Position numbers and translations under genes: made by a program. From Bremia lactucae (taxonomy: Eukaryota; Oomycota; Peronosporomycetes; Peronosporales; Peronosporaceae): a stretch of 64,000 nucleotides of DNA. A model generated the notes under the pieces. It was given only the letters and a program-made list of their open reading frames with translations. It had not been told where the DNA came from and ran no database searches. The DNA lies in NCBI RefSeq assembly GCF_004359215.1, contig NW_027152029.1, forward strand, positions 40,675-104,674, written 5' to 3'. This document shows, in pieces, positions 1 to 64,000 of this stretch; the stretch's first letter is position 1, and each line of letters opens with the position of its first letter.

Positions 1-231
1 ACTACGGCAGACGTTCCGTCTGCCGCAAGAGATAACAGTGCGTCACCCGCGGCTGCACGAACCGCAGCCGAAGGCGCAGCACTATCAACACCCCGCATGA
101 GTTGATTCTTCATGCGATGGAATTTAAAATGATGGTTCAGACCAATCAACATCATTTTAAAATTCAGTTGTCACATAGTGACCACTCCATCCAATGACAG
201 TCAGAGTGATTATCGTTTAAAGGAGGGGTGA
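1..231 (+). mobile_element. 3' internal tail of a D-type Gypsy element
   Basis: This matches the tail that precedes each D-type LTR further right (for example 34981-35317 and 41955-42198). Bases 1-112 read on the minus strand as the N-terminal part of the antisense frame described for the other copies. Bases 123-161 form a 12-bp-arm inverted repeat (TTTAAAATGATG with its complement). A purine-rich stretch at 218-231 directly before the LTR is the likely polypurine tract. The rest of this element lies left of the window. Confidence 0.8.
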
Positions 232-681
232 TGTAACGGGGTGTATCGTAACATGAAATTAACACTTAAAGGTTGTTAATTAATATATTATTTAAAAGGT
301 AGATAATATTTGGAGGATATTACTTTATATAGTAATGTTCAGAATTCTTATCCATAAATAGGTATAGACCATTATATCTATTTATTCCGCAGACTAATCA
401 GCTGTAGAGATAAACAAAAGAGAGATACAGATAAGAGAAGAGAAAAAATGAATTGCATGTTTAGTATTAGATTATAATTAAGTTAGCATTTACAAGATAG
501 ATATAAGAGATACTTAATTTTATTAATACAGATTTCCTTTAACCCTCTTCAAGCTAGTTGCCTTAAAGAGAAGTCTTTCTCTGCATGTACCAGTGTACGT
601 GAAATAACGTAGGGCACTCGCAAATGAAGCAGTGCGAGTGGACTTGTTCTGAAGCAGTACAAGTCGTAGTGCCCCGTTACA
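232..681 (+). repeat. D-type LTR (3' LTR of an element entering from the left)
   Basis: It begins TGTAACGGGG and ends CCCCGTTACA, so the two ends are a 10-bp inverted repeat with TG...CA termini. It aligns over its length with the LTRs at 28236, 35318, 42199, 49069 and 55942. What follows is not a primer-binding site but reverse transcriptase sequence of another element, so this LTR sits inside element A. The left target duplication cannot be checked because the left end is outside the window. Confidence 0.85.
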
Positions 682-1440
682 CGTCGGGCACGAAATTGAT
701 CTCGAACCTGGCACCAAGTATTTTGTGACCAGACAATGGCCGTTGCCGAAAGAACAAGTCGAATATATGGATGAGTTCTTCGACAGAGCAAATCGCCTCA
801 CTGCAGCCCGACCTTTTGTGTGCGTAAAGCCACAGGTGGATCGCGCATTCATGCTTACAATAAGCTGAACACAGCGACCACACCGACGCAATCGCCAATC
901 CCAAGGAAAGATGTTATGATGAATTCCATGGGATGTCAGCCATTTTTTCCGCGTTGAATTTTAAAGATGGCTACTATTAGGTACTCACGAGAGAGTCTGA
1001 CGTAGCCAAAACTGCAGTAAGCACCCCAAGCGATATGCTTTAGAAGTGGCTTGTGATGCCCAAGGTTTGAAAAACAAACCGGCGACATTAAACCGAGTGG
1101 TGGCTCACGTGATGCGTCAGCACCGTGCCTACGCGCCCCCAATATTTTGACGATGAATTCGGGCATAGAAGAGCCGGGGACGGTTTGACCGAAATAGAGT
1201 CATTTAGACGCTGTTGCCCCAGACTTCGGGTGACGCTGAATTGTACGCCAACTCGCAAAAGTGCGTCATTGGGGTCCCCGAGATACCTGTGCTGGGCTGC
1301 ATCGTAGGTACACATGGTGTACGAGCAGACCCAGACTGAATACAATCAGCAAAGGAATGACCAATCCCACGACACGTGAAGGATTTGCGCCAATTCCGAG
1401 AGCTCACTAATTATTTGCATAAATATAGCAAGAATTATGC
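682..1440 (+). pseudogene. Gypsy reverse transcriptase remnant (element A)
   Basis: Translation in shifting frames gives Ty3/Gypsy RT blocks in order: HEIDLEPGTKYFVTRQWPLP at 688-747, then a PTFCVRKATGG-like block near 805-840, IPRKDV near 900-916, and an FDDEFGHRR block (the catalytic FDD motif) near 1145-1170. The frame changes several times and stops occur within conserved blocks. Gag and protease are absent upstream, because the D-type LTR abuts the RT directly. This is a dead copy, more degenerate than D. Confidence 0.8.
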
Positions 1441-1449
1441 TGAGCGATT

Positions 1450-1990
1450 AAGCCTTGTCTGATCTCCTTGAAAAGGACGCATAATGCGTTTCCTCAAAAG
1501 AACGAGAAATGCTTTCACACCAGTGAAGCAATCTCTTTATAGAGGCACCGGTCTTGGCATCACCAGACGCGGATAAGCCTTTTAGCGTCGTCTGCGATGC
1601 AATAAATATTGCAATCGGCAGCGTGCTCATGCAAAAGGATGACGACGGCGGTAACCCTGTCATTTCTTATCAGTCTCGGCTTTTAAAAGCCGCAGAACTG
1701 AACTGCCTTGTGCATGACAAAGAGCTACATTCAATAAAGTATGCGTTTTTTAAGCTTCGAGTGCACCTATTGGGCACCGAACCATTTGTGGTTCACGCAT
1801 CACTGCGGACCCGCAATAAACTCACCCCACCTCTCGCCTAGAATGGCAAGATGGCTTACATTCTTCTCTGAATTTAATTTTAAAGTTAAATACAAGCCGG
1901 ATAAGTCCAATGTCTTGGCTGACGCTTTATTGCGCAGACCAGACTTCGAGGTAAGACACCAGGAAAGTGTGTCTAGTGCTAAAGCACAAA
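1450..1990 (+). pseudogene. Gypsy RNase H remnant (element A)
   Basis: The frame from 1554 reads DADKPFSVVCDA, then YQSRLLKAAELN, HDKELHSIKYAF and FKLRVHLLGTEPF. This is the RT-RNase H block of Ty3/Gypsy, with the first Asp (VCDA) and the Glu (DKELHS) present. The usual TDH motif after the last block is altered to a form without Asp. The frame shifts near 1800 into the ARWLTFFSEFNF and ADAL.RRPDF motifs that end the domain in these elements. Confidence 0.85.
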
Positions 1991-3530
1991 TTCAGCCGTC
2001 AACGTTGGCAGCCATGAAGGCATTCAGTGTAACGGGTTCGTTAGCCTCTGATATTCAAGAAAGCTACAGTCAGGATGAACATTGTCGCCTTCTATTGGAT
2101 CACTTCGGTGGACGAAAGGTAAATCTTCTGTCGCACCTGAAAGCTAAGATTAATCGATTTAGCTACTGCGATGACCTTATATGGCATCAGTTGTCACCTT
2201 TTGATCCCTTGAGAATCTACGAGCTTCATGACAGATTTCAAGCTGATGATCCTTCACGAGCTTCATGATGCGCCATCGAGTGGGCATCTGAGCCGTAAAA
2301 GTACATTTTCTAAAAGTGTCGAAATGATTTTGGTTGCCTAACCTATATCGTTGAGTGGCCACCTATATTCGCTCTTGCGAACCGTGTCAGTGCGTTAAGC
2401 CTGCACCGTCCAGCAGTGAACATTGAAGCCACTACCAATTCCAACAGATTGTTGTAAGACTGTAAGTCTGGACTTTATATTTGGCATGCCGCCTGACCAC
2501 AAGGGTCAGACGGGGCTAGTCGTCTTTGAAGGCAGACTGAGCAAAATGGACCATTTAGCACCATGTAAAACATCGATCATAGGCAAGGAGGCAGCTCTCT
2601 TGTTCCTGGATCATGTATACCGACTACACGGGAAGCTCGAGTCCATAGTATCTGACCGGGATCCACGTTTTACGTCTGGTTTTTGGTGACATGTCTTCGA
2701 GCTGCTAGGTAGCAAGCTCCACATGTCGACCGCAGATCATCCCCAGACCGATGACCAAACCGAACGTGCCAATTGGGTCGTGGCGGATCCATTACGCACG
2801 TTAGTGACTCCCCTTTGTGGAGCTCGCTATTAATAACAGTGTCCACGCCAGTACGGGTGAGACACCGTTTTATATAAACGAGCTGCGCCATCCTCGGACG
2901 CCAACCTCGTTTGTGCGCAGCCCAAGTCTTAGTGGGAGAGGGCCCCTCACTATGCTCGACGAGAAAAAGAGACATAGTCTCGGCAATTTGACGATGCCCC
3001 GCGAGGGTATCATCTCACCGACAGAAACTTGCCCTGGTGACCCCCCCTTTAGCAGTGGTTAATAAAACAACGTCCTATGTACGACCTCTCGGCGGTGTCA
3101 TAGGCGAGTTTGATTCGAAAAGCGTACGCGAGGCTCAGCGCTTTATGGATGAGCGATCAGCCATCACACGAAAAGTCCGTGATGCGATGGCAAGCGCACA
3201 GGACAAACAAAAGAATATGCGACCGAAATGATCGCAAATGACGAACGCTTGAGAGTTGTGTAGAAAAATACTATTAAGTACTGCTACCCTACCTAAATAT
3301 GCAGTTTCTGTACTACCTGGAGGTACTACGAAGTTGGTGCCGCGTTTCATTGGGCCCTTTACGGTAGTAGAAGAGGTTGGAGACCTAAACTATAGGCTCA
3401 CCCTTCCCCCGTATATAAAGATGCACCCCATCTTTTACGTAGGTCGTCCCAAACGGTATGTAGACCCAAATGATGCCACATATCCCCATCAGTCTAAGGA
3501 GACTGATGGTGAAGCCGACAATTAGTCGAG
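1991..3530 (+). pseudogene. Gypsy integrase remnant (element A)
   Basis: Integrase pieces follow RNase H in order but in several frames. The core carries the first catalytic Asp in SLDFIFGMPPDHKGQT (2468-2515) and the second in VSDRDPRFTSGF (2647-2682). The catalytic Glu lies in the ADHPQTDDQTERA block near 2734-2772. The INNSVHASTGETPFYIN block is at 2830-2880. The C-terminal blocks LVPRFIGPFTVVEEVGDLNY and MHPIFYVGRPKRY are at 3334-3460. The triad survives in sequence, but frameshifts and stops between blocks rule out a working protein. Confidence 0.85.
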
Positions 3531-3837
3531 TGTCAAACAGATGGAAGAGATGAGAAAAGCGAAAGACTTTCCTCCGACCTTCTCTTTCCACATGGACGAG
3601 GGCTCGGAGAGCGAGGGATACCACGCGCGTAATGCGGGTTCCTCAGCATCAACTTCGTTAAGATGTCAAGCCGAAGTTTCAGGCGTTCGTACCCTGACGA
3701 TCCTTCGCGCGGTCATCATGAAATTCAAGATCAGTCGCAGGACTTTAACCCCGAGATCCCCAATGCGTCGTTCTGCAGCACTTAACGCCTGCGACTGAAT
3801 GGACGCGAGTAAGGCAGCCGCGAATAGGTAGGCGAAT

Positions 3838-4065
3838 TTGCTACTCCTATCGGGCGCCGCCTGCACTGATGAATGCCTGTGGGAATCAAACCTTCCTTGT
3901 TGGAAGGTTGCTTGCCTACCGCTCCGTGAGGCAGAAGTATCAGATCCTCGTCGAGTGGTGAGGATACCCGAAGAGGTTCGACTCTTAAAAAACGGTCGAC
4001 GCCCTGCGTATCGACGTGCCCGGCTTGGTGACTGCCTACGAAAAGAAGCATCGCTCCACTAGTCT
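3838..4065 (+). pseudogene. chromodomain remnant (element A)
   Basis: Reading from about 3870 gives NQTFLVGRLLAYRSVRQKYQ, then ILVEW, a stop, GYPKRF, another stop, and VPGLVTAYEKK. This is the chromodomain pattern (aromatic cage residues, VEW.GYP) carried at the integrase C-terminus of chromoviruses. Two in-frame stops interrupt it. It places element A among chromodomain Gypsy elements, whose chromodomain is known to guide integration to particular chromatin. Confidence 0.75.
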
Positions 4066-4099
4066 TAAATGGACTAGCAAGACCAGCGTGGTGAGAAGA

Positions 4100-4975
4100 A
4101 TCATGGGGTACAGTACCGCCCATGATTTGTCTCACACGCAAGCGGGCGAAATTAATTCGCTGCGACCGCTGTTTCATCGCATCGTAATGCAGTTGAAAGC
4201 GGCGCGTGAATTCCGCCTCATATTGGTCGAGCGTTTCATTTGAACGCAACACGACCGGGGTCAGGGAAAATCGCCCAAGCGATTTTTCCTGATCCTTCCA
4301 TGAATTATAGACGCCATATTGAAATAAGTTTTTTTTTCAATAGCGCGCTCTAGGAGCGACACTCTCTTCCAGTTGATACGAGGCCATTGAGATGGAGGGG
4401 GTACAAGTGGTATGCCACCCGTCACTTAGCCATGTCAATACGACTTACTTGTGACGTTGACTGGACACGTTCACGTTCCGTCGGCGGATCTTTACGCTTA
4501 GGCTCTTCTGCATCAGACCCATTATGATTGATGGTCTGAACGACAGACGTTTTGGTTTACCCAACGAAGAAGTACCTGCACCTCAATGGGCAGTTCTCTC
4601 ATTGATGGTTGCTGCGCTAGCTAGCGCACACGACGAGACAGCATTTCAAAACCTTTTTTGTCTCTCAACAAATCGAAATAAGAGAAGTTTGGATGGGCGC
4701 TAAAGCGCAATCACGCTATTCTCATATTTACTATGAGGTGACGGTGTCGACTCATTGATATCGACAACGAGCGATGGGTCTACATCCTCACTGTGCAAGT
4801 GGGATGGATCATTCAGCCCAGTTAGCAGCGCGACAGAAGCATCGCCAGCTGTCGTCGTTGTAACTGTGGCACTGAGCGACCGGCGGCGTATTAACGCGGC
4901 GCGTACGCTTAGTGCGTGGTTGTGAGGGCGTCTTTGCAGACGACCTAACATCTTTGCCCCTCTTAGGTGGCATAG
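4100..4975 (-). pseudogene. antisense frame downstream of element A pol
   Basis: Between the chromodomain and the 3' LTR-like sequence the open reading lies on the strand opposite to pol. A methionine at 4973 begins MPPKRGKDVRSSAK. A second frame carries an acidic stretch with DPSLVVDINEST (about 4760-4800), and a third, starting near 4249, reads SNETLDQYEAEFTRRFQLHY. The DPSL.VD block resembles the antisense frame of D-type elements (DPSLEVDYE). The last block has a Gag-capsid flavour, but that is only an impression. Frames are broken, so no intact product remains. Confidence 0.45.
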
Positions 4976-4999
4976 TTGGCGCCGTGTGAGTGCACACAG

Positions 5000-5440
5000 G
5001 TCGCTTTAGTGACTGAGAGGATCAGACCGGCGGGTAAAGCAGCTCGCTGTCCCTCGTTCCTCTTTGACGAATAAGCAAAATGTAAATTCGTTCTTAAAAA
5101 GGGAGATGGTCAATTACTTAAGTAAAAGTAGTTAGACCCACCACTTGGGTGTGGCTCACATTGTGACCCACCTTTGTGTATGGGATATACCTAACGGCAT
5201 TCACACTAACGGGGATGTCGGCTAGCGTCATCCAAGATACGAGGTATTAAGAATAATACGCTCGCAATACATATCCGAGCATATCTACAGAGATGGCATT
5301 TATATTTGGCTAAAATACGATTAAATATAAATTAGTCTGGAAACTACTTCCTAGTTGACAAGTGCGCACGTGGAGCCGGATTACCGCTTTCGTGACGTCA
5401 CTGAAACTAAGGTATTTCGTTTAGTGAGGTCGCTTAGGCG
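5000..5440 (+). repeat. 3' end and LTR-like remnant of element A
   Basis: This stretch aligns base by base, with many differences, to 13931-14350. Both have a GAGAGGA...GCTCGCTGT...TCGTTCCTC tail, then the likely LTR start (about 5109 here, a clear TGTAACGGG at 14061), then shared blocks such as TTACCGCTTTCGTGACG here and TTACCGCTTCCGTGACG there. Termini have decayed here, so the outer end is approximate. Confidence 0.5.
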
Positions 5441-5964
5441 CCCACCAACTACCTCACTGTACGTGAGAGGAGATTGTTAACCGCTTCCTCACTGTGCTCA
5501 AAGAGGTGTGTGCTAGAAGTGCGTGGCAGCTTTAACTAGCACCCGGGTACAAAATTTTTAAAATTATCGTGTCGGGTCTTGTTCAAAAATTCGAAGAATT
5601 CATTCATTGCACGAGGACTACACCACAATCTACCCCCATGGCGCTATCAAAGCCAATTGCAGTGAAAACGACTCAAAATTCAGTCACAATTTCTTTAGGA
5701 AAAAAACTAATAGCTACCACAAGATCCGCTACCATTGTATTTCAAGAAACCGTTCCCGTCGTTTAGGCTACTTGAAGATTTTTGTGACATTGTGGAGATC
5801 TCTAGCGAGCGTTCTAAAACTCGAATTGGAAGTCTTCGTCCTGGGATGAGTTATTAATTTATCGTCTCGGCCGTTTCTCGGATGAACGCAGGTCCGTTTA
5901 GTGTCGCAAGCGACCGATTGCTAGGTACCGTCATAAATTAGGTGGAACTACAACAGCGAGTTGA
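5441..5964. other. unassigned sequence
   Basis: There are short open stretches only (up to 80 codons), with no motif I recognise. The left part may still belong to the decayed LTR of element A. Confidence 0.4.
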
Positions 5965-6658
5965 ATGAAGTTTCATCGTGAGATGCTTCCTGCTCGACGA
6001 TTAAGTTTTCTCGTATCATGGTCACTTGTATTTTATCAAGATGAAGAACAAGCGTTGAAATATCGCAGTCGCAAGCAAAGCCAAAAATTCGAAAGAGTCC
6101 AATCGGTTTCTATCAGATTTGGCATTTGTGGATCCTCGCCAAGCTCTCAGCGATTGATAGTTGCCCAGTCTTTAGATATAACCCCGTCACGTCGTAATGC
6201 TGTAGATAATTCAACTTCTGATGACAATAAAAGCATATCAAAAAGTGAAACGGTCGACGTAAATACACGCAGTGACCCTGATGATAAAGATTTTAAAAGC
6301 TAAGAAAAGCTTTGCGTGGCGAATATCATTGTACCGATTTCTCTATCGCTATGAAAACGCTGGATTAATGGCGGGATTTGAAAAAGATGACATCAATGAA
6401 CCCTTTTGTAATGAAATGATGCTCATTGCTGCTTCCTTCAAAGGATGTCCAGCTGACCCTATAATTGAGGCTGTTTACTATGCAACATCAGAAGACGAAT
6501 TTGGACAACGTCAAAGGCTCTCCAAGTGTGCGCGAGATTCTCATTCAGACGTAACCCATCGTGCCTTAAAGCAACAAGAGCTGTCGCTGATGTTTAGGCC
6601 TCTCATGCGTTGCTCAATGCAGCGAAAGAATCGTCAAATTCACGTGGCGAAACGTTGA
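5965..6658 (+). CDS. two overlapping unknown reading frames, possibly one frameshifted gene
   Basis: A 112-codon frame (5965-6303) ends in a Ser/Asp-rich tail and overlaps a 128-codon frame (6272-6658) in another phase. The second has ordinary globular composition (for example NEPFCNEMMLIAASF) rather than the Arg/Ser-rich composition of chance frames here. I recognise no domain. There is no convincing signal peptide and no RxLR-EER arrangement, so an effector call is not supported. It lies between remnants of elements A and E and may be a captured or eroded fragment. Confidence 0.25.
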
Positions 6659-7200
6659 ACGGACGTCGTCGCACTAGCCAATACCAGTATGTGGTGAAGT
6701 GTCATGACTCCACGCCCGAGGGCGAGGTACCCTTCGTCAAGATCGCCCTAGCGTTGTTGTCGTTCTCAAGCCCCGCATTCAGGGATAAATTGCACCGAAA
6801 CACGCTGTCATCAATAGGTGGAGTAACGAACGGATCCTTGGCCATAGTGTGGCTTGGGTCCGCGGCTACACTTGCAACCGAAGCACTAGTATGCTGGCTA
6901 GTAGGAGCCTCATAAGATGACCGATATAGGGATTTAATTGGCCTTTCAGCTTTAGCTTTGGGAAGCCATAGCATAGCTTCTGTTTCAGTTAAACGTCCGC
7001 CACGTAGGCACTGGCTCGAAGATCCACGAAGTACTCAAGCTTCGTTTCGATGAATCCATCGAATTAATTTGTTAACCCTTAAAAACAAAAATAATCGGTA
7101 TGGTTTACATCGAGGCTCTAAGGTACCGTGTGCTTGATCATGTAGACGTATCATGTATTGACTTCAAGTCATGATCTGTGGGAAAGATAACATTTTTAAA
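6659..7200. other. probable distal part of element E, no gene recognised
   Basis: No convincing frame is seen. The right half has the short inverted repeats typical of D/E elements, for example CGAAG...CTTCG near 7028-7045. It should contain the start of the antisense frame of E and its far LTR, but I could not locate TG...CA termini. Confidence 0.35.
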
Positions 7201-7560
7201 CGGTTTTCTATAGCGTTGCCTTTTTCCGGCCTTGGCGGTACACATGAAAGCGGGCGAAAGATGTCACTGAGGCCTGGCTTGACAAACTGAATCCTTTTTG
7301 TGAACGGTTCGAAAAACGGACCGTAGTCGGTGCACGCTACAAGCTTTTCCGTTTATTAAGAGAGGCAGGGTTACCTTGCCTCTCGTAGGGGGACTCAAGC
7401 CCATGCTTTTTAATGGTTCAAGTCATGCCCCTAAGAAGACATGCCTCACGGACCCTTATTGGAGGACGCTCATCTCTTGTGCGATGCGCAAAGGAATTAA
7501 GAACCTTATATTTGTTCACGAGCGCAAGAAGTGCTTGTTCTCTGTAGGACCCTCTGTCGA
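7201..7560 (+). pseudogene. antisense frame of element E
   Basis: Element E runs on the minus strand, but 7260-7385 encodes on the plus strand a 42-residue open block with EAW, KLN, FEKRT, GARYKLFRL and REAGLPCL. Over 38 positions, 25 are identical to the minus-strand block at about 41313-41181 of the composite unit, where pol runs on the plus strand. The frame therefore has the same relative position and opposite polarity to pol in both elements. Downstream it is broken. Function is unknown. Confidence 0.6.
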
Positions 7561-7564
7561 GAAA

Positions 7565-7700
7565 GATGAATCTCGTCGTACTGTCGTCAAGACCCGGTAC
7601 GTCCATCATCAGTTGGGAACGAGGTTCCCAACTATCATGCGAGGGTGGATACCGTTCGAACCCTTTTCACCACTCAAATCTGTCAACAAATGTAGAGAGG
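7565..7700 (-). pseudogene. chromodomain remnant (element E)
   Basis: The minus strand reads YPPSHDSWEPRSQL followed by MDVPGL, matching the C-terminal half of the chromodomain in element D (YPPSHDNWEPRSQLVADV). The first half is eroded. A 10-bp-arm inverted repeat, AGTTGGGAAC with GTTCCCAACT, lies in this block at about 7611-7633. The same hairpin position exists in D with different bases. Confidence 0.65.
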
Positions 7701-7772
7701 AAGACAAAATCGAGTCCGCCTCATTCACCGAACCTGAGTCAACATCGTGACTTGGATAATGTCCTCCATGAT

Positions 7773-8220
7773 TTATGGAGGACATTGATCACGAGCGATC
7801 CCGTCGTCGCGACCTAGTAACGACGGTCGACCATGTTTCCCGCGAACAATTAAAAAAAGTTCGCAAGTGCGGTTGATCAACTTGCGCATGAAGGACAGAT
7901 CAGTCTTCAAAACGAGCTGGAGACAGCTCGTTAAAGATCTCTTCCTTGGAAAATAGAGCGGATCGTCTGGCTCATGAGAACCAGACTTTGACCTTAGACA
8001 ATCAGGCTTTGGCTCGGGATTATCAGGCTTTAGCAAATGCCGTAAACCGTGCCGGTTTAATTCAGCCCCGGAAAAAGCCTCATTCTGATGGTACAGGCGG
8101 AGACGCGCGACATGAAACGTAGGATGCGTACGCATTATACGAGGCAGATCGATCGTGTACGCATTCCTTGGCAATGAAATACACGAAATGGGTCGATATA
8201 CCTGTGCAATAATTCATTAC
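7773..8220 (-). pseudogene. integrase C-terminal remnant (element E)
   Basis: The minus-strand frame starting near 8174 reads NAYTIDLPRIMRTHPTFHVARLRLYHQN. This is the integrase C-terminal block seen in D as NAYTIELPRRMRSHPTFYV with RLRPYNQ. The preceding PFRV-like block is readable back to about 8215. The following linker toward the chromodomain is poorly conserved, as in other copies. Confidence 0.75.
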
Positions 8221-8664
8221 TGCCCTTATTTGTCACTACATGTTATGTAGGTTTGCCGAAGATAGTAGAACCCGATCATTAACATTATATATAAAAAATG
8301 TTTGTTTTTCCATTTTTGTCAGAGTACCCTTTCTGTCGGTCCACTGCAGAAACCGACCACTGCTTCTCTAGTCAGCACGAATTCTCCTGCTGACTCAGTT
8401 TTGTTTTTGCTGTCAGTGCCATCGGTGCGCACTGCGGAGATGCCGTTCTCCTCATTGGTGAGAGCATTATTGTTCTCACTAATATTATTATTGTCAATGC
8501 TGAGTCTTTCAGCATCATTATCAAAGTCGTAATAGCATTATCGCTATTGCTGTGTTTGTCCAGATTGAATCACCATTGGTATCCTTCGTTTTGACCATAG
8601 AGTCAATGCGTGATGAGCAAGAGCAAAAATTCTCATTGCTCGAGCGATCCTCCCCCGTTGAATA
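8221..8664. other. unassigned insert within element E
   Basis: No retroelement block is recognisable here. It is rich in small inverted repeats, for example TGCTGAGTCTTTCAGCA near 8498-8514. It separates the integrase C-terminal remnant from the inverted block to the right. Confidence 0.4.
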
Positions 8665-9108
8665 AGAGTCACCATGCGTCTATACGCACGGCCGAAAACA
8701 GTCCACTTCTCTCGCAAAAAATGGCGAGATGGTTGTCTTTCTTCGCGCAGTATAACTTTTCCGTGGAATATAAGCCAGGACGACTAAATGTCGTCGCTGA
8801 TGCCCTTTCGCGCCGGCCTTATTTGAGCCTGCTGCGCAAAACAACAATAAGCATAAGGCCTCTGTTTGCAACAAATAACAGTGAGCATAAGGCCACTGTT
8901 GTAACAATAAGTGTTCCGTCGTCAACATTACTCGACGACGTTATAAGGGCTTATCAAGAAGATAAGGCTCTTTAGAGTTGATGAAATACCTTAAAAATCC
9001 ATTCCGACAATCTTTAAAAGGATTGTCGAAATTGTATAGATCCTCAACAGATCGATATACAACACGCAGTAGGTTACTGTACTACACCGCCATGCTGGCG
9101 ACACACCT
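8665..9108 (+). mobile_element. inverted RNase H-end/linker block inside element E
   Basis: The plus strand reads MARWLSFFAQYNFSVEYKP, ADALSRRP and, further on, KLYRSSTDRYTTRSRLLYY. These are the end of RNase H and the linker before integrase, in D-like form (D: 32240-32610). Element E around it runs on the minus strand and lacks exactly this part between its own RNase H (9830) and integrase (9790). The block was therefore moved and inverted, or came from another copy. Confidence 0.75.
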
Positions 9109-9790
9109 ACTCATAAAGAAGGTGAGTATACGTGGTTCACGAAAAACGGTGTATGCTATATAGAAGCATACACTGAGATGTTGATGGCAAATTACACCAT
9201 CGGTAAGAAACACACTTCAACTCTTAAAAGAGTGGACGTATCCGCGAAGTATCTCTTCGAGGATACAATTCGTACGTTCTGTCTGACCATATTTTTTAGG
9301 ATGGTCAGAAGTTGACATTTTAACTGTGTTCCAAGTGATTTGAACACAGATTGCCAAAATTCTGACGCGAATCTGGGGTCTCGATCAAAGACCAGCTCGC
9401 GGGAATACCCATGGAGTCGAAATTATGTGTCAACAAAGACAGGAGTACAGCGTTTGGCTGTAATTGACTTTGGGACTGCAATAACATTTACCATATTGCT
9501 ACAAATATCAACAAACACAAGAGTGTTATTTTTTTTGCGATCGTCCGTGAAATTTGAAGACGAAGTACATAGTCACGGGCTGCCAACACTCTGCTGGAAC
9601 AGGCAGAGATTGTAACAGAGCACAGGATGAAGCAATGGGCTTCACCCGTTGACGAATTTCGCAAGCACGTAAGTACTTGCGGACGAACTCACACTGGCGT
9701 GGCCAGGAGAAGTCGCGACTTATCGTGAGATAGGTCTTTTCACGTCCACGATGACCAATTATTAGCGCATCGTGGCCCTCATACATGATG
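9109..9790 (-). pseudogene. integrase N-terminal and core remnant (element E)
   Basis: The minus strand reads MYEGHDALIIGHRGREKTY, then WPRQCEFVRKYLRACEIRQR, the HHCC zinc-binding region of Gypsy integrase with a Cys lost (C..C has become EIRQ). Further on come FDRDPRFASEFWQSVF (second catalytic Asp) and GQTERT-like sequence around the catalytic Glu near 9270. A poly-A/T run near 9532 and several stops break the frame. Confidence 0.8.
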
Positions 9791-9829
9791 CGTAAACGCC
9801 TATCATTATGAGTGGGGATGACGACAAGA

Positions 9830-10150
9830 ACAGTCTATCTACCAAGAGAAAGGCCCTAAACTTAGCCAGTGCATATACATGGCAAGGAGTTCCTTGTCAT
9901 GCACTGTTGCGTTTAGCTGGTTGAAGCTGACGCGATTGATAACAGACGACTAGCTCTGCACCGTCTGTCTCATATTGCATTAACGCACAGCCGATCGCAA
10001 ATTCGCTGGCGCCACAGACCACATGAAAAGGTCGGTTTTGGTCAGCAATCGCCAGGATAGGCGATTTAATCAAGCTTTGCTTGATATTCTCGAAGGAACA
10101 CTAACAATCAGCGTTCCAGGACCACTTTAAAATTTTCTTCAATAAAAAAG
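9830..10150 (-). pseudogene. RNase H remnant (element E)
   Basis: Minus-strand translation gives the CDASEFAIGCALMQY-type block and the NATVHDKELLAMY block, close to the D sequence (VCDASDFAISCALMQY; HDKKLLAMKYALAKF). Reading ends near FRAFLLG at 9830, where the domain is cut, and integrase begins at 9790. The missing end is found inverted at 8665-9108. Confidence 0.8.
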
Positions 10151-10159
10151 AATGAATTA

Positions 10160-10990
10160 CTGCCATTTCTGCATAATTGCGTGAGTACTTGTGCAGGTAC
10201 GCCGTTTAACCAAGAAACTTTCTACGTCCATTTTTATCGACTAGCCCAGGCCAATCGGTGATCGCCTTGATATTTTCTGGATCTGATCGTACACCGTGTT
10301 TACCCACGATGCACCCAAGAAGTGGCATTTCGCTTCCAGCGAATATACACTTTTTCAGATCTTGTGCTTACGCATAAGTGTAAGAACCTTTCGGACGTGG
10401 CTAGGATGTACTTCAACATCCGACTATGCGTTTATGGCTCTGCTATGAACGAAGACGTCTTCAAAAAAATTCGGTCCAAAATTCCGCACTGATCTCAACA
10501 GATTGGTTACACATCTGTTGAATGTTGCAGGGGCATTACGAAGCCCCTGTGGCATAACTAGCCACCCCCATAGCATGCCGCTTGAAGTGCTTACTACTGT
10601 GAACATAATATCTTGTTCACGCATAAGGATCTGATAGAATTCATCCATCAGATCTATTCATGCGTAGACAGTACTCTTTGACATACTATTAATGATTACG
10701 TCTTTTCGTGGTATCGGCGTTTGAGCCGGTACCATTGCAGCGTTTAATTTATTGAACGAATGCACAACCCGCCACCCTCCTGTTACTTTACGCACAGAGA
10801 AGGTCGGAGAGCTTTCTGGGAGGTTGACTCCCTCACATGACCCGCTGACAAGGGATCGGCAAAGAATTTGTCAAGCGCTAATACTTGTTCGCGGGGCAAT
10901 GACTACTGCTTCATGACACAGTATTTCGATCCTGTTATCAGGTCGGAGTATCCTTCCCAACTGCCTCTAGCTGTGGTTCTGCAGCCACAA
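10160..10990 (-). pseudogene. reverse transcriptase remnant (element E)
   Basis: The best block is 10648-10424: MDEFYQILMREQDI, TSSGMLWGWLVMPQGLRNAP, and FGPNFFEDVFVHSRA at the catalytic site. There the usual FDD reads FED, so the first catalytic Asp of the pair is Glu. Upstream pieces (the YCVMKQ block near 10905-10925 and IPRKD near 10700) and downstream pieces (HVRKVLTLMRKHK near 10370-10405) are in other frames or contain stops. Confidence 0.8.
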
Positions 10991-11099
10991 CAAGATCCTC
11001 TACGGTCGACTCTCCAGTCGATCTAGGACTCGCAATGTCTCTTATAGACGGTCGTTTAATATTTTCTTGGATGTTGCTATTCAAGCAAGCATCCTTGTT

Positions 11100-11715
11100 T
11101 CGTACCACTCAACTTATTCGAGAGGTCGAACTTCGATGCTACCTGTGCTTGGGGCACAGCCGTCGGTAACTATGATCATGTCACAATGGTGGACCTTTGA
11201 CGCTGCCTGTTTTTTTGCACAGCCGTCGGGATTTAACTCCACAAAGTGTTGAGTATTCACACAAAGGTCTTGTGCAGTCATGCTAACGACCGACCCACAA
11301 GTGAGGCTATCGCACTCACTCGTAGAACATCCACACGCTTGTGGACGCTCCAAGACGTTCATCAATTGGCCATCTGATGAACAAGAGACAGGCATCGTCA
11401 CGGCTTGATGCTGCCAATTTATGCATGGCTCGTAACTTCTGAGCCATGGTAATCCAAGGATGACATCAAATTTGTCATCCAAATCTAATACGATGATATC
11501 ATCATCGTGCTGTTAGCTTTTTAACGTGTATTGGATACCAACTTCACGTTTTTTAACCGTTACAGATGCGCCTGTTGCTAGGTGTTAGAGGGATATCGCG
11601 CTCAACAAATTTGAGTTTGCGATCTTCTAGCGATTGGCGTCGAATAAAAATTTTTGACGCCCCTCAATCGACTAGGGACTTTATTTGGAATTCATTTGCC
11701 ACTTTAATGCTAAGG
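11100..11715 (-). pseudogene. retropepsin-like protease remnant (element E)
   Basis: The active-site region reads SLVD, a stop, then GAS near 11655-11640: the catalytic Asp is kept but the next codon is TGA. It continues IRRQSLEDRKLKFVERDIPL. The C-terminal half is open at 11482-11114 with MDDKFDVILGLPWLRSYEP, the flap-distal ILGLPWL motif of Gypsy proteases. Aligned bases at three sites differ from D while keeping palindromic form. Confidence 0.8.
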
Positions 11716-11849
11716 TGATGATGTTAACCTCATCCCCTCGGCCAGTTACACACAATGTTTGTTTGTGAGGAGCAACTTTCGTCAAAAGGCCTGCAAATTC
11801 TTTTGACGTAGCGTGATAGCAGGGCGCTCCGTATTTACTGGCCCCTACC

Positions 11850-13006
11850 GTTTTTTCACGATTCGCCTCGCCATTGCGATTTCGTAACAGCGTCGTATCC
11901 GCGTCCTCCGCTGTTCCTTACGATAGGTCGGTCTTGTCGCTCAGTGTTTTTAGGTACTAGCCGTGGGGCACTACACTTATAGGCGTAATAGCCGTCTTTT
12001 GACAACGATTGCATTTTTGTAATCTTTTGTGACTTGAAGAGCGAGGTTTCTCTCTCTAAATACCATGGCTTCTGGACAACCGTTTTCTTGTCGTCTCGGT
12101 GGACAATAAGCACTACAGTGGACAAAGGCATGTTTAAGACTGAAGTCCTTCTGTATCACTATAGAAATCGCTTGGTCGAGCAACTCTAATTCTAGCCGGA
12201 ACAGGCAGGTCTTAACAGGGCCGTCTGCAAGACCTTTAATAAACACAGTCACCTCGGTTTGTTCATGATTGGATGAGTAACGATACCACTGACCAGATAT
12301 CGTGCATGTTGGGCATAAGCGTGCAGATCACGCTTGCCCTGGTTCAAATCCAGGAGCTCGGATCGAGCCCTGATTTCGGCACGTGGCGGCTCAAATGTTT
12401 GTCTGAGCCGGGCCTTCAAGACGTCATACGACCCAAAAATTAATGGGTCGTGAAGCTTAAGCGCCGCTGATGCCCTTTCGCGCCGGCACGATTTTGGGCC
12501 GCTCCAAGGCCCAAGATTTGGCACGTTCGGCTAAGTTGGACATGCCAAATTTTACTTTTGATGCATCATCTTTGATGTGGCCAGCTTCAATGGCGTCGTC
12601 TAATTGGACGAACCATATTAAAAAGGAGTTGCCTTCTATTGCTTTTAAACTCAAAGATTTCTATATTTAATCTTTCGGGTCGACGCGGAAGCGTCGGCCC
12701 ATAAGCAGCATTTACATGCTGCTGTCTCAACAGATCCAATTGTTAAGCACACTGTTCCCTCAACACCTCCGCGTGTTGAGAGCCTTGCTGGTGAAGTAAG
12801 GCTACTTTTTCCTGGGCTTCGTCGAGTTCATGTTGTATGAACTCGGTTATGGCGGCATGTTGTTCATCTGTGTTCAGAGTGAACAGCATGGCGCCAACGG
12901 CTGGTCCGCGTACGACCGAACTCATGCGTTCGATCGCTCTCCATTCAAAGTCACTCAAATGAGTGAAGTTGCGTGATAGCCTTCTTGAGGGGCTGGAAAG
13001 CTCCAT
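11850..13006 (-). pseudogene. Gag remnant (element E)
   Basis: Blocks follow in order on the minus strand: EFIQHELDEAQEKVALLHQQ (near 12850-12780), FVQLDDAIEAGHI.DDASKV (near 12615-12555), KARLRQTFEPPRAEIRARSE with KRDLHAYAQHARYL (12440-12300), and a decayed zinc knuckle YYAYKCSAPR near 11990-11955. Each has a close counterpart in D gag. An insertion of about 45 bases at 12463-12507 interrupts it and contains, in reverse orientation, the 22-mer that encodes ADALSRR at 8796-8817. Confidence 0.8.
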
Positions 13007-13068
13007 CCTTCTCCATCCATCACATCCATGTTGGATGGAACGTGCGTAGGCCTTTAAACGGACTACTA

Positions 13069-13080
13069 AGTGCTACCAGG
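13069..13080 (-). other. primer-binding site of element E
   Basis: Read on the minus strand, CCTGGTAGCACTT follows the LTR end directly. The same CCTGGTAGCACTT follows the 5' LTR of element D at 28689. TGG pairs with the CCA end of a tRNA, as expected of a minus-strand primer site. I do not assign the tRNA. Confidence 0.65.
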
Positions 13081-13590
13081 TGTAATGGGGCACCCTTTGC
13101 TAGTATTGACCACAGAACTAGTCAACCTACACTGATTACAGTGAAGGTGGGGCGCCTTGACTACTTGACGTACACAACGTGCAGAGGAAGGTTTTAAGTA
13201 GCTAATAAGTCTTAGCTACTAAAAGTAAATTCTAAGGCTTTAGAATCGAGAAAAGTAAAACTGTATTAATATATTAAGTTCCTACGTAACGATCTTCGGT
13301 GCACTACTGATTTATTATACTAATAACTAACAATGTATGGCGCCTACTTCTGCACCGCACAATCGTGCCTTGTGACGATTGGCGGGGTTGATTCAAACTC
13401 AAATCAACCAATCAGTAGAAGTGATGTCTTATTGCGTCAATATGATTAAATTTGGTAATATTATAACTATTAAGTAAAAATATGCAAGATAATAATTTTG
13501 AACTTCTTTATTTATTTTCTCTTATAGGAAATGCTATTTATAAGTCCTCTTATAGGAAAGAATAATTATTTAACGGACACCGGCCATGCA
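13081..13590 (-). repeat. 5' LTR of element E
   Basis: The inner end is TGTAATGGGG (complement of CCCCATTACA), next to the primer site. Weak alignment to the reverse complement of the D LTR continues for at least 200 bases (ACGTACAC.ACGTGCAGAGGAAG, AAACTGTATTAATA). It contains a 9-bp-arm hairpin AGTAGCTAA/TTAGCTACT near 13197-13220. The outer boundary is uncertain because the terminal sequence has decayed. Confidence 0.55.
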
Positions 13591-13930
13591 TGTTAGTTAG
13601 TCTTTGGAGGTCAAGCTAAGGATGAATTCATTTTGCTTTACTTCTACTTCAAATAGGCGAATCTTAGTGCTCGCTTTTGTACCCTCCATGAGCCACAATT
13701 TCCTTATGTTTCAGTTTCTGTCGGCTTTCGTTCATAATTTCTTTGTTGAGAAAGCATCTTTCAATTTAACGTTAAGTACCGATATATTGCGAAGTCTTTT
13801 TGCAGACCTTTCGAACTACTGAAGCTTGGAAAGTCTTGCGAAAAGACTTCGCAATATATGCGTACTTTCATGTTAAATAGTGTAATGGTAGCAACTTGTT
13901 GCTGGCATGTCAGGTGCCGTGTTATGACAA
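13591..13930. other. unassigned sequence
   Basis: No recognisable gene. There are two near-complementary stretches containing CGAAGTCTTTTTGCAGAC and GAAAAGACTTCGCAATATA around 13785-13860. Confidence 0.35.
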
Positions 13931-14610
13931 AGGACGTCACACAGTGGTCGCTAAGATTAAGTGAGAGGACTGAAAGCGGCGCGTAAAGCCGCTCGCTGTA
14001 CTTCGTTCCTCCCGTTGACGATTTTACAAAATGAAAAGCTCGCTTTTGGAGAGGGGGTGCTGTAACGGGCTAAAGGCGCTATGTTACACAAATTATTAAG
14101 TATACTTTGGGTACTTAACGGGATGGTGATGCACATAGGTGTATCACATTGGAAGGGATCGTGGCTACGGTCATCCGTAATCCGAAGTATTCAGAATATT
14201 ACGCGGTGCACATCGACAGAGGTGACATCCACTGATTAGATAAAAGGTTTCAAATTTGATTTGATTAAATACAAAACAGTCGAAAAATTTCTTCCCGCGC
14301 ACATGAAGCTAAATTACCGCTTCCGTGACGATACTTGTAATAAGGTACTAAGTTTGATGGGTGAGGCCGCTTTTAACGCAACAAATACTTACAATCTTCT
14401 GGATACCCTCGACGGAAACGCTATTTCGCAAGAGTTAACCATCTTGGCAAACCGAAGAGAATTGAGTGTTTCGCAGCGGTGCTCGCCTAGTGGTGAGAGA
14501 TTGCAGATCATAAGAGTTTTGCTATCTCCACTAAGAGAGGAGCTCAAAAAATGGGTCAACTTTGTGTCGCGGAAAGGGACATGCGTCGACTTTACGATTA
14601 AATAAATACC
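13931..14610 (+). repeat. second A-type 3' end/LTR remnant next to the kinesin gene
   Basis: It is homologous to 5000-5440 in the same orientation. The LTR probably begins at 14061 with TGTAACGGGC after a purine-rich GAGAGGGGG tract. It ends close to 14610-14650, where kinesin-like sequence on the other strand stops. An open frame of 114 codons at 14261-14605 lies within this repeat and is taken as chance. Confidence 0.5.
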
Positions 14611-14657
14611 AATTAGACTTTATAGTGCGATTCAAGGACAATCGTGGCAGCACAAAC

Positions 14658-17478
14658 CTTTTTCGCAAGGGAACACATCACATTTCCCAACGCCGAAAGA
14701 CTCTTATTTATTGACGTCGCTTCTTTCAAAAGTTTCTTGCTGCTGTCACTACCCGACTTCGACACATGTTCAGACCCCTACAATTCAAGTGTTTAGCAAA
14801 AACGAAATTAATACTTAACACGAAATTAACAGTACCACGTACCGCCAAGTCGACAAGATTGATAACCCCGGTTCGCATCTCGTTAGTAAGCGAGTTCTTT
14901 CCTTTCAGTCTGGATTGTATAGAACAAAATGATACATAAGCACCACTTATCAAAGGCTATTTGAGTGACTCTTACCTCAGGGTGATGACGCAGTGGCTGC
15001 GCGAAGATTTGTCGTTTAATTGCGTCGAATTGGTAGACCTTTTTGATATTGCTCCTCGAAGCAAGTCCCATGCTTCTTGGTCGCTCCCGATCTTTTGGCT
15101 AAATGAATTCACTACGACAGTCTTTCCTTCGCTATCTTGACGAAGTTCAATTTTTTCGTGTGACTTAAAATTTACAAGATAAAGATTGTAAGTCAAAGTT
15201 GTTTGGCCATGCCGGCAACTTTTTTACCTCAATTGGCGCAAGTAAGTCACGGAATGTCTCGTTATAAATCTCAATTAGCTCAAGGCTGGCAGTAAAATCC
15301 CATCCGCCTGTACGTAATTCTTCTATACCTTTAAAAATTTGAGCAAACGCTCGTCCAACGATACCCAAGTCTGGCCATAAGTCTCGCAGCTTGCAGTTGG
15401 CAACATTATTACTCCCTTGCATCGTATATGTTTTACCCGATCTACAAGAAATTATTAGATGTCAATACGACACTCAGCGCTTCCGATTAGTTTATTAGAC
15501 GATGCTTACCCAGTTTGTCCGTAGGCAAATATGCAAACGTTGTATCCATCTAATCCAGACTGGATCAGCGCAGACACTTCTAGAAAGACATCATCTTGCG
15601 AGCAGCTGCTATTGAACACCAGATCAAAGTCGAAACTGTACTTTTTGATCACATTACTCGAGCTATGCTGACCATATCCTACGTGGGACGTTGGATTGGC
15701 GCTGAGTTCAATCTGCCGCCGTTCACTGCGGTAATCGGGAAACGAAAAGACCTGCATACTTAAGTAAGCTTCACAAAATGTGAAAGAATACAAAGCAGCA
15801 ATATACCTTCTCCCCCCTAGAGCTTGTAAGTTCATGCTCTAGAATAGGTCGCACGCGGCAGAAAACGCGGATATTGCCTTTTAATTCCATCACCTGAAGT
15901 CTGCATAAGTGACTGTTTGCGGCATCTCCAATAAATTTATTTTGTGATACACGCACCTTATTATGTAGGCTGCGTCGAACAGCTTCGGCGTTAAAAACTC
16001 GTTTTTCCAAATGGGCAGTGCTTTTTTGAAATCGACCTTTTGCCGTTTGATATTTTTCTTTTTTTCTCTCAAGCTTCTTTTTAAGATCATCCACCTGCAG
16101 CAAATAGCGCCGTATCATCTCTGTTGCTCCAGCCAACTCTCTTTCGAGAGTTAATATCCTTGCCTTTGTGTTATCCAGCACGCTTGATTGTGGTCGCAAC
16201 GCATCCAAATTTGCTTCTAAATGCGTATGTTCAGCGTTCAAGTTGCTGAGAGCCTGCCGTTGGCTTTCTATTGCTAATTTTTTTTTCTTTTCATTCATCA
16301 AAATCTTTTGAAGAGAATTTGCTAGGTCATCGTTCTCTATTTGCAATCGCTCGCATTCAGATAGCGCTTTCGCCATTTTCTGATCATTTTTCTTCAGTAA
16401 AGACAATAACTCTTTCTTTTCTTTCATCCATTGAGCGTGCAGCGCAGATATTTGATCCTCTGCCCTATCGAGTCCGTCAGACAGTGTTGAACGCGCAGCC
16501 TCACACTTCTCGTAAAGTTCTTGAACATGTCTAAGGTGTGCAATTCCTTTTGATTCACGCTCAAGGGCTTCTTGCTGTTCACGTCGTGCAACCTTCAAAT
16601 CTAGCTCCAACGCACAAGATGTGTCTTTTATTCCTTCGTTGGTTTTGCCAGAATTCAAGCCTCGCGATAAGTTGAGCTCGTTTAACTCCCTTGCGGATCG
16701 ACTTCGATCTTCGAGCAGACTTTTTATGACTGCATCGCGCTCATTTACTTGCAACACTAGTCCTGTAATTTCACGACACAGCGCCTGAATCCTGTCCTCC
16801 TGCTTATAATCTTCAAACTCACTCAAATTCTGCAACTACAACTTATAATTAAAATTATATTGCGAGTGATCACATTACGCACCTGCGTATCATCAAAGCT
16901 ATTGATCATCTCGGTATCTCGGTACTCGTTCAGTTCTCGCTCCAGCATTGCTGCATGCTTTAAAAGTGCGACTGCATGCTCGTACGTATCCGTGTATCTC
17001 TAAAGTAATGTAGCTCGTCAGTTACTTTTAATTATTTTACACCATTAACTACCACCTTCTTGTACAAGTACGCCTTCTCTTTATCCGATTTCGCACTAAG
17101 ATCTTTCTCCTCCTCGAGAGATCGACTCATCAGAAATTGAACGGACGCTGGCACGAGTGAATTAATGTTCTCTTTTACGGGTGTATCGCTCATTCGATTA
17201 AAGCTCTCGAACATCGAACGATGTAACCGCTCTTGATGCGGCCGCAAAAAACTCATGGCGAAAGGCCTAGGCTCTTTAGGCACAGCGCTTATTTCGATGC
17301 TATGGCCACTACTCTCCGTCTGATTATCCAGAGCTAAATCATCTAACGGTTTCACATATCGTTCGTCGAGCCGCGTCACTGATCCCAAGCCTGAAGCGCT
17401 AGCCATAACTGGGCTAGAATGTTGGCTTGAGCTCAAAGAGCGGTGCTGCCAGTCAATGACATTTACATTGGGTATCAT
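14658..17478 (-). CDS. kinesin-14 family C-terminal motor protein, 3' end missing
   Basis: This is a microtubule motor of the kinesin-14 (C-terminal motor) class. Eight exons join in frame with GT-AG introns: 17478-17056, 16999-16883, 16829-15807, 15751-15510, 15441-15228, 15163-14976, 14909-14843 and 14777-14658, giving 798 residues. Residues 1-180 are low complexity. About 185-490 is a long coiled coil. The neck-motor junction [13 protein letters not shown] begins near 496, which defines kinesin-14. The P-loop GQTGSGKT is split by an intron, NDKSSRSH is switch I, and LVDLAGSE, also split, is switch [21 protein letters not shown] is the last block, followed by a GT donor. The final motor segment, normally with a DSKLT-type block, is not found to the left, where transposon remnants start within about 50 bases. 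Either the gene is cut or this is a very long intron. The ATG at 17478 is the first in frame. Confidence 0.85.
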
Positions 17479-17537
17479 AATGTCTGCGTAGTAGCCTAGT
17501 ATGCTTTCTGGCACGTAAATTCCGTTGAAAGTATCCC

Positions 17538-17552
17538 TTAAATGGTTGAACG
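17538..17552 (-). promoter_or_regulatory. possible core promoter of the kinesin gene
   Basis: On the minus strand GTTCAACCATTTAAG lies about 60 bases upstream of the ATG. It loosely resembles the oomycete initiator plus flanking element (CA-rich initiator followed by CAWTTT). The match is weak and based on pattern only. Confidence 0.25.
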
Positions 17553-17574
17553 CTTTACAATGTATAAAAAATGT

Positions 17575-17775
17575 GGCACAGACAAAACTACTACGGGCAC
17601 AGACAAAACTACTACAGCCACAGACAAAACTGCTACGGCCACAGACAAAACAACTACGCGATTGATCTAACCAAGCACAGTATTAAGTAGTGGAGATGGC
17701 AAAATTGTGGTCATGTCTGTGGCCGTTCAGTTTGGTCTGTGGCCGTAGTATTAATGTCTGAGGCCATGGCGGCGG
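17575..17775. repeat. 21-bp tandem repeat with inverted copies
   Basis: Four direct units of 21 bp, core CACAGACAAAACTACTACGG, run from 17576 to 17659. After about 60 bp, related units recur on the other strand (GTCTGTGGCCGTTCAGTTTG, GTCTGTGGCCGTAGTATTAA, GTCTGAGGCC) at about 17718-17768. The two sets could pair as a long hairpin. The array lies between the kinesin 5' end and the RabGDI 3' end. Confidence 0.8.
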
Positions 17776-17943
17776 CCAAAAAATAAATGCATTATATCAC
17801 GCAATTGTATTACCACAAAATAAAAGCAATTTTTATTGATTTGCTGGTCGGTTAATTGTTGTTTTTTAAAGTCTGCACTGCAATACTTCATTCAGTCCCT
17901 ATGCAATCACTCATTATGCTTAGCGTGGTGTCTCGATCCTTTT

Positions 17944-19332
17944 TTACTGGTCCACGTCAGTTGAGTCGGCATTGATGTTCATGTCGAGCTCTTCGCCTGT
18001 AATGCGCTTATACAAATCCAGCACGTCCTCCGACGTAGTCTCGAAGTGGCTCGTCGGGTCGTACGAAGAACTAATGAAGCAATTGTCCTTCTTGCCGTTC
18101 CCTACAGGTTCAAACATGTCCGTTATGGCGTCAAAGCGCTCCAGAAACGGACCTAACAGCTTCACACCAGACTCCAACTCCTGCAGAGGCATCGATGTCT
18201 CAACGAGCGTGCTTACAATGGCAATGTAGATGCCCTGCGGCGCAACGCAGTGGGCAGACGACACCACGGCGACGTAGATGTCATTCTTGCGATTGGCTTG
18301 GGCTGCGGGAATGATGATCTGCAGCGACTCAGCATCGTTCGTGCTAGGAATCGGGTGATTTAGAACAAAGATAGAGCGAACAGCGACGCCAATCTTGCGC
18401 ATCTTTTCCTTTGGAAAGTACGACGGGTCACCAATCACCAGCTTAGCCTTAGCCACTTCGTTGTCGCACTTAATACCCCATGCCCTCCCGTCCTTATCAG
18501 TCAAGATCTCATCGACTGCACGATTAAGCATGAATGTGCCACCGTTGATTGCACAGAGACGCGAAAAACTCTCGGGCAAACCGCCCAGGCCGTACAGCGG
18601 GTAAATGTATGGAGATTTGCCATAGCGCTCCAACGAGTAAGCATACAGTTTTATAGCACGGACAGTCTCAATGGCGGGACGTTGGTGGTACGATTCGTCA
18701 CGCATGAGCGCCATCGCGTGGCCCATAAAGCTCTGAGTGTTGGCATCCACGCCGAATTTCTCAAAAAGATCACTCATGGGCTGCTTAAAAAGGTCTATAC
18801 CCTCATAAGTTTTGGGATCGCCCTCCTCATAGTTATAAATATACATGATGAGCTTGCGAAACTTGCGCTTCTCAAACATACCCATGAGCGATGACCGCAG
18901 CGCTTCTTCACCCGTAGCAGGAACCTTGTGTGTACGTCCGCCTTTCACGACGTAGCTACCATCTACATTCTTAAACTCGAGGTAGCGGGTCACTTTAGTG
19001 TGCAGAAGCATTTTGACAAGTTTGCCGCAGGCCATGATAAACTTGGGCACCAGGTCCACGTTGTAATCCCGATCTGCGCCCAAGTCAGTACGTGGATCCT
19101 GTTCAGGCTTAAACTTCTTGTAAAGGTTTGTAAGGTTAGGAGAAGCACACTCGCCACCATAATACGGGTTGCGATCTACCACCAGCACTTTCTTACCGTT
19201 TACCGCAAGCAATCCGCTCAAGATGCACTCCTTAAGACCAGTTCCGAGCACTATTACATCGTACTCGCCGTCAGCTAGTGCCACTGCTCCTAGCGGTAGC
19301 CATGCCAAATCCTTCTTGCTCTTCTCCGCCAT
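17944..19332 (-). CDS. GDI1: Rab GDP-dissociation inhibitor
   Basis: This cytosolic protein extracts prenylated, GDP-bound Rab GTPases from membranes and recycles them. It is a single exon of 462 residues, within the usual 440-470 for GDI. An N-terminal dinucleotide-fold motif VLGTGLKECILSGLLAVNG (about 27-45) is followed by DRNPYYGGE (conserved region 1). YVVKGGRTHKVPAT is near 125, FMGHAMAL near 202, and PYIYPLYGLGGLPESFSRL with INGGTFML near 240-270 (conserved region 3). The compact length and lack of large insertions favour GDI over Rab escort protein. The ATG at 19332 starts the conserved N-terminus. The gene is intact and is the clearest call in the window. Confidence 0.96.
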   Translation of the reverse strand: MAEKSKKDLAWLPLGAVALADGEYDVIVLGTGLKECILSGLLAVNGKKVLVVDRNPYYGGECASPNLTNLYKKFKPEQDPRTDLGADRDYNVDLVPKFIMACGKLVKMLLHTKVTRYLEFKNVDGSYVVKGGRTHKVPATGEEALRSSLMGMFEKRKFRKLIMYIYNYEEGDPKTYEGIDLFKQPMSDLFEKFGVDANTQSFMGHAMALMRDESYHQRPAIETVRAIKLYAYSLERYGKSPYIYPLYGLGGLPESFSRLCAINGGTFMLNRAVDEILTDKDGRAWGIKCDNEVAKAKLVIGDPSYFPKEKMRKIGVAVRSIFVLNHPIPSTNDAESLQIIIPAAQANRKNDIYVAVVSSAHCVAPQGIYIAIVSTLVETSMPLQELESGVKLLGPFLERFDAITDMFEPVGNGKKDNCFISSSYDPTSHFETTSEDVLDLYKRITGEELDMNINADSTDVDQ

Positions 19333-20116
19333 CTTTTGTGGGATAAATGCTATTTTTTTAGGAGTAAAAATCTGATTTTTGGAAGAAAAGATGATGTAAT
19401 GTTTGAAATAATTTAGTCTTCATTTGTAATTGTTAAGCACGCTAATTCACTTGTTTTCCGAATATTTAAGCACAAAATTTGGTTCGACTGCAGCTAGAAC
19501 CAACCTGACGATCATCATTTCGCATCGCGTCGTCGTGTGCATGCGCAATTTCCAAGTAAAAAAAAAAAACTCGGACGATTATTGCGCACACGATCTTATG
19601 GCTGAAAACGCCGCCTATTTTAAATTGTTCATGAGACTTGAATCGATGTGACTGCGCTTCTTTCAAACGAATTTCGTTTAAACAATTTTCGGTAAATAAT
19701 TGTCGATTAAAACTAGCTGTGATTTGTAAAAATCGTCACCGATATGCAAGAGCTGCAAATTGCGCACAGTTAAACATTTCCGACGTCCAACGTTCTAATT
19801 TTACACGAAAGTCATCGGACTTTTAGGTCTCGGTTGGCATTTAAGACGGCGAGCTTAATATTGACTAGTTGCTAGGTGTTTTTCTAACGTATCAGATGCC
19901 AAAGATTAATAAGTTTGTCAAATGCATATACTTGCGAGTGCGCACATGTCCGCGCTCGTCACATAAATTTAAAGCTTTGGCCGATCGTGCCTGAAAGGCC
20001 GACTAGGTTAAAAGCTTATCAGCAACAAATTTAACGAAATGAATCTGATTTTTAGTCCATACAAATTGAGCGTATGAAATTGCAAGTTTCATCGATTGCC
20101 CTAATTTTTGTCCAGC
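19333..20116. other. intergenic region between divergent genes
   Basis: It separates the RabGDI (-) and FANCE-like (+) start codons and should hold both promoters. It is AT-rich near the RabGDI start. I see no clear initiator element or other gene. Confidence 0.6.
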
Positions 20117-21851
20117 ATGCAGCGTTTAGCCTTTGCGGCTCAGTCTAAAGGCGCCTTCGGGGTGCGCGAATATCTGCAAGGTTCGTAATGACCATCTTCT
20201 TTTCATTACCAGTGCTATAAGCGCCATGCTACTATTCGCAGATAATCGCCAAGTTGCCCCCGACATTTTACACGAGCTAAGTATCTTCGTTGAAGTGGAA
20301 GACGGCGAAATTACAGACGATGATAGAGAATACTCCAAACTTGGCATCTGCCTTGAGCAGCATAGTTTGCGAGTGCAGCGCGATATATGGAGTGCGTTGG
20401 CGAGCGGGGCATCTCCAAGCACTGAAGCGGCTATGAGCCTGGCAAAAGCCTTCCTTCAAGTGACAGCAATGCCACGACGATACGAAACTGATGCTGTATG
20501 TTTGACGTTAGCAGAAATGGTGCTTGGAGTTGAGGAAAGTAGAAAAAAAAAAAAAAATTTGCCCAAAAATTCTGCGTTCCGACGTCGGATGCGGCGGCTG
20601 ACATTGAATCAAGTCGACTTCTCCTTACATGAATTTGAGGCAGAAAATATGCCAAAGGCATTATCGTCAGAAATTTGCTCTATGACTCCAATAACGGCAT
20701 ATTTTCGAGTAAAAAAGCGCTTTAAAGCCGAAACTCTAGATACTTCGGCCACATTGAAACCAATGCAACAGAATTCGAGGGATAAATTGCCAATTTCGAC
20801 ACAAACAGGAATGATGATACACCAACAACCTTTGCTATCAAAAGAGGTCTGAAACATATTTCTACAATCGGATATGTATTGCTTGCTTTCACACGTCGTC
20901 TTTTGCGATAGGTGGAAGATCGCGCGTCCGGACTGGCTAAGCAGCTCGCTCAGCTGAAAAATGAAACAGCAATTGTGATTGATGATGTAGCTTCACGTGC
21001 TTTCGATTTGATAGCTGAAGTCGTTAATGACGTTCAGACTGCCAATGTAGCTAACGAGGTGACTTTTCAGCTTTTGTGCAAGAAACTTCGTATGGACTTG
21101 ACCATGGACGAAGCTCTATTTCAGATCACAAGGTAGATATCTTCTAAAAATGATAATAATGTATACTAACGCAAGCAATTGCTATCGTCTTGTTGGCAGT
21201 GCATTAGTTGATTCTAATTGGAGTTCGCGGTACGCAGCAATCTTTCTCGAAACTAGCATCTTACCGAAGATCTGCTCGGCCAAATCAGTCATCTCTCGTG
21301 TACTTCTCCAGACCGCGCTTCGCTATAGTCCTAATTATAGTGAAGCTCTTGTTGACTCACTTTTACTTCCCCTTTTGGTGGGTGGAAATTTTAATAATTC
21401 CAAGTATGACATTGGGCCTCCGCAAGCGGAAGCAATTATTCGAATTTTACAGATTCCATACTCAATACCAATTCACCAGCTGGACGAATATCTTCGAAGA
21501 TCTTTAAAAGCAACTACAGCCAGCGGTAGTGCCAATTCTTCGAGCTCGCTTTTGCTTTCCAATGATTCGGCATTATTGGTATTCCAAAACATATTCAGCA
21601 TGAAACCAGCGTTATCATCATCGACAATAGAACTGTTTATTGAAGCGGTTGAAACCGTTCTGGAGCGCCCGGATCTTGGGGACATTAAAGGCTCGCTCAA
21701 ATTTGCAACAGTTATATTCACGCTAATTTCAAAATTTCCACAACAATGTACTGGTCATGTGGAGATTCTTGAAGGAATTGTCTCCCAGTTAACTTCTATC
21801 ATGGCGAAGACAACACTGCGTTTTCTACAAAAGCTTAATAAGAGAGAATAG
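20117..21851 (+). CDS. FANCE-like Fanconi anaemia core complex protein
   Basis: Four exons join in frame: 20117-20180, 20242-20846, 20912-21132 and 21200-21851, for 513 residues. Introns are 61-67 bp; the second donor is a non-optimal GTCTGA. The C-terminal 220 residues are helical and resemble the C-terminal repeat domain of FANCE: ALRYSPNYSEALVDSLLLPLL, then a gap, LQIPYSIPIHQLDEYLRRSL, NDSALLVFQNIFSMKPALS, SLKFATVIFTLISKFPQQC and MAKTTLRFLQKL. FANCE links the Fanconi core complex to FANCD2 for interstrand crosslink repair in the nucleus. The N-terminal half is not diagnostic. The call rests on pattern similarity of a helical-repeat domain, so another repeat protein is possible. A poly-A run (12 A) near 20545 lies in a Lys-rich coding stretch and could hide an assembly error. 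Confidence 0.55.
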
Positions 21852-21989
21852 CATTAATGCTATCACGATGGAAAGGTGAAGGTGTTGCTTCAGCAAAATA
21901 TGCTTAAAATTTAGGATTTAGTGGAGTTATGTAACGAGGAATTCTACTGCATGAGCCATAACATTCGCTAATCGCAATAGAGTGGTGTC
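21852..21989. other. short convergent intergenic region
   Basis: These 138 bases lie between the stop codons of the FANCE-like (+) and RME-8-like (-) genes. Both transcripts probably end here. No terminator motif is assigned. Confidence 0.6.
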
Positions 21990-24900
21990 TCAAGACGAGC
22001 TGCAACAGTAATATCGACCCAGGCGATACTGCATTACTTTTTCCAATGCAGCAGGTGGGTGCAGTTCCAAAATTCGCCCGCAATCTTTGCCATGCTTTGC
22101 TGCCTCCAGTATCACATGTGCTCCTCCAGGATGCACGACAAGCAAACTTGTCACGTCTGCAATACTGTCACCGATACGGATCCAACATGAACGCTGGTTT
22201 TGGTGCCGTTTCATTTCGCAGGAAGAATACTCTCGCTCAACGTTGCAGGAATGTTCATTTGACGACGACATGCGATAATTTGATATACTTTGATGCCCTG
22301 TTGCCCTAGAAGTAACTAAAGAGTTTGCAAAGGCGACACACACGTGGTATTTCTTCTCAGCACATGAAAAGCAAATCTCGTTCGTACACACATCATTGCA
22401 TCCAATGCATGCATCGCATTCGTTCGATGTTCGACTTCCTGACGCTTTGAAAGACGCCTGAAAGGCTTGCGATGAGCAGGTACCAGGAAAAGAGTAACGA
22501 CTTTCCAGCAATGGACGGATTGTGTTTTCTGTGTCCATTTCACTTAAGAAACTTGTCTCTTTACAAGCAATACTTATAGGACTTATTTGACCACTCAAGC
22601 GCTTCTCTGGCGCTGGAACCGACAGTTGGTTTTGTTTTTTGCAGATTTGTGGTCCAAAAGCATGATTAAGATCGTACTTTGCTTGCTGCTTGACGTGGCT
22701 TCTGCAAGTGCTTTCGCCATTAAGTGATAAAATACACTTTTTCTTTTTCTTTTGCGTTAACAATTTTTGCAGCATCTCTTCCGACGGACTTTTATATGGC
22801 TCTGGTTTTATTGGCGTGTTCTTTTTATCATCTCGGATTGAACTCGGTGACTTCATAGAGTTTAAATACTCAAGTCTCATTGATCCGTTCGATGCAACAT
22901 CATTCAACTTTTTTTGGTAAAGCAGCCTGTCCGCTGCCGCATTTGTGCAATCGCTAGTGCTGTTGCTAAATGCATAAACCGGCATTTCAATTGTTTTTCC
23001 AGTACAGAATAAAAGTGACGGAGGCTCCAAGCTGCTCTCAGTTATGGCTTGGTAGCTATTCAAAAAAGAATTCAACGCGCGCAGACGTTCCTTTTGAGTA
23101 TCGTTATAATCTCTTTCAATAAAATGCGACAAAGGCGATACATGAGGTTGATGTGTGGCTCTGGTCGCGAAGTGACACAATACGAATTTTACGAGTGCCA
23201 CTGATGTCTCGGCCATCCGAACAAGACGAACGTCGATGATTGATTCCACCAGAAATCGGTGTTTTTCCAGTAGTTTTTCTGCAACAGCCTCTATCTGCTT
23301 GACAGCCAATGTATCATTAAGATTATTCTTTTGCAACGAATGTCGGTTGCTCGCCGCAACGTAATTTGGGCAATCAAGCGTCGCCCGCTGCTCCATTACT
23401 GCACTTTGCAGATACACCACTATTTGGTGCAATGTGAGTAGCGTCTCGTAAAATACCACATTAATTGTATTCTGGATCTGAGCCTCCTTTGTGAATAAGA
23501 TGGAGGGATGTGTTGAAGAATTAGATAGCAAGTCAAATTCAATTTCTGGATCATCCACCCAGAAAGCTGTTCCGTTAAAAGACAAGTTTGCTACGCCAGA
23601 TGAATTGTTCAAGTCATCTAACGAGGCCGGAATAAGTTCGGCAATGGTATGTAGCAGCGCCTCGTGGTAGACAAGGTGCTGAATCAGTTTAGCACGCTGG
23701 TCCCCAGCTCCATTGCACCCTGGAGCAGTATTGATAGTCCGAATGCCCAACAAACATTGCAGCAACCTGAGGCACCAGTAGCAAGTAAGAACTTCTTGCT
23801 GTAATACGAGCTCATGGACAGTGTCAAAAAGTTGAGGAATCTACCCGCAAACACAATGGTCAGCATTCAAAATAACATGTCATAACAAGCAAGCTTACAA
23901 ACCATCTCGTCTGTGAAGCATGCATCTGGATGGTGATATAAGCGCAAAAGTGCTTGTATGGTGGTGGTTATCTCAGATCTGGTTGTATCTCCATATCGTC
24001 TATGTGTGGCTACTAACATAATAAAATGCTCAAAGACAAGTCTTATCGACTTGTTTACTTCGTCAGCTTGCCCAGGTCCGCTGTGCATAAGCTCGTCCAG
24101 TGGGAGATTGGCATTGAGCTCTTCCATAGCAACAGTGATGCTCACGCCCTCATACATGAATAGGCCTGAGTCGATGGAATGGCGCATGTCGAACGAAGGC
24201 TCTGTTGCACGCTTGTTACTATTGATACGGCGCTGAAACCACCCGCCACGCTGGCTCGTATCAGATCTTGCTGTGTCATTGTTTCCTAATGAAGCCCGAA
24301 GTCCACCTTGTCGCCTGCGAAAAGACCACACACTGCTGCTTCGACCTTTTTCGCCGTAGCTGTCTTCTCCGCGACCTGTATGCGAGAGTCGCCTTAGCAA
24401 GAACGTTGTCATTGTCACGCCGGCAGTATTGCTATCATCAGTGGCGCTGTCAGCAGTATGAGGGTAGTAGAATCGGCAATAATTGAATCTCGAAGAGTTG
24501 AGGACAACATTGTGCTGACCTGCCTCTCGACACACCAGCAGTAGCATGATGACAAGCTGATCGCGGCCGTCTACGTCAAGGATAAGCAATTCTTCTTGCT
24601 TAAATTCCAACACTAGCATTCGCAGATCCCAATCAGGGCGGACAATCGCTAAAAGTGCGCTGTACGGACGCGCAATTACAGTGCGCATGGAACAGTGCAT
24701 CTCGACTATAAAATCGCCCTGAAGAATTAATTGTATCTTCTTATATACCTTCTTTTCGGTGTCGCTAGAATCGCTCCGAGGCACTGCGTCGCCCTCATCC
24801 ACCGTCGTATTTGCCATCTTGACATCGAAACGGATGACTGATGCACGATTCAGCAACTTTAAATTATGAAACCGAAGTTGCTGCGCCGTGATGTGTGTTG

Positions 24901-25567
24901 AGGTCGTGCAAAGCCCAATCCCCACCTCATTTGCAGCAGCTACGATCGCATTTAGACAATCATGTCTATCGGTGCAGATAAAGAATCGATCATGAAAAGC
25001 TGTCGACAGCACCATGCCCTCGCAATGCTCAGTCGAGTATGCGGTCATGCGTAAATAAAGATACGGAAGATTCTGAACATGGCGCCCGCGTTCGTCCAAG
25101 AAGACAATACTCGACACCGTCACTTGCAAGAACAGCAGTTTGTTGGACCCATTGGCATATTGCTCAATACAGCGGAAGTGGATTCTTGGGGCATACACTA
25201 AACGATAGAGCGATGCTTTTCCTTTAGCTTGGCAACGCAGCTTTGCTAGTAGCGATAGTAGATGGCCCCTAGCGGGGCAGTTAAACTTCAATCTGGCTGA
25301 ACGGAAACGTGATGTCTCGAGTCTAAGAACGAAGTCATTTTTAGTCGGGAATAGCTTCACGGCTTCGATGTCAATAATATTCCACTGATTTGTGCATAAA
25401 AATGTTTCTGGGTTGTACGTGCTTAGTGTGGAAGCCGTGACCACGAGAATGCGTGGATATGTGACCCACCATGACTCTTTAGTTGCTAGATATTGTGCGA
25501 TAACTGTGTCACCGCCCGAAAAACTTCCTGATGGTAGAGTAGAGTCAATAAGTGGGTTCGCCACCAT
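21990..25567 (-). CDS. RME-8/DNAJC13-like N-terminal protein with C-terminal cytochrome b5-like domain
   Basis: Two exons (25567-23903 and 23840-21990) flank a 62-bp intron and give 1171 residues. The N-terminus (about 25-240) resembles the PH-like repeats of RME-8/DNAJC13/GRV2, an endosomal clathrin-uncoating co-chaperone: a WWVTYPRILVVTASTLSTYN block, NPETFLCTNQW, then a second lobe with LYRLVYAPRIHFRCIEQYAN. The middle is helical (GDQRAKLIQHLVYHEALLHT near 595). A low-complexity stretch and a Cys-rich patch (CDACIGCNDVCTNEICFSC) follow. The last 65 residues fit a cytochrome b5-like haem domain: WIRIGDSIADVTSLL, HPGG with the first axial His, and ELHPPAALEKVMQYRLG with the second. I see no J domain; the family usually exceeds 2000 residues with a J domain in the middle. 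The architecture is therefore unusual. The intron was chosen because it restores frame across the junction. Confidence 0.7.
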
Positions 25568-26165
25568 AAGATTAGATATTGCGACAGGCGAGATGCAGAG
25601 GCTGCTTCACTGCGAGGCACTGAGAAAAAGTTGATGTAATACTGATAAAGTGTCGTTACGACGGCATCCATGGCGCTAGTAACGGAAAGTATTATTCAAA
25701 AAAAGACACGTTCAGTACGGGGGGGGGTTACCGTGGTTGCTCATGAGTCTCTGCAAATGTTCCTGTGAATAAATACTACTTGTTGGTTGAAAATGTTAGG
25801 GCAGGGGTATGTAACTATAGAGGCCTCACGTGAATTATCTGCCGCCTAAGGCGAAAAGGTGGCCATGATTTAAAATTATAACGGGACGAGACTAAAAAGA
25901 GCCAAGCATTGGTAGAGGTAGGCAGCAACGGGTAGCTTCAGCAAATCCGAGTAAAGTGTGACCAACAAGGCACTAGAATTCAGGCACACGTGAAGATGGG
26001 ACTAATATATCGGCGTGCAAGGACCTCTTGAAGAAGGAATCTACATCGCAAAGGAATCAAGACACATTTTGAGATTTATTGTATTTGCCGACGATTTCTT
26101 CAGATGATTGGATAGTTTGGCTAATCAATAACACCAAGGCTTTGACTTTATGGTAAAAGAACGGT
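25568..26165. other. intergenic, no gene recognised
   Basis: It contains a run of ten G at about 25719-25728 and no convincing frame. An ATG at 25671 (-) opens a 61-codon frame overlapping the RME-8-like start in another phase, judged to be 5' leader. Confidence 0.5.
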
Positions 26166-27275
26166 CCCCACAACTAAAATTGATATTCCCACAGCTATTT
26201 TTAATTAATATTTATTTAAATTTAAATGACTTAAATTGTTACTCTCACAACTATTTTTTTAGAAAAATAATAATTTTAAACTCGCAATTAAAATGGTTAT
26301 TTCCACAACTTCTGTAATGATTTTAATTGCAAGTTCAATCCAAAATGCCGAATCGCCAATAGACATTATGTGTCACCTGTGATTGGCTAATATATATTAT
26401 ATTTCAACTAGCAGTGGCTATTACTATTATATTTCGGCTTTGATTGGCTAGTACATACTATGTTTCGACTGTAGATTGATGCCACAATGTCCACAGTATT
26501 CTTTATCTATATGAAGGATGCTTGTTCAGCTCCTTTATACAGTTTCCATTCATTCAATGCTTACATCAAAACTTGACAAAGACACTTGCCCTTTACAACA
26601 TTTTAGCACCAGTACACCAAACCTATAACACATTTGAAGAGCTCTTCAAAGATGCACAAGAGTTTGCATTCATTGATGGCTACGCATAAGCTTTAAGAAA
26701 ATCTGCGATACAACATAGTGACTTATGAGGAACATACGAAATGTGGTTATCATGCAATTGCTCACCTGCTGCAATGGACCGATACCTGTAACCAGCTGGT
26801 TTGGTTCTCCTGCATGTGCTGTTCTTGCAGCTACCTGCTATTCAAGGTCAGTGTTTATTTTGACTGAAGATGGATCCGAAACTTCTTTCAATCCATACAC
26901 CACAGTAGCGAAAGGAAAGGTACTCTTGCAAGTCAATAGTAACCACTGGCAAATGGCTCAGCTGCATCTTGGTGTAAAGTTACCTTGGGTTAATGCAATT
27001 GCATTAGTGAGGAACGAGACTTTTGGCTAGTTCAGATCCAGTTTTCCTTCATCGAGTTTTTGATGTAACGTCATGTTTTCGGCGTTGTGTTTATAGCAAT
27101 TAATATCTTTACAGAAGTTGTGGGACTAACAACTTTAGTTTGCGAATTTAAAAGCATTTTTTTAAAAAAGTTGTGGGAGTAACAATTTAAGTAGGAGCGG
27201 TTTATGAAATTCAAAATAAAAAACATTTTGAGAAATAGTTGTGGGGATATCAATTTTAGCTGTGGGGTATCAATA
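26166..27275. mobile_element. 1.1 kb DNA element with long terminal inverted repeats
   Basis: The left end CCCCACAACTAAAATTGATA (26168) matches the complement of the right end ending near 27268, and three sub-blocks match in order. These are the terminal block, ACTTAAATTGTTACTC.CACAAC, and a block with CCACAACTTCTGT. Together they form inverted repeats of roughly 150-200 bp. The interior holds imperfect copies of GATTGGCTA...TATATTTCG at about 26378-26475. A 101-codon frame at 26725-27030 contains a VLLQVNSNHWQMAQL block that vaguely recalls the His region of OTU-type cysteine proteases. Upstream, out of frame, is a TFEELFKDAQEFAFIDGYA-like stretch reminiscent of the N-terminal region of MULE/FAR1-type transposases. 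No complete transposase is present. Target duplication is not clear. Confidence 0.6.
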
Positions 27276-28235
27276 CCCTTAACGAACCCACCTCTAACGA
27301 GCCAGTCATCTTAAAATAAGCGTATAGGCCTTTTCAAGAGGTTTTTGGAGTTTTTACTGCCCAGCGGGGCTACTCAAGTTTCCTCCAGAGTCAAACTCTC
27401 TTTTGTAGTACAACAATATAAAATTGATTTTTTTATACTTGCAAAGCAAATGAGTCGCTGGAGTCACTGGAATTGCGGCGATGAACAGGTACAGTAAGAG
27501 CAAACAGCCTATAAGACCCCTGTCCTCAGCGCAATTGGGTTTGTTGCGCCGTCCACGAGTTCGCGACGGTGAACACTGTTGGAAAATGGTATTTCACAGA
27601 TTGAAATACCGCCAGGTCCCAAGCCATCAAGAAAACAACTGCCGTTCTCCAGAATTGTCTTTCATTTGTATATTTTGGTGTGTTGCAGGTGACAGAAAAG
27701 ACGGAAGGTGTGAGCATACCATTTCGCAGGAGCAACGAGCAACTGCAAATCAGGGTGGTAGGAGGTATGACACAAATAGTGTTGTTTATAAACTTAATCT
27801 TTGAAAACACTTCTTTGGAGACCTTTCTTGCTTTTTATTAGAAGGTTATGAGCCCAGTGGCGGATGAGGAAGTGCTTAGGGGCGCAACACCTAATTACGC
27901 AGGGAATGCGTATGGGGAAGAAGCGCATGTGGCAGCACGCGAAGGGGCGCCACTGAGGAAGAGTACTTGGGCGCTCGCGAAAGGGGAGTGCCAAGTGTGG
28001 AACCCTAACCGGGCAGCGACATTGCGGCAGAGCTGGCTAGGATTTCTTTACGTTTGAATTCTATGGATAAAGAGCGTCGTCAGGGGTCAGGGCCAAGTGT
28101 TACGAACTCGTAATTTGTATACAGGTGAATTTAGGTCGACGGGTCAGGCCCCACGACCAAACGTGAAGTTGGACCTTGGAGTTGGTGGACAGACATTAAG
28201 TGTTTTTCGCTAAGCGAAGTGGAGTACATTGTCCA
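27276..28235. other. unassigned, probably old repeat sequence
   Basis: There are two modest plus-strand frames, 27481-27804 (107 codons) and 27848-28057 (69 codons), without recognisable domains. The second, continued in another frame, gives a charged stretch with ISLRLNSMDKERRQ that could be old Gag coiled-coil sequence. The right edge is the left flank of the LTR array, and its last bases are GTCCA. Confidence 0.35.
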
Positions 28236-28688
28236 TGTAACAGGGTGTATCGTTACATGAAATTAACACTTAAAGGTTGTTAATTAATATATTATCGAAA
28301 AGGTAGATAATCTTTGGAGGATATTACTTTAAATAGTAATGTTCAAATTTCTTATCCATAAATTGGTATAGACAATTATATCTATTAATTCCGCAGACTA
28401 ATCAGCTGTAGATGTAAACAAAAGAGAGATACAGACAAGATAAGAAAAGAATTCAATTGCACGTTTAGTATTAGTTTATAATTAAGTTAGCATTTACAAG
28501 ATAGATAGAAGAGATACTTAATTGTATTAATACAGTTTCATTTAAACCTCTTTAAGTTAGTTGTCTTAAAGAGAAGTCTTCCTCTACACGTACTAGTGTA
28601 CGTGAAGCGACGTAAGGCACCACTCGCAACTGTAGCAGTGCGAAGTGGACTTGAACTGAAGCAGTACAAGTCGCCGTGTCCCTTTACA
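28236..28688 (+). repeat. 5' LTR of element D (first LTR of the array)
   Basis: It starts TGTAACAGGG, ends CCCTTTACA, and aligns throughout with 232-681. It differs from the LTR at 35318 at many positions, including the terminal bases. The five bases before it are GTCCA. Those after the last LTR of the array are GCTTC, so no shared target duplication brackets the array. Confidence 0.88.
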
Positions 28689-28690
28689 CC

Positions 28691-28702
28691 TGGTAGCACT
28701 TT
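28691..28702 (+). other. primer-binding site of element D
   Basis: TGGTAGCACTTT follows the LTR end after two bases, the expected position for a tRNA primer site starting with TGG. The same sequence occurs at the E LTR (13069-13080, complement). The specific tRNA is not assigned. Confidence 0.65.
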
Positions 28703-28831
28703 GTAGTCCGTCCAAGGACCACATTTTCTTCATCTAACATGTCCATGTTAGATGATAGTTGGAATACGCATCACGTTTCGCGTTAAAGCTACTCCTTTCT
28801 AAGTGACATCGAAAGGAGTGCGGTCGAACAA

Positions 28832-29916
28832 ATGAGTTCGACCGTAGGAAACGATGCAATCTTGGAAATGCTGTCCAATTTGGACAGAGATGCCCTCCAT
28901 TCAGCCATCGCCAAGTTCATACAACATGAACTTGACGAGATGAAGGAAAAAGTAGTCTTGCTGAATTAGCAAAGCTCTCAACAGGCAGAACTGTTGAGGT
29001 TACAACAGGTACAGACCCCTGTACCTGGGATGACGCATACGCGTCGTCCCGAAACCTTAAAGATTGATATCTCTAAGTGTAGGGGAGTCGAAGAAGACTC
29101 CCTCCTGAGATGGTTTGTCGAGTTGGACGATGCCATAGGGGCACGTCACATCGTCGACGATCAAATGCAAGTCGCATTCGCTCAATCAAATTTGGCAGGT
29201 CGTGCCAAAACTTGGGCATTGGGCCTTAAGTTGTGCGACCCATATGTCTTTGGGAGCTAGAGGCTTTTAAAGCCCGGCTCAAACAGACGTATGAACCGCC
29301 TAGGGCTGACTTCAGAGCTCGTTTAGAGCTTTTGAAACTCAAGCAAGGCAAGCGTGATGTTCACGCATATGCCCAGCACATACGACTCTTAGCGATTTGT
29401 ATTACAAATAACCCAGTCCATGAACACACGTTGATTACGGTGTTCATGCAAGGTCTTACGTATGGTTCCGTTAAGACCCACCTGTTCCGCTTGGAACTGG
29501 ATACGCTTGAAGAAGCAATATCCGTTGCGGAACAGGAGGACTTTAGCTTGAGACAGGCTCAAGCTAGTTCGTCATCGTATCGTCCTCCAAGACGACACGG
29601 GCTAGGAGGTCTAGAACCCATGGACCTCTCTTACATCGAAAGCGAGAGACCTCGCTTTTCGAGGAATATGCGATTGCAGAAATGCCATCGCTGCCAAAAA
29701 TTAGGACACTACGCTCATGAGTGTAGTGCCCCACGCCCAGTACCTTTCGGTACTGAACGTAATTTTGACCGTATGCCAAAAAGGGCAACGGTCGCGGGTC
29801 CGACGTTGTTGCGAAAACGCAATGGCAAGGCGGACCGCCAAAAAACGGTCGGGGTCAGTAGGGGGCGCAACGCCCTTCTGATCCAGCAACCTCAAGAAAA
29901 TTTGCAAATCTCTTGA
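28832..29916 (+). pseudogene. Gag of element D, broken
   Basis: The ATG at 28832 opens a structural Gag with an N-terminal helical segment, a capsid-like region (DAIGARHIVDDQMQVAFAQS, then KARLKQTYEPPRADFRARLE, KRDVHAYAQHIRLL) and a CCHC zinc knuckle CHRCQKLGHYAHEC at about 29682-29723 for RNA packaging. A TAG at 28967 replaces what is probably a Gln codon. A one-base deletion near 29256 throws the frame to a stop at 29258; the remainder is open from 29233 to 29916. Coding bases form repeated short hairpins, for example 29419-29448, 29545-29565, 29707-29728 and 29738-29755. Confidence 0.88.
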
Positions 29917-30449
29917 CTAAAGTTGCTCCAGACACACAATCACTATGTGTCTCTGCACCTGATGAGGTATCCCTCATCACGTTGATGTTAAAAGTGACAA
30001 ATGATTTGTCACTCAGAGCCCTAGTGAACTGTGGCAAGTCGAATAACTTTATTCGTCGCCAGTCGCTAGAAGGTCGTAGGCTCAAATATGTTGAGCGCGA
30101 CATCCCTCTAACGAGGACGACGGTGCGTCTAGCGACAGGCGCATCGATAACAGTAATGAAACGCGTAGTGAAATTTCACTACACGTTAAAAGATTTACAG
30201 TATGATGATGATTTCATCGTACGGGATTTGGATGACAAATTTGATGTCATCCTTGGTTTACCTTGGCTCAGAAAATACGAGCCAAGGATCAGCTGGCAGC
30301 ATCGATCCGTAAAGATGCCTGCCACTTGCTCATCAGATGGCCATCTGATGAAAGTCTTGGAGCGTCCACAAGCGTGTGGATGTACTACGAGTGAGTGCGA
30401 TGGCCACACTTGTGGTACAGTCGTCACAAGATCACATTGTGATTGCTAA
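29913..30449 (+). pseudogene. retropepsin-like protease of element D, catalytic Asp lost
   Basis: The region ALVNCGKSNNFIRRQS (about 30021-30068) is the active-site segment, but the catalytic Asp is Asn here (E keeps VD at the same place), so the enzyme should be inactive. ILGLPWLRKYEPRISW at about 30250-30300 is the C-terminal conserved block. The frame overlaps the Gag end in another phase. It ends at repeated AATCACATTGTGATT palindromes (30430-30475). The segment includes the longest perfect palindromes: 30165-30182 (18 bp) and 30331-30350 (20 bp). Confidence 0.85.
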
Positions 30450-30828
30450 TCACATTGTGATTACTAATCACACTGTGGAGTCAGCTGCTGCGGCTGTGCG
30501 AATGCACAGGCAGCGCCGAAGGTCAACCACTCGAAGAAGTCGAGTGGATCGAGACATGAATGTACGCCTGGCGGGCGACATTCAAGGAGTATACCGGTTG
30601 CCCCAAAGGGACAACACGATGATCCTAGGTCGAGTAGAGAGTCGACCGTAGCGTACCCAACTGTGATAGCGCAATCACACTCGGAAAACGTTGAGAGAAC
30701 AAGTCCCCACGTACTTGAGGAGAAATCCCCTCAAATGGTAGAAGTTACTAGACTTCTCAATCCCAAAAGATTAATCCCCGGCAGCCTGTGGATAAATCCC
30801 AGGAAATAAAATCGAGACATTAAATGTC
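30450..30828 (+). pseudogene. protease-RT linker of element D
   Basis: This is an Arg/Ser-rich linker in broken frames between protease and RT. There is no catalytic motif, and it contains several hairpins (for example CTAGGTCGAG/CTCGACC-type near 30624-30647). Confidence 0.5.
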
Positions 30829-31562
30829 TTGGTTAATGACGGATCGAGAGTAGGCGCTTCTACTCTTGATCTGTATGCGCCTCCGAAGTTAACTTCGGAG
30901 ATAACTCAATTACCAACCCTAGAACCTAAGCGGTTCTTGAGAGATCTGCATTGTGGGAAAATCAAGCAGATCTGCGTACTCGTCACAGAGGACGATTACG
31001 TAACCGACATTCGGTCAGCGGTAATTTTTGCAGAGAACGAACGGGTTCTCAGCAGCTCATCAATGGACGAAAATGTCCTCGATGAGAAGACTCGGATTGA
31101 GAGATACAGTACTCAATCTTGGGAGTCACTCAAGGGAAATCCTCTATACGAGGATTTAATAGAATTCAGGGATGTATTCCCTGAAGCAGTTCCATGCGAG
31201 TTACCTAAGGATAAAGGCACTCGACATGAGATCGAGCTCAAACCGGGCTCGAAGTACTGTGTCATGAAGCAGTGGCCACTGCCTCGTGAACAAGTACTTG
31301 CGATCGACAAATTCTTTGCCGATCGGGTAAAAGCGGGCCATGTGAGGGAATCAACTTCCCCACATAGCTCTCCGACCTTCTGTGTGCGAAAGGCCACAGG
31401 AGGGTGGCGGATAGTGCACGCATTCAATAAACTGAATGCTGCAACGATACCGGCTCAAACGCCGATACCGAGAAAAGACGTAATCATAGACGGTATGTCT
31501 AAGAGTACTATCTTTTCTTCTATGGATCTGATGGATGGGTTCTATCAAATCCTTATGCGTGA
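30829..31562 (+). pseudogene. reverse transcriptase of element D, cut by an assembly gap
   Basis: The open frame carries the N-terminal RT blocks HEIELKPGSKYCVMKQWPLP (31226-31285), SPHSSPTFCVRKATGGWRI (31354-31410), FNKLNAATIPAQTPIPRKDV and SSMDLMDGFYQILMR (31518-31560, with the first catalytic Asp). It then runs into 195 undetermined bases that should contain the FDD motif. RT resumes at 31758 and joins the connection region (RKFLGLAAYLHKYSRNYAEM). The frame is open on both sides of the gap, so activity of this domain cannot be judged. Confidence 0.88.
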
Positions 31563-31757
31563 NNNNNNNNNNNNNNNNNNNNNNNNNNNNNNNNNNNNNN
31601 NNNNNNNNNNNNNNNNNNNNNNNNNNNNNNNNNNNNNNNNNNNNNNNNNNNNNNNNNNNNNNNNNNNNNNNNNNNNNNNNNNNNNNNNNNNNNNNNNNNN
31701 NNNNNNNNNNNNNNNNNNNNNNNNNNNNNNNNNNNNNNNNNNNNNNNNNNNNNNNNN
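31563..31757. other. assembly gap (195 N)
   Basis: A run of undetermined bases inside the RT domain of element D. It implies that the repeat array was difficult to assemble and warns that copy number nearby may be misjudged. Confidence 0.99.
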
Positions 31758-32400
31758 ACCGACTGGCCAGTTCCAGTCGATGTCAAGGGACTTAGAAAGT
31801 TCCTTGGTTTAGCGGCGTACTTGCACAAGTACTCTCGCAATTATGCAGAGATGACAGTTCATCTCTCTCGTCTCTTGAAAAAAGACGAGAAATGGTTATG
31901 GAACGCTGATTGTCAGCGTTCGTTTGAAGGTATCAAGCAAAGCTTGATGCAATCGCCCATCTTGGCGATTGCAGATCAAGACAGACCATTCCATGTGGTC
32001 TGTGACGCCAGCGATTTCGCAATCAGCTGCGCGTTAATGCAATACGATACAGACGGCGCGGAGCGCGTCGTCTGTTACCAATCGCGTCAGCTGCAACCAG
32101 CTGAACGCAATTATCCAGTGCATGACAAGAAACTCCTTGCCATGAAATATGCACTGGCTAAGTTTAGGGTCTATCTTCTCGGAGATGGACCGTTCATCGT
32201 ATATACGGACCATGCGTCATTACGCACGGCTTCGTAAACAGCCCACATCTCTCGCAAAGAATGACGAGGTGGCTATCCCTCTTCGCGTAGTACAATTTTT
32301 CCGTGGAATATAAACCAGAACGACTTAATGTCGTCGCTGATGCGTTATCACGCCGACCCGGTTTCGAGTCAGCAGTGCCCTCCAACAGTGAAAATGATGT
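31758..32400 (+). pseudogene. RNase H of element D
   Basis: The block sequence is FHVVCDASDFAISCALMQYD (first Asp), YQSRQLQPAERN, HDKKLLAMKYALAKFRVYLL (Glu of the usual DKELLA is Lys) and VYTDHASLRT (TDH present). The frame stops at 32235, and the end of the domain (VEYKPERLNVVADALSRRP) is readable in another frame at about 32300-32360. The loss of Glu and the shift argue against activity. Confidence 0.85.
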
Positions 32401-33603
32401 TACTGGTGCAACACTTACTACGAGTGTTCCGTCATCAATCTTAGTTGATGACATAAAGAAAGCCTACAAAGAATATAAAGACGTTCTATGTTTGATGGAT
32501 CATTTAATAAAACCATTTGATAAATCTTTAAAAGATTTACCGGCTTTATATCGATCGTCATCCGATCGATACACAATACGTAACGGCTTATTGTATTACA
32601 CAACCGTTACCGGTGACACCCCACGTGTCGTCGTCCCGACTCACAATGATTTGCGCTTGCATCATGTATGAGTGTCACGATGGTTCAACAAGTGGACATC
32701 GTGGACGTGAGAAGACTTACCTCACAATAGATCGCGACTTTCACTGGCCCCGCCAGTATCAGTTCGTGCGCAAGTACATTCGTGCTTACGAGGTATGTCA
32801 ACGGGTGAAGCCTAGCCCTTCATCCCATCCGAATTGGAGCGATTTTTTACCGATGGTCGAATACGCCATCAATAATTCGGTGCATGCGTCTACAACACCT
32901 ACACCGTTCTTTGTGAATGGCTTACGTTGTCCTCGCATACCCACCCAATTAGAGGGATCCTCTACTTTAGGGGGGGGGGGTGGACTTGCACGAGCAAACC
33001 AATTCTGGCTCATGCTCATCACGCGTCAAAGTTAACAACGACGCCAGTGATGTCGATGCCGAAGAAATCGATATCGAAGATGAGAATCTCATGGCAGTAC
33101 ACACAAAGCGTACTAAAAAAGACAAAGCAAATGAGTTAGCAGAAGAGTATCTGCTAACTCGAGAATCAATAATCCGTTTCGTTCAGGATTCCATTGCTAA
33201 CGCAGTGGACCGACAGAAACGGAATGCAGACAAAAATGGAAGAGCAAATGTTCATTCATTTAAAATTAATGACCTAGTGCTACTCTCTACGGTAAACTTA
33301 CCTAAGCGATTAGTCACTAACGTGGGTAGCAGTAAACTACTACCCAAGTTCATTGGTCCTTTCCGTGTACTGCATCGCAGAGGCAATGCGTACACAATAG
33401 AATTGCCACGTAGGATGCGTTCGCATCCTACGTTTTACGTTCGTCGGCTCCGCCCGTACAATCAGTATGATGCTTCTTCCGAGGACAAATTTTACCACCC
33501 TTTTCAAGAATCCCTAAAAGATTCATGTGATCGCGAACCAGATTCTCATGTTGAACCTGAAGTTTCTCATGCTGGTTCCGAATATCCTCGAAACTACGAT
33601 TAG
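32401..33603 (+). pseudogene. integrase of element D, catalytic core deleted
   Basis: The N-terminal zinc-binding part is present (ECHDGSTSGHRGREKTYLT, RAYEVCQRVKP near 32790-32815). At about 32818 the sequence jumps to PNWSDFLPMVEYAINNSVHAS, a block that normally follows the catalytic Glu. All three catalytic acids (two Asp, one Glu) are therefore missing. A run of nine G at about 32971-32979 breaks the frame. The C-terminal part is open at 32980-33603 with LPKFIGPFRVLHRRGNAYTI and RRMRSHPTFYVRRLRPYNQ. Bases 33409-33432 form an 11-bp-arm hairpin encoding RRMRSHPT. Confidence 0.88.
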
Positions 33604-34131
33604 TTGGCGACAGCTCATCGCGAACTGCAAATTATTTCCGTACGTACTCCAACATGGAGTACGCACTCTTCGTACGGTCTTCCAGCCGCTCGATATGGTG
33701 AGCCTCCACCGTCTGCTCCAACGAGATACTCTTGCCGCGCTCGTGGTCAAGTTCCTCCTCCTAATCATGGAGGAAGTGGTCGATTTTGTCGATCCTCGAC
33801 ATTAGATCCGACATACGGTTCGGATCTAATTTTCCCTCCTCCACCACAACCATTGGTGTATTTCCACGGTGGTCAACGTTTCCTTGTGGAACGTATCCAG
33901 AACCACCGTGATGTGAAGGGGCAGCGAACGAGTTATCTTGTTCGCTGGCGTGGTTATCCACCTTCACATGACAACTGGGAGCCTCGTTCCCAGCTGGTTG
34001 CTGACGTTGAGAACCTCGTCCGTCAGTATGACGAGACCCATCCGATAGTTCAGAAGGCCCATCGGAAAACACGCGCCCCTAACGCTTGTAAATCGACTGT
34101 AAAACGTCAATCGCATCACACATCTCAATAG
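33604..34131 (+). pseudogene. chromodomain region of element D
   Basis: A 175-codon frame contains a complete chromodomain at about 33877-34044: FLVERIQNHRDVKG, TSYLVRWRGYPPSHDNWEP and LVADVENLVRQYDETHP, with the aromatic positions Y/W/W of the methyl-lysine cage. It probably continues the integrase C-terminus after a stop at 33601-33603, and in E and the composite units it lies in the same place. Chromodomains of this kind target integration to marked chromatin in chromoviruses. Confidence 0.85.
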
Positions 34132-34188
34132 AGATGCGAACCCTTCACCAGGGCGTAGAATGGTAATAGACATCCCCTTTTACCCTCT

Positions 34189-35190
34189 TCAAGTTGTATA
34201 CACAACACGGACAGGGATCACCCACGTCAGGCATGAAAACCCAGCCTCACGTGACAACCGATGCGATTTAAACTTTGCACTGGTTGGAGTTCGTTTCTCA
34301 AACTTAACGCAATTCGCGTTAAGTTTTTGAAGCAAGGCCTCGCTTCCAATGTCTTTGACATTGTGAATGAACGCGCTCCAGGCTTGCATAAGCGAGACTT
34401 TATCTCGCTTATTGTTGCCACTAAACCATCGATGCTTTACAAAAGCATCGAGATAAAAATCCTCCTCAGCGCGAAAGTTCTTCGCGCTGGGATCAAGGCC
34501 ATGTAGCTTTGTCGCAATAAATAAAGGATATATATTGTGAGGAGTAGTTTCTCCAGATAAGCTACTAATTAGCCTTTCTGACAAAAGCCACGGCTTCTTC
34601 GGCAGGGGCGAGATGAGACATTTTACTGTCTTCACTCGCCTGAAAAGTACCCACTGAAGCAGGGATACCACAAGAACTTTTCTTACGATGGCTTACGCCA
34701 TCGTCATCACCTTGCACAGAAATACGTGCAGGTGACCGTACGGGAGACGGAACGAGCGATGAGGGATCATCCTCATCGTCGGGTCCAAATAGACTATTAA
34801 CTCGTCTATCAGAATGAGCCCTCTAATTCGAAGGCTCATAGTCAGCCGTCTGACGTCTATCAGGCGACTGTTCCATTCTCCCCGAGTCGGCCATTTCGTC
34901 CGACTCCCAAAGAGGGGTCGTATTCTCGTGGTGAATCACCACGTATACTCGCAACGTCTAGTGTTGTGCGAGTAGAAGATACTACGGCAGACGTTCCGTT
35001 TGCCGCAAGAGATAACAGTGCGTCACCCGCGGCTGCACAAACTGCAGCCGAAGGGTATTCAGACTAAGGTCTAGTACAGTCGTGCAAACGACCAAACCAG
35101 AAGTGAGAAGAGATTTGCAAATTCTCTTGAGGTTGCTGGATTTTTAGCGCAGCACTATAAACACCCCGCATGAGTTGATTCTTCATGCGA
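34189..35190 (-). pseudogene. antisense frame of element D
   Basis: On the strand opposite to pol, between chromodomain and 3' LTR, 34671-34189 is open for 160 codons. It includes FRAEEDFYLDAFVKHRWFSG, KRDKVSLMQAWSAFIHNVKD and KFEKRTPTSAKFKSHRLSRE. The N-terminal acidic part (near 34750-35010, with S-D-D-E-D-D-type sequence) is recognisable but has stops. This copy keeps the frame through the site where the composite units lost a base (34463-34466). An insertion at about 35046-35150 contains a 34-base inverted copy of the Gag end. Confidence 0.6.
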
Positions 35191-35301
35191 TGGAATTTAA
35201 AATGATGGTTCTAACCAATCAACATCATTTTAAAATTAAGTGGTCACATAGTGACCACTCCATCGTGACCACTCCATCCAATGACAGTCAGAGTGATTGT
35301 C

Positions 35302-35317
35302 GTTTAGGGAGGGGTGA
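35302..35317 (+). other. polypurine tract of element D
   Basis: The purine-rich TAGGGAGGGGTGA stretch lies immediately before the LTR and recurs before every LTR of the array. This is the usual plus-strand priming site. Confidence 0.6.
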
Positions 35318-35825
35318 TGTAACGGGGTGTATCGTTACATGAAATTAACACTTAAAGATTGTTCATTAATATATTATCTAAAAGGTAGATAATATTTGGA
35401 GTATATTTCTTTATATAGTAATGTTTGGAATTCTTATTCATAATAGGTATAGACCATTATCTATATTCCGCAGACTAATCAGCTGTAATATAAACAAAAG
35501 AGAGATGTAGATAAGATAAGATAAGAATTCAATTGCATGTTTAGTTTAGTTTATAATTAAGTTCGGATTTACATGATAGATAGAAGAGATACTTACTTTA
35601 TTATACAGTTTTCATTTAATTCTCTTTAAGCTAGTTGTCTTAAAGAGAAGTCTTCCTCTGCACGTACTAGTGTACGTGAAATAACGTAGGGCACCACTCG
35701 CAACTGAAGCAGTGCGAAGTGGACTTGAACTGAAGCAGTACAAGTCGTAGTACAAGAAGAGTATTTTACCCATACAATAGATTTACCAGAACAACGGTTC
35801 ACCAACCGAAGTGTGCCCCATTACA
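35318..35825 (+). repeat. second LTR of the array, with 3' extension
   Basis: It starts TGTAACGGGG and ends GTGCCCCATTACA. Compared with 232-681 it carries about 60 extra bases near the 3' end (from ACAAGAAGAGTATTTTACCC to CAACCGAAG). It closes element D and opens composite unit 1. The right side has no primer-binding site; F-body sequence follows at once. Confidence 0.85.
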
Positions 35826-36743
35826 CACTCCTCCATCAGACTGTTGACACCGATGACAAGATTCGCTTTATTTATTTTTTGAGGTTGGAATATAAACAGC
35901 TAACCGTTCGGTTGGGTTCTGCATTCCTTTGTCTGATGGCAACTAAGCGTCAGCCCCAGACTCTTAGCTCCTTCCTTAACGATGAGAAGATGGTGGACTA
36001 TGAAAGTCACGCTCTATTGGAGCGTCGCGACCAGCGAGCTCCTTCGGCGTCCTCGACTTGGGCCCGGAGGTCTCGATGATCAAGCTGCGACCTGTAACTT
36101 TTTTGAAGTGCTCTTCCACACTAATTGGAGTGAATCGATATCGCTGTGAGCTTTTGCTTTCGCAATGTCTGCAGCTTGACGACGAGCTTATTCCTCTCTG
36201 AGGATTGCCTGCTCTTAATCTTCGTCGAGCGCACTCGTAATTATGTTGGACTCAGGGTATGGTGTCCTGCGCAATGTAGCAAAAACATCCGCGGTACCAC
36301 GTTCTGGGAACGGATGTGGGGTCCGACGATATTCGTCCACACGAGAGGTGTGTAGGAGCCGCGCTCCTTTTCCCCATCCTCTTCATGAGCGATACCTTAC
36401 AAAGTAACATCAGTATTTGACGCGTTTGCGTGATCAGGCCCGTGAGGCTTCGGTGACCTCAATGAGAGAAATTCCGATCGTCCTGTTTCCAATGAAAACA
36501 AAAAGTGAAAAGGATGGGCCAAACTCTCAGTGAAGGTATTGATGCTTTAAAAGCGCGAGATGCCACTTCCTCGCGAAGGCTTTGCTCGGATTGAGGGCTC
36601 TTTTGACGCGATCCAAAACCTTCTGTCAACGTTGGAGCGTCAACAACCTCGTTTAGAGGGCCTGCTGGACATCCCGGTGAGGATACACTAATCTGCGCCA
36701 TGGCCGCCTGTCTCGGCGGAAGCGCCTTCCCAATAAAGCTTAA
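35826..36743. mobile_element. distal part of inverted Gypsy body F, unit 1
   Basis: This follows the integrase C-terminus of F in F orientation (minus strand), so it is the expected place for linker, chromodomain and antisense frame. No chromodomain is readable. On the plus strand 35813-36079 is open for 88 codons with DTDDKIRFIYFLRLEYKQ, which could be F's own antisense frame. It has a faint Gag-capsid look and no match to the FEKRT block. It recurs at 42698 and 49571. Confidence 0.45.
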
Positions 36744-37997
36744 TCAAGCCCACGTAGAAATCTGGGTCTTGTGAGTAAGGTTTAGCGTGTAAGCTAGGCC
36801 CTTCTTGGCCACCACCCCAAATGGTCCAATAAAGCGCGGGCGCAATTTGGTCTTGAAGGTCGCGAAAACCAAGTTTGTAGGTAGGTTCTTAGCTTTTAGC
36901 AAAATTCGATCTCCGACCGCATAAGAATCAATACAACTTCTGCCTTTGGCATCCGCTTGTTCTTTGTGTTCGTCTTGGCTATCAGCCATCGCGTCACGCA
37001 CATGTCTTAAGACACTTAATCGCGTTGCGAAAATTTCGCTTACTTGTTTCCGAACGGTAACAGGGCTGATATCAGCAAGCCTATCGGCTAATTCTTCCCC
37101 GCCAAGCCCTGAACCACGTAGTGGTATCGTTAACGGAACGCGTGGGTGTGTGAGAACGTTTACGTAGAATGGAGTATAGCCGATAGAGGCATGTAAAGCG
37201 TTAATTAACGCAACTTCACTTCCGGGAGTAGTGTGCTCGAGTGCTTTGGTGTCTCAGCACACACATTGCGCAGAACGACTTCAATGACGCGACTGACACG
37301 TTCAGTTTGACCATCGGTCTGCGGATGATCCGCTCTGGACATGTTAAATCTGGTGCCAAGCACTCCAAAGATCGATATCCAGTATTCACCCGTGAAACGG
37401 AAGTTTTGTTCAGAGGCAATTGCCGCAGGCAAACCGTGTTGTCAGAACGCGTGATCAATAAACAGCGTTGCTGTGCCTTCACCATCAATGATATCCGGCA
37501 CAGCTGCTAAATGAGCCGTTTTGCTTAACCGGTTAGAAAAAATCATGATGCCTGTGTTACCGGCAGAATCTTTCGGTAGGCCAACCAAAAAATTCATTCC
37601 TATGGACTCTCAACACCCTGTGGGTTCGGGTAGACTGGCCAGTGGCGCAGCAGCGTCAGCCGAGTTTTTGACCCGTTGGCAAGTTTCGCATGTGCGAACG
37701 TATGTGCATACCCTTTTGTAAATCTTTGAATCACAAATAAATCTAGCTCACGGAGCCATAGCTTCTTCCTCTAACGAGATGACCACTAACAACAGTATTA
37801 TGTGCCTCATAGAGGATTCGAAACGTTAAATCCTCATCCTGAGGAACAACGATGCGCAGAGTATATGCAGCATCTGTGTAATTAAGCAACATGCCGTTGT
37901 CGATAAAAAATCGATGTAAGCTCGCACGCATTTGCCGACAATTTAATGTCCGACTCAGTGCTCTTAAGAGCTCGCAGCAGAGCTGCGCACTGGTCAT
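36744..37997 (-). pseudogene. integrase of Gypsy body F, unit 1
   Basis: The minus strand reads the zinc-binding region ILYEAHNTVVSGHLVRG near 37790, then the core. FGVLGTRFNMSRADHPQTDG with QTERVSRVIEVVLRNV (catalytic Glu in TER) lies at 37363-37250. The C-terminal part is open at 37001-36744 with VGDRILLKAKNLPTN and LRPRFIGPFGVVAKKGLAYT. Frames change several times, so the protein is not intact. Confidence 0.82.
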
Positions 37998-37999
37998 CC

Positions 38000-38500
38000 T
38001 TGACGTAAGCCGAACAAATTAATTCAGTTATAGGTGACGTTATAGTCGTTAAATGAGAGAGCGCATAATCCAGCCTGCGTGATACCGCACAGCCAAAGTA
38101 TTCTGCTTGCCAGGCTTATATTCCACTTCAAAATTGTATTCGGCAAAAAATTAAAGCCATCGAGCCATTTTCTGAGAGAGATGGGGCGACTTAGCCGCAT
38201 TTAGGTTTCGCAGAGCAAGAATCGTGGCATGGATAAGACTATCCTTAATTGCTTCAATAGCATCACTTTCGGTGATAGTCCAACATCTTTATAAGGAGAT
38301 TAAATAATGGCCTAGCCATATCAGCGCAATTTTCGCTATATTTGTGCAAGTAGGTGGCGAGGCCCAACCACCTACTTAAATCATTTTAATTGTTAGGAAC
38401 CGGTCAACCAACTATGGTTCTTACCTTAGCGGGATTCGCTTTAAGGCCTCGCTTCCCAATGAAGCACTCTAAAACGGGAATTTCTTCTGCGCCAAAAATG
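38000..38500 (-). pseudogene. RT connection/RNase H remnant of body F, unit 1
   Basis: The minus strand keeps WLGLATYLHKYSENCADMARPLF-like connection sequence (broken by shifts) near 38370-38300. It then passes quickly to the end-of-RNase-H block (MARWL, then FLPNTILKWNISLA). The Asp and Glu blocks of the catalytic core are not found, so most of RNase H appears deleted. Confidence 0.6.
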
Positions 38501-38524
38501 CGTTTAGATGCATTGGCACACAAT

Positions 38525-39253
38525 TTATTTGTAGAGCACTACTAGCAAATGGTCGATGTGAATTTTTTCCACATCCGGCCGACCTTGCTCCGCACGATTA
38601 TGGACAAAAATGTCATTAAAATAAGTCTGCGTATAGCTAGAAACTAGATAAGGGTGGAAAAGTTGCGCCACTAGACATTTAAATGGAGCCGGGGCGTTGG
38701 AGAGCCCTTGCGGCACAACGAACCATTCCCATAGCATACCGCTTGGGGTGCTAATTGCTGTAAGCGGGATATCGTTAGCTCGCATGAGCAGTTGGTAATG
38801 ACCATCGATTAAGTCAAGGGCACTGTACATCGCGATTCCCACCATATTGTTCTGGAGAACATCCTTTCGAGGTATGGGGGTTTGTGCTGGTATAGTGGCA
38901 GCATTAAGCTTATTAAAAGCATGTATAATGCGCCATTCACCATTTGACTTTTTGACACAAAATTTCGGTGATGAAGTGAAGATTTATTCTCGCGTACCAT
39001 ACCATCTTCCTCAGCGCGAAAGTTCTATGAGCTTGGCACGGAAGGAATCGTCAACGACGTCACACTGTTCTTTTGTTAAAGGCCACTGTGCGGGTAACAC
39101 AGTATTGGTTCCAGGAACCAAGTCGATTTCAAGACGGACACCTCTATCTGGAGGTAAAACCGATGGTGGGTTGGTACAAACCCTTTCTTGAAATTCCTCA
39201 ACAATAGAATGAATCGATGGGATCTGTAATGACCGATGGCCCACTCCGCGCAC
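38525..39253 (-). pseudogene. reverse transcriptase of body F, unit 1
   Basis: RLEIDLVPGTNTVLPAQWPL at about 39130-39070 is followed, after shifts, by a FNKLNAATIPAQ.PIPRKDV-type block near 38940-38860. The frame 38845-38525 reads YSALDLIDGHYQLLMRANDI, STPSGMLWEWFVVPQGLSNAP and YTQTYFNDIFVHNRA. The catalytic FDD is FND here, so one essential Asp is lost. The FND change is shared by all three units, hence it predates their amplification. Confidence 0.88.
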
Positions 39254-39967
39254 AATGTACAGCTTTTTATGTTCTCCCGGACGGCTTCATCCAGAAGAGA
39301 TGATGATTTTGACTAAATGTTTGGTCGATTAATCACCATCTCAGACAAGTCGCCAGCTCTTGAGGCTCGGCCACACTCATCAATAGACATTTCGTCTAGC
39401 TCTAAAACAGCATGTAACGAAGGGATTGCTTCAAGGCTAAATTCTCCTTCGATGCTACCGGTACACCATTTGCAAGCGTATGCAACTGCTCGCTCATATC
39501 ACTTTCTGGCGTTATAGACGCTTCGCGTCTCTGCTGTCTCGAAGTCGAGACGATACGCCTTTTAGAGGCCGGGACTTCCAAGATTTAAGTTTCTTAACAT
39601 TTGACCAGAGTTGATGTCCAATCCGACATTCGACGAGGAGTTGTGTAACTCAAAATTCTTGTCCAGTGATTGTTAACGTGTCACTTCACGTGCATCAGAG
39701 GGGTTTGACCCGAAATGCCCTGGCAACTTGCCAATAGTATCACAACAGACACTCAGTATGGTTCCACCTCGGCCCACCACGTTCGGTGGACTTAGATGTG
39801 CCACTCCAGGATATTAAACCCTTGATGACTCGCCCTAGGCCTATATTGCTTTCAGCATTCAGTGATTTTGAAAAAATTAATTTTGTACTGAAAATTCGTA
39901 ACTGGAACGAGTGGTACTCGACGGAGTACGTACCCCCTAGTGTTTTTTAACATTTTACTTCATTATT

Positions 39968-40320
39968 TTAGACATTCCAATGTCTAGCACACTGACATAT
40001 TCGGTCAGTGAGTCGCGCAAATAGCACTTTTGTTGCTTTGCAAAGGTGGGTCATGACTTCTAAAGCTTTGCTAGAAACATGGCGCGTTGCATTTAAGGTC
40101 TTAGACCTCCAATCTATCCATGACTCATGGTATTCAAGCCAGGCCATACCAAGAATGAGATCATATCTCGAATCCAAATCAAGGAAGAAACAGCGTTACA
40201 CACTGTCAAAGTCCAGAAACTTAATACCTAACTTCAACGGAAATTTAGGAACGGTGACACGAGTCCCAGTCGCTAAGCGATAACTTCTCCTTCTCCCTCC
40301 TCAACGAGGCTTAGATTCAT
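39968..40320 (-). pseudogene. protease C-terminal remnant and Gag scrap of body F, unit 1
   Basis: The minus strand frame 40177-39968 reads MDSRYDLILGMAWLEYHESW, the conserved C-terminal protease block. Just upstream, EPMNLSLVEEGEGE at about 40320-40279 resembles the EPMDLS block that precedes the zinc knuckle of Gag in D. Most of Gag and the protease active site are absent. The stretch 39254-39967 between protease and RT has no recognised motif. Confidence 0.65.
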
Positions 40321-40445
40321 GGGTTCCGGTCCGTACGGATGGTACGGGCGGAGCCGACCAACGTAAATCGTAGGATGCGTTCGCATCCTACGTGGCAATT
40401 CTATTGTGTACGGCTCCGCCCGTACCATCAGTACGTGGCTTCTTC
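40321..40445. repeat. fold-back junction between body F and the D-type tail, unit 1
   Basis: GTACGGGCGGAGCCG at about 40341-40355 is matched by CGGCTCCGCCCGTAC at about 40417-40431, and the centre is CGTAGGATGCG TT CGCATCCTACG. As a result both strands encode the same integrase C-terminal block: plus RRMRSHPT and RLRPYHQY, minus RRMRTHPT and RLRPYHPYG. Body F runs leftward from it and the D-type tail runs rightward. Confidence 0.8.
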
Positions 40446-41010
40446 CGAGGACGGATTTCACCACCCTTTTCAAGAATCTCCAAAAGATTCGTGTGATCGT
40501 GATCCAGATTCTCATGTTGAACCTGAAGTTTCTCATGCCGGTTCCGAATATCCTCGAAACTACAATGACTGACGACATCATCTCATCGCGAACAGCATGA
40601 TATTTTCGTTCGTACTCCAACATGGAGTACGCACTCTTCGAACGGTCTCCCAACCGCTCAATATGGTGAGCCTGCACCGTCTGCTTCAACGAGCGACGCT
40701 TGCCGCGCTCGTAGTCAAGTCCCTCCTCCAAATCATGGAGGAAGTGACCAATTTTTCGATCCTTGACATTAGATCCGACATACGATTCGGAGCTAATTTT
40801 CCCTCCTCCACCACATCCATTGGTAGATTCCGACGGACGTTTCCTTGTGGAACGTATCCAGAACCACTTTGATGTGAAGGGGCAGCGAACGAGTTATCTT
40901 GTTCGCTGGCGTGGTTATCCACCTTAACATGACAGCTGGGAATCTCGTTCCCAGCTGGTTGCTGACGTTGAGGGCCTCGTCCGTCAGTATGAGGAGACCC
41001 ACCCGATGGT
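40446..41010 (+). pseudogene. D-type integrase end and chromodomain, unit 1
   Basis: The plus strand continues from the integrase C-terminal block into the same linker as D. It then gives a chromodomain at about 40846-41010 (FLVERIQNHFDVKG, TSYLVRWRGYPP, a TAA stop near 40921, HDSWESRSQLV). The stop is shared by units 2 and 3. Confidence 0.75.
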
Positions 41011-42067
41011 TCAGAAGGCCCATCGGAAAACACGCGCCTGGTGCTTGTAAATTGATTGCAAAACCTCAATCGCATCACGCATGTCAATAGAGATGCGAGC
41101 CCTTCCCCAGGGCGAAGAAAGGAAGTAAACATCCCATTTCGCTCGTTTCGTGTTGTCGACACAACGCGTAGAGGGATCACCCCACCCGAGACATGAAAGC
41201 CCAGCCTCACGTGACAACCGATGCAATTTATACTTTGCACCGTTTGGAGTTCGTTTCTCAAACTTAACGCGATTCGCGTTAAGTTTTTGAAACCAGGCCT
41301 CGCGTCCAATGTCATTGACATTGCGAATGAACGCGCTCCAGGCTTGCATAAGCGATACTTTATCTCGCTTATTGTTGCCACTAAACCAGCGATGCTTAAG
41401 AAAGGCATCGAGATAAAAATCTTCTCAGCCCGAAAGTTCTTCGCGCTGGGTTCAAGGCCATGTAGCTTTGTCGCAATAAATAAAGGATATTTGTTGTGAG
41501 GAGTAGTTTCTTCAGACAAGCTATTGATTAGACGTTCTGGCAAAAGCCACGGCTTCTTCTCAGGGGCGAGATGAGACATTTTACTGTCTTCACTCCCCTG
41601 AGTGGTACCCACTGAAGCAGGGGTACCACAAGAACTTTTATTACGATGGCTTACGCCATCGTCATCACCTTGCACATAACAGGTGCAGGTGACCGTACGG
41701 GAGACGGAACGGGCGATGAGGGATCATCCTCATCGTCGGATCCAAATAGACTATTAACTCGTCTATCAGAATGAGCCCTCTCATTCGAAGGCTCATAGTC
41801 AACCGCCTGACGTCTATCAGGCGACTGTTCCATTCTCCCCAAGTCGGCCATTTCGTCTGACTCGCATTCGTAGTCGACCTCCAAAGAGGGGTCGTATTCA
41901 CGTGGTGAATCACCACGTGCACTCGCAACATCTAGTGTTGTGCGAGTGGAAGATACTACGGCAGACGTTCCGTCTGCTGCAAGAGATAACAGTGCGACAC
42001 CCGCGGCTGCACGAACCGCAGCCGAAGGCGCAGCACTATCGACACCCCGCATGAGTTGATTCTTCAT
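41011..42067 (-). pseudogene. antisense frame of the composite unit, copy 1
   Basis: Opposite to the D-type pol tail. The N-terminal part (42067-41651, 138 codons) is Ala-rich then acidic: DPSLEVDYECESDEMADLGR, LFGSDDEDDPSSPVPSPVRS. After a frame change the 41675 frame carries LPERLINSLSEETTPHNKYP. A one-base deletion relative to D near 41421 shifts it again into 41349-41011 with MQAWSAFIRNVND, then EAWFQKLN, KFEKRTPNGAKYKL and RLSREAGLSCL. At least two shifts break it. The start lies about 130 bases from the LTR, so an antisense promoter in or near the LTR would be needed. Confidence 0.6.
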
Positions 42068-42198
42068 GCGATGGAATTTAAAATGATGGTTCTAACCAAT
42101 CAACATCATTTTAAAATTAAGTGGTCACATAGTGACCACTCCATCGTGACCACTCCATCCAATGACAGTCAGAGTGATTGTCGTTTAGGGAGGGGTGA

Positions 42199-42710
42199 TG
42201 TAACGGGGTGTATCGTTACATGAAATTAACACTTAAAGATTGTTCATTAATATATTATCTAAAAGGTAGATAATATTTGGAGGATATTACTTTATACAGT
42301 AATGTTCAGAATTCTTATTCATTAATAGGTATAGACCATTATCTATATTCCGCAGACTAATCAGCTGTAAGGATAAACAAAAGAGAGATGTAGATAAGAT
42401 AAGATAAAAATTCAATTGCATGTTTAGTATTAGTTTATAATTAAGTTCGCATTTACAAGATAGATAGAAGAGATACTTACTTTTATTATACAGTTTTCAT
42501 TTAATTCTCTTTAAGCTAGTTGCCTTAAAGAGAAGTCTTCCTCTGCACGTACTAGTGTACGTGAAATAACGTAGGGCACCACTCGCAACTGAAGCAGTGC
42601 GAAGTGGACTTGAACTGAAGCAGTACAAGTCGTAGTACAAGAAGAGTATTTTACCCATACAATAGATTTACCAGAACAACGGTTCACCAACCGAAGTGTG
42701 CCCCATTACA
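42199..42710 (+). repeat. third LTR of the array, with 3' extension
   Basis: TGTAACGGGG to CCCCATTACA, 512 bp, with the same extension as 35318-35825. Scattered substitutions relative to that LTR (for example in the GGAGGATATTACTTTATAC region) show that it is not a simple assembly copy. It is shared between units 1 and 2. Confidence 0.85.
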
Positions 42711-45700
42711 CACTCCTCCATCAGACTGTTGACACCGATGACAAGATTCGCTTTATTTATTTTTTGAGGTTGGAATATAAACAGCTAACCGTTCGGTTGG
42801 GTTCTGCATTCCTTTGTCTGATGGCAACTAAGCGTCAGCCCCAGACTCTTAGCTCCTTCCTTAACGATGAGAAGATGGTGGACTATGAAAGTCACGCTCT
42901 ATTGGAGCGTCGCGACCAGCGAGCTCCTTCGGCGTCCTCGACTTGGGCCCGGAGGTCTCGATGATCAAGCTGCGACCTGTAACTTTTTTGAAGTGCTCTT
43001 CCACACTAATTGGAGTGAATCGATATCGCTGTGAGCTTTTGCTTTCGCAATGTCTGCAGCTTGACGACGAGCTTATTCCTCTCTGAGGATTGCCTGCTCT
43101 TAATCTTCGTCGAGCGCACTCGTAATTATGTTGGACTCAGGGTATGGTGTCCTGCGCAATGTAGCAAAAACATCCGCGGTACCACGTTCTGGGAACGGAT
43201 GTGGGGTCCGACGATATTCGTCCACACGAGAGGTGTGTAGGAGCCGCGCTCCTTTTCCCCATCCTCTTCATGAGCGATACCTTACAAAGTAACATCAGTA
43301 TTTGACGCGTTTGCGTGATCAGGCCCGTGAGGCTTCGGTGACCTCAATGAGAGAAATTCCGATCGTCCTGTTTCCAATGAAAACAAAAAGTGAAAAGGAT
43401 GGGCCAAACTCTCAGTGAAGGTATTGATGCTTTAAAAGCGCGAGATGCCACTTCCTCGCGAAGGCTTTGCTCGGATTGAGGGCTCTTTTGACGCGATCCA
43501 AAACCTTCTGTCAACGTTGGAGCGTCAACAACCTCGTTTAGAGGGCCTGCTGGACATCCCGGTGAGGATACACTAATCTGCGCCATGGCCGCCTGTCTCG
43601 GCGGAAGCGCCTTCCCAATAAAGCTTAATCAAGCCCACGTAGAAATCTGGGTCTTGTGAGTAAGGTTTAGCGTGTAAGCTAGGCCCTTCTTGGCCACCAC
43701 CCCAAATGGTCCAATAAAGCGCGGGCGCAATTTGGTCTTGAAGGTCGCGAAAACCAAGTTTGTAGGTAGGTTCTTAGCTTTTAGCAAAATTCGATCTCCG
43801 ACCGCATAAGAATCAATACAACTTCTGCCTTTGGCATCCGCTTGTTCTTTGTGTTCGTCTTGGCTATCAGCCATCGCGTCACGCACATGTCTTAAGACAC
43901 TTAATCGCGTTGCGAAAATTTCGCTTACTTGTTTCCGAACGGTAACAGGGCTGATATCAGCAAGCCTATCGGCTAATTCTTCCCCGCCAAGCCCTGAACC
44001 ACGTAGTGGTATCGTTAACGGAACGCGTGGGTGTGTGAGAACGTTTACGTAGAATGGAGTATAGCCGATAGAGGCATGTAAAGCGTTAATTAACGCAACT
44101 TCACTTCCGGGAGTAGTGTGCTCGAGTGCTTTGGTGTCTCAGCACACACATTGCGCAGAACGACTTCAATGACGCGACTGACACGTTCAGTTTGACCATC
44201 GGTCTGCGGATGATCCGCTCTGGACATGTTAAATCTGGTGCCAAGCACTCCAAAGATCGATATCCAGTATTCACCCGTGAAACGGAAGTTTTGTTCAGAG
44301 GCAATTGCCGCAGGCAAACCGTGTTGTCAGAACGCGTGATCAATAAACAGCGTTGCTGTGCCTTCACCATCAATGATATCCGGCACAGCTGCTAAATGAG
44401 CCGTTTTGCTTAACCGGTTAGAAAAAATCATGATGCCTGTGTTACCGGCAGAATCTTTCGGTAGGCCAACCAAAAAATTCATTCCTATGGACTCTCAACA
44501 CCCTGTGGGTTCGGGTAGACTGGCCAGTGGCGCAGCAGCGTCAGCCGAGTTTTTGACCCGTTGGCAAGTTTCGCATGTGCGAACGTATGTGCATACCCTT
44601 TTGTAAATCTTTGAATCACAAATAAATCTAGCTCACGGAGCCATAGCTTCTTCCTCTAACGAGATGACCACTAACAACAGTATTATGTGCCTCATAGAGG
44701 ATTCGAAACGTTAAATCCTCATCCTGAGGAACAACGATGCGCAGAGTATATGCAGCATCTGTGTAATTAAGCAACATGCCGTTGTCGATAAAAAATCGAT
44801 GTAAGCTCGCACGCATTTGCCGACAATTTAATGTCCGACTCAGTGCTCTTAAGAGCTCGCAGCAGAGCTGCGCACTGGTCATCCTTGACGTAAGCCGAAC
44901 AAATTAATTCAGTTATAGGTGACGTTATAGTCGTTAAATGAGAGAGCGCATAATCCAGCCTGCGTGATACCGCACAGCCAAAGTATTCTGCTTGCCAGGC
45001 TTATATTCCACTTCAAAATTGTATTCGGCAAAAAATTAAAGCCATCGAGCCATTTTCTGAGAGAGATGGGGCGACTTAGCCGCATTTAGGTTTCGCAGAG
45101 CAAGAATCGTGGCATGGATAAGACTATCCTTAATTGCTTCAATAGCATCACTTTCGGTGATAGTCCAACATCTTTATAAGGAGATTAAATAATGGCCTAG
45201 CCATATCAGCGCAATTTTCGCTATATTTGTGCAAGTAGGTGGCGAGGCCCAACCACCTACTTAAATCATTTTAATTGTTAGGAACCGGTCAACCAACTAT
45301 GGTTCTTACCTTAGCGGGATTCGCTTTAAGGCCTCGCTTCCCAATGAAGCACTCTAAAACGGGAATTTCTTCTGCGCCAAAAATGCGTTTAGATGCATTG
45401 GCACACAATTTATTTGTAGAGCACTACTAGCAAATGGTCGATGTGAATTTTTTCCACATCCGGCCGACCTTGCTCCGCACGATTATGGACAAAAATGTCA
45501 TTAAAATAAGTCTGCGTATAGCTAGAAACTAGATAAGGGTGGAAAAGTTGCGCCACTAGACATTTAAATGGAGCCGGGGCGTTGGAGAGCCCTTGCGGCA
45601 CAACGAACCATTCCCATAGCATACCGCTTGGGGTGCTAATTGCTGTAAGCGGGATATCGTTAGCTCGCATGAGCAGTTGGTAATGACCATCGATTAAGTC

Positions 45701-47205
45701 AAGGGCACTGTACATCGCGATTCCCACCATATTGTTCTGGAGAACATCCTTTCGAGGTATGGGGGTTTGTGCTGGTATAGTGGCAGCATTAAGCTTATTA
45801 AAAGCATGTATAATGCGCCATTCACCATTTGACTTTTTGACACAAAATTTCGGTGATGAAGTGAAGATTTATTCTCGCGTACCATACCATCTTCCTCAGC
45901 GCGAAAGTTCTATGAGCTTGGCACGGAAGGAATCGTCAACGACGTCACACTGTTCTTTTGTTAAAGGCCACTGTGCGGGTAACACAGTATTGGTTCCAGG
46001 AACCAAGTCGATTTCAAGACGGACACCTCTATCTGGAGGTAAAACCGATGGTGGGTTGGTACAAACCCTTTCTTGAAATTCCTCAACAATAGAATGAATC
46101 GATGGGATCTGTAATGACCGATGGCCCACTCCGCGCACAATGTACAGCTTTTTATGTTCTCCCGGACGGCTTCATCCAGAAGAGATGATGATTTTGACTA
46201 AATGTTTGGTCGATTAATCACCATCTCAGACAAGTCGCCAGCTCTTGAGGCTCGGCCACACTCATCAATAGACATTTCGTCTAGCTCTAAAACAGCATGT
46301 AACGAAGGGATTGCTTCAAGGCTAAATTCTCCTTCGATGCTACCGGTACACCATTTGCAAGCGTATGCAACTGCTCGCTCATATCACTTTCTGGCGTTAT
46401 AGACGCTTCGCGTCTCTGCTGTCTCGAAGTCGAGACGATACGCCTTTTAGAGGCCGGGACTTCCAAGATTTAAGTTTCTTAACATTTGACCAGAGTTGAT
46501 GTCCAATCCGACATTCGACGAGGAGTTGTGTAACTCAAAATTCTTGTCCAGTGATTGTTAACGTGTCACTTCACGTGCATCAGAGGGGTTTGACCCGAAA
46601 TGCCCTGGCAACTTGCCAATAGTATCACAACAGACACTCAGTATGGTTCCACCTCGGCCCACCACGTTCGGTGGACTTAGATGTGCCACTCCAGGATATT
46701 AAACCCTTGATGACTCGCCCTAGGCCTATATTGCTTTCAGCATTCAGTGATTTTGAAAAAATTAATTTTGTACTGAAAATTCGTAACTGGAACGAGTGGT
46801 ACTCGACGGAGTACGTACCCCCTAGTGTTTTTTAACATTTTACTTCATTATTTTAGACATTCCAATGTCTAGCACACTGACATATTCGGTCAGTGAGTCG
46901 CGCAAATAGCACTTTTGTTGCTTTGCAAAGGTGGGTCATGACTTCTAAAGCTTTGCTAGAAACATGGCGCGTTGCATTTAAGGTCTTAGACCTCCAATCT
47001 ATCCATGACTCATGGTATTCAAGCCAGGCCATACCAAGAATGAGATCATATCTCGAATCCAAATCAAGGAAGAAACAGCGTTACACACTGTCAAAGTCCA
47101 GAAACTTAATACCTAACTTCAACGGAAATTTAGGAACGGTGACACGAGTCCCAGTCGCTAAGCGATAACTTCTCCTTCTCCCTCCTCAACGAGGCTTAGA
47201 TTCAT
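42711..47205 (-). pseudogene. inverted Gypsy body F, unit 2
   Basis: Every frame of unit 1 recurs shifted by exactly 6885 bases with the same breaks: integrase 44882-43629, RT with FND at 46138-45410, protease end at 47062-46853. The predicted peptides are identical to unit 1. Confidence 0.85.
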
Positions 47206-47895
47206 GGGTTCCGGTCCGTACGGATGGTACGGGCGGAGCCGACCAACGTAAATCGTAGGATGCGTTCGCATCCTACGTGGCAATTCTATTGTGTACGGCT
47301 CCGCCCGTACCATCAGTACGTGGCTTCTTCCGAGGACGGATTTCACCACCCTTTTCAAGAATCTCCAAAAGATTCGTGTGATCGTGATCCAGATTCTCAT
47401 GTTGAACCTGAAGTTTCTCATGCCGGTTCCGAATATCCTCGAAACTACAATGACTGACGACATCATCTCATCGCGAACAGCATGATATTTTCGTTCGTAC
47501 TCCAACATGGAGTACGCACTCTTCGAACGGTCTCCCAACCGCTCAATATGGTGAGCCTGCACCGTCTGCTTCAACGAGCGACGCTTGCCGCGCTCGTAGT
47601 CAAGTCCCTCCTCCAAATCATGGAGGAAGTGACCAATTTTTCGATCCTTGACATTAGATCCGACATACGATTCGGAGCTAATTTTCCCTCCTCCACCACA
47701 TCCATTGGTAGATTCCGACGGACGTTTCCTTGTGGAACGTATCCAGAACCACTTTGATGTGAAGGGGCAGCGAACGAGTTATCTTGTTCGCTGGCGTGGT
47801 TATCCACCTTAACATGACAGCTGGGAATCTCGTTCCCAGCTGGTTGCTGACGTTGAGGGCCTCGTCCGTCAGTATGAGGAGACCCACCCGATGGT
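47206..47895 (+). pseudogene. fold-back junction and D-type chromodomain tail, unit 2
   Basis: Identical in layout to 40321-41010, including the two-strand integrase block (47206-47330) and the stop in the chromodomain. Confidence 0.75.
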
Positions 47896-48952
47896 TCAGA
47901 AGGCCCATCGGAAAACACGCGCCTGGTGCTTGTAAATTGATTGCAAAACCTCAATCGCATCACGCATGTCAATAGAGATGCGAGCCCTTCCCCAGGGCGA
48001 AGAAAGGAAGTAAACATCCCATTTCGCTCGTTTCGTGTTGTCGACACAACGCGTAGAGGGATCACCCCACCCGAGACATGAAAGCCCAGCCTCACGTGAC
48101 AACCGATGCAATTTATACTTTGCACCGTTTGGAGTTCGTTTCTCAAACTTAACGCGATTCGCGTTAAGTTTTTGAAACCAGGCCTCGCGTCCAATGTCAT
48201 TGACATTGCGAATGAACGCGCTCCAGGCTTGCATAAGCGATACTTTATCTCGCTTATTGTTGCCACTAAACCAGCGATGCTTAAGAAAGGCATCGAGATA
48301 AAAATCTTCTCAGCCCGAAAGTTCTTCGCGCTGGGTTCAAGGCCATGTAGCTTTGTCGCAATAAATAAAGGATATTTGTTGTGAGGAGTAGTTTCTTCAG
48401 ACAAGCTATTGATTAGACGTTCTGGCAAAAGCCACGGCTTCTTCTCAGGGGCGAGATGAGACATTTTACTGTCTTCACTCCCCTGAGTGGTACCCACTGA
48501 AGCAGGGGTACCACAAGAACTTTTATTACGATGGCTTACGCCATCGTCATCACCTTGCACATAACAGGTGCAGGTGACCGTACGGGAGACGGAACGGGCG
48601 ATGAGGGATCATCCTCATCGTCGGATCCAAATAGACTATTAACTCGTCTATCAGAATGAGCCCTCTCATTCGAAGGCTCATAGTCAACCGCCTGACGTCT
48701 ATCAGGCGACTGTTCCATTCTCCCCAAGTCGGCCATTTCGTCTGACTCGCATTCGTAGTCGACCTCCAAAGAGGGGTCGTATTCACGTGGTGAATCACCA
48801 CGTGCACTCGCAACATCTAGTGTTGTGCGAGTGGAAGATACTACGGCAGACGTTCCGTCTGCTGCAAGAGATAACAGTGCGACACCCGCGGCTGCACGAA
48901 CCGCAGCCGAAGGCGCAGCACTATCGACACCCCGCATAAGTTTCTTCTTCAT
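47896..48952 (-). pseudogene. antisense frame of the composite unit, copy 2
   Basis: Same breaks as copy 1. The region toward the LTR differs: the N-terminus reads MKKKLMRG, and the frame extends upstream through the tail into the LTR start for 188 codons from 49102, because a stop present in copy 1 is lost. Confidence 0.6.
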
Positions 48953-49068
48953 GCGATGGAATTTACAATGATGGTTCTGACCAATCAACATCATTTTAAA
49001 AATTATGTGGTCACATAGTGACCACTCCATCCAATGACAGTCAGAGTGATTGTTAAAGGGAGGGGTGA

Positions 49069-49583
49069 TGTAACGGGGTGTATCGTTACATGAAATTAAC
49101 ACTTAAGGTTGTTAATAATATATTATGAAAAAGGTAGATTATATTTGGAGGATATTACTTTATATAGTAATGTTCAGAATTCTTATCCATAAATAGGTAA
49201 AGACCATTATATTTATTTATTCCGCAGACTAATCAGCTGTAGAGATAAACAAAAGAGAGATACAGATAAGATAAGATAAGAATTCAATTGCATGTTAAGT
49301 ATTAGATTATAATTAAGTTAGCATTGACAAGATAGATAGGAGAGATACTTAATTATATTAATACAGATTTCATTTAACCCTCTTTAAGCTAGTTACCTTA
49401 AAGAGAAGTCTTCCTCTGCACGTACTAGTGTACGTGAAATAACGTAAGACACCACTCGCAACTGAAGCAGTGCGAAGTGGACTTGTACTGAAGCAGTACA
49501 AGTCGTAGTACAAGAAGAGTATTTTACCCATACAATAGATTTACCAGAACAACGGTTCACCAACCGAAGTGTGCCCCATTACA
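49069..49583 (+). repeat. fourth LTR of the array, with 3' extension
   Basis: TGTAACGGGG to CCCCATTACA, 515 bp. Its body is nearly identical to the last LTR (55942-56394) and differs from the LTRs at 35318 and 42199, although it carries the same 3' extension as those two. Confidence 0.85.
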
Positions 49584-52500
49584 CACTCCTCCATCAGACT
49601 GTTGACACCGATGACAAGATTCGCTTTATTTATTTTTTGAGGTTGGAATATAAACAGCTAACCGTTCGGTTGGGTTCTGCATTCCTTTGTCTGATGGCAA
49701 CTAAGCGTCAGCCCCAGACTCTTAGCTCCTTCCTTAACGATGAGAAGATGGTGGACTATGAAAGTCACGCTCTATTGGAGCGTCGCGACCAGCGAGCTCC
49801 TTCGGCGTCCTCGACTTGGGCCCGGAGGTCTCGATGATCAAGCTGCGACCTGTAACTTTTTTGAAGTGCTCTTCCACACTAATTGGAGTGAATCGATATC
49901 GCTGTGAGCTTTTGCTTTCGCAATGTCTGCAGCTTGACGACGAGCTTATTCCTCTCTGAGGATTGCCTGCTCTTAATCTTCGTCGAGCGCACTCGTAATT
50001 ATGTTGGACTCAGGGTATGGTGTCCTGCGCAATGTAGCAAAAACATCCGCGGTACCACGTTCTGGGAACGGATGTGGGGTCCGACGATATTCGTCCACAC
50101 GAGAGGTGTGTAGGAGCCGCGCTCCTTTTCCCCATCCTCTTCATGAGCGATACCTTACAAAGTAACATCAGTATTTGACGCGTTTGCGTGATCAGGCCCG
50201 TGAGGCTTCGGTGACCTCAATGAGAGAAATTCCGATCGTCCTGTTTCCAATGAAAACAAAAAGTGAAAAGGATGGGCCAAACTCTCAGTGAAGGTATTGA
50301 TGCTTTAAAAGCGCGAGATGCCACTTCCTCGCGAAGGCTTTGCTCGGATTGAGGGCTCTTTTGACGCGATCCAAAACCTTCTGTCAACGTTGGAGCGTCA
50401 ACAACCTCGTTTAGAGGGCCTGCTGGACATCCCGGTGAGGATACACTAATCTGCGCCATGGCCGCCTGTCTCGGCGGAAGCGCCTTCCCAATAAAGCTTA
50501 ATCAAGCCCACGTAGAAATCTGGGTCTTGTGAGTAAGGTTTAGCGTGTAAGCTAGGCCCTTCTTGGCCACCACCCCAAATGGTCCAATAAAGCGCGGGCG
50601 CAATTTGGTCTTGAAGGTCGCGAAAACCAAGTTTGTAGGTAGGTTCTTAGCTTTTAGCAAAATTCGATCTCCGACCGCATAAGAATCAATACAACTTCTG
50701 CCTTTGGCATCCGCTTGTTCTTTGTGTTCGTCTTGGCTATCAGCCATCGCGTCACGCACATGTCTTAAGACACTTAATCGCGTTGCGAAAATTTCGCTTA
50801 CTTGTTTCCGAACGGTAACAGGGCTGATATCAGCAAGCCTATCGGCTAATTCTTCCCCGCCAAGCCCTGAACCACGTAGTGGTATCGTTAACGGAACGCG
50901 TGGGTGTGTGAGAACGTTTACGTAGAATGGAGTATAGCCGATAGAGGCATGTAAAGCGTTAATTAACGCAACTTCACTTCCGGGAGTAGTGTGCTCGAGT
51001 GCTTTGGTGTCTCAGCACACACATTGCGCAGAACGACTTCAATGACGCGACTGACACGTTCAGTTTGACCATCGGTCTGCGGATGATCCGCTCTGGACAT
51101 GTTAAATCTGGTGCCAAGCACTCCAAAGATCGATATCCAGTATTCACCCGTGAAACGGAAGTTTTGTTCAGAGGCAATTGCCGCAGGCAAACCGTGTTGT
51201 CAGAACGCGTGATCAATAAACAGCGTTGCTGTGCCTTCACCATCAATGATATCCGGCACAGCTGCTAAATGAGCCGTTTTGCTTAACCGGTTAGAAAAAA
51301 TCATGATGCCTGTGTTACCGGCAGAATCTTTCGGTAGGCCAACCAAAAAATTCATTCCTATGGACTCTCAACACCCTGTGGGTTCGGGTAGACTGGCCAG
51401 TGGCGCAGCAGCGTCAGCCGAGTTTTTGACCCGTTGGCAAGTTTCGCATGTGCGAACGTATGTGCATACCCTTTTGTAAATCTTTGAATCACAAATAAAT
51501 CTAGCTCACGGAGCCATAGCTTCTTCCTCTAACGAGATGACCACTAACAACAGTATTATGTGCCTCATAGAGGATTCGAAACGTTAAATCCTCATCCTGA
51601 GGAACAACGATGCGCAGAGTATATGCAGCATCTGTGTAATTAAGCAACATGCCGTTGTCGATAAAAAATCGATGTAAGCTCGCACGCATTTGCCGACAAT
51701 TTAATGTCCGACTCAGTGCTCTTAAGAGCTCGCAGCAGAGCTGCGCACTGGTCATCCTTGACGTAAGCCGAACAAATTAATTCAGTTATAGGTGACGTTA
51801 TAGTCGTTAAATGAGAGAGCGCATAATCCAGCCTGCGTGATACCGCACAGCCAAAGTATTCTGCTTGCCAGGCTTATATTCCACTTCAAAATTGTATTCG
51901 GCAAAAAATTAAAGCCATCGAGCCATTTTCTGAGAGAGATGGGGCGACTTAGCCGCATTTAGGTTTCGCAGAGCAAGAATCGTGGCATGGATAAGACTAT
52001 CCTTAATTGCTTCAATAGCATCACTTTCGGTGATAGTCCAACATCTTTATAAGGAGATTAAATAATGGCCTAGCCATATCAGCGCAATTTTCGCTATATT
52101 TGTGCAAGTAGGTGGCGAGGCCCAACCACCTACTTAAATCATTTTAATTGTTAGGAACCGGTCAACCAACTATGGTTCTTACCTTAGCGGGATTCGCTTT
52201 AAGGCCTCGCTTCCCAATGAAGCACTCTAAAACGGGAATTTCTTCTGCGCCAAAAATGCGTTTAGATGCATTGGCACACAATTTATTTGTAGAGCACTAC
52301 TAGCAAATGGTCGATGTGAATTTTTTCCACATCCGGCCGACCTTGCTCCGCACGATTATGGACAAAAATGTCATTAAAATAAGTCTGCGTATAGCTAGAA
52401 ACTAGATAAGGGTGGAAAAGTTGCGCCACTAGACATTTAAATGGAGCCGGGGCGTTGGAGAGCCCTTGCGGCACAACGAACCATTCCCATAGCATACCGC

Positions 52501-54078
52501 TTGGGGTGCTAATTGCTGTAAGCGGGATATCGTTAGCTCGCATGAGCAGTTGGTAATGACCATCGATTAAGTCAAGGGCACTGTACATCGCGATTCCCAC
52601 CATATTGTTCTGGAGAACATCCTTTCGAGGTATGGGGGTTTGTGCTGGTATAGTGGCAGCATTAAGCTTATTAAAAGCATGTATAATGCGCCATTCACCA
52701 TTTGACTTTTTGACACAAAATTTCGGTGATGAAGTGAAGATTTATTCTCGCGTACCATACCATCTTCCTCAGCGCGAAAGTTCTATGAGCTTGGCACGGA
52801 AGGAATCGTCAACGACGTCACACTGTTCTTTTGTTAAAGGCCACTGTGCGGGTAACACAGTATTGGTTCCAGGAACCAAGTCGATTTCAAGACGGACACC
52901 TCTATCTGGAGGTAAAACCGATGGTGGGTTGGTACAAACCCTTTCTTGAAATTCCTCAACAATAGAATGAATCGATGGGATCTGTAATGACCGATGGCCC
53001 ACTCCGCGCACAATGTACAGCTTTTTATGTTCTCCCGGACGGCTTCATCCAGAAGAGATGATGATTTTGACTAAATGTTTGGTCGATTAATCACCATCTC
53101 AGACAAGTCGCCAGCTCTTGAGGCTCGGCCACACTCATCAATAGACATTTCGTCTAGCTCTAAAACAGCATGTAACGAAGGGATTGCTTCAAGGCTAAAT
53201 TCTCCTTCGATGCTACCGGTACACCATTTGCAAGCGTATGCAACTGCTCGCTCATATCACTTTCTGGCGTTATAGACGCTTCGCGTCTCTGCTGTCTCGA
53301 AGTCGAGACGATACGCCTTTTAGAGGCCGGGACTTCCAAGATTTAAGTTTCTTAACATTTGACCAGAGTTGATGTCCAATCCGACATTCGACGAGGAGTT
53401 GTGTAACTCAAAATTCTTGTCCAGTGATTGTTAACGTGTCACTTCACGTGCATCAGAGGGGTTTGACCCGAAATGCCCTGGCAACTTGCCAATAGTATCA
53501 CAACAGACACTCAGTATGGTTCCACCTCGGCCCACCACGTTCGGTGGACTTAGATGTGCCACTCCAGGATATTAAACCCTTGATGACTCGCCCTAGGCCT
53601 ATATTGCTTTCAGCATTCAGTGATTTTGAAAAAATTAATTTTGTACTGAAAATTCGTAACTGGAACGAGTGGTACTCGACGGAGTACGTACCCCCTAGTG
53701 TTTTTTAACATTTTACTTCATTATTTTAGACATTCCAATGTCTAGCACACTGACATATTCGGTCAGTGAGTCGCGCAAATAGCACTTTTGTTGCTTTGCA
53801 AAGGTGGGTCATGACTTCTAAAGCTTTGCTAGAAACATGGCGCGTTGCATTTAAGGTCTTAGACCTCCAATCTATCCATGACTCATGGTATTCAAGCCAG
53901 GCCATACCAAGAATGAGATCATATCTCGAATCCAAATCAAGGAAGAAACAGCGTTACACACTGTCAAAGTCCAGAAACTTAATACCTAACTTCAACGGAA
54001 ATTTAGGAACGGTGACACGAGTCCCAGTCGCTAAGCGATAACTTCTCCTTCTCCCTCCTCAACGAGGCTTAGATTCAT
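49584..54078 (-). pseudogene. inverted Gypsy body F, unit 3
   Basis: It repeats unit 2 at an offset of 6873 bases: integrase 51755-50502, RT with FND at 53011-52283, protease end at 53935-53726. Peptides are identical to units 1 and 2. Confidence 0.85.
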
Positions 54079-54768
54079 GGGTTCCGGTCCGTACGGATGG
54101 TACGGGCGGAGCCGACCAACGTAAATCGTAGGATGCGTTCGCATCCTACGTGGCAATTCTATTGTGTACGGCTCCGCCCGTACCATCAGTACGTGGCTTC
54201 TTCCGAGGACGGATTTCACCACCCTTTTCAAGAATCTCCAAAAGATTCGTGTGATCGTGATCCAGATTCTCATGTTGAACCTGAAGTTTCTCATGCCGGT
54301 TCCGAATATCCTCGAAACTACAATGACTGACGACATCATCTCATCGCGAACAGCATGATATTTTCGTTCGTACTCCAACATGGAGTACGCACTCTTCGAA
54401 CGGTCTCCCAACCGCTCAATATGGTGAGCCTGCACCGTCTGCTTCAACGAGCGACGCTTGCCGCGCTCGTAGTCAAGTCCCTCCTCCAAATCATGGAGGA
54501 AGTGACCAATTTTTCGATCCTTGACATTAGATCCGACATACGATTCGGAGCTAATTTTCCCTCCTCCACCACATCCATTGGTAGATTCCGACGGACGTTT
54601 CCTTGTGGAACGTATCCAGAACCACTTTGATGTGAAGGGGCAGCGAACGAGTTATCTTGTTCGCTGGCGTGGTTATCCACCTTAACATGACAGCTGGGAA
54701 TCTCGTTCCCAGCTGGTTGCTGACGTTGAGGGCCTCGTCCGTCAGTATGAGGAGACCCACCCGATGGT
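54079..54768 (+). pseudogene. fold-back junction and D-type chromodomain tail, unit 3
   Basis: Same sequence and same chromodomain stop as in units 1 and 2. Confidence 0.75.
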
Positions 54769-55825
54769 TCAGAAGGCCCATCGGAAAACACGCGCCTGGT
54801 GCTTGTAAATTGATTGCAAAACCTCAATCGCATCACGCATGTCAATAGAGATGCGAGCCCTTCCCCAGGGCGAAGAAAGGAAGTAAACATCCCATTTCGC
54901 TCGTTTCGTGTTGTCGACACAACGCGTAGAGGGATCACCCCACCCGAGACATGAAAGCCCAGCCTCACGTGACAACCGATGCAATTTATACTTTGCACCG
55001 TTTGGAGTTCGTTTCTCAAACTTAACGCGATTCGCGTTAAGTTTTTGAAACCAGGCCTCGCGTCCAATGTCATTGACATTGCGAATGAACGCGCTCCAGG
55101 CTTGCATAAGCGATACTTTATCTCGCTTATTGTTGCCACTAAACCAGCGATGCTTAAGAAAGGCATCGAGATAAAAATCTTCTCAGCCCGAAAGTTCTTC
55201 GCGCTGGGTTCAAGGCCATGTAGCTTTGTCGCAATAAATAAAGGATATTTGTTGTGAGGAGTAGTTTCTTCAGACAAGCTATTGATTAGACGTTCTGGCA
55301 AAAGCCACGGCTTCTTCTCAGGGGCGAGATGAGACATTTTACTGTCTTCACTCCCCTGAGTGGTACCCACTGAAGCAGGGGTACCACAAGAACTTTTATT
55401 ACGATGGCTTACGCCATCGTCATCACCTTGCACATAACAGGTGCAGGTGACCGTACGGGAGACGGAACGGGCGATGAGGGATCATCCTCATCGTCGGATC
55501 CAAATAGACTATTAACTCGTCTATCAGAATGAGCCCTCTCATTCGAAGGCTCATAGTCAACCGCCTGACGTCTATCAGGCGACTGTTCCATTCTCCCCGA
55601 GTCGGCCATTTCGTCCGACTCGCATTCGTAGTCGACCTCCAAAGAGGGGTCGTATTCACGTGGTGAATCACCACGTGCACTCGCAACATCTAGTGTTGTG
55701 CGAGTGGAAGATACTACGGCAGACGTTCCGTCTGCTGCAAGAGATAACAGTGCGACACCCGCGGCTGCACGAACCGCAGCCGAAGGCGCAGCACTATCGA
55801 CACCCCGCATAAGTTTCTTCTTCAT
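54769..55825 (-). pseudogene. antisense frame of the composite unit, copy 3
   Basis: Same as copy 2, including the 188-codon frame from 55975, except for Leu to Ser in the MADLGRM motif (MADSGRM here). Confidence 0.6.
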
Positions 55826-55941
55826 GCGATGGAATTTACAATGATGGTTCTGACCAATCAACATCATTTTAAAAATTATGTGGTCACATAGTGACCACTC
55901 CATCCAATGACAGTCAGAGTGATTGTTAAAGGGAGGGGTGA

Positions 55942-56394
55942 TGTAACGGGGTGTATCGTTACATGAAATTAACACTTCAAGGTTGTTAATAATATATTAT
56001 GAAAAAGGTAGATTATATTTGGAGGATATTACTTTATATAGTAATGTTCAGAATTCTTATCCATAAATAGGTAAAGACCATTATATTTATTTATTCCGCA
56101 GACTAATCAGCTGTAGAGATAAACAAAAGAGAGATACAGATAAGATAAGATAAGAATTCAATTGCATGTTAAGTATTAGATTATAATTAAGTTAGCATTG
56201 ACAAGATAGATAGGAGAGATACTTAATTATATTAATACAGATTTCATTTAACCCTCTTTAAGCTAGTTACCTTAAAGAGAAGTCTTCCTCTGCACGTACT
56301 AGTGTACGTGAAATAACGTAAGACACCACTCGCAACTGAAGCAGTGCGAAGTGGACTTGTACTGAAGCAGTACAAGTCGTAGTGCCCCGTTACA
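55942..56394 (+). repeat. last LTR of the array, without 3' extension
   Basis: TGTAACGGGG to CCCCGTTACA, 453 bp, the same 3' form as 232-681. It contains a 10-bp-arm hairpin ACTTGTACTG AAG CAGTACAAGT at 56355-56377. It abuts sequence that reads as a host exon. Confidence 0.88.
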
Positions 56395-56590
56395 GCTTCG
56401 GAGTAAGCTCCATCGTGACTTGAATTTTGAATATAGAGATTTGAGCTCGTACGAACCGCGGATGATCCACTTGCTGCTACCAACTGTGGCAAGGTTGAAC
56501 AACTTGGAGCAAGAAACAGAAGAAGCTTGCACTCCATCACCAAATTTGATTAGGATAATCTACGTTACGAAAATACAGTAATAAAGCACT
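56395..56590 (+). pseudogene. cut-off last exon of an unknown gene
   Basis: Directly after the LTR the plus strand is open for about 61 codons with ordinary protein composition (LRSKLHRDLNFEYRDLSSYE, RMIHLLLPTVARLNNLEQET). It ends in a stop near 56579 next to AATAAA at about 56579-56585. This looks like the 3' end of a cellular gene whose upstream part was separated by the array. I do not recognise the protein, and I did not find its other half at the left flank. Confidence 0.4.
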
Positions 56591-56744
56591 TATAGAAACA
56601 TTGTTATAATTATATCGATCCTTTTTAATGCGATAAAGTGCCCCAACTTACCTAAACAGATAATTCCGTGTTGTCTGGCGATTGGCTAGCTTAGAAATAA
56701 CTGATCTTTCACCAAACTTTTATGCCAAAATCAATTCGTAACAA

Positions 56745-59700
56745 ATGTCGTCTATAATTCACAGGTAAGAATGGGATTTCGTCTCGAGGAAAATATCGTC
56801 GCAGTATGTGCGCCATCCGCAAGCAGGCAAGCGGAGTTGCTACTTTGTCAGGCATTTTTTGAATCCTGCCGCTTTTTGATGTATGCCTCAAAGTCGCTAC
56901 TGGTGATCCTGGCGGAAATGCCTCCGGTTCCAATGTCTTCTGCTAGTATTCAGAGCAATTGTAACACTAAATTCGTGCTGTGGCAAGTCTGGGATGCACA
57001 GCATGCCATTCAATGCGTGCGGTTCAACTCCAGTAAAATTGCGGCGCGTGGCGCGCTTGCACTTTTGATTGATAAAGGCGGCGGCGTGATTCTAATGCCT
57101 GCAAGCGCCACGTCCAACAGAGCGGCAGCCGTGGCTTCTCGAGCTTTAGATAAGGGAACTCGCTCACACCCGTCATCCGGGTTCTTAAAAGACGACTTTT
57201 TATATAGTTATGATTACGAGAAGACTCATCTGCATCTCCACTTGCCGAAATGGGCCGAGTCTGCGCGCTGGCAATGTGACGACCGCCATCTGAATCATTT
57301 AAAGTGGGTCGAAAGCGGAGATGACCTCTTTCTTCTGGGAGCTGGCGAAAAGCTATATATTTGGAAAGTTGTGGACGACTCTGTGCAGATTTATTTACAA
57401 CGCGCAGTCGTGTTGTCGGGTGGCGGAGGATCCGACATGGACACATCTCTACCGATTTTCCACGTGTGCCATTTTGATGTGACACCTAGCGGTAGATATG
57501 TGGCAACAGCAGGTATCCATGATCGCATTGTGAAAGTCTGGGATCTAGGTGCACTGTCACCGCATGAAAGTTCGCCTGAGTCCATATTTCTTGCACATAC
57601 CCGTGCGCTTGTTTCCTTAGTATGGTCGAAAGATATTAATGTGTACGACGCGCGATCCAATGATGCCACGACTATGGGAGCGTATGATATGTTGTTCGCA
57701 CTTGATCGAGCTGGTAATGTGTACATTTGGAGGGCAAATGTCGCTCCGTTGAGGAATTTTGTATTATGGAAACATTTTACTGTCACGGATGTCTGTAGTT
57801 ATTCGTTTTGGGATAATGATGCAAATTTTGGAATTGTTTTTCAAGAATTCGGCTTAGTGAATCATTATTGGGCTCATGATTCATCGATTTTGGCATCGTC
57901 GATCCATGAATCAATGCTGAATGAAAATACTGTGATGGATGCACTATGTTTATATCACTATGGCTGTGGCTCATTAAAGGAGGCGTATCGAAATAAGTTA
58001 CAAAGTCAACGCATGAATAATGTTACGAATATCAACGCTCAGCTGCTTCAAGACCAGTATAATGCGGCGGCTGATAGTCGTGAGGGAAAAGCATTCATTT
58101 GTGGGAACGCAGCGCTCGAGAAGACGTTCTTAGTGAATTTAATGTATTGTGTGCTCAGTAATGGCGATTTCTGCATCTATCGGGTGGAAACGATTCACTT
58201 TACGGTACAATACGTGTTATTGAGCTTCAGTGAGAGTCAACTAACCGCATACCAATTTATTTCTATCTGTAATGAAATCAGGGCAATTCTCCCAAATTGT
58301 CGCTTCTCCTTCACTATCATTCCCTTCGCGAACAGCTCGTTAATGCAATCGTGTACAATGTCTGCTCATCTGATTACATAGGTATGCTTCTAAAGTTTCT
58401 GTGGCGTAAATTAATGGCTTACCGGCTCTACTGTCAAGACTATAATGGCTCTGCAGGTTTTATTTTGGAAGTATTGTATCAACAGAAAAACAAAAAGAGT
58501 CAATTATTTTGCGCAAAACTATTACTTAAAGCTGAGAGCTGCTTTGGAAAGACACGCAATGGGTCAGAACCTTTTTGTGTTCAAAGTTGCGAAGTATATC
58601 CTGTATGCAGTAGCTTAATGAGTGCCACAGAAAAGGAACATGTTGAAGCGGCATCAATTTCAAGTGTAAATGAAACGCCAGGATGCCATTTCGAATCTCA
58701 AGACGATCCAGCTGGACTTCCTGTCAAGGTTGCTGTCACGAACATGGCTAATAGATTGAATGTCTTTATGGGTAGCGGGTCGTTGCGCAGACAATCAGTT
58801 GCCTCTCAATCGAATACTGACAACGTTGAGGGCTCACTCACACAGACAGCGTTTTTTTCAAAGCGAGGAGTGATTTACATGGTTATTCAGGGAAAGATGC
58901 ATGTTGCAATGGTAATTTCTGGTGGAAGACTGACAGGAAATGCACCAAATGATGTTGGTAATCCAGAATCTTGTAAAACAGTGTCACTTTTAAGTCCCAA
59001 GAATAATGCGTTGACAGTGGCTTTGTTTTATATAGATGATAATAAAGAAGCTGATTCCTTAGGTGAATTGATCGCTGTTGAAATTCCTGATTCTATAAAG
59101 ACGAAATGGAACAAAAATCCACCTTCAGGTCTTTTTCAACGAACGATAAAAGATTGCAGTCTGGTCATTGGCCTTCACAGAGGTGAAAGTAAGCTTACTC
59201 TCTGTTTATTTTCGATCGAGGGAAAAACTTCTTCCATCAAGCCATACCGAAAGACTGCAGTCGATGTGGCCACCAGCAAAATTTTGGGTATTGTTAGTGT
59301 TCCACTACTAAGTATATATCAAGTCATTTTCGCAACTTTTGACAGAGATTTGCAGCTGACTTTGTGGAACGTTGCATATGCCGATGAATTGCTTATCGTG
59401 AAACCTGCTCACCACGTAAATATTGGCACGTTAATAAAAACTGCTTCTCAGATGCGAACGTCTCATACTGCATTCAATATTGAAGACAAGGAACTAAAAT
59501 TTAAGTGTTTTAAATTTAGCTCTTGCGGGAGAGTTGCGATCCTGTTTAAAGAGGGTAAAACTGAAGCTTATAATAAGATATGCATTTTTCCTGCGATGGA
59601 ATGCTTGTTGGAAGGAGTTGTCAGTATATCGCAAAAGCAATTTGGCCAAGTAGTTGCGTTAGAGTGGACTCCACCGATTACCTATGAGCGAGACTGCGAG

Positions 59701-62700
59701 CTTATTTTCCTGACGACTACGGCGATCGGCATGCTAAAGTTTGATTGCGCTTTGTCGACTAATAAATGGAGCATCATCTGGTCATCTAGTCGCCTTGGTT
59801 TAAGACCCGTGAATATTTTATCAATCTCTAGCTACCCTTACGGTCTTGTCCAAGTCGAGTCCAGTTTTGCGCACTTTAATCTTCGAGACATTGATGGAAA
59901 CTCCCTGTCTGAGTCACATCCGCCCTTTCAATCGCCAATATATTATCACGAACGGCCTCTTGTCGATCAGCCATTCACAAAGAGCTTTACTGCGCACCAC
60001 CCGATAACGCTGATGTACTTGCTCGCTCGTGGGTCTTTTCAGACACTTGAGACTGTTCTTGAGCACATGAAGACCAAAATTTTGGATCATGAAAAAATGT
60101 GTTTCTTACAAGCGACAGACGACACAGCGCTTCGAGGTCTTCCTTTAATCTCGCTCTCTCAGCTGCTTACGTCTTTTTATGAAACATTGAGCGATGAACG
60201 ATCAGACATTTATCTAAGAGGCAAACAAAAAAAGGGATCTATAGGCACTATATCTGGTGCAGCTACGTCGGCCCCAGCTAGAGCTTGTGACCTTTTTGCA
60301 ACGAAGCATGATTTACCTCGCCGATACAACATTTCTGACCGAGGTTTGGATATTGCAAACACATTCAATACTTCTTCTTATCCTACTTCAATTAATTACC
60401 CTGCTAAAGCAGCAGCAACATTAAAGTCGAAGCTAACAACAGATGAGTTTCGTACATTTTTTTTCGAGCACAAGCGCTATTTGACATTCATGACATCTCA
60501 AGAACAGAAAGCTTTCCTCGCAATCGTTGCTGGCACTAAGAGAACTGTATGCTGGGAGAATGACAGCAGCCGGCCGAAAGACGAAGCGGCTCTTCGTTTC
60601 CAGGCATCTTTGTTATGGCCATCTTATCTCTCAGCTAGCGCCTTACCTAGTATGACCATCGCAAAAGAACCATTCAGAAATCGAGCTAAAAATATTCGAG
60701 CCGTTGCTAGCCTTTGCTCTGAACAAATTGCATGGGGAGCACTTAGTGATTACCAATCGGAAATACTGCAAGAATGCTTATCTGATGTTATTATGAGCTG
60801 GAATGAGTTTCAGCACCTACGACTACCGTTTTGGCTTAAAAGCTATGCAAAGCTATTTCATTTTGTAGAAAAGGTGGCGCAAGTTGAATATGCAGCAAAC
60901 CGAGATCCCTTTGCAGTCGCTGTATTTTACGTGCTGTTGGGAAAAAATAATTTATTGGCTAGCCTGTTCAAAATGGCCAATGAGACACGTATTGCTGAGC
61001 TTCTGAGCAATAACTTTAATGATTCGCGCTGGATAAATGCCGCTTTAAAAAATGCCTTTGTGCTGAAGACAAAACAGCGTTACACACTATCGGCGGCATT
61101 CTTTTTACTTGGTGGACAGATTACTGAAGCAGTGTCCGTGGCAGAGAAAGCGGACGAGACGCTCGTACTGCCATTTCTTATCGCTCGCATGTCAGAAAGG
61201 TGGGACTTTGAAGGTAATGATAATTTAATGGACGAGCGTGGTGAAGTGTCTGAATCTCAAGCATCATTTACGGGCGTCAGCCCAAGCCTTAAAGTATACG
61301 GAAGCCACTTGGGAACACACGATAACTCGTTGGACGCGACAAAAGTGTGTACTGACTTTCTTCGCACTACGGTTTGGGCAAAAGCCTCCGAGTGTGGAGA
61401 TGTGTATATGTGCTTCTTAATTAAATACTTGCTGGGAGAAAGATCCGATGCCATTGACATTTTGGCGAGCCCACCGGCTGTCGAGATACAAAGCATGTTT
61501 AGTGATGCAAATACCGATTTATCCAATTTGTACTGGTCAGCATTTGGCAAAAGCTTGCTAGGTGCCTGCGATTTATTACGTTTTCTACGAAAGACTATTG
61601 TGCCAATAAAGCTAGCTTTGAAAGAAAAAATTGTCAGGCTTAATACTATAGCCATGCTTCGTTTGCAAGGTGCGGGGCTTGGAGTTTTAGCGCTGATTCA
61701 CCAGCGTGATACTTTTAATTTATTTCAAGACTTTTGTCGATCTAGCGCTTCAAGTTTGGATGTAGCAGCATTTTTGGCTTGTCGCGAGCGCATTATACAT
61801 GCCGCATTAGGAAGTCAAGTAGATTTTTTATATGCCACCTTTACAAAATCGATGTGTGAAGCTATGACCACTTCTACCAGCTCGGCTTCCGATACGGAAC
61901 TTGATTTTGAAGATCAATTAAACCAAGAGATTCAGTGCATTGTCCGCTGTGGAGAAAAGTATGCTATACCGGGGGTCCTGGAAACGAGCAAAAAGCGCTT
62001 AGAGCACAGAATCAAACATGCTGTAGTCGAGTCGCTAGTAAGCTCCGGTCGTCTTGCTGCAGTGCACTTTCTGATTTCTAAGTGGAGAAATCAATTTCAG
62101 GGACCAGCCAGACAGTTTGCGTTCACGAGCTCGCTGCCTCAAATTGTTGAAAATATCGCGGAAGAAATTGTGACTGTAGCTTCGGGAGACCTCATGTCAG
62201 GAGCCACTGACCACGCACACACCCGCAAAATTGATCAGGCATGCTCAAATCTGTTGGCTATGGCAGAAAGACTTTTGCTTTGGCTAAAATACATTGATTT
62301 GAAACCAGCAAAGAAACAAAAATCGTTGCCATACCGCGACTTTTATCGTGTTGCAGTTGCAGCAGTCTATAGTGCCATCTGCATCTGTTGTCGCTATCTG
62401 AAATATCCATGCTGCTTGTACCAAATTCTTGACCTAATCTATCAGTACAAGGGCAAATTAATTTCGATCTCGCAAGAAGCTTTTGATGATATCGCTAGGG
62501 ATGATACATGTGTGAACTGCGCTTCGCTTTGTCGCTCCACGCCCAGAGGTCCAGATGTACTTGATGTAGCATCGCTTCAACAAGATGTCCCAATACTTTA
62601 CCGTGCTATTTGTATTTTGATTATGGAGCTAAATTCATTTTCATCTGCAGTGAAAAGGAGCAGACTGCGTCATTCAATGCCGTCGCGCAATTTAGTCACC

Positions 62701-63992
62701 CCTCTTTATTCGTTTTGTTCATATTGGGAGATGGTCTTAATGATGGCGGCTGGAGAAATGCCTAATCATCTTCTCAAGCTTACGGGCGAAAACATTGATT
62801 CTGCAGGGAAACTAATTAAAAAACTAGTCGAAACTTGGAAATTTTACTGTCATCAACTTGCTGGCTTTGCGACTAAACATCTCTTGTGCAACATGGCTGG
62901 CGACTTCTTCCGTTCAATTCAAAGTCCTTCAAGCCCAGAGATTTCTAGTTTGGTAGTATCGCCTCGAGAATTGGCGTCACCAAGTCAAATTCGCATCACC
63001 AGTAGCCCTCGCGCTTTTTTTGTAAATGGCATCGGATCATCCCCGTCATCACGTCCCAAAAATAGGCGACACTTGCTGAAATGTGATTGTGAGACCTGTC
63101 CGTGGCTTCTTCTTGTGGAGCTTTTTACTGACAAGCATGAGCTTTTGCTGCGTTTGAATACACTTCTTAAATATTGCAATGATAACATAGAAGAAGACAT
63201 ACGCTGGGGACGCCTGCCAGAGCCCGCTTCTCGAAAAGTTGCCTTACCACGTTCGCAAAAATTAGTTCTGTCGCCTGTCGCTTTAAATTCACCGTCATTT
63301 TCGCGAGCTGCCAAGTTTGCAGATCGAAGTAAACGGCGAACGATGTCCATACCCACAGCAGCTGCCGTGCACGTGCAGTGTCTTTATCGCAGCGAGACGA
63401 CTATTAGAGCCATGTGCTTCAATAGAGCTGCCGCTAAAGAACTGGAAGTGAGTGTGTGTAGTGGTAAAGGTATTTCACGCGCTAGCTTCATCGACGGTGC
63501 TGATAATTGTCACTTACAGTTCAAAGGCATGTATGCGCCACCTAAAGATTTATTTTTCTCGTCGACTTTACTGCAGTCTTCGCCAGTCAAGGAATGGCAA
63601 GATCCATCTGCAGAATGCAGTAGCAATGCGTCTCCTTTAAGAAGTTTGGCTGCTCGTAATATTCCCTCGCCGCTTCAAAATTCAGCTCAGCTACTTGCAT
63701 CGCCATCGGAAGCGAGTTTCAAACCTACCGCAATGGCTTCGCATCCATACTTGCCACTTTTTGTGTCGGGAAATCAGAAAGGTCGCGCTCACTTGTGGGC
63801 GTATGACCGTCTGAGTGCAGTTTGTGCGTTTCAAACCAAGGACGTTATGGCGGTACACAAGTGTTCGAGATGCTTATTTTATTTCTTGCTTATGTTTGCT
63901 TTGCTCTCTTGTAGCCATACCCAACAAGTCCGCCAATGCTTTCTGGTTGGCGAAGTATCAAGGCGCTGAAATTCGACAATCTTGGCCAGCAG
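56745..63992 (+). CDS. Rav1/DmX-like WD-repeat protein (partial, runs off the right end)
   Basis: Large scaffold of the RAVE/Rabconnectin type, which promotes V-ATPase assembly on acidic organelles. Proposed exons are 56745-56764, 56827-58204, 58282-63852 and 63915-63992, then a GT at the window edge; they join in frame for about 2349 residues so far. The first intron (63 bp, GTAAGA donor) is an inference. The simpler alternative starts at the ATG at 56771. N-terminal WD blades include HFDVTPSGRYVATAGIHDRI followed by VKVWDL near residue 221-248. The diagnostic Rav1 C domain spans about 1180-1435: RDPFAVAVFYVLLGKNNLLA, LSNNFNDSRWINAALKNAFV and RYTLSAAFFLLGGQITEAVS. Ser/Pro-rich linkers precede C-terminal WD blades (LFVSGNQKGRAHLWAYD near 2290). 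The length fits DmX-like proteins (often near 3000) rather than yeast Rav1 (about 1350). It is intact as far as seen. Confidence 0.88.
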
Positions 63993-64000
63993 GTACGTTA

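Follow-up and report, generated by a model that had tools for sequence, protein, structure and literature searches.

Short, nearly pure Watson-Crick hairpins chained along a lineage of Ty3/Gypsy retrotransposons in Bremia lactucae

Genome-scale ordered RNA structure (GORS) is a feature of RNA viruses, and template-switch mutation at quasipalindromes has as its hallmark a multi-base change of one arm; we know of no named cause for a thirty-fold excess of perfect hairpins in an abundant retrotransposon lineage. Such an excess is found in element D, which we take to be a chromovirus-like Ty3/Gypsy LTR retrotransposon, within a window of 64,000 nucleotides of Bremia lactucae DNA (contig NW_027152029.1, positions 40,675 to 104,674; coordinates below are those of the window). 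Like elements of that group, D has LTRs, Gag, protease, an integrase C-terminal SH3 domain and a chromodomain—its LTRs (the 3' copy at 35318-35752) are 90.8% identical, PF03732, PF08284 and PF24626 score above cut-off for Gag, protease and the integrase C-terminal domain, and the chromodomain lies downstream of integrase between the flanking LTRs. The reverse transcriptase profile PF00078 stayed under cut-off in the part searched, that before a masked stretch of 195 bases (N, 31563-31757) excluded from analysis, and the pol of D matches the frame of L045, a more distant Gypsy element, at 56-60%. An antisense ORF lies inside the 3' tail (34189-34671). D differs from chromovirus-like elements in its chain of perfect hairpins, which runs through coding and non-coding parts (Table 1).

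We defined hairpins as non-overlapping perfect inverted repeats with arms of at least 8 and a loop of at most 15, and counted them over 28236-35317, excluding the 3' LTR. Element D holds 46 against 1.50 expected (sd 1.30; maximum 6 in 60 dinucleotide shuffles), 27 with arms of at least 9 (0.35 expected) and 12 with arms of at least 10 (0.05 expected). The resulting density, 6.7/kb against 0.22/kb or about thirty-fold, bears out the first-pass annotation, which had claimed about seven per kb against 0.2-0.25; all ten hairpins that it named are present, nine with the perfect arms described and one, at 29707-29728, with its single mismatch. Codon-preserving shuffles, proposed there as a check, fail like the dinucleotide shuffles to explain the density, as the five D ORFs (gag, PR, RT-N, IN-C, chromo) carry 17 hairpins against a summed expectation of 1.55. 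Cellular DNA, said to lack the pattern, indeed showed no excess at arms of at least 8 (2 against 2.75 at 15.8-25.6 kb, 3 against 2.17 at 56.8-64 kb); at arms of at least 7, the counts were 16 against 8.9 (maximum 18 in 40 shuffles) and 6 against 7.7, respectively. The excess in element D is genuine, coding parts included.

Table 1. Element D, its parts and hairpins, and related units of the window. Arm and loop lengths in nucleotides; "in E", state in the E family.
Feature	Position	Strand	Remarks
Element D, Ty3/Gypsy LTR retrotransposon with chromodomain	28236..35752	+	5' LTR start to 3' LTR end
5' LTR (end approximate)	28236..28690	+	2 hairpins with arms of at least 8, 4.4/kb
Leader and beginning of Gag region	28691..29232	+	7 hairpins, 12.9/kb, highest density in element D
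Gag ORF	29233..29916	+	Pfam Retrotrans_gag above cut-off; zinc knuckle slightly under
Protease ORF	29913..30449	+	Pfam RVP_2; 6 hairpins, 11.2/kb
RT ORF, N-terminal part	30829..31560	+	stops at masked stretch
Integrase C-terminal part	32980..33603	+	Pfam SH3_Tf2-1
Chromodomain ORF	33604..34131	+	Pfam chromo, PF00385 E 1.9e-14
3' tail	34132..35317	+	11 hairpins, 9.3/kb
Hairpin	28261..28285	.	arm 8, loop 9
Hairpin	28548..28573	.	arm 9, loop 8
Hairpin	28730..28755	.	arm 12, loop 2
Hairpin	28791..28819	.	arm 9, loop 11
Hairpin	28821..28844	.	arm 9, loop 6; 1 compensatory pair vs E
Hairpin	28871..28887	.	arm 8, loop 1; 1 compensatory pair vs E
Hairpin	28912..28934	.	arm 9, loop 5; A-T to G-C in E
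Hairpin	28977..28998	.	arm 8, loop 6; G-C to C-G in E; 565 perfect copies genome-wide
Hairpin	29006..29027	.	arm 9, loop 4; another hairpin at same place in E
Hairpin	29419..29448	.	arm 9, loop 12
Hairpin	29544..29566	.	arm 9, loop 5
Hairpin	29639..29658	.	arm 8, loop 4
Hairpin	29960..29979	.	arm 8, loop 4
Hairpin	29993..30013	.	arm 10, loop 1
Perfect palindrome	30165..30182	.	arm 9
Hairpin	30230..30252	.	arm 8, loop 7; unchanged in E
Hairpin	30261..30287	.	arm 9, loop 9; T-A to A-T in E
Perfect palindrome	30330..30351	.	arm 11
Hairpin	30447..30463	.	arm 8, loop 1
Hairpin	30527..30547	.	arm 8, loop 5
Perfect palindrome	30881..30900	.	arm 10
Hairpin	31137..31157	.	arm 8, loop 5
Hairpin	31165..31185	.	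arm 8, loop 5
Hairpin	31847..31866	.	arm 8, loop 4
Hairpin	31901..31921	.	arm 9, loop 3
Hairpin	31948..31973	.	arm 10, loop 6
Hairpin	31981..32003	.	arm 8, loop 7
Hairpin	32431..32452	.	arm 8, loop 6
Hairpin	32521..32539	.	arm 9, loop 1
Hairpin	32549..32571	.	arm 9, loop 5
Hairpin	33133..33160	.	arm 11, loop 6
Hairpin	33408..33433	.	arm 12, loop 2; inversion junction of neighbouring units falls here
Hairpin	33643..33663	.	arm 9, loop 3
Hairpin	33801..33830	.	arm 11, loop 8
Hairpin	33922..33947	.	arm 8, loop 10; 418 perfect copies genome-wide
Hairpin	34300..34326	.	arm 11, loop 5
Hairpin	34388..34412	.	arm 10, loop 5
Hairpin	34429..34451	.	arm 10, loop 3
Hairpin	34467..34489	.	arm 9, loop 5
Hairpin	34685..34704	.	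arm 8, loop 4
Hairpin	34757..34778	.	arm 8, loop 6
Hairpin	34927..34943	.	arm 8, loop 1
Hairpin	34946..34974	.	arm 8, loop 13; outermost pair is T-A here but C-G in the majority of other copies
Hairpin	35030..35050	.	arm 8, loop 5; perfect at such length in 1/18 copies, D alone
Hairpin	35196..35234	.	arm 12, loop 15
Hairpin	35239..35259	.	arm 9, loop 3
Element E, decayed relative of D	8066..12956	-	67-83% DNA identity in pieces; hairpin-rich
D-like chromodomain and tail, neighbouring composite unit	40369..42028	+	hairpin-rich; repeated at 47254-48913, 54127-55786

Spacers between paired arms in element D are short—50 pairs have a loop of 0-19 nt, with the maximum at 5, and the next 20-nt bins hold 7, 4 and 1—and neither direct nor mirror repeats rise at short distance in this way (raw counts in both cases; direct repeats of at least 8 nt within 400 nt). 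The hairpin sequences of D are unlike one another by eye, which, like the flat profile of direct repeats, does not fit inserted palindromic repeat elements, where one hairpin family is copied many times; spacing is not regular (CV 0.886 against 0.753 for random placement), and codon phase was uninformative (classes of 19, 9 and 11 against shuffle means of 1.57, 0.81 and 1.53). An Rfam search returned nothing over threshold (a single sub-threshold match, at 25.9 of 60 bits), and close relatives of two proteins were not found in viral_contigs. The 5' arms contain 131 A and 94 T among 417 positions, an excess of A.

Across lineages, D-clade Gypsy elements carry short, almost purely Watson-Crick hairpins chained over their whole length, and the excess is strongest there, at 6.9/kb across 107 kb. 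One E-family tail, which has no detectable match to that of D, bears hairpins of its own. No clear excess appeared in four Copia loci, a LINE-like locus or several other Gypsy relatives, and hairpins are few in relatives such as L013, L014 and L025, whose pol shares roughly 50-60% amino-acid identity. The expectation that the excess would be confined to this lineage is mostly borne out, the D clade being richest and L045, with an intact frame, having a weaker enrichment (9 against 0.6); in pieces alignable between L045 and the D clade, hairpins lie at different positions.

Several D hairpins are common to the E family, a relative about 25% different, with co-varying arms: both sides of D-clade stems changed there in 65 of 724 pairs, as against 37.6 expected if independent, and 31 of the 65 double changes are Watson-Crick (27 of 5000 permutations gave at least as many). 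Because hairpins are shared at this distance and paired substitutions are in excess, local pairing in the D lineage must have accrued or been retained across deep time. An E-family relative has lost or lacks the pairing of 24 hairpins; both arms differ in 22 of these, with at least two changes in each arm in 19. Rates of change count against selection: with stems defined only from other copies, D and the E family diverge no less in stems than at other sites (0.261 vs 0.248, ratio 1.05), and shared variants that break hairpins are as frequent as shared background (29/133 vs 82/357, majority-derived alleles set aside). A first, lower estimate of stem divergence was dropped because the hairpins had been called in D itself, an ascertainment bias. 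Within the family, stems taken from a third copy diverge at 0.0676 vs 0.0919 (ratio 0.74, lower in 5 of 6 regions), figures in which a milder bias remains, and comparing shared with private variants gives no more than a suggestive difference (odds ratio 0.76, p 0.068). High-frequency alleles that complete a pair (20 majority-derived among 34 gains) were given no weight, since a decaying outgroup produces the same pattern.

The reading we favour, with a probability of about 0.4, is that the D lineage is under weak, diffuse, lineage-specific selection for local foldback, with a gradual mutational process as a close rival. We count in its favour the hairpin density and its standing against shuffles, the folding energies given below, the covariation and the uneven spread over lineages, together with the both-arm changes at depth, the hairpins of the unmatched E-family tail and the two hairpins with hundreds of perfect copies. 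A substitution in either arm that completes a pair would tend to persist, the exact position of a hairpin being of little importance. By analogy, the gain may be a self-folding genome less open to antisense RNA pairing and silencing or, alternatively, a more compact one for packaging into Gag particles, and what folds could be the genomic RNA, the minus-strand cDNA or the two together, or else double-stranded DNA, as cruciforms. That a strand-blind process, mutational or selective, is gradually turning the whole lineage, coding regions included, into chains of short perfect palindromes from both arms seems to us less likely than not.

It is possible that mutation perfects the hairpins, with near-palindromes folding during reverse transcription or repair and one arm templating Watson-Crick conversion of the other, so that hairpins would accumulate without benefit. 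This would require a special property of the D lineage's reverse transcriptase or replication, and the pattern does track a reverse-transcriptase lineage; symmetric strands without a general G.U preference, short loops, stems that evolve at the speed of other sites and the hairpins of the unmatched E-family tail are likewise as such a process would leave them. Among variants with 2 to 6 changes, 91 of 200 were confined to one arm against 78.5 expected from pseudo-hairpins (P 0.035, the copies being related). This trace is, however, small and uneven when set beside controls (67/121 vs 305/642 for two changes, 22/55 vs 120/395 for three, 1/20 vs 34/199 for four), and at depth the change is limited to one arm in just 2 of the 24 hairpins with lost or absent pairing, the arms being no more unequal than binomial chance allows (1.05 vs 1.00, P 0.40). 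Shared variants at near-palindrome mismatches run at 1.5 times background (0.119 vs 0.079 per site) and move towards pairing in 12 of 23 cases, but private variants are not raised there (0.314 vs 0.308 per site), and the 25 of 61 that move towards pairing are roughly what transition bias predicts. Private variants are probably for the most part younger than the insertion itself, which limits the power of the comparison for the reverse-transcription phase. Template switching within near-palindromes, as first proposed and in its usual form of one arm overwritten at a single step, leaves at most a mild one-arm excess among copies, with neither a counterpart at depth nor private-mutation hot spots.

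We regard as improbable that selection acts only on the plus-strand genomic RNA in its folded form, in the manner of RNA viruses with GORS. Folding energy lies far under shuffles (mean z -3.72 on the plus strand of 45 D windows of 150 nt; 98 cellular windows give means between -0.24 and 0.14), the covariation between D clade and E family is of the kind expected, and genome-wide counts at two stem pairs show more G.U than A.C (32:12 and 40:21). Yet the minus strand folds equally well (z -3.94), and G.U does not outnumber A.C in near-perfect stems (27:38 in D, 17:22 in E, 8:9 in the C tail, 4:7 in L045) or among stem variants in alignments (92 G.U-making, 96 A.C-making); deep one-sided changes (52:40) are not significant, and loops are similarly A- and T-rich (0.339, 0.318). 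Over many pairs this explanation is unsupported, because it predicts more G.U than A.C and a stronger plus strand, neither of which was seen. That both strands behave nearly alike suggests that more than plus RNA is involved in foldback. Selection for RNA structure, the annotation's other proposal, stands as far as pairing was maintained or rebuilt between D clade and E family, and falls short in plus-strand preference and, over many pairs, in G.U preference.

A function of the double-stranded DNA, such as forming cruciforms or being bound by a structure-specific protein, appears very unlikely; the symmetry of strands, A+T-rich loops (155/236 against 0.53 in spacers) and an inversion junction at 33408-33433, one of the two hairpins that combine the longest arms with a short loop, would suit it, but the irregular spacing and the sequences, dissimilar by eye, speak against it, and we know of no reason why an element should require dozens of cruciforms. 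Neither chance nor base composition nor codon usage gained any support, and all three, refuted by both kinds of shuffle, cellular genes and the Copia and LINE-like loci, can be dismissed.

If selected, these hairpins offer a natural system, with copies in the hundreds, in which to study why mobile RNAs fold, RNA-silencing evasion and packaging being examples; if mutational, they betray a bias of reverse transcription or repair so strong that it remodels whole genes. Under either cause, D-type hairpins can confound scans of such genomes for palindromes, small RNAs and structure. In the literature searched, as far as its accessible portions go, we found no report of such genome-wide self-complementarity in LTR retrotransposons. 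The conserved LTR structure described in PMC3601003 also concerns LTR elements with conserved features, but the hairpins of D span the whole element and are densest outside the LTR. Quasipalindrome-associated template-switch mutation (PMC7202029) would perfect imperfect inverted repeats in a strand-blind manner, as the pattern in D requires; it differs in that multi-base change of one arm is at most a mild trace in D. With GORS, D shares a folding energy far under shuffles along the entire element and paired substitutions between relatives, and it differs as an LTR retrotransposon with near-perfect short Watson-Crick hairpins, strands alike and the plus strand not stronger, where G.U is preferred at both of the pairs counted genome-wide but not over many pairs.

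The dense packing of hairpins in D, an LTR retrotransposon of the Ty3/Gypsy type that comprises Gag, protease, an RT masked in part, an integrase end, and a chromodomain, is a solid feature of its lineage. Scanning for perfect inverted repeats (arms of at least 8, loops of at most 15, greedy and non-overlapping), we counted 46 hairpins in D, whereas dinucleotide shuffles averaged 1.50 (at most 6 in any of 60), bearing out the excess described in the first-pass annotation, all ten of whose named hairpins are present. Codon-preserving shuffles did not reproduce the excess—the gag, PR, RT-N, IN-C, and chromo ORFs hold 17 hairpins versus 1.55 summed over the shuffles—and it concerned only inverted repeats with short spacers; a comparison of spacer distances gave no such rise for direct or mirror repeats. 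The same annotation had, by eye, seen nothing comparable in cellular genes, and 17 kb of neighboring cellular DNA agreed at arms of at least 8 (5 hairpins, 4.9 expected), although at arms of at least 7 one of two cellular stretches lay somewhat over its shuffle mean (16 versus 8.9, shuffle maximum 18).

A published account of the Bremia lactucae assembly gives a size of 115 Mb, of which Gypsy annotations cover 53.3 Mb (PMC6570648); the assembly searched here comprised 115.9 Mb in 220 contigs. Among the 120 listed of 245 relatives of D's Gag, nearly all those with an organism name were from Peronospora matthiolae. The LTR pair of D is 90.8% identical, and copies sharing its first 600 bases diverge further in; identical starts despite diverging interiors and a 9% difference between D's own LTRs suggest mosaic elements. 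The antisense ORF in the tail has partial-length likeness to 28 proteins, 26 of them nameless and two, from Hyaloperonospora and Peronospora, named RxLR effector (candidate), names that may be automatic; the tail holding it recurs at no fewer than 39 further places in the genome (40 scored). The junction in the composite units, which carry a D-like tail, has the look of a strand exchange by way of the palindrome.

Features of D, its relatives, and its neighbors (positions in the window unless a locus is named)
Feature	Position	Observation
E, decayed relative of D	8066-12956 (-)	
D	28236-35752 (+)	
Start of D	28236-28835	First 600 bases, 100% identical at six further genome places
Leader of D		12.9 hairpins/kb, highest of D's parts
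Protease ORF of D		11.2 hairpins/kb
Integrase region of D		3.4 hairpins/kb, lowest of D's parts
3' tail of D		9.3 hairpins/kb
Hairpin of D	28912-28934	A-T in D, G-C in E
Hairpin of D	28977-28998	G-C in D, C-G in E
Hairpin of D	30261-30287	T-A in D, A-T in E
Hairpin of D	33408-33433	Hairpin at which the inverted junction of the composite units lies
Antisense ORF	34189-34671 (-)	Within D's 3' tail
Three head-to-tail units	35318-56397	~6.88 kb each, 98-99% alike, immediately after D
LTRs of the three units	starts 35318, 42198, 49068, 55941	Common to neighboring units
Inverted junctions, composite units	40338-40429, 47223-47314, 54096-54187	Reversed Gypsy piece meets D-like tail
E-family tail	L028 2860-4360, L013 2205-3570	Lacks similarity to D's tail (threshold E 1e-6); own hairpins, many in just one of the two copies

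Across the window and loci fetched from elsewhere in the genome (L009-L046, minus L029 and L040), DNA resembling D, E, or the composite tails held 737 hairpins in 107,328 bases (6.87/kb) and the remaining DNA, which includes divergent Gypsy pieces with dense hairpin patches, 140 in 143,550 bases (0.98/kb), neither total being of independent counts because the copies are related. Four Copia loci had 4 hairpins in 13.3 kb (2.6 expected; 3 versus 0.75 in a single locus), one other RVT_1 locus, LINE-like by our reading, had 0 in 3 kb (0.9 expected), and L045, a Gypsy locus with an intact frame, had 9 in 3.2 kb (0.6 expected). The pol tree separated, with support 1.0, a first group (D, L017, E, L028a, L011, L012, L024, and L031), weakly supported internally, from a second (W683, L025, L013, L028b, L045, F, L014, and L015). 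Hairpin density in the pol match was 3.4-6.3/kb in the first group, except E (1.9) and L028a (1.4), and 0-0.9/kb in the second, except F (2.2) and L045 (2.6); older copies may have lost hairpins through decay. Several hairpins of E lie at the same places as those of D, and no hairpin with a common center was found between L045 and D in two short alignable RT pieces compared by hand.

When D-clade stems were compared with those of four E-family sequences (~25% divergence in aligned pieces), 459 of 724 stem pairs were unchanged, 200 had changed on one side, and 65 on both, versus 37.6 two-sided changes expected under independence. Watson-Crick pairs resulted in 31 of the 65, a count reached in 27 of 5000 permutations and slightly generous, because alternative alignments enter some places more than once. 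The chromodomain and tail were compared with 18 other sequences (16 locus segments, two of them from a single place, plus two near-identical composite units): 11 of 12 D hairpins there were perfect in over half of those covering them, and eight more, imperfect in D, were perfect in at least half. Where pairing was lost or absent in an E-family relative, 22 of 24 D-clade hairpins differed in both arms, with a chance-like split between arms (lopsidedness 1.05 versus 1.00, P = 0.40); class by class, lopsidedness was nominally 1.07 versus 0.81 in control pseudo-hairpins (39 cases). Deep maintenance of the pattern is supported.

Tests for purifying selection are weak or negative: the shared/private odds ratio was 0.76 (p = 0.068), stem to non-stem divergence was 0.74 among family members, where some bias remains, and 1.05 at depth, with no slowing of stems, and shared variants breaking hairpins showed no deficit (29/133, background 82/357). 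Private variants are probably mostly decay after insertion, diluting every test. We tentatively place first, at a probability of about 0.4, weak, lineage-specific selection for local foldback.

Gradual mutational perfecting of near-palindromes comes a close second, as a possible origin. Hairpin variants with 2-6 changes were confined to one arm in 91 of 200 cases versus 78.5 from pseudo-hairpins (P = 0.035, among related copies), and shared variants were 1.5-fold enriched at near-palindrome mismatches (0.119 versus 0.079 per site), but private variants there were at background (0.314 versus 0.308), and neither kind leaned clearly towards pairing. The template switching proposed in the first-pass annotation leaves at most a mild trace here, the small one-arm excess.

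That selection on plus-strand RNA alone made the hairpins ranks third and is unlikely, since both strands fold equally well, near-perfect stems (D, E, composite tail, and L045 summed) hold 56 G.U versus 76 A.C (p = 0.098), and stem variants made 92 G.U and 96 A.C, similar to non-stem columns (372 versus 385). In its favor, two stem pairs counted exactly across the genome each gave more G.U than A.C (418 G-C, 2 A-T, 32 G.U, and 12 A.C; 565 perfect, 40 G.U, and 21 A.C), 72 versus 33 when pooled (p = 0.0002), numbers that shared descent may inflate. The paired stem changes fit, in a general way, the RNA-structure selection proposed in the first-pass annotation.

Among known systems, we do not class the pattern as template-switch mutation, as the hallmark is at best faint in D-lineage hairpins; it also differs from genome-scale ordered RNA structure (GORS), where a plus-strand bias is expected that hairpin-rich D, on testing, did not display.
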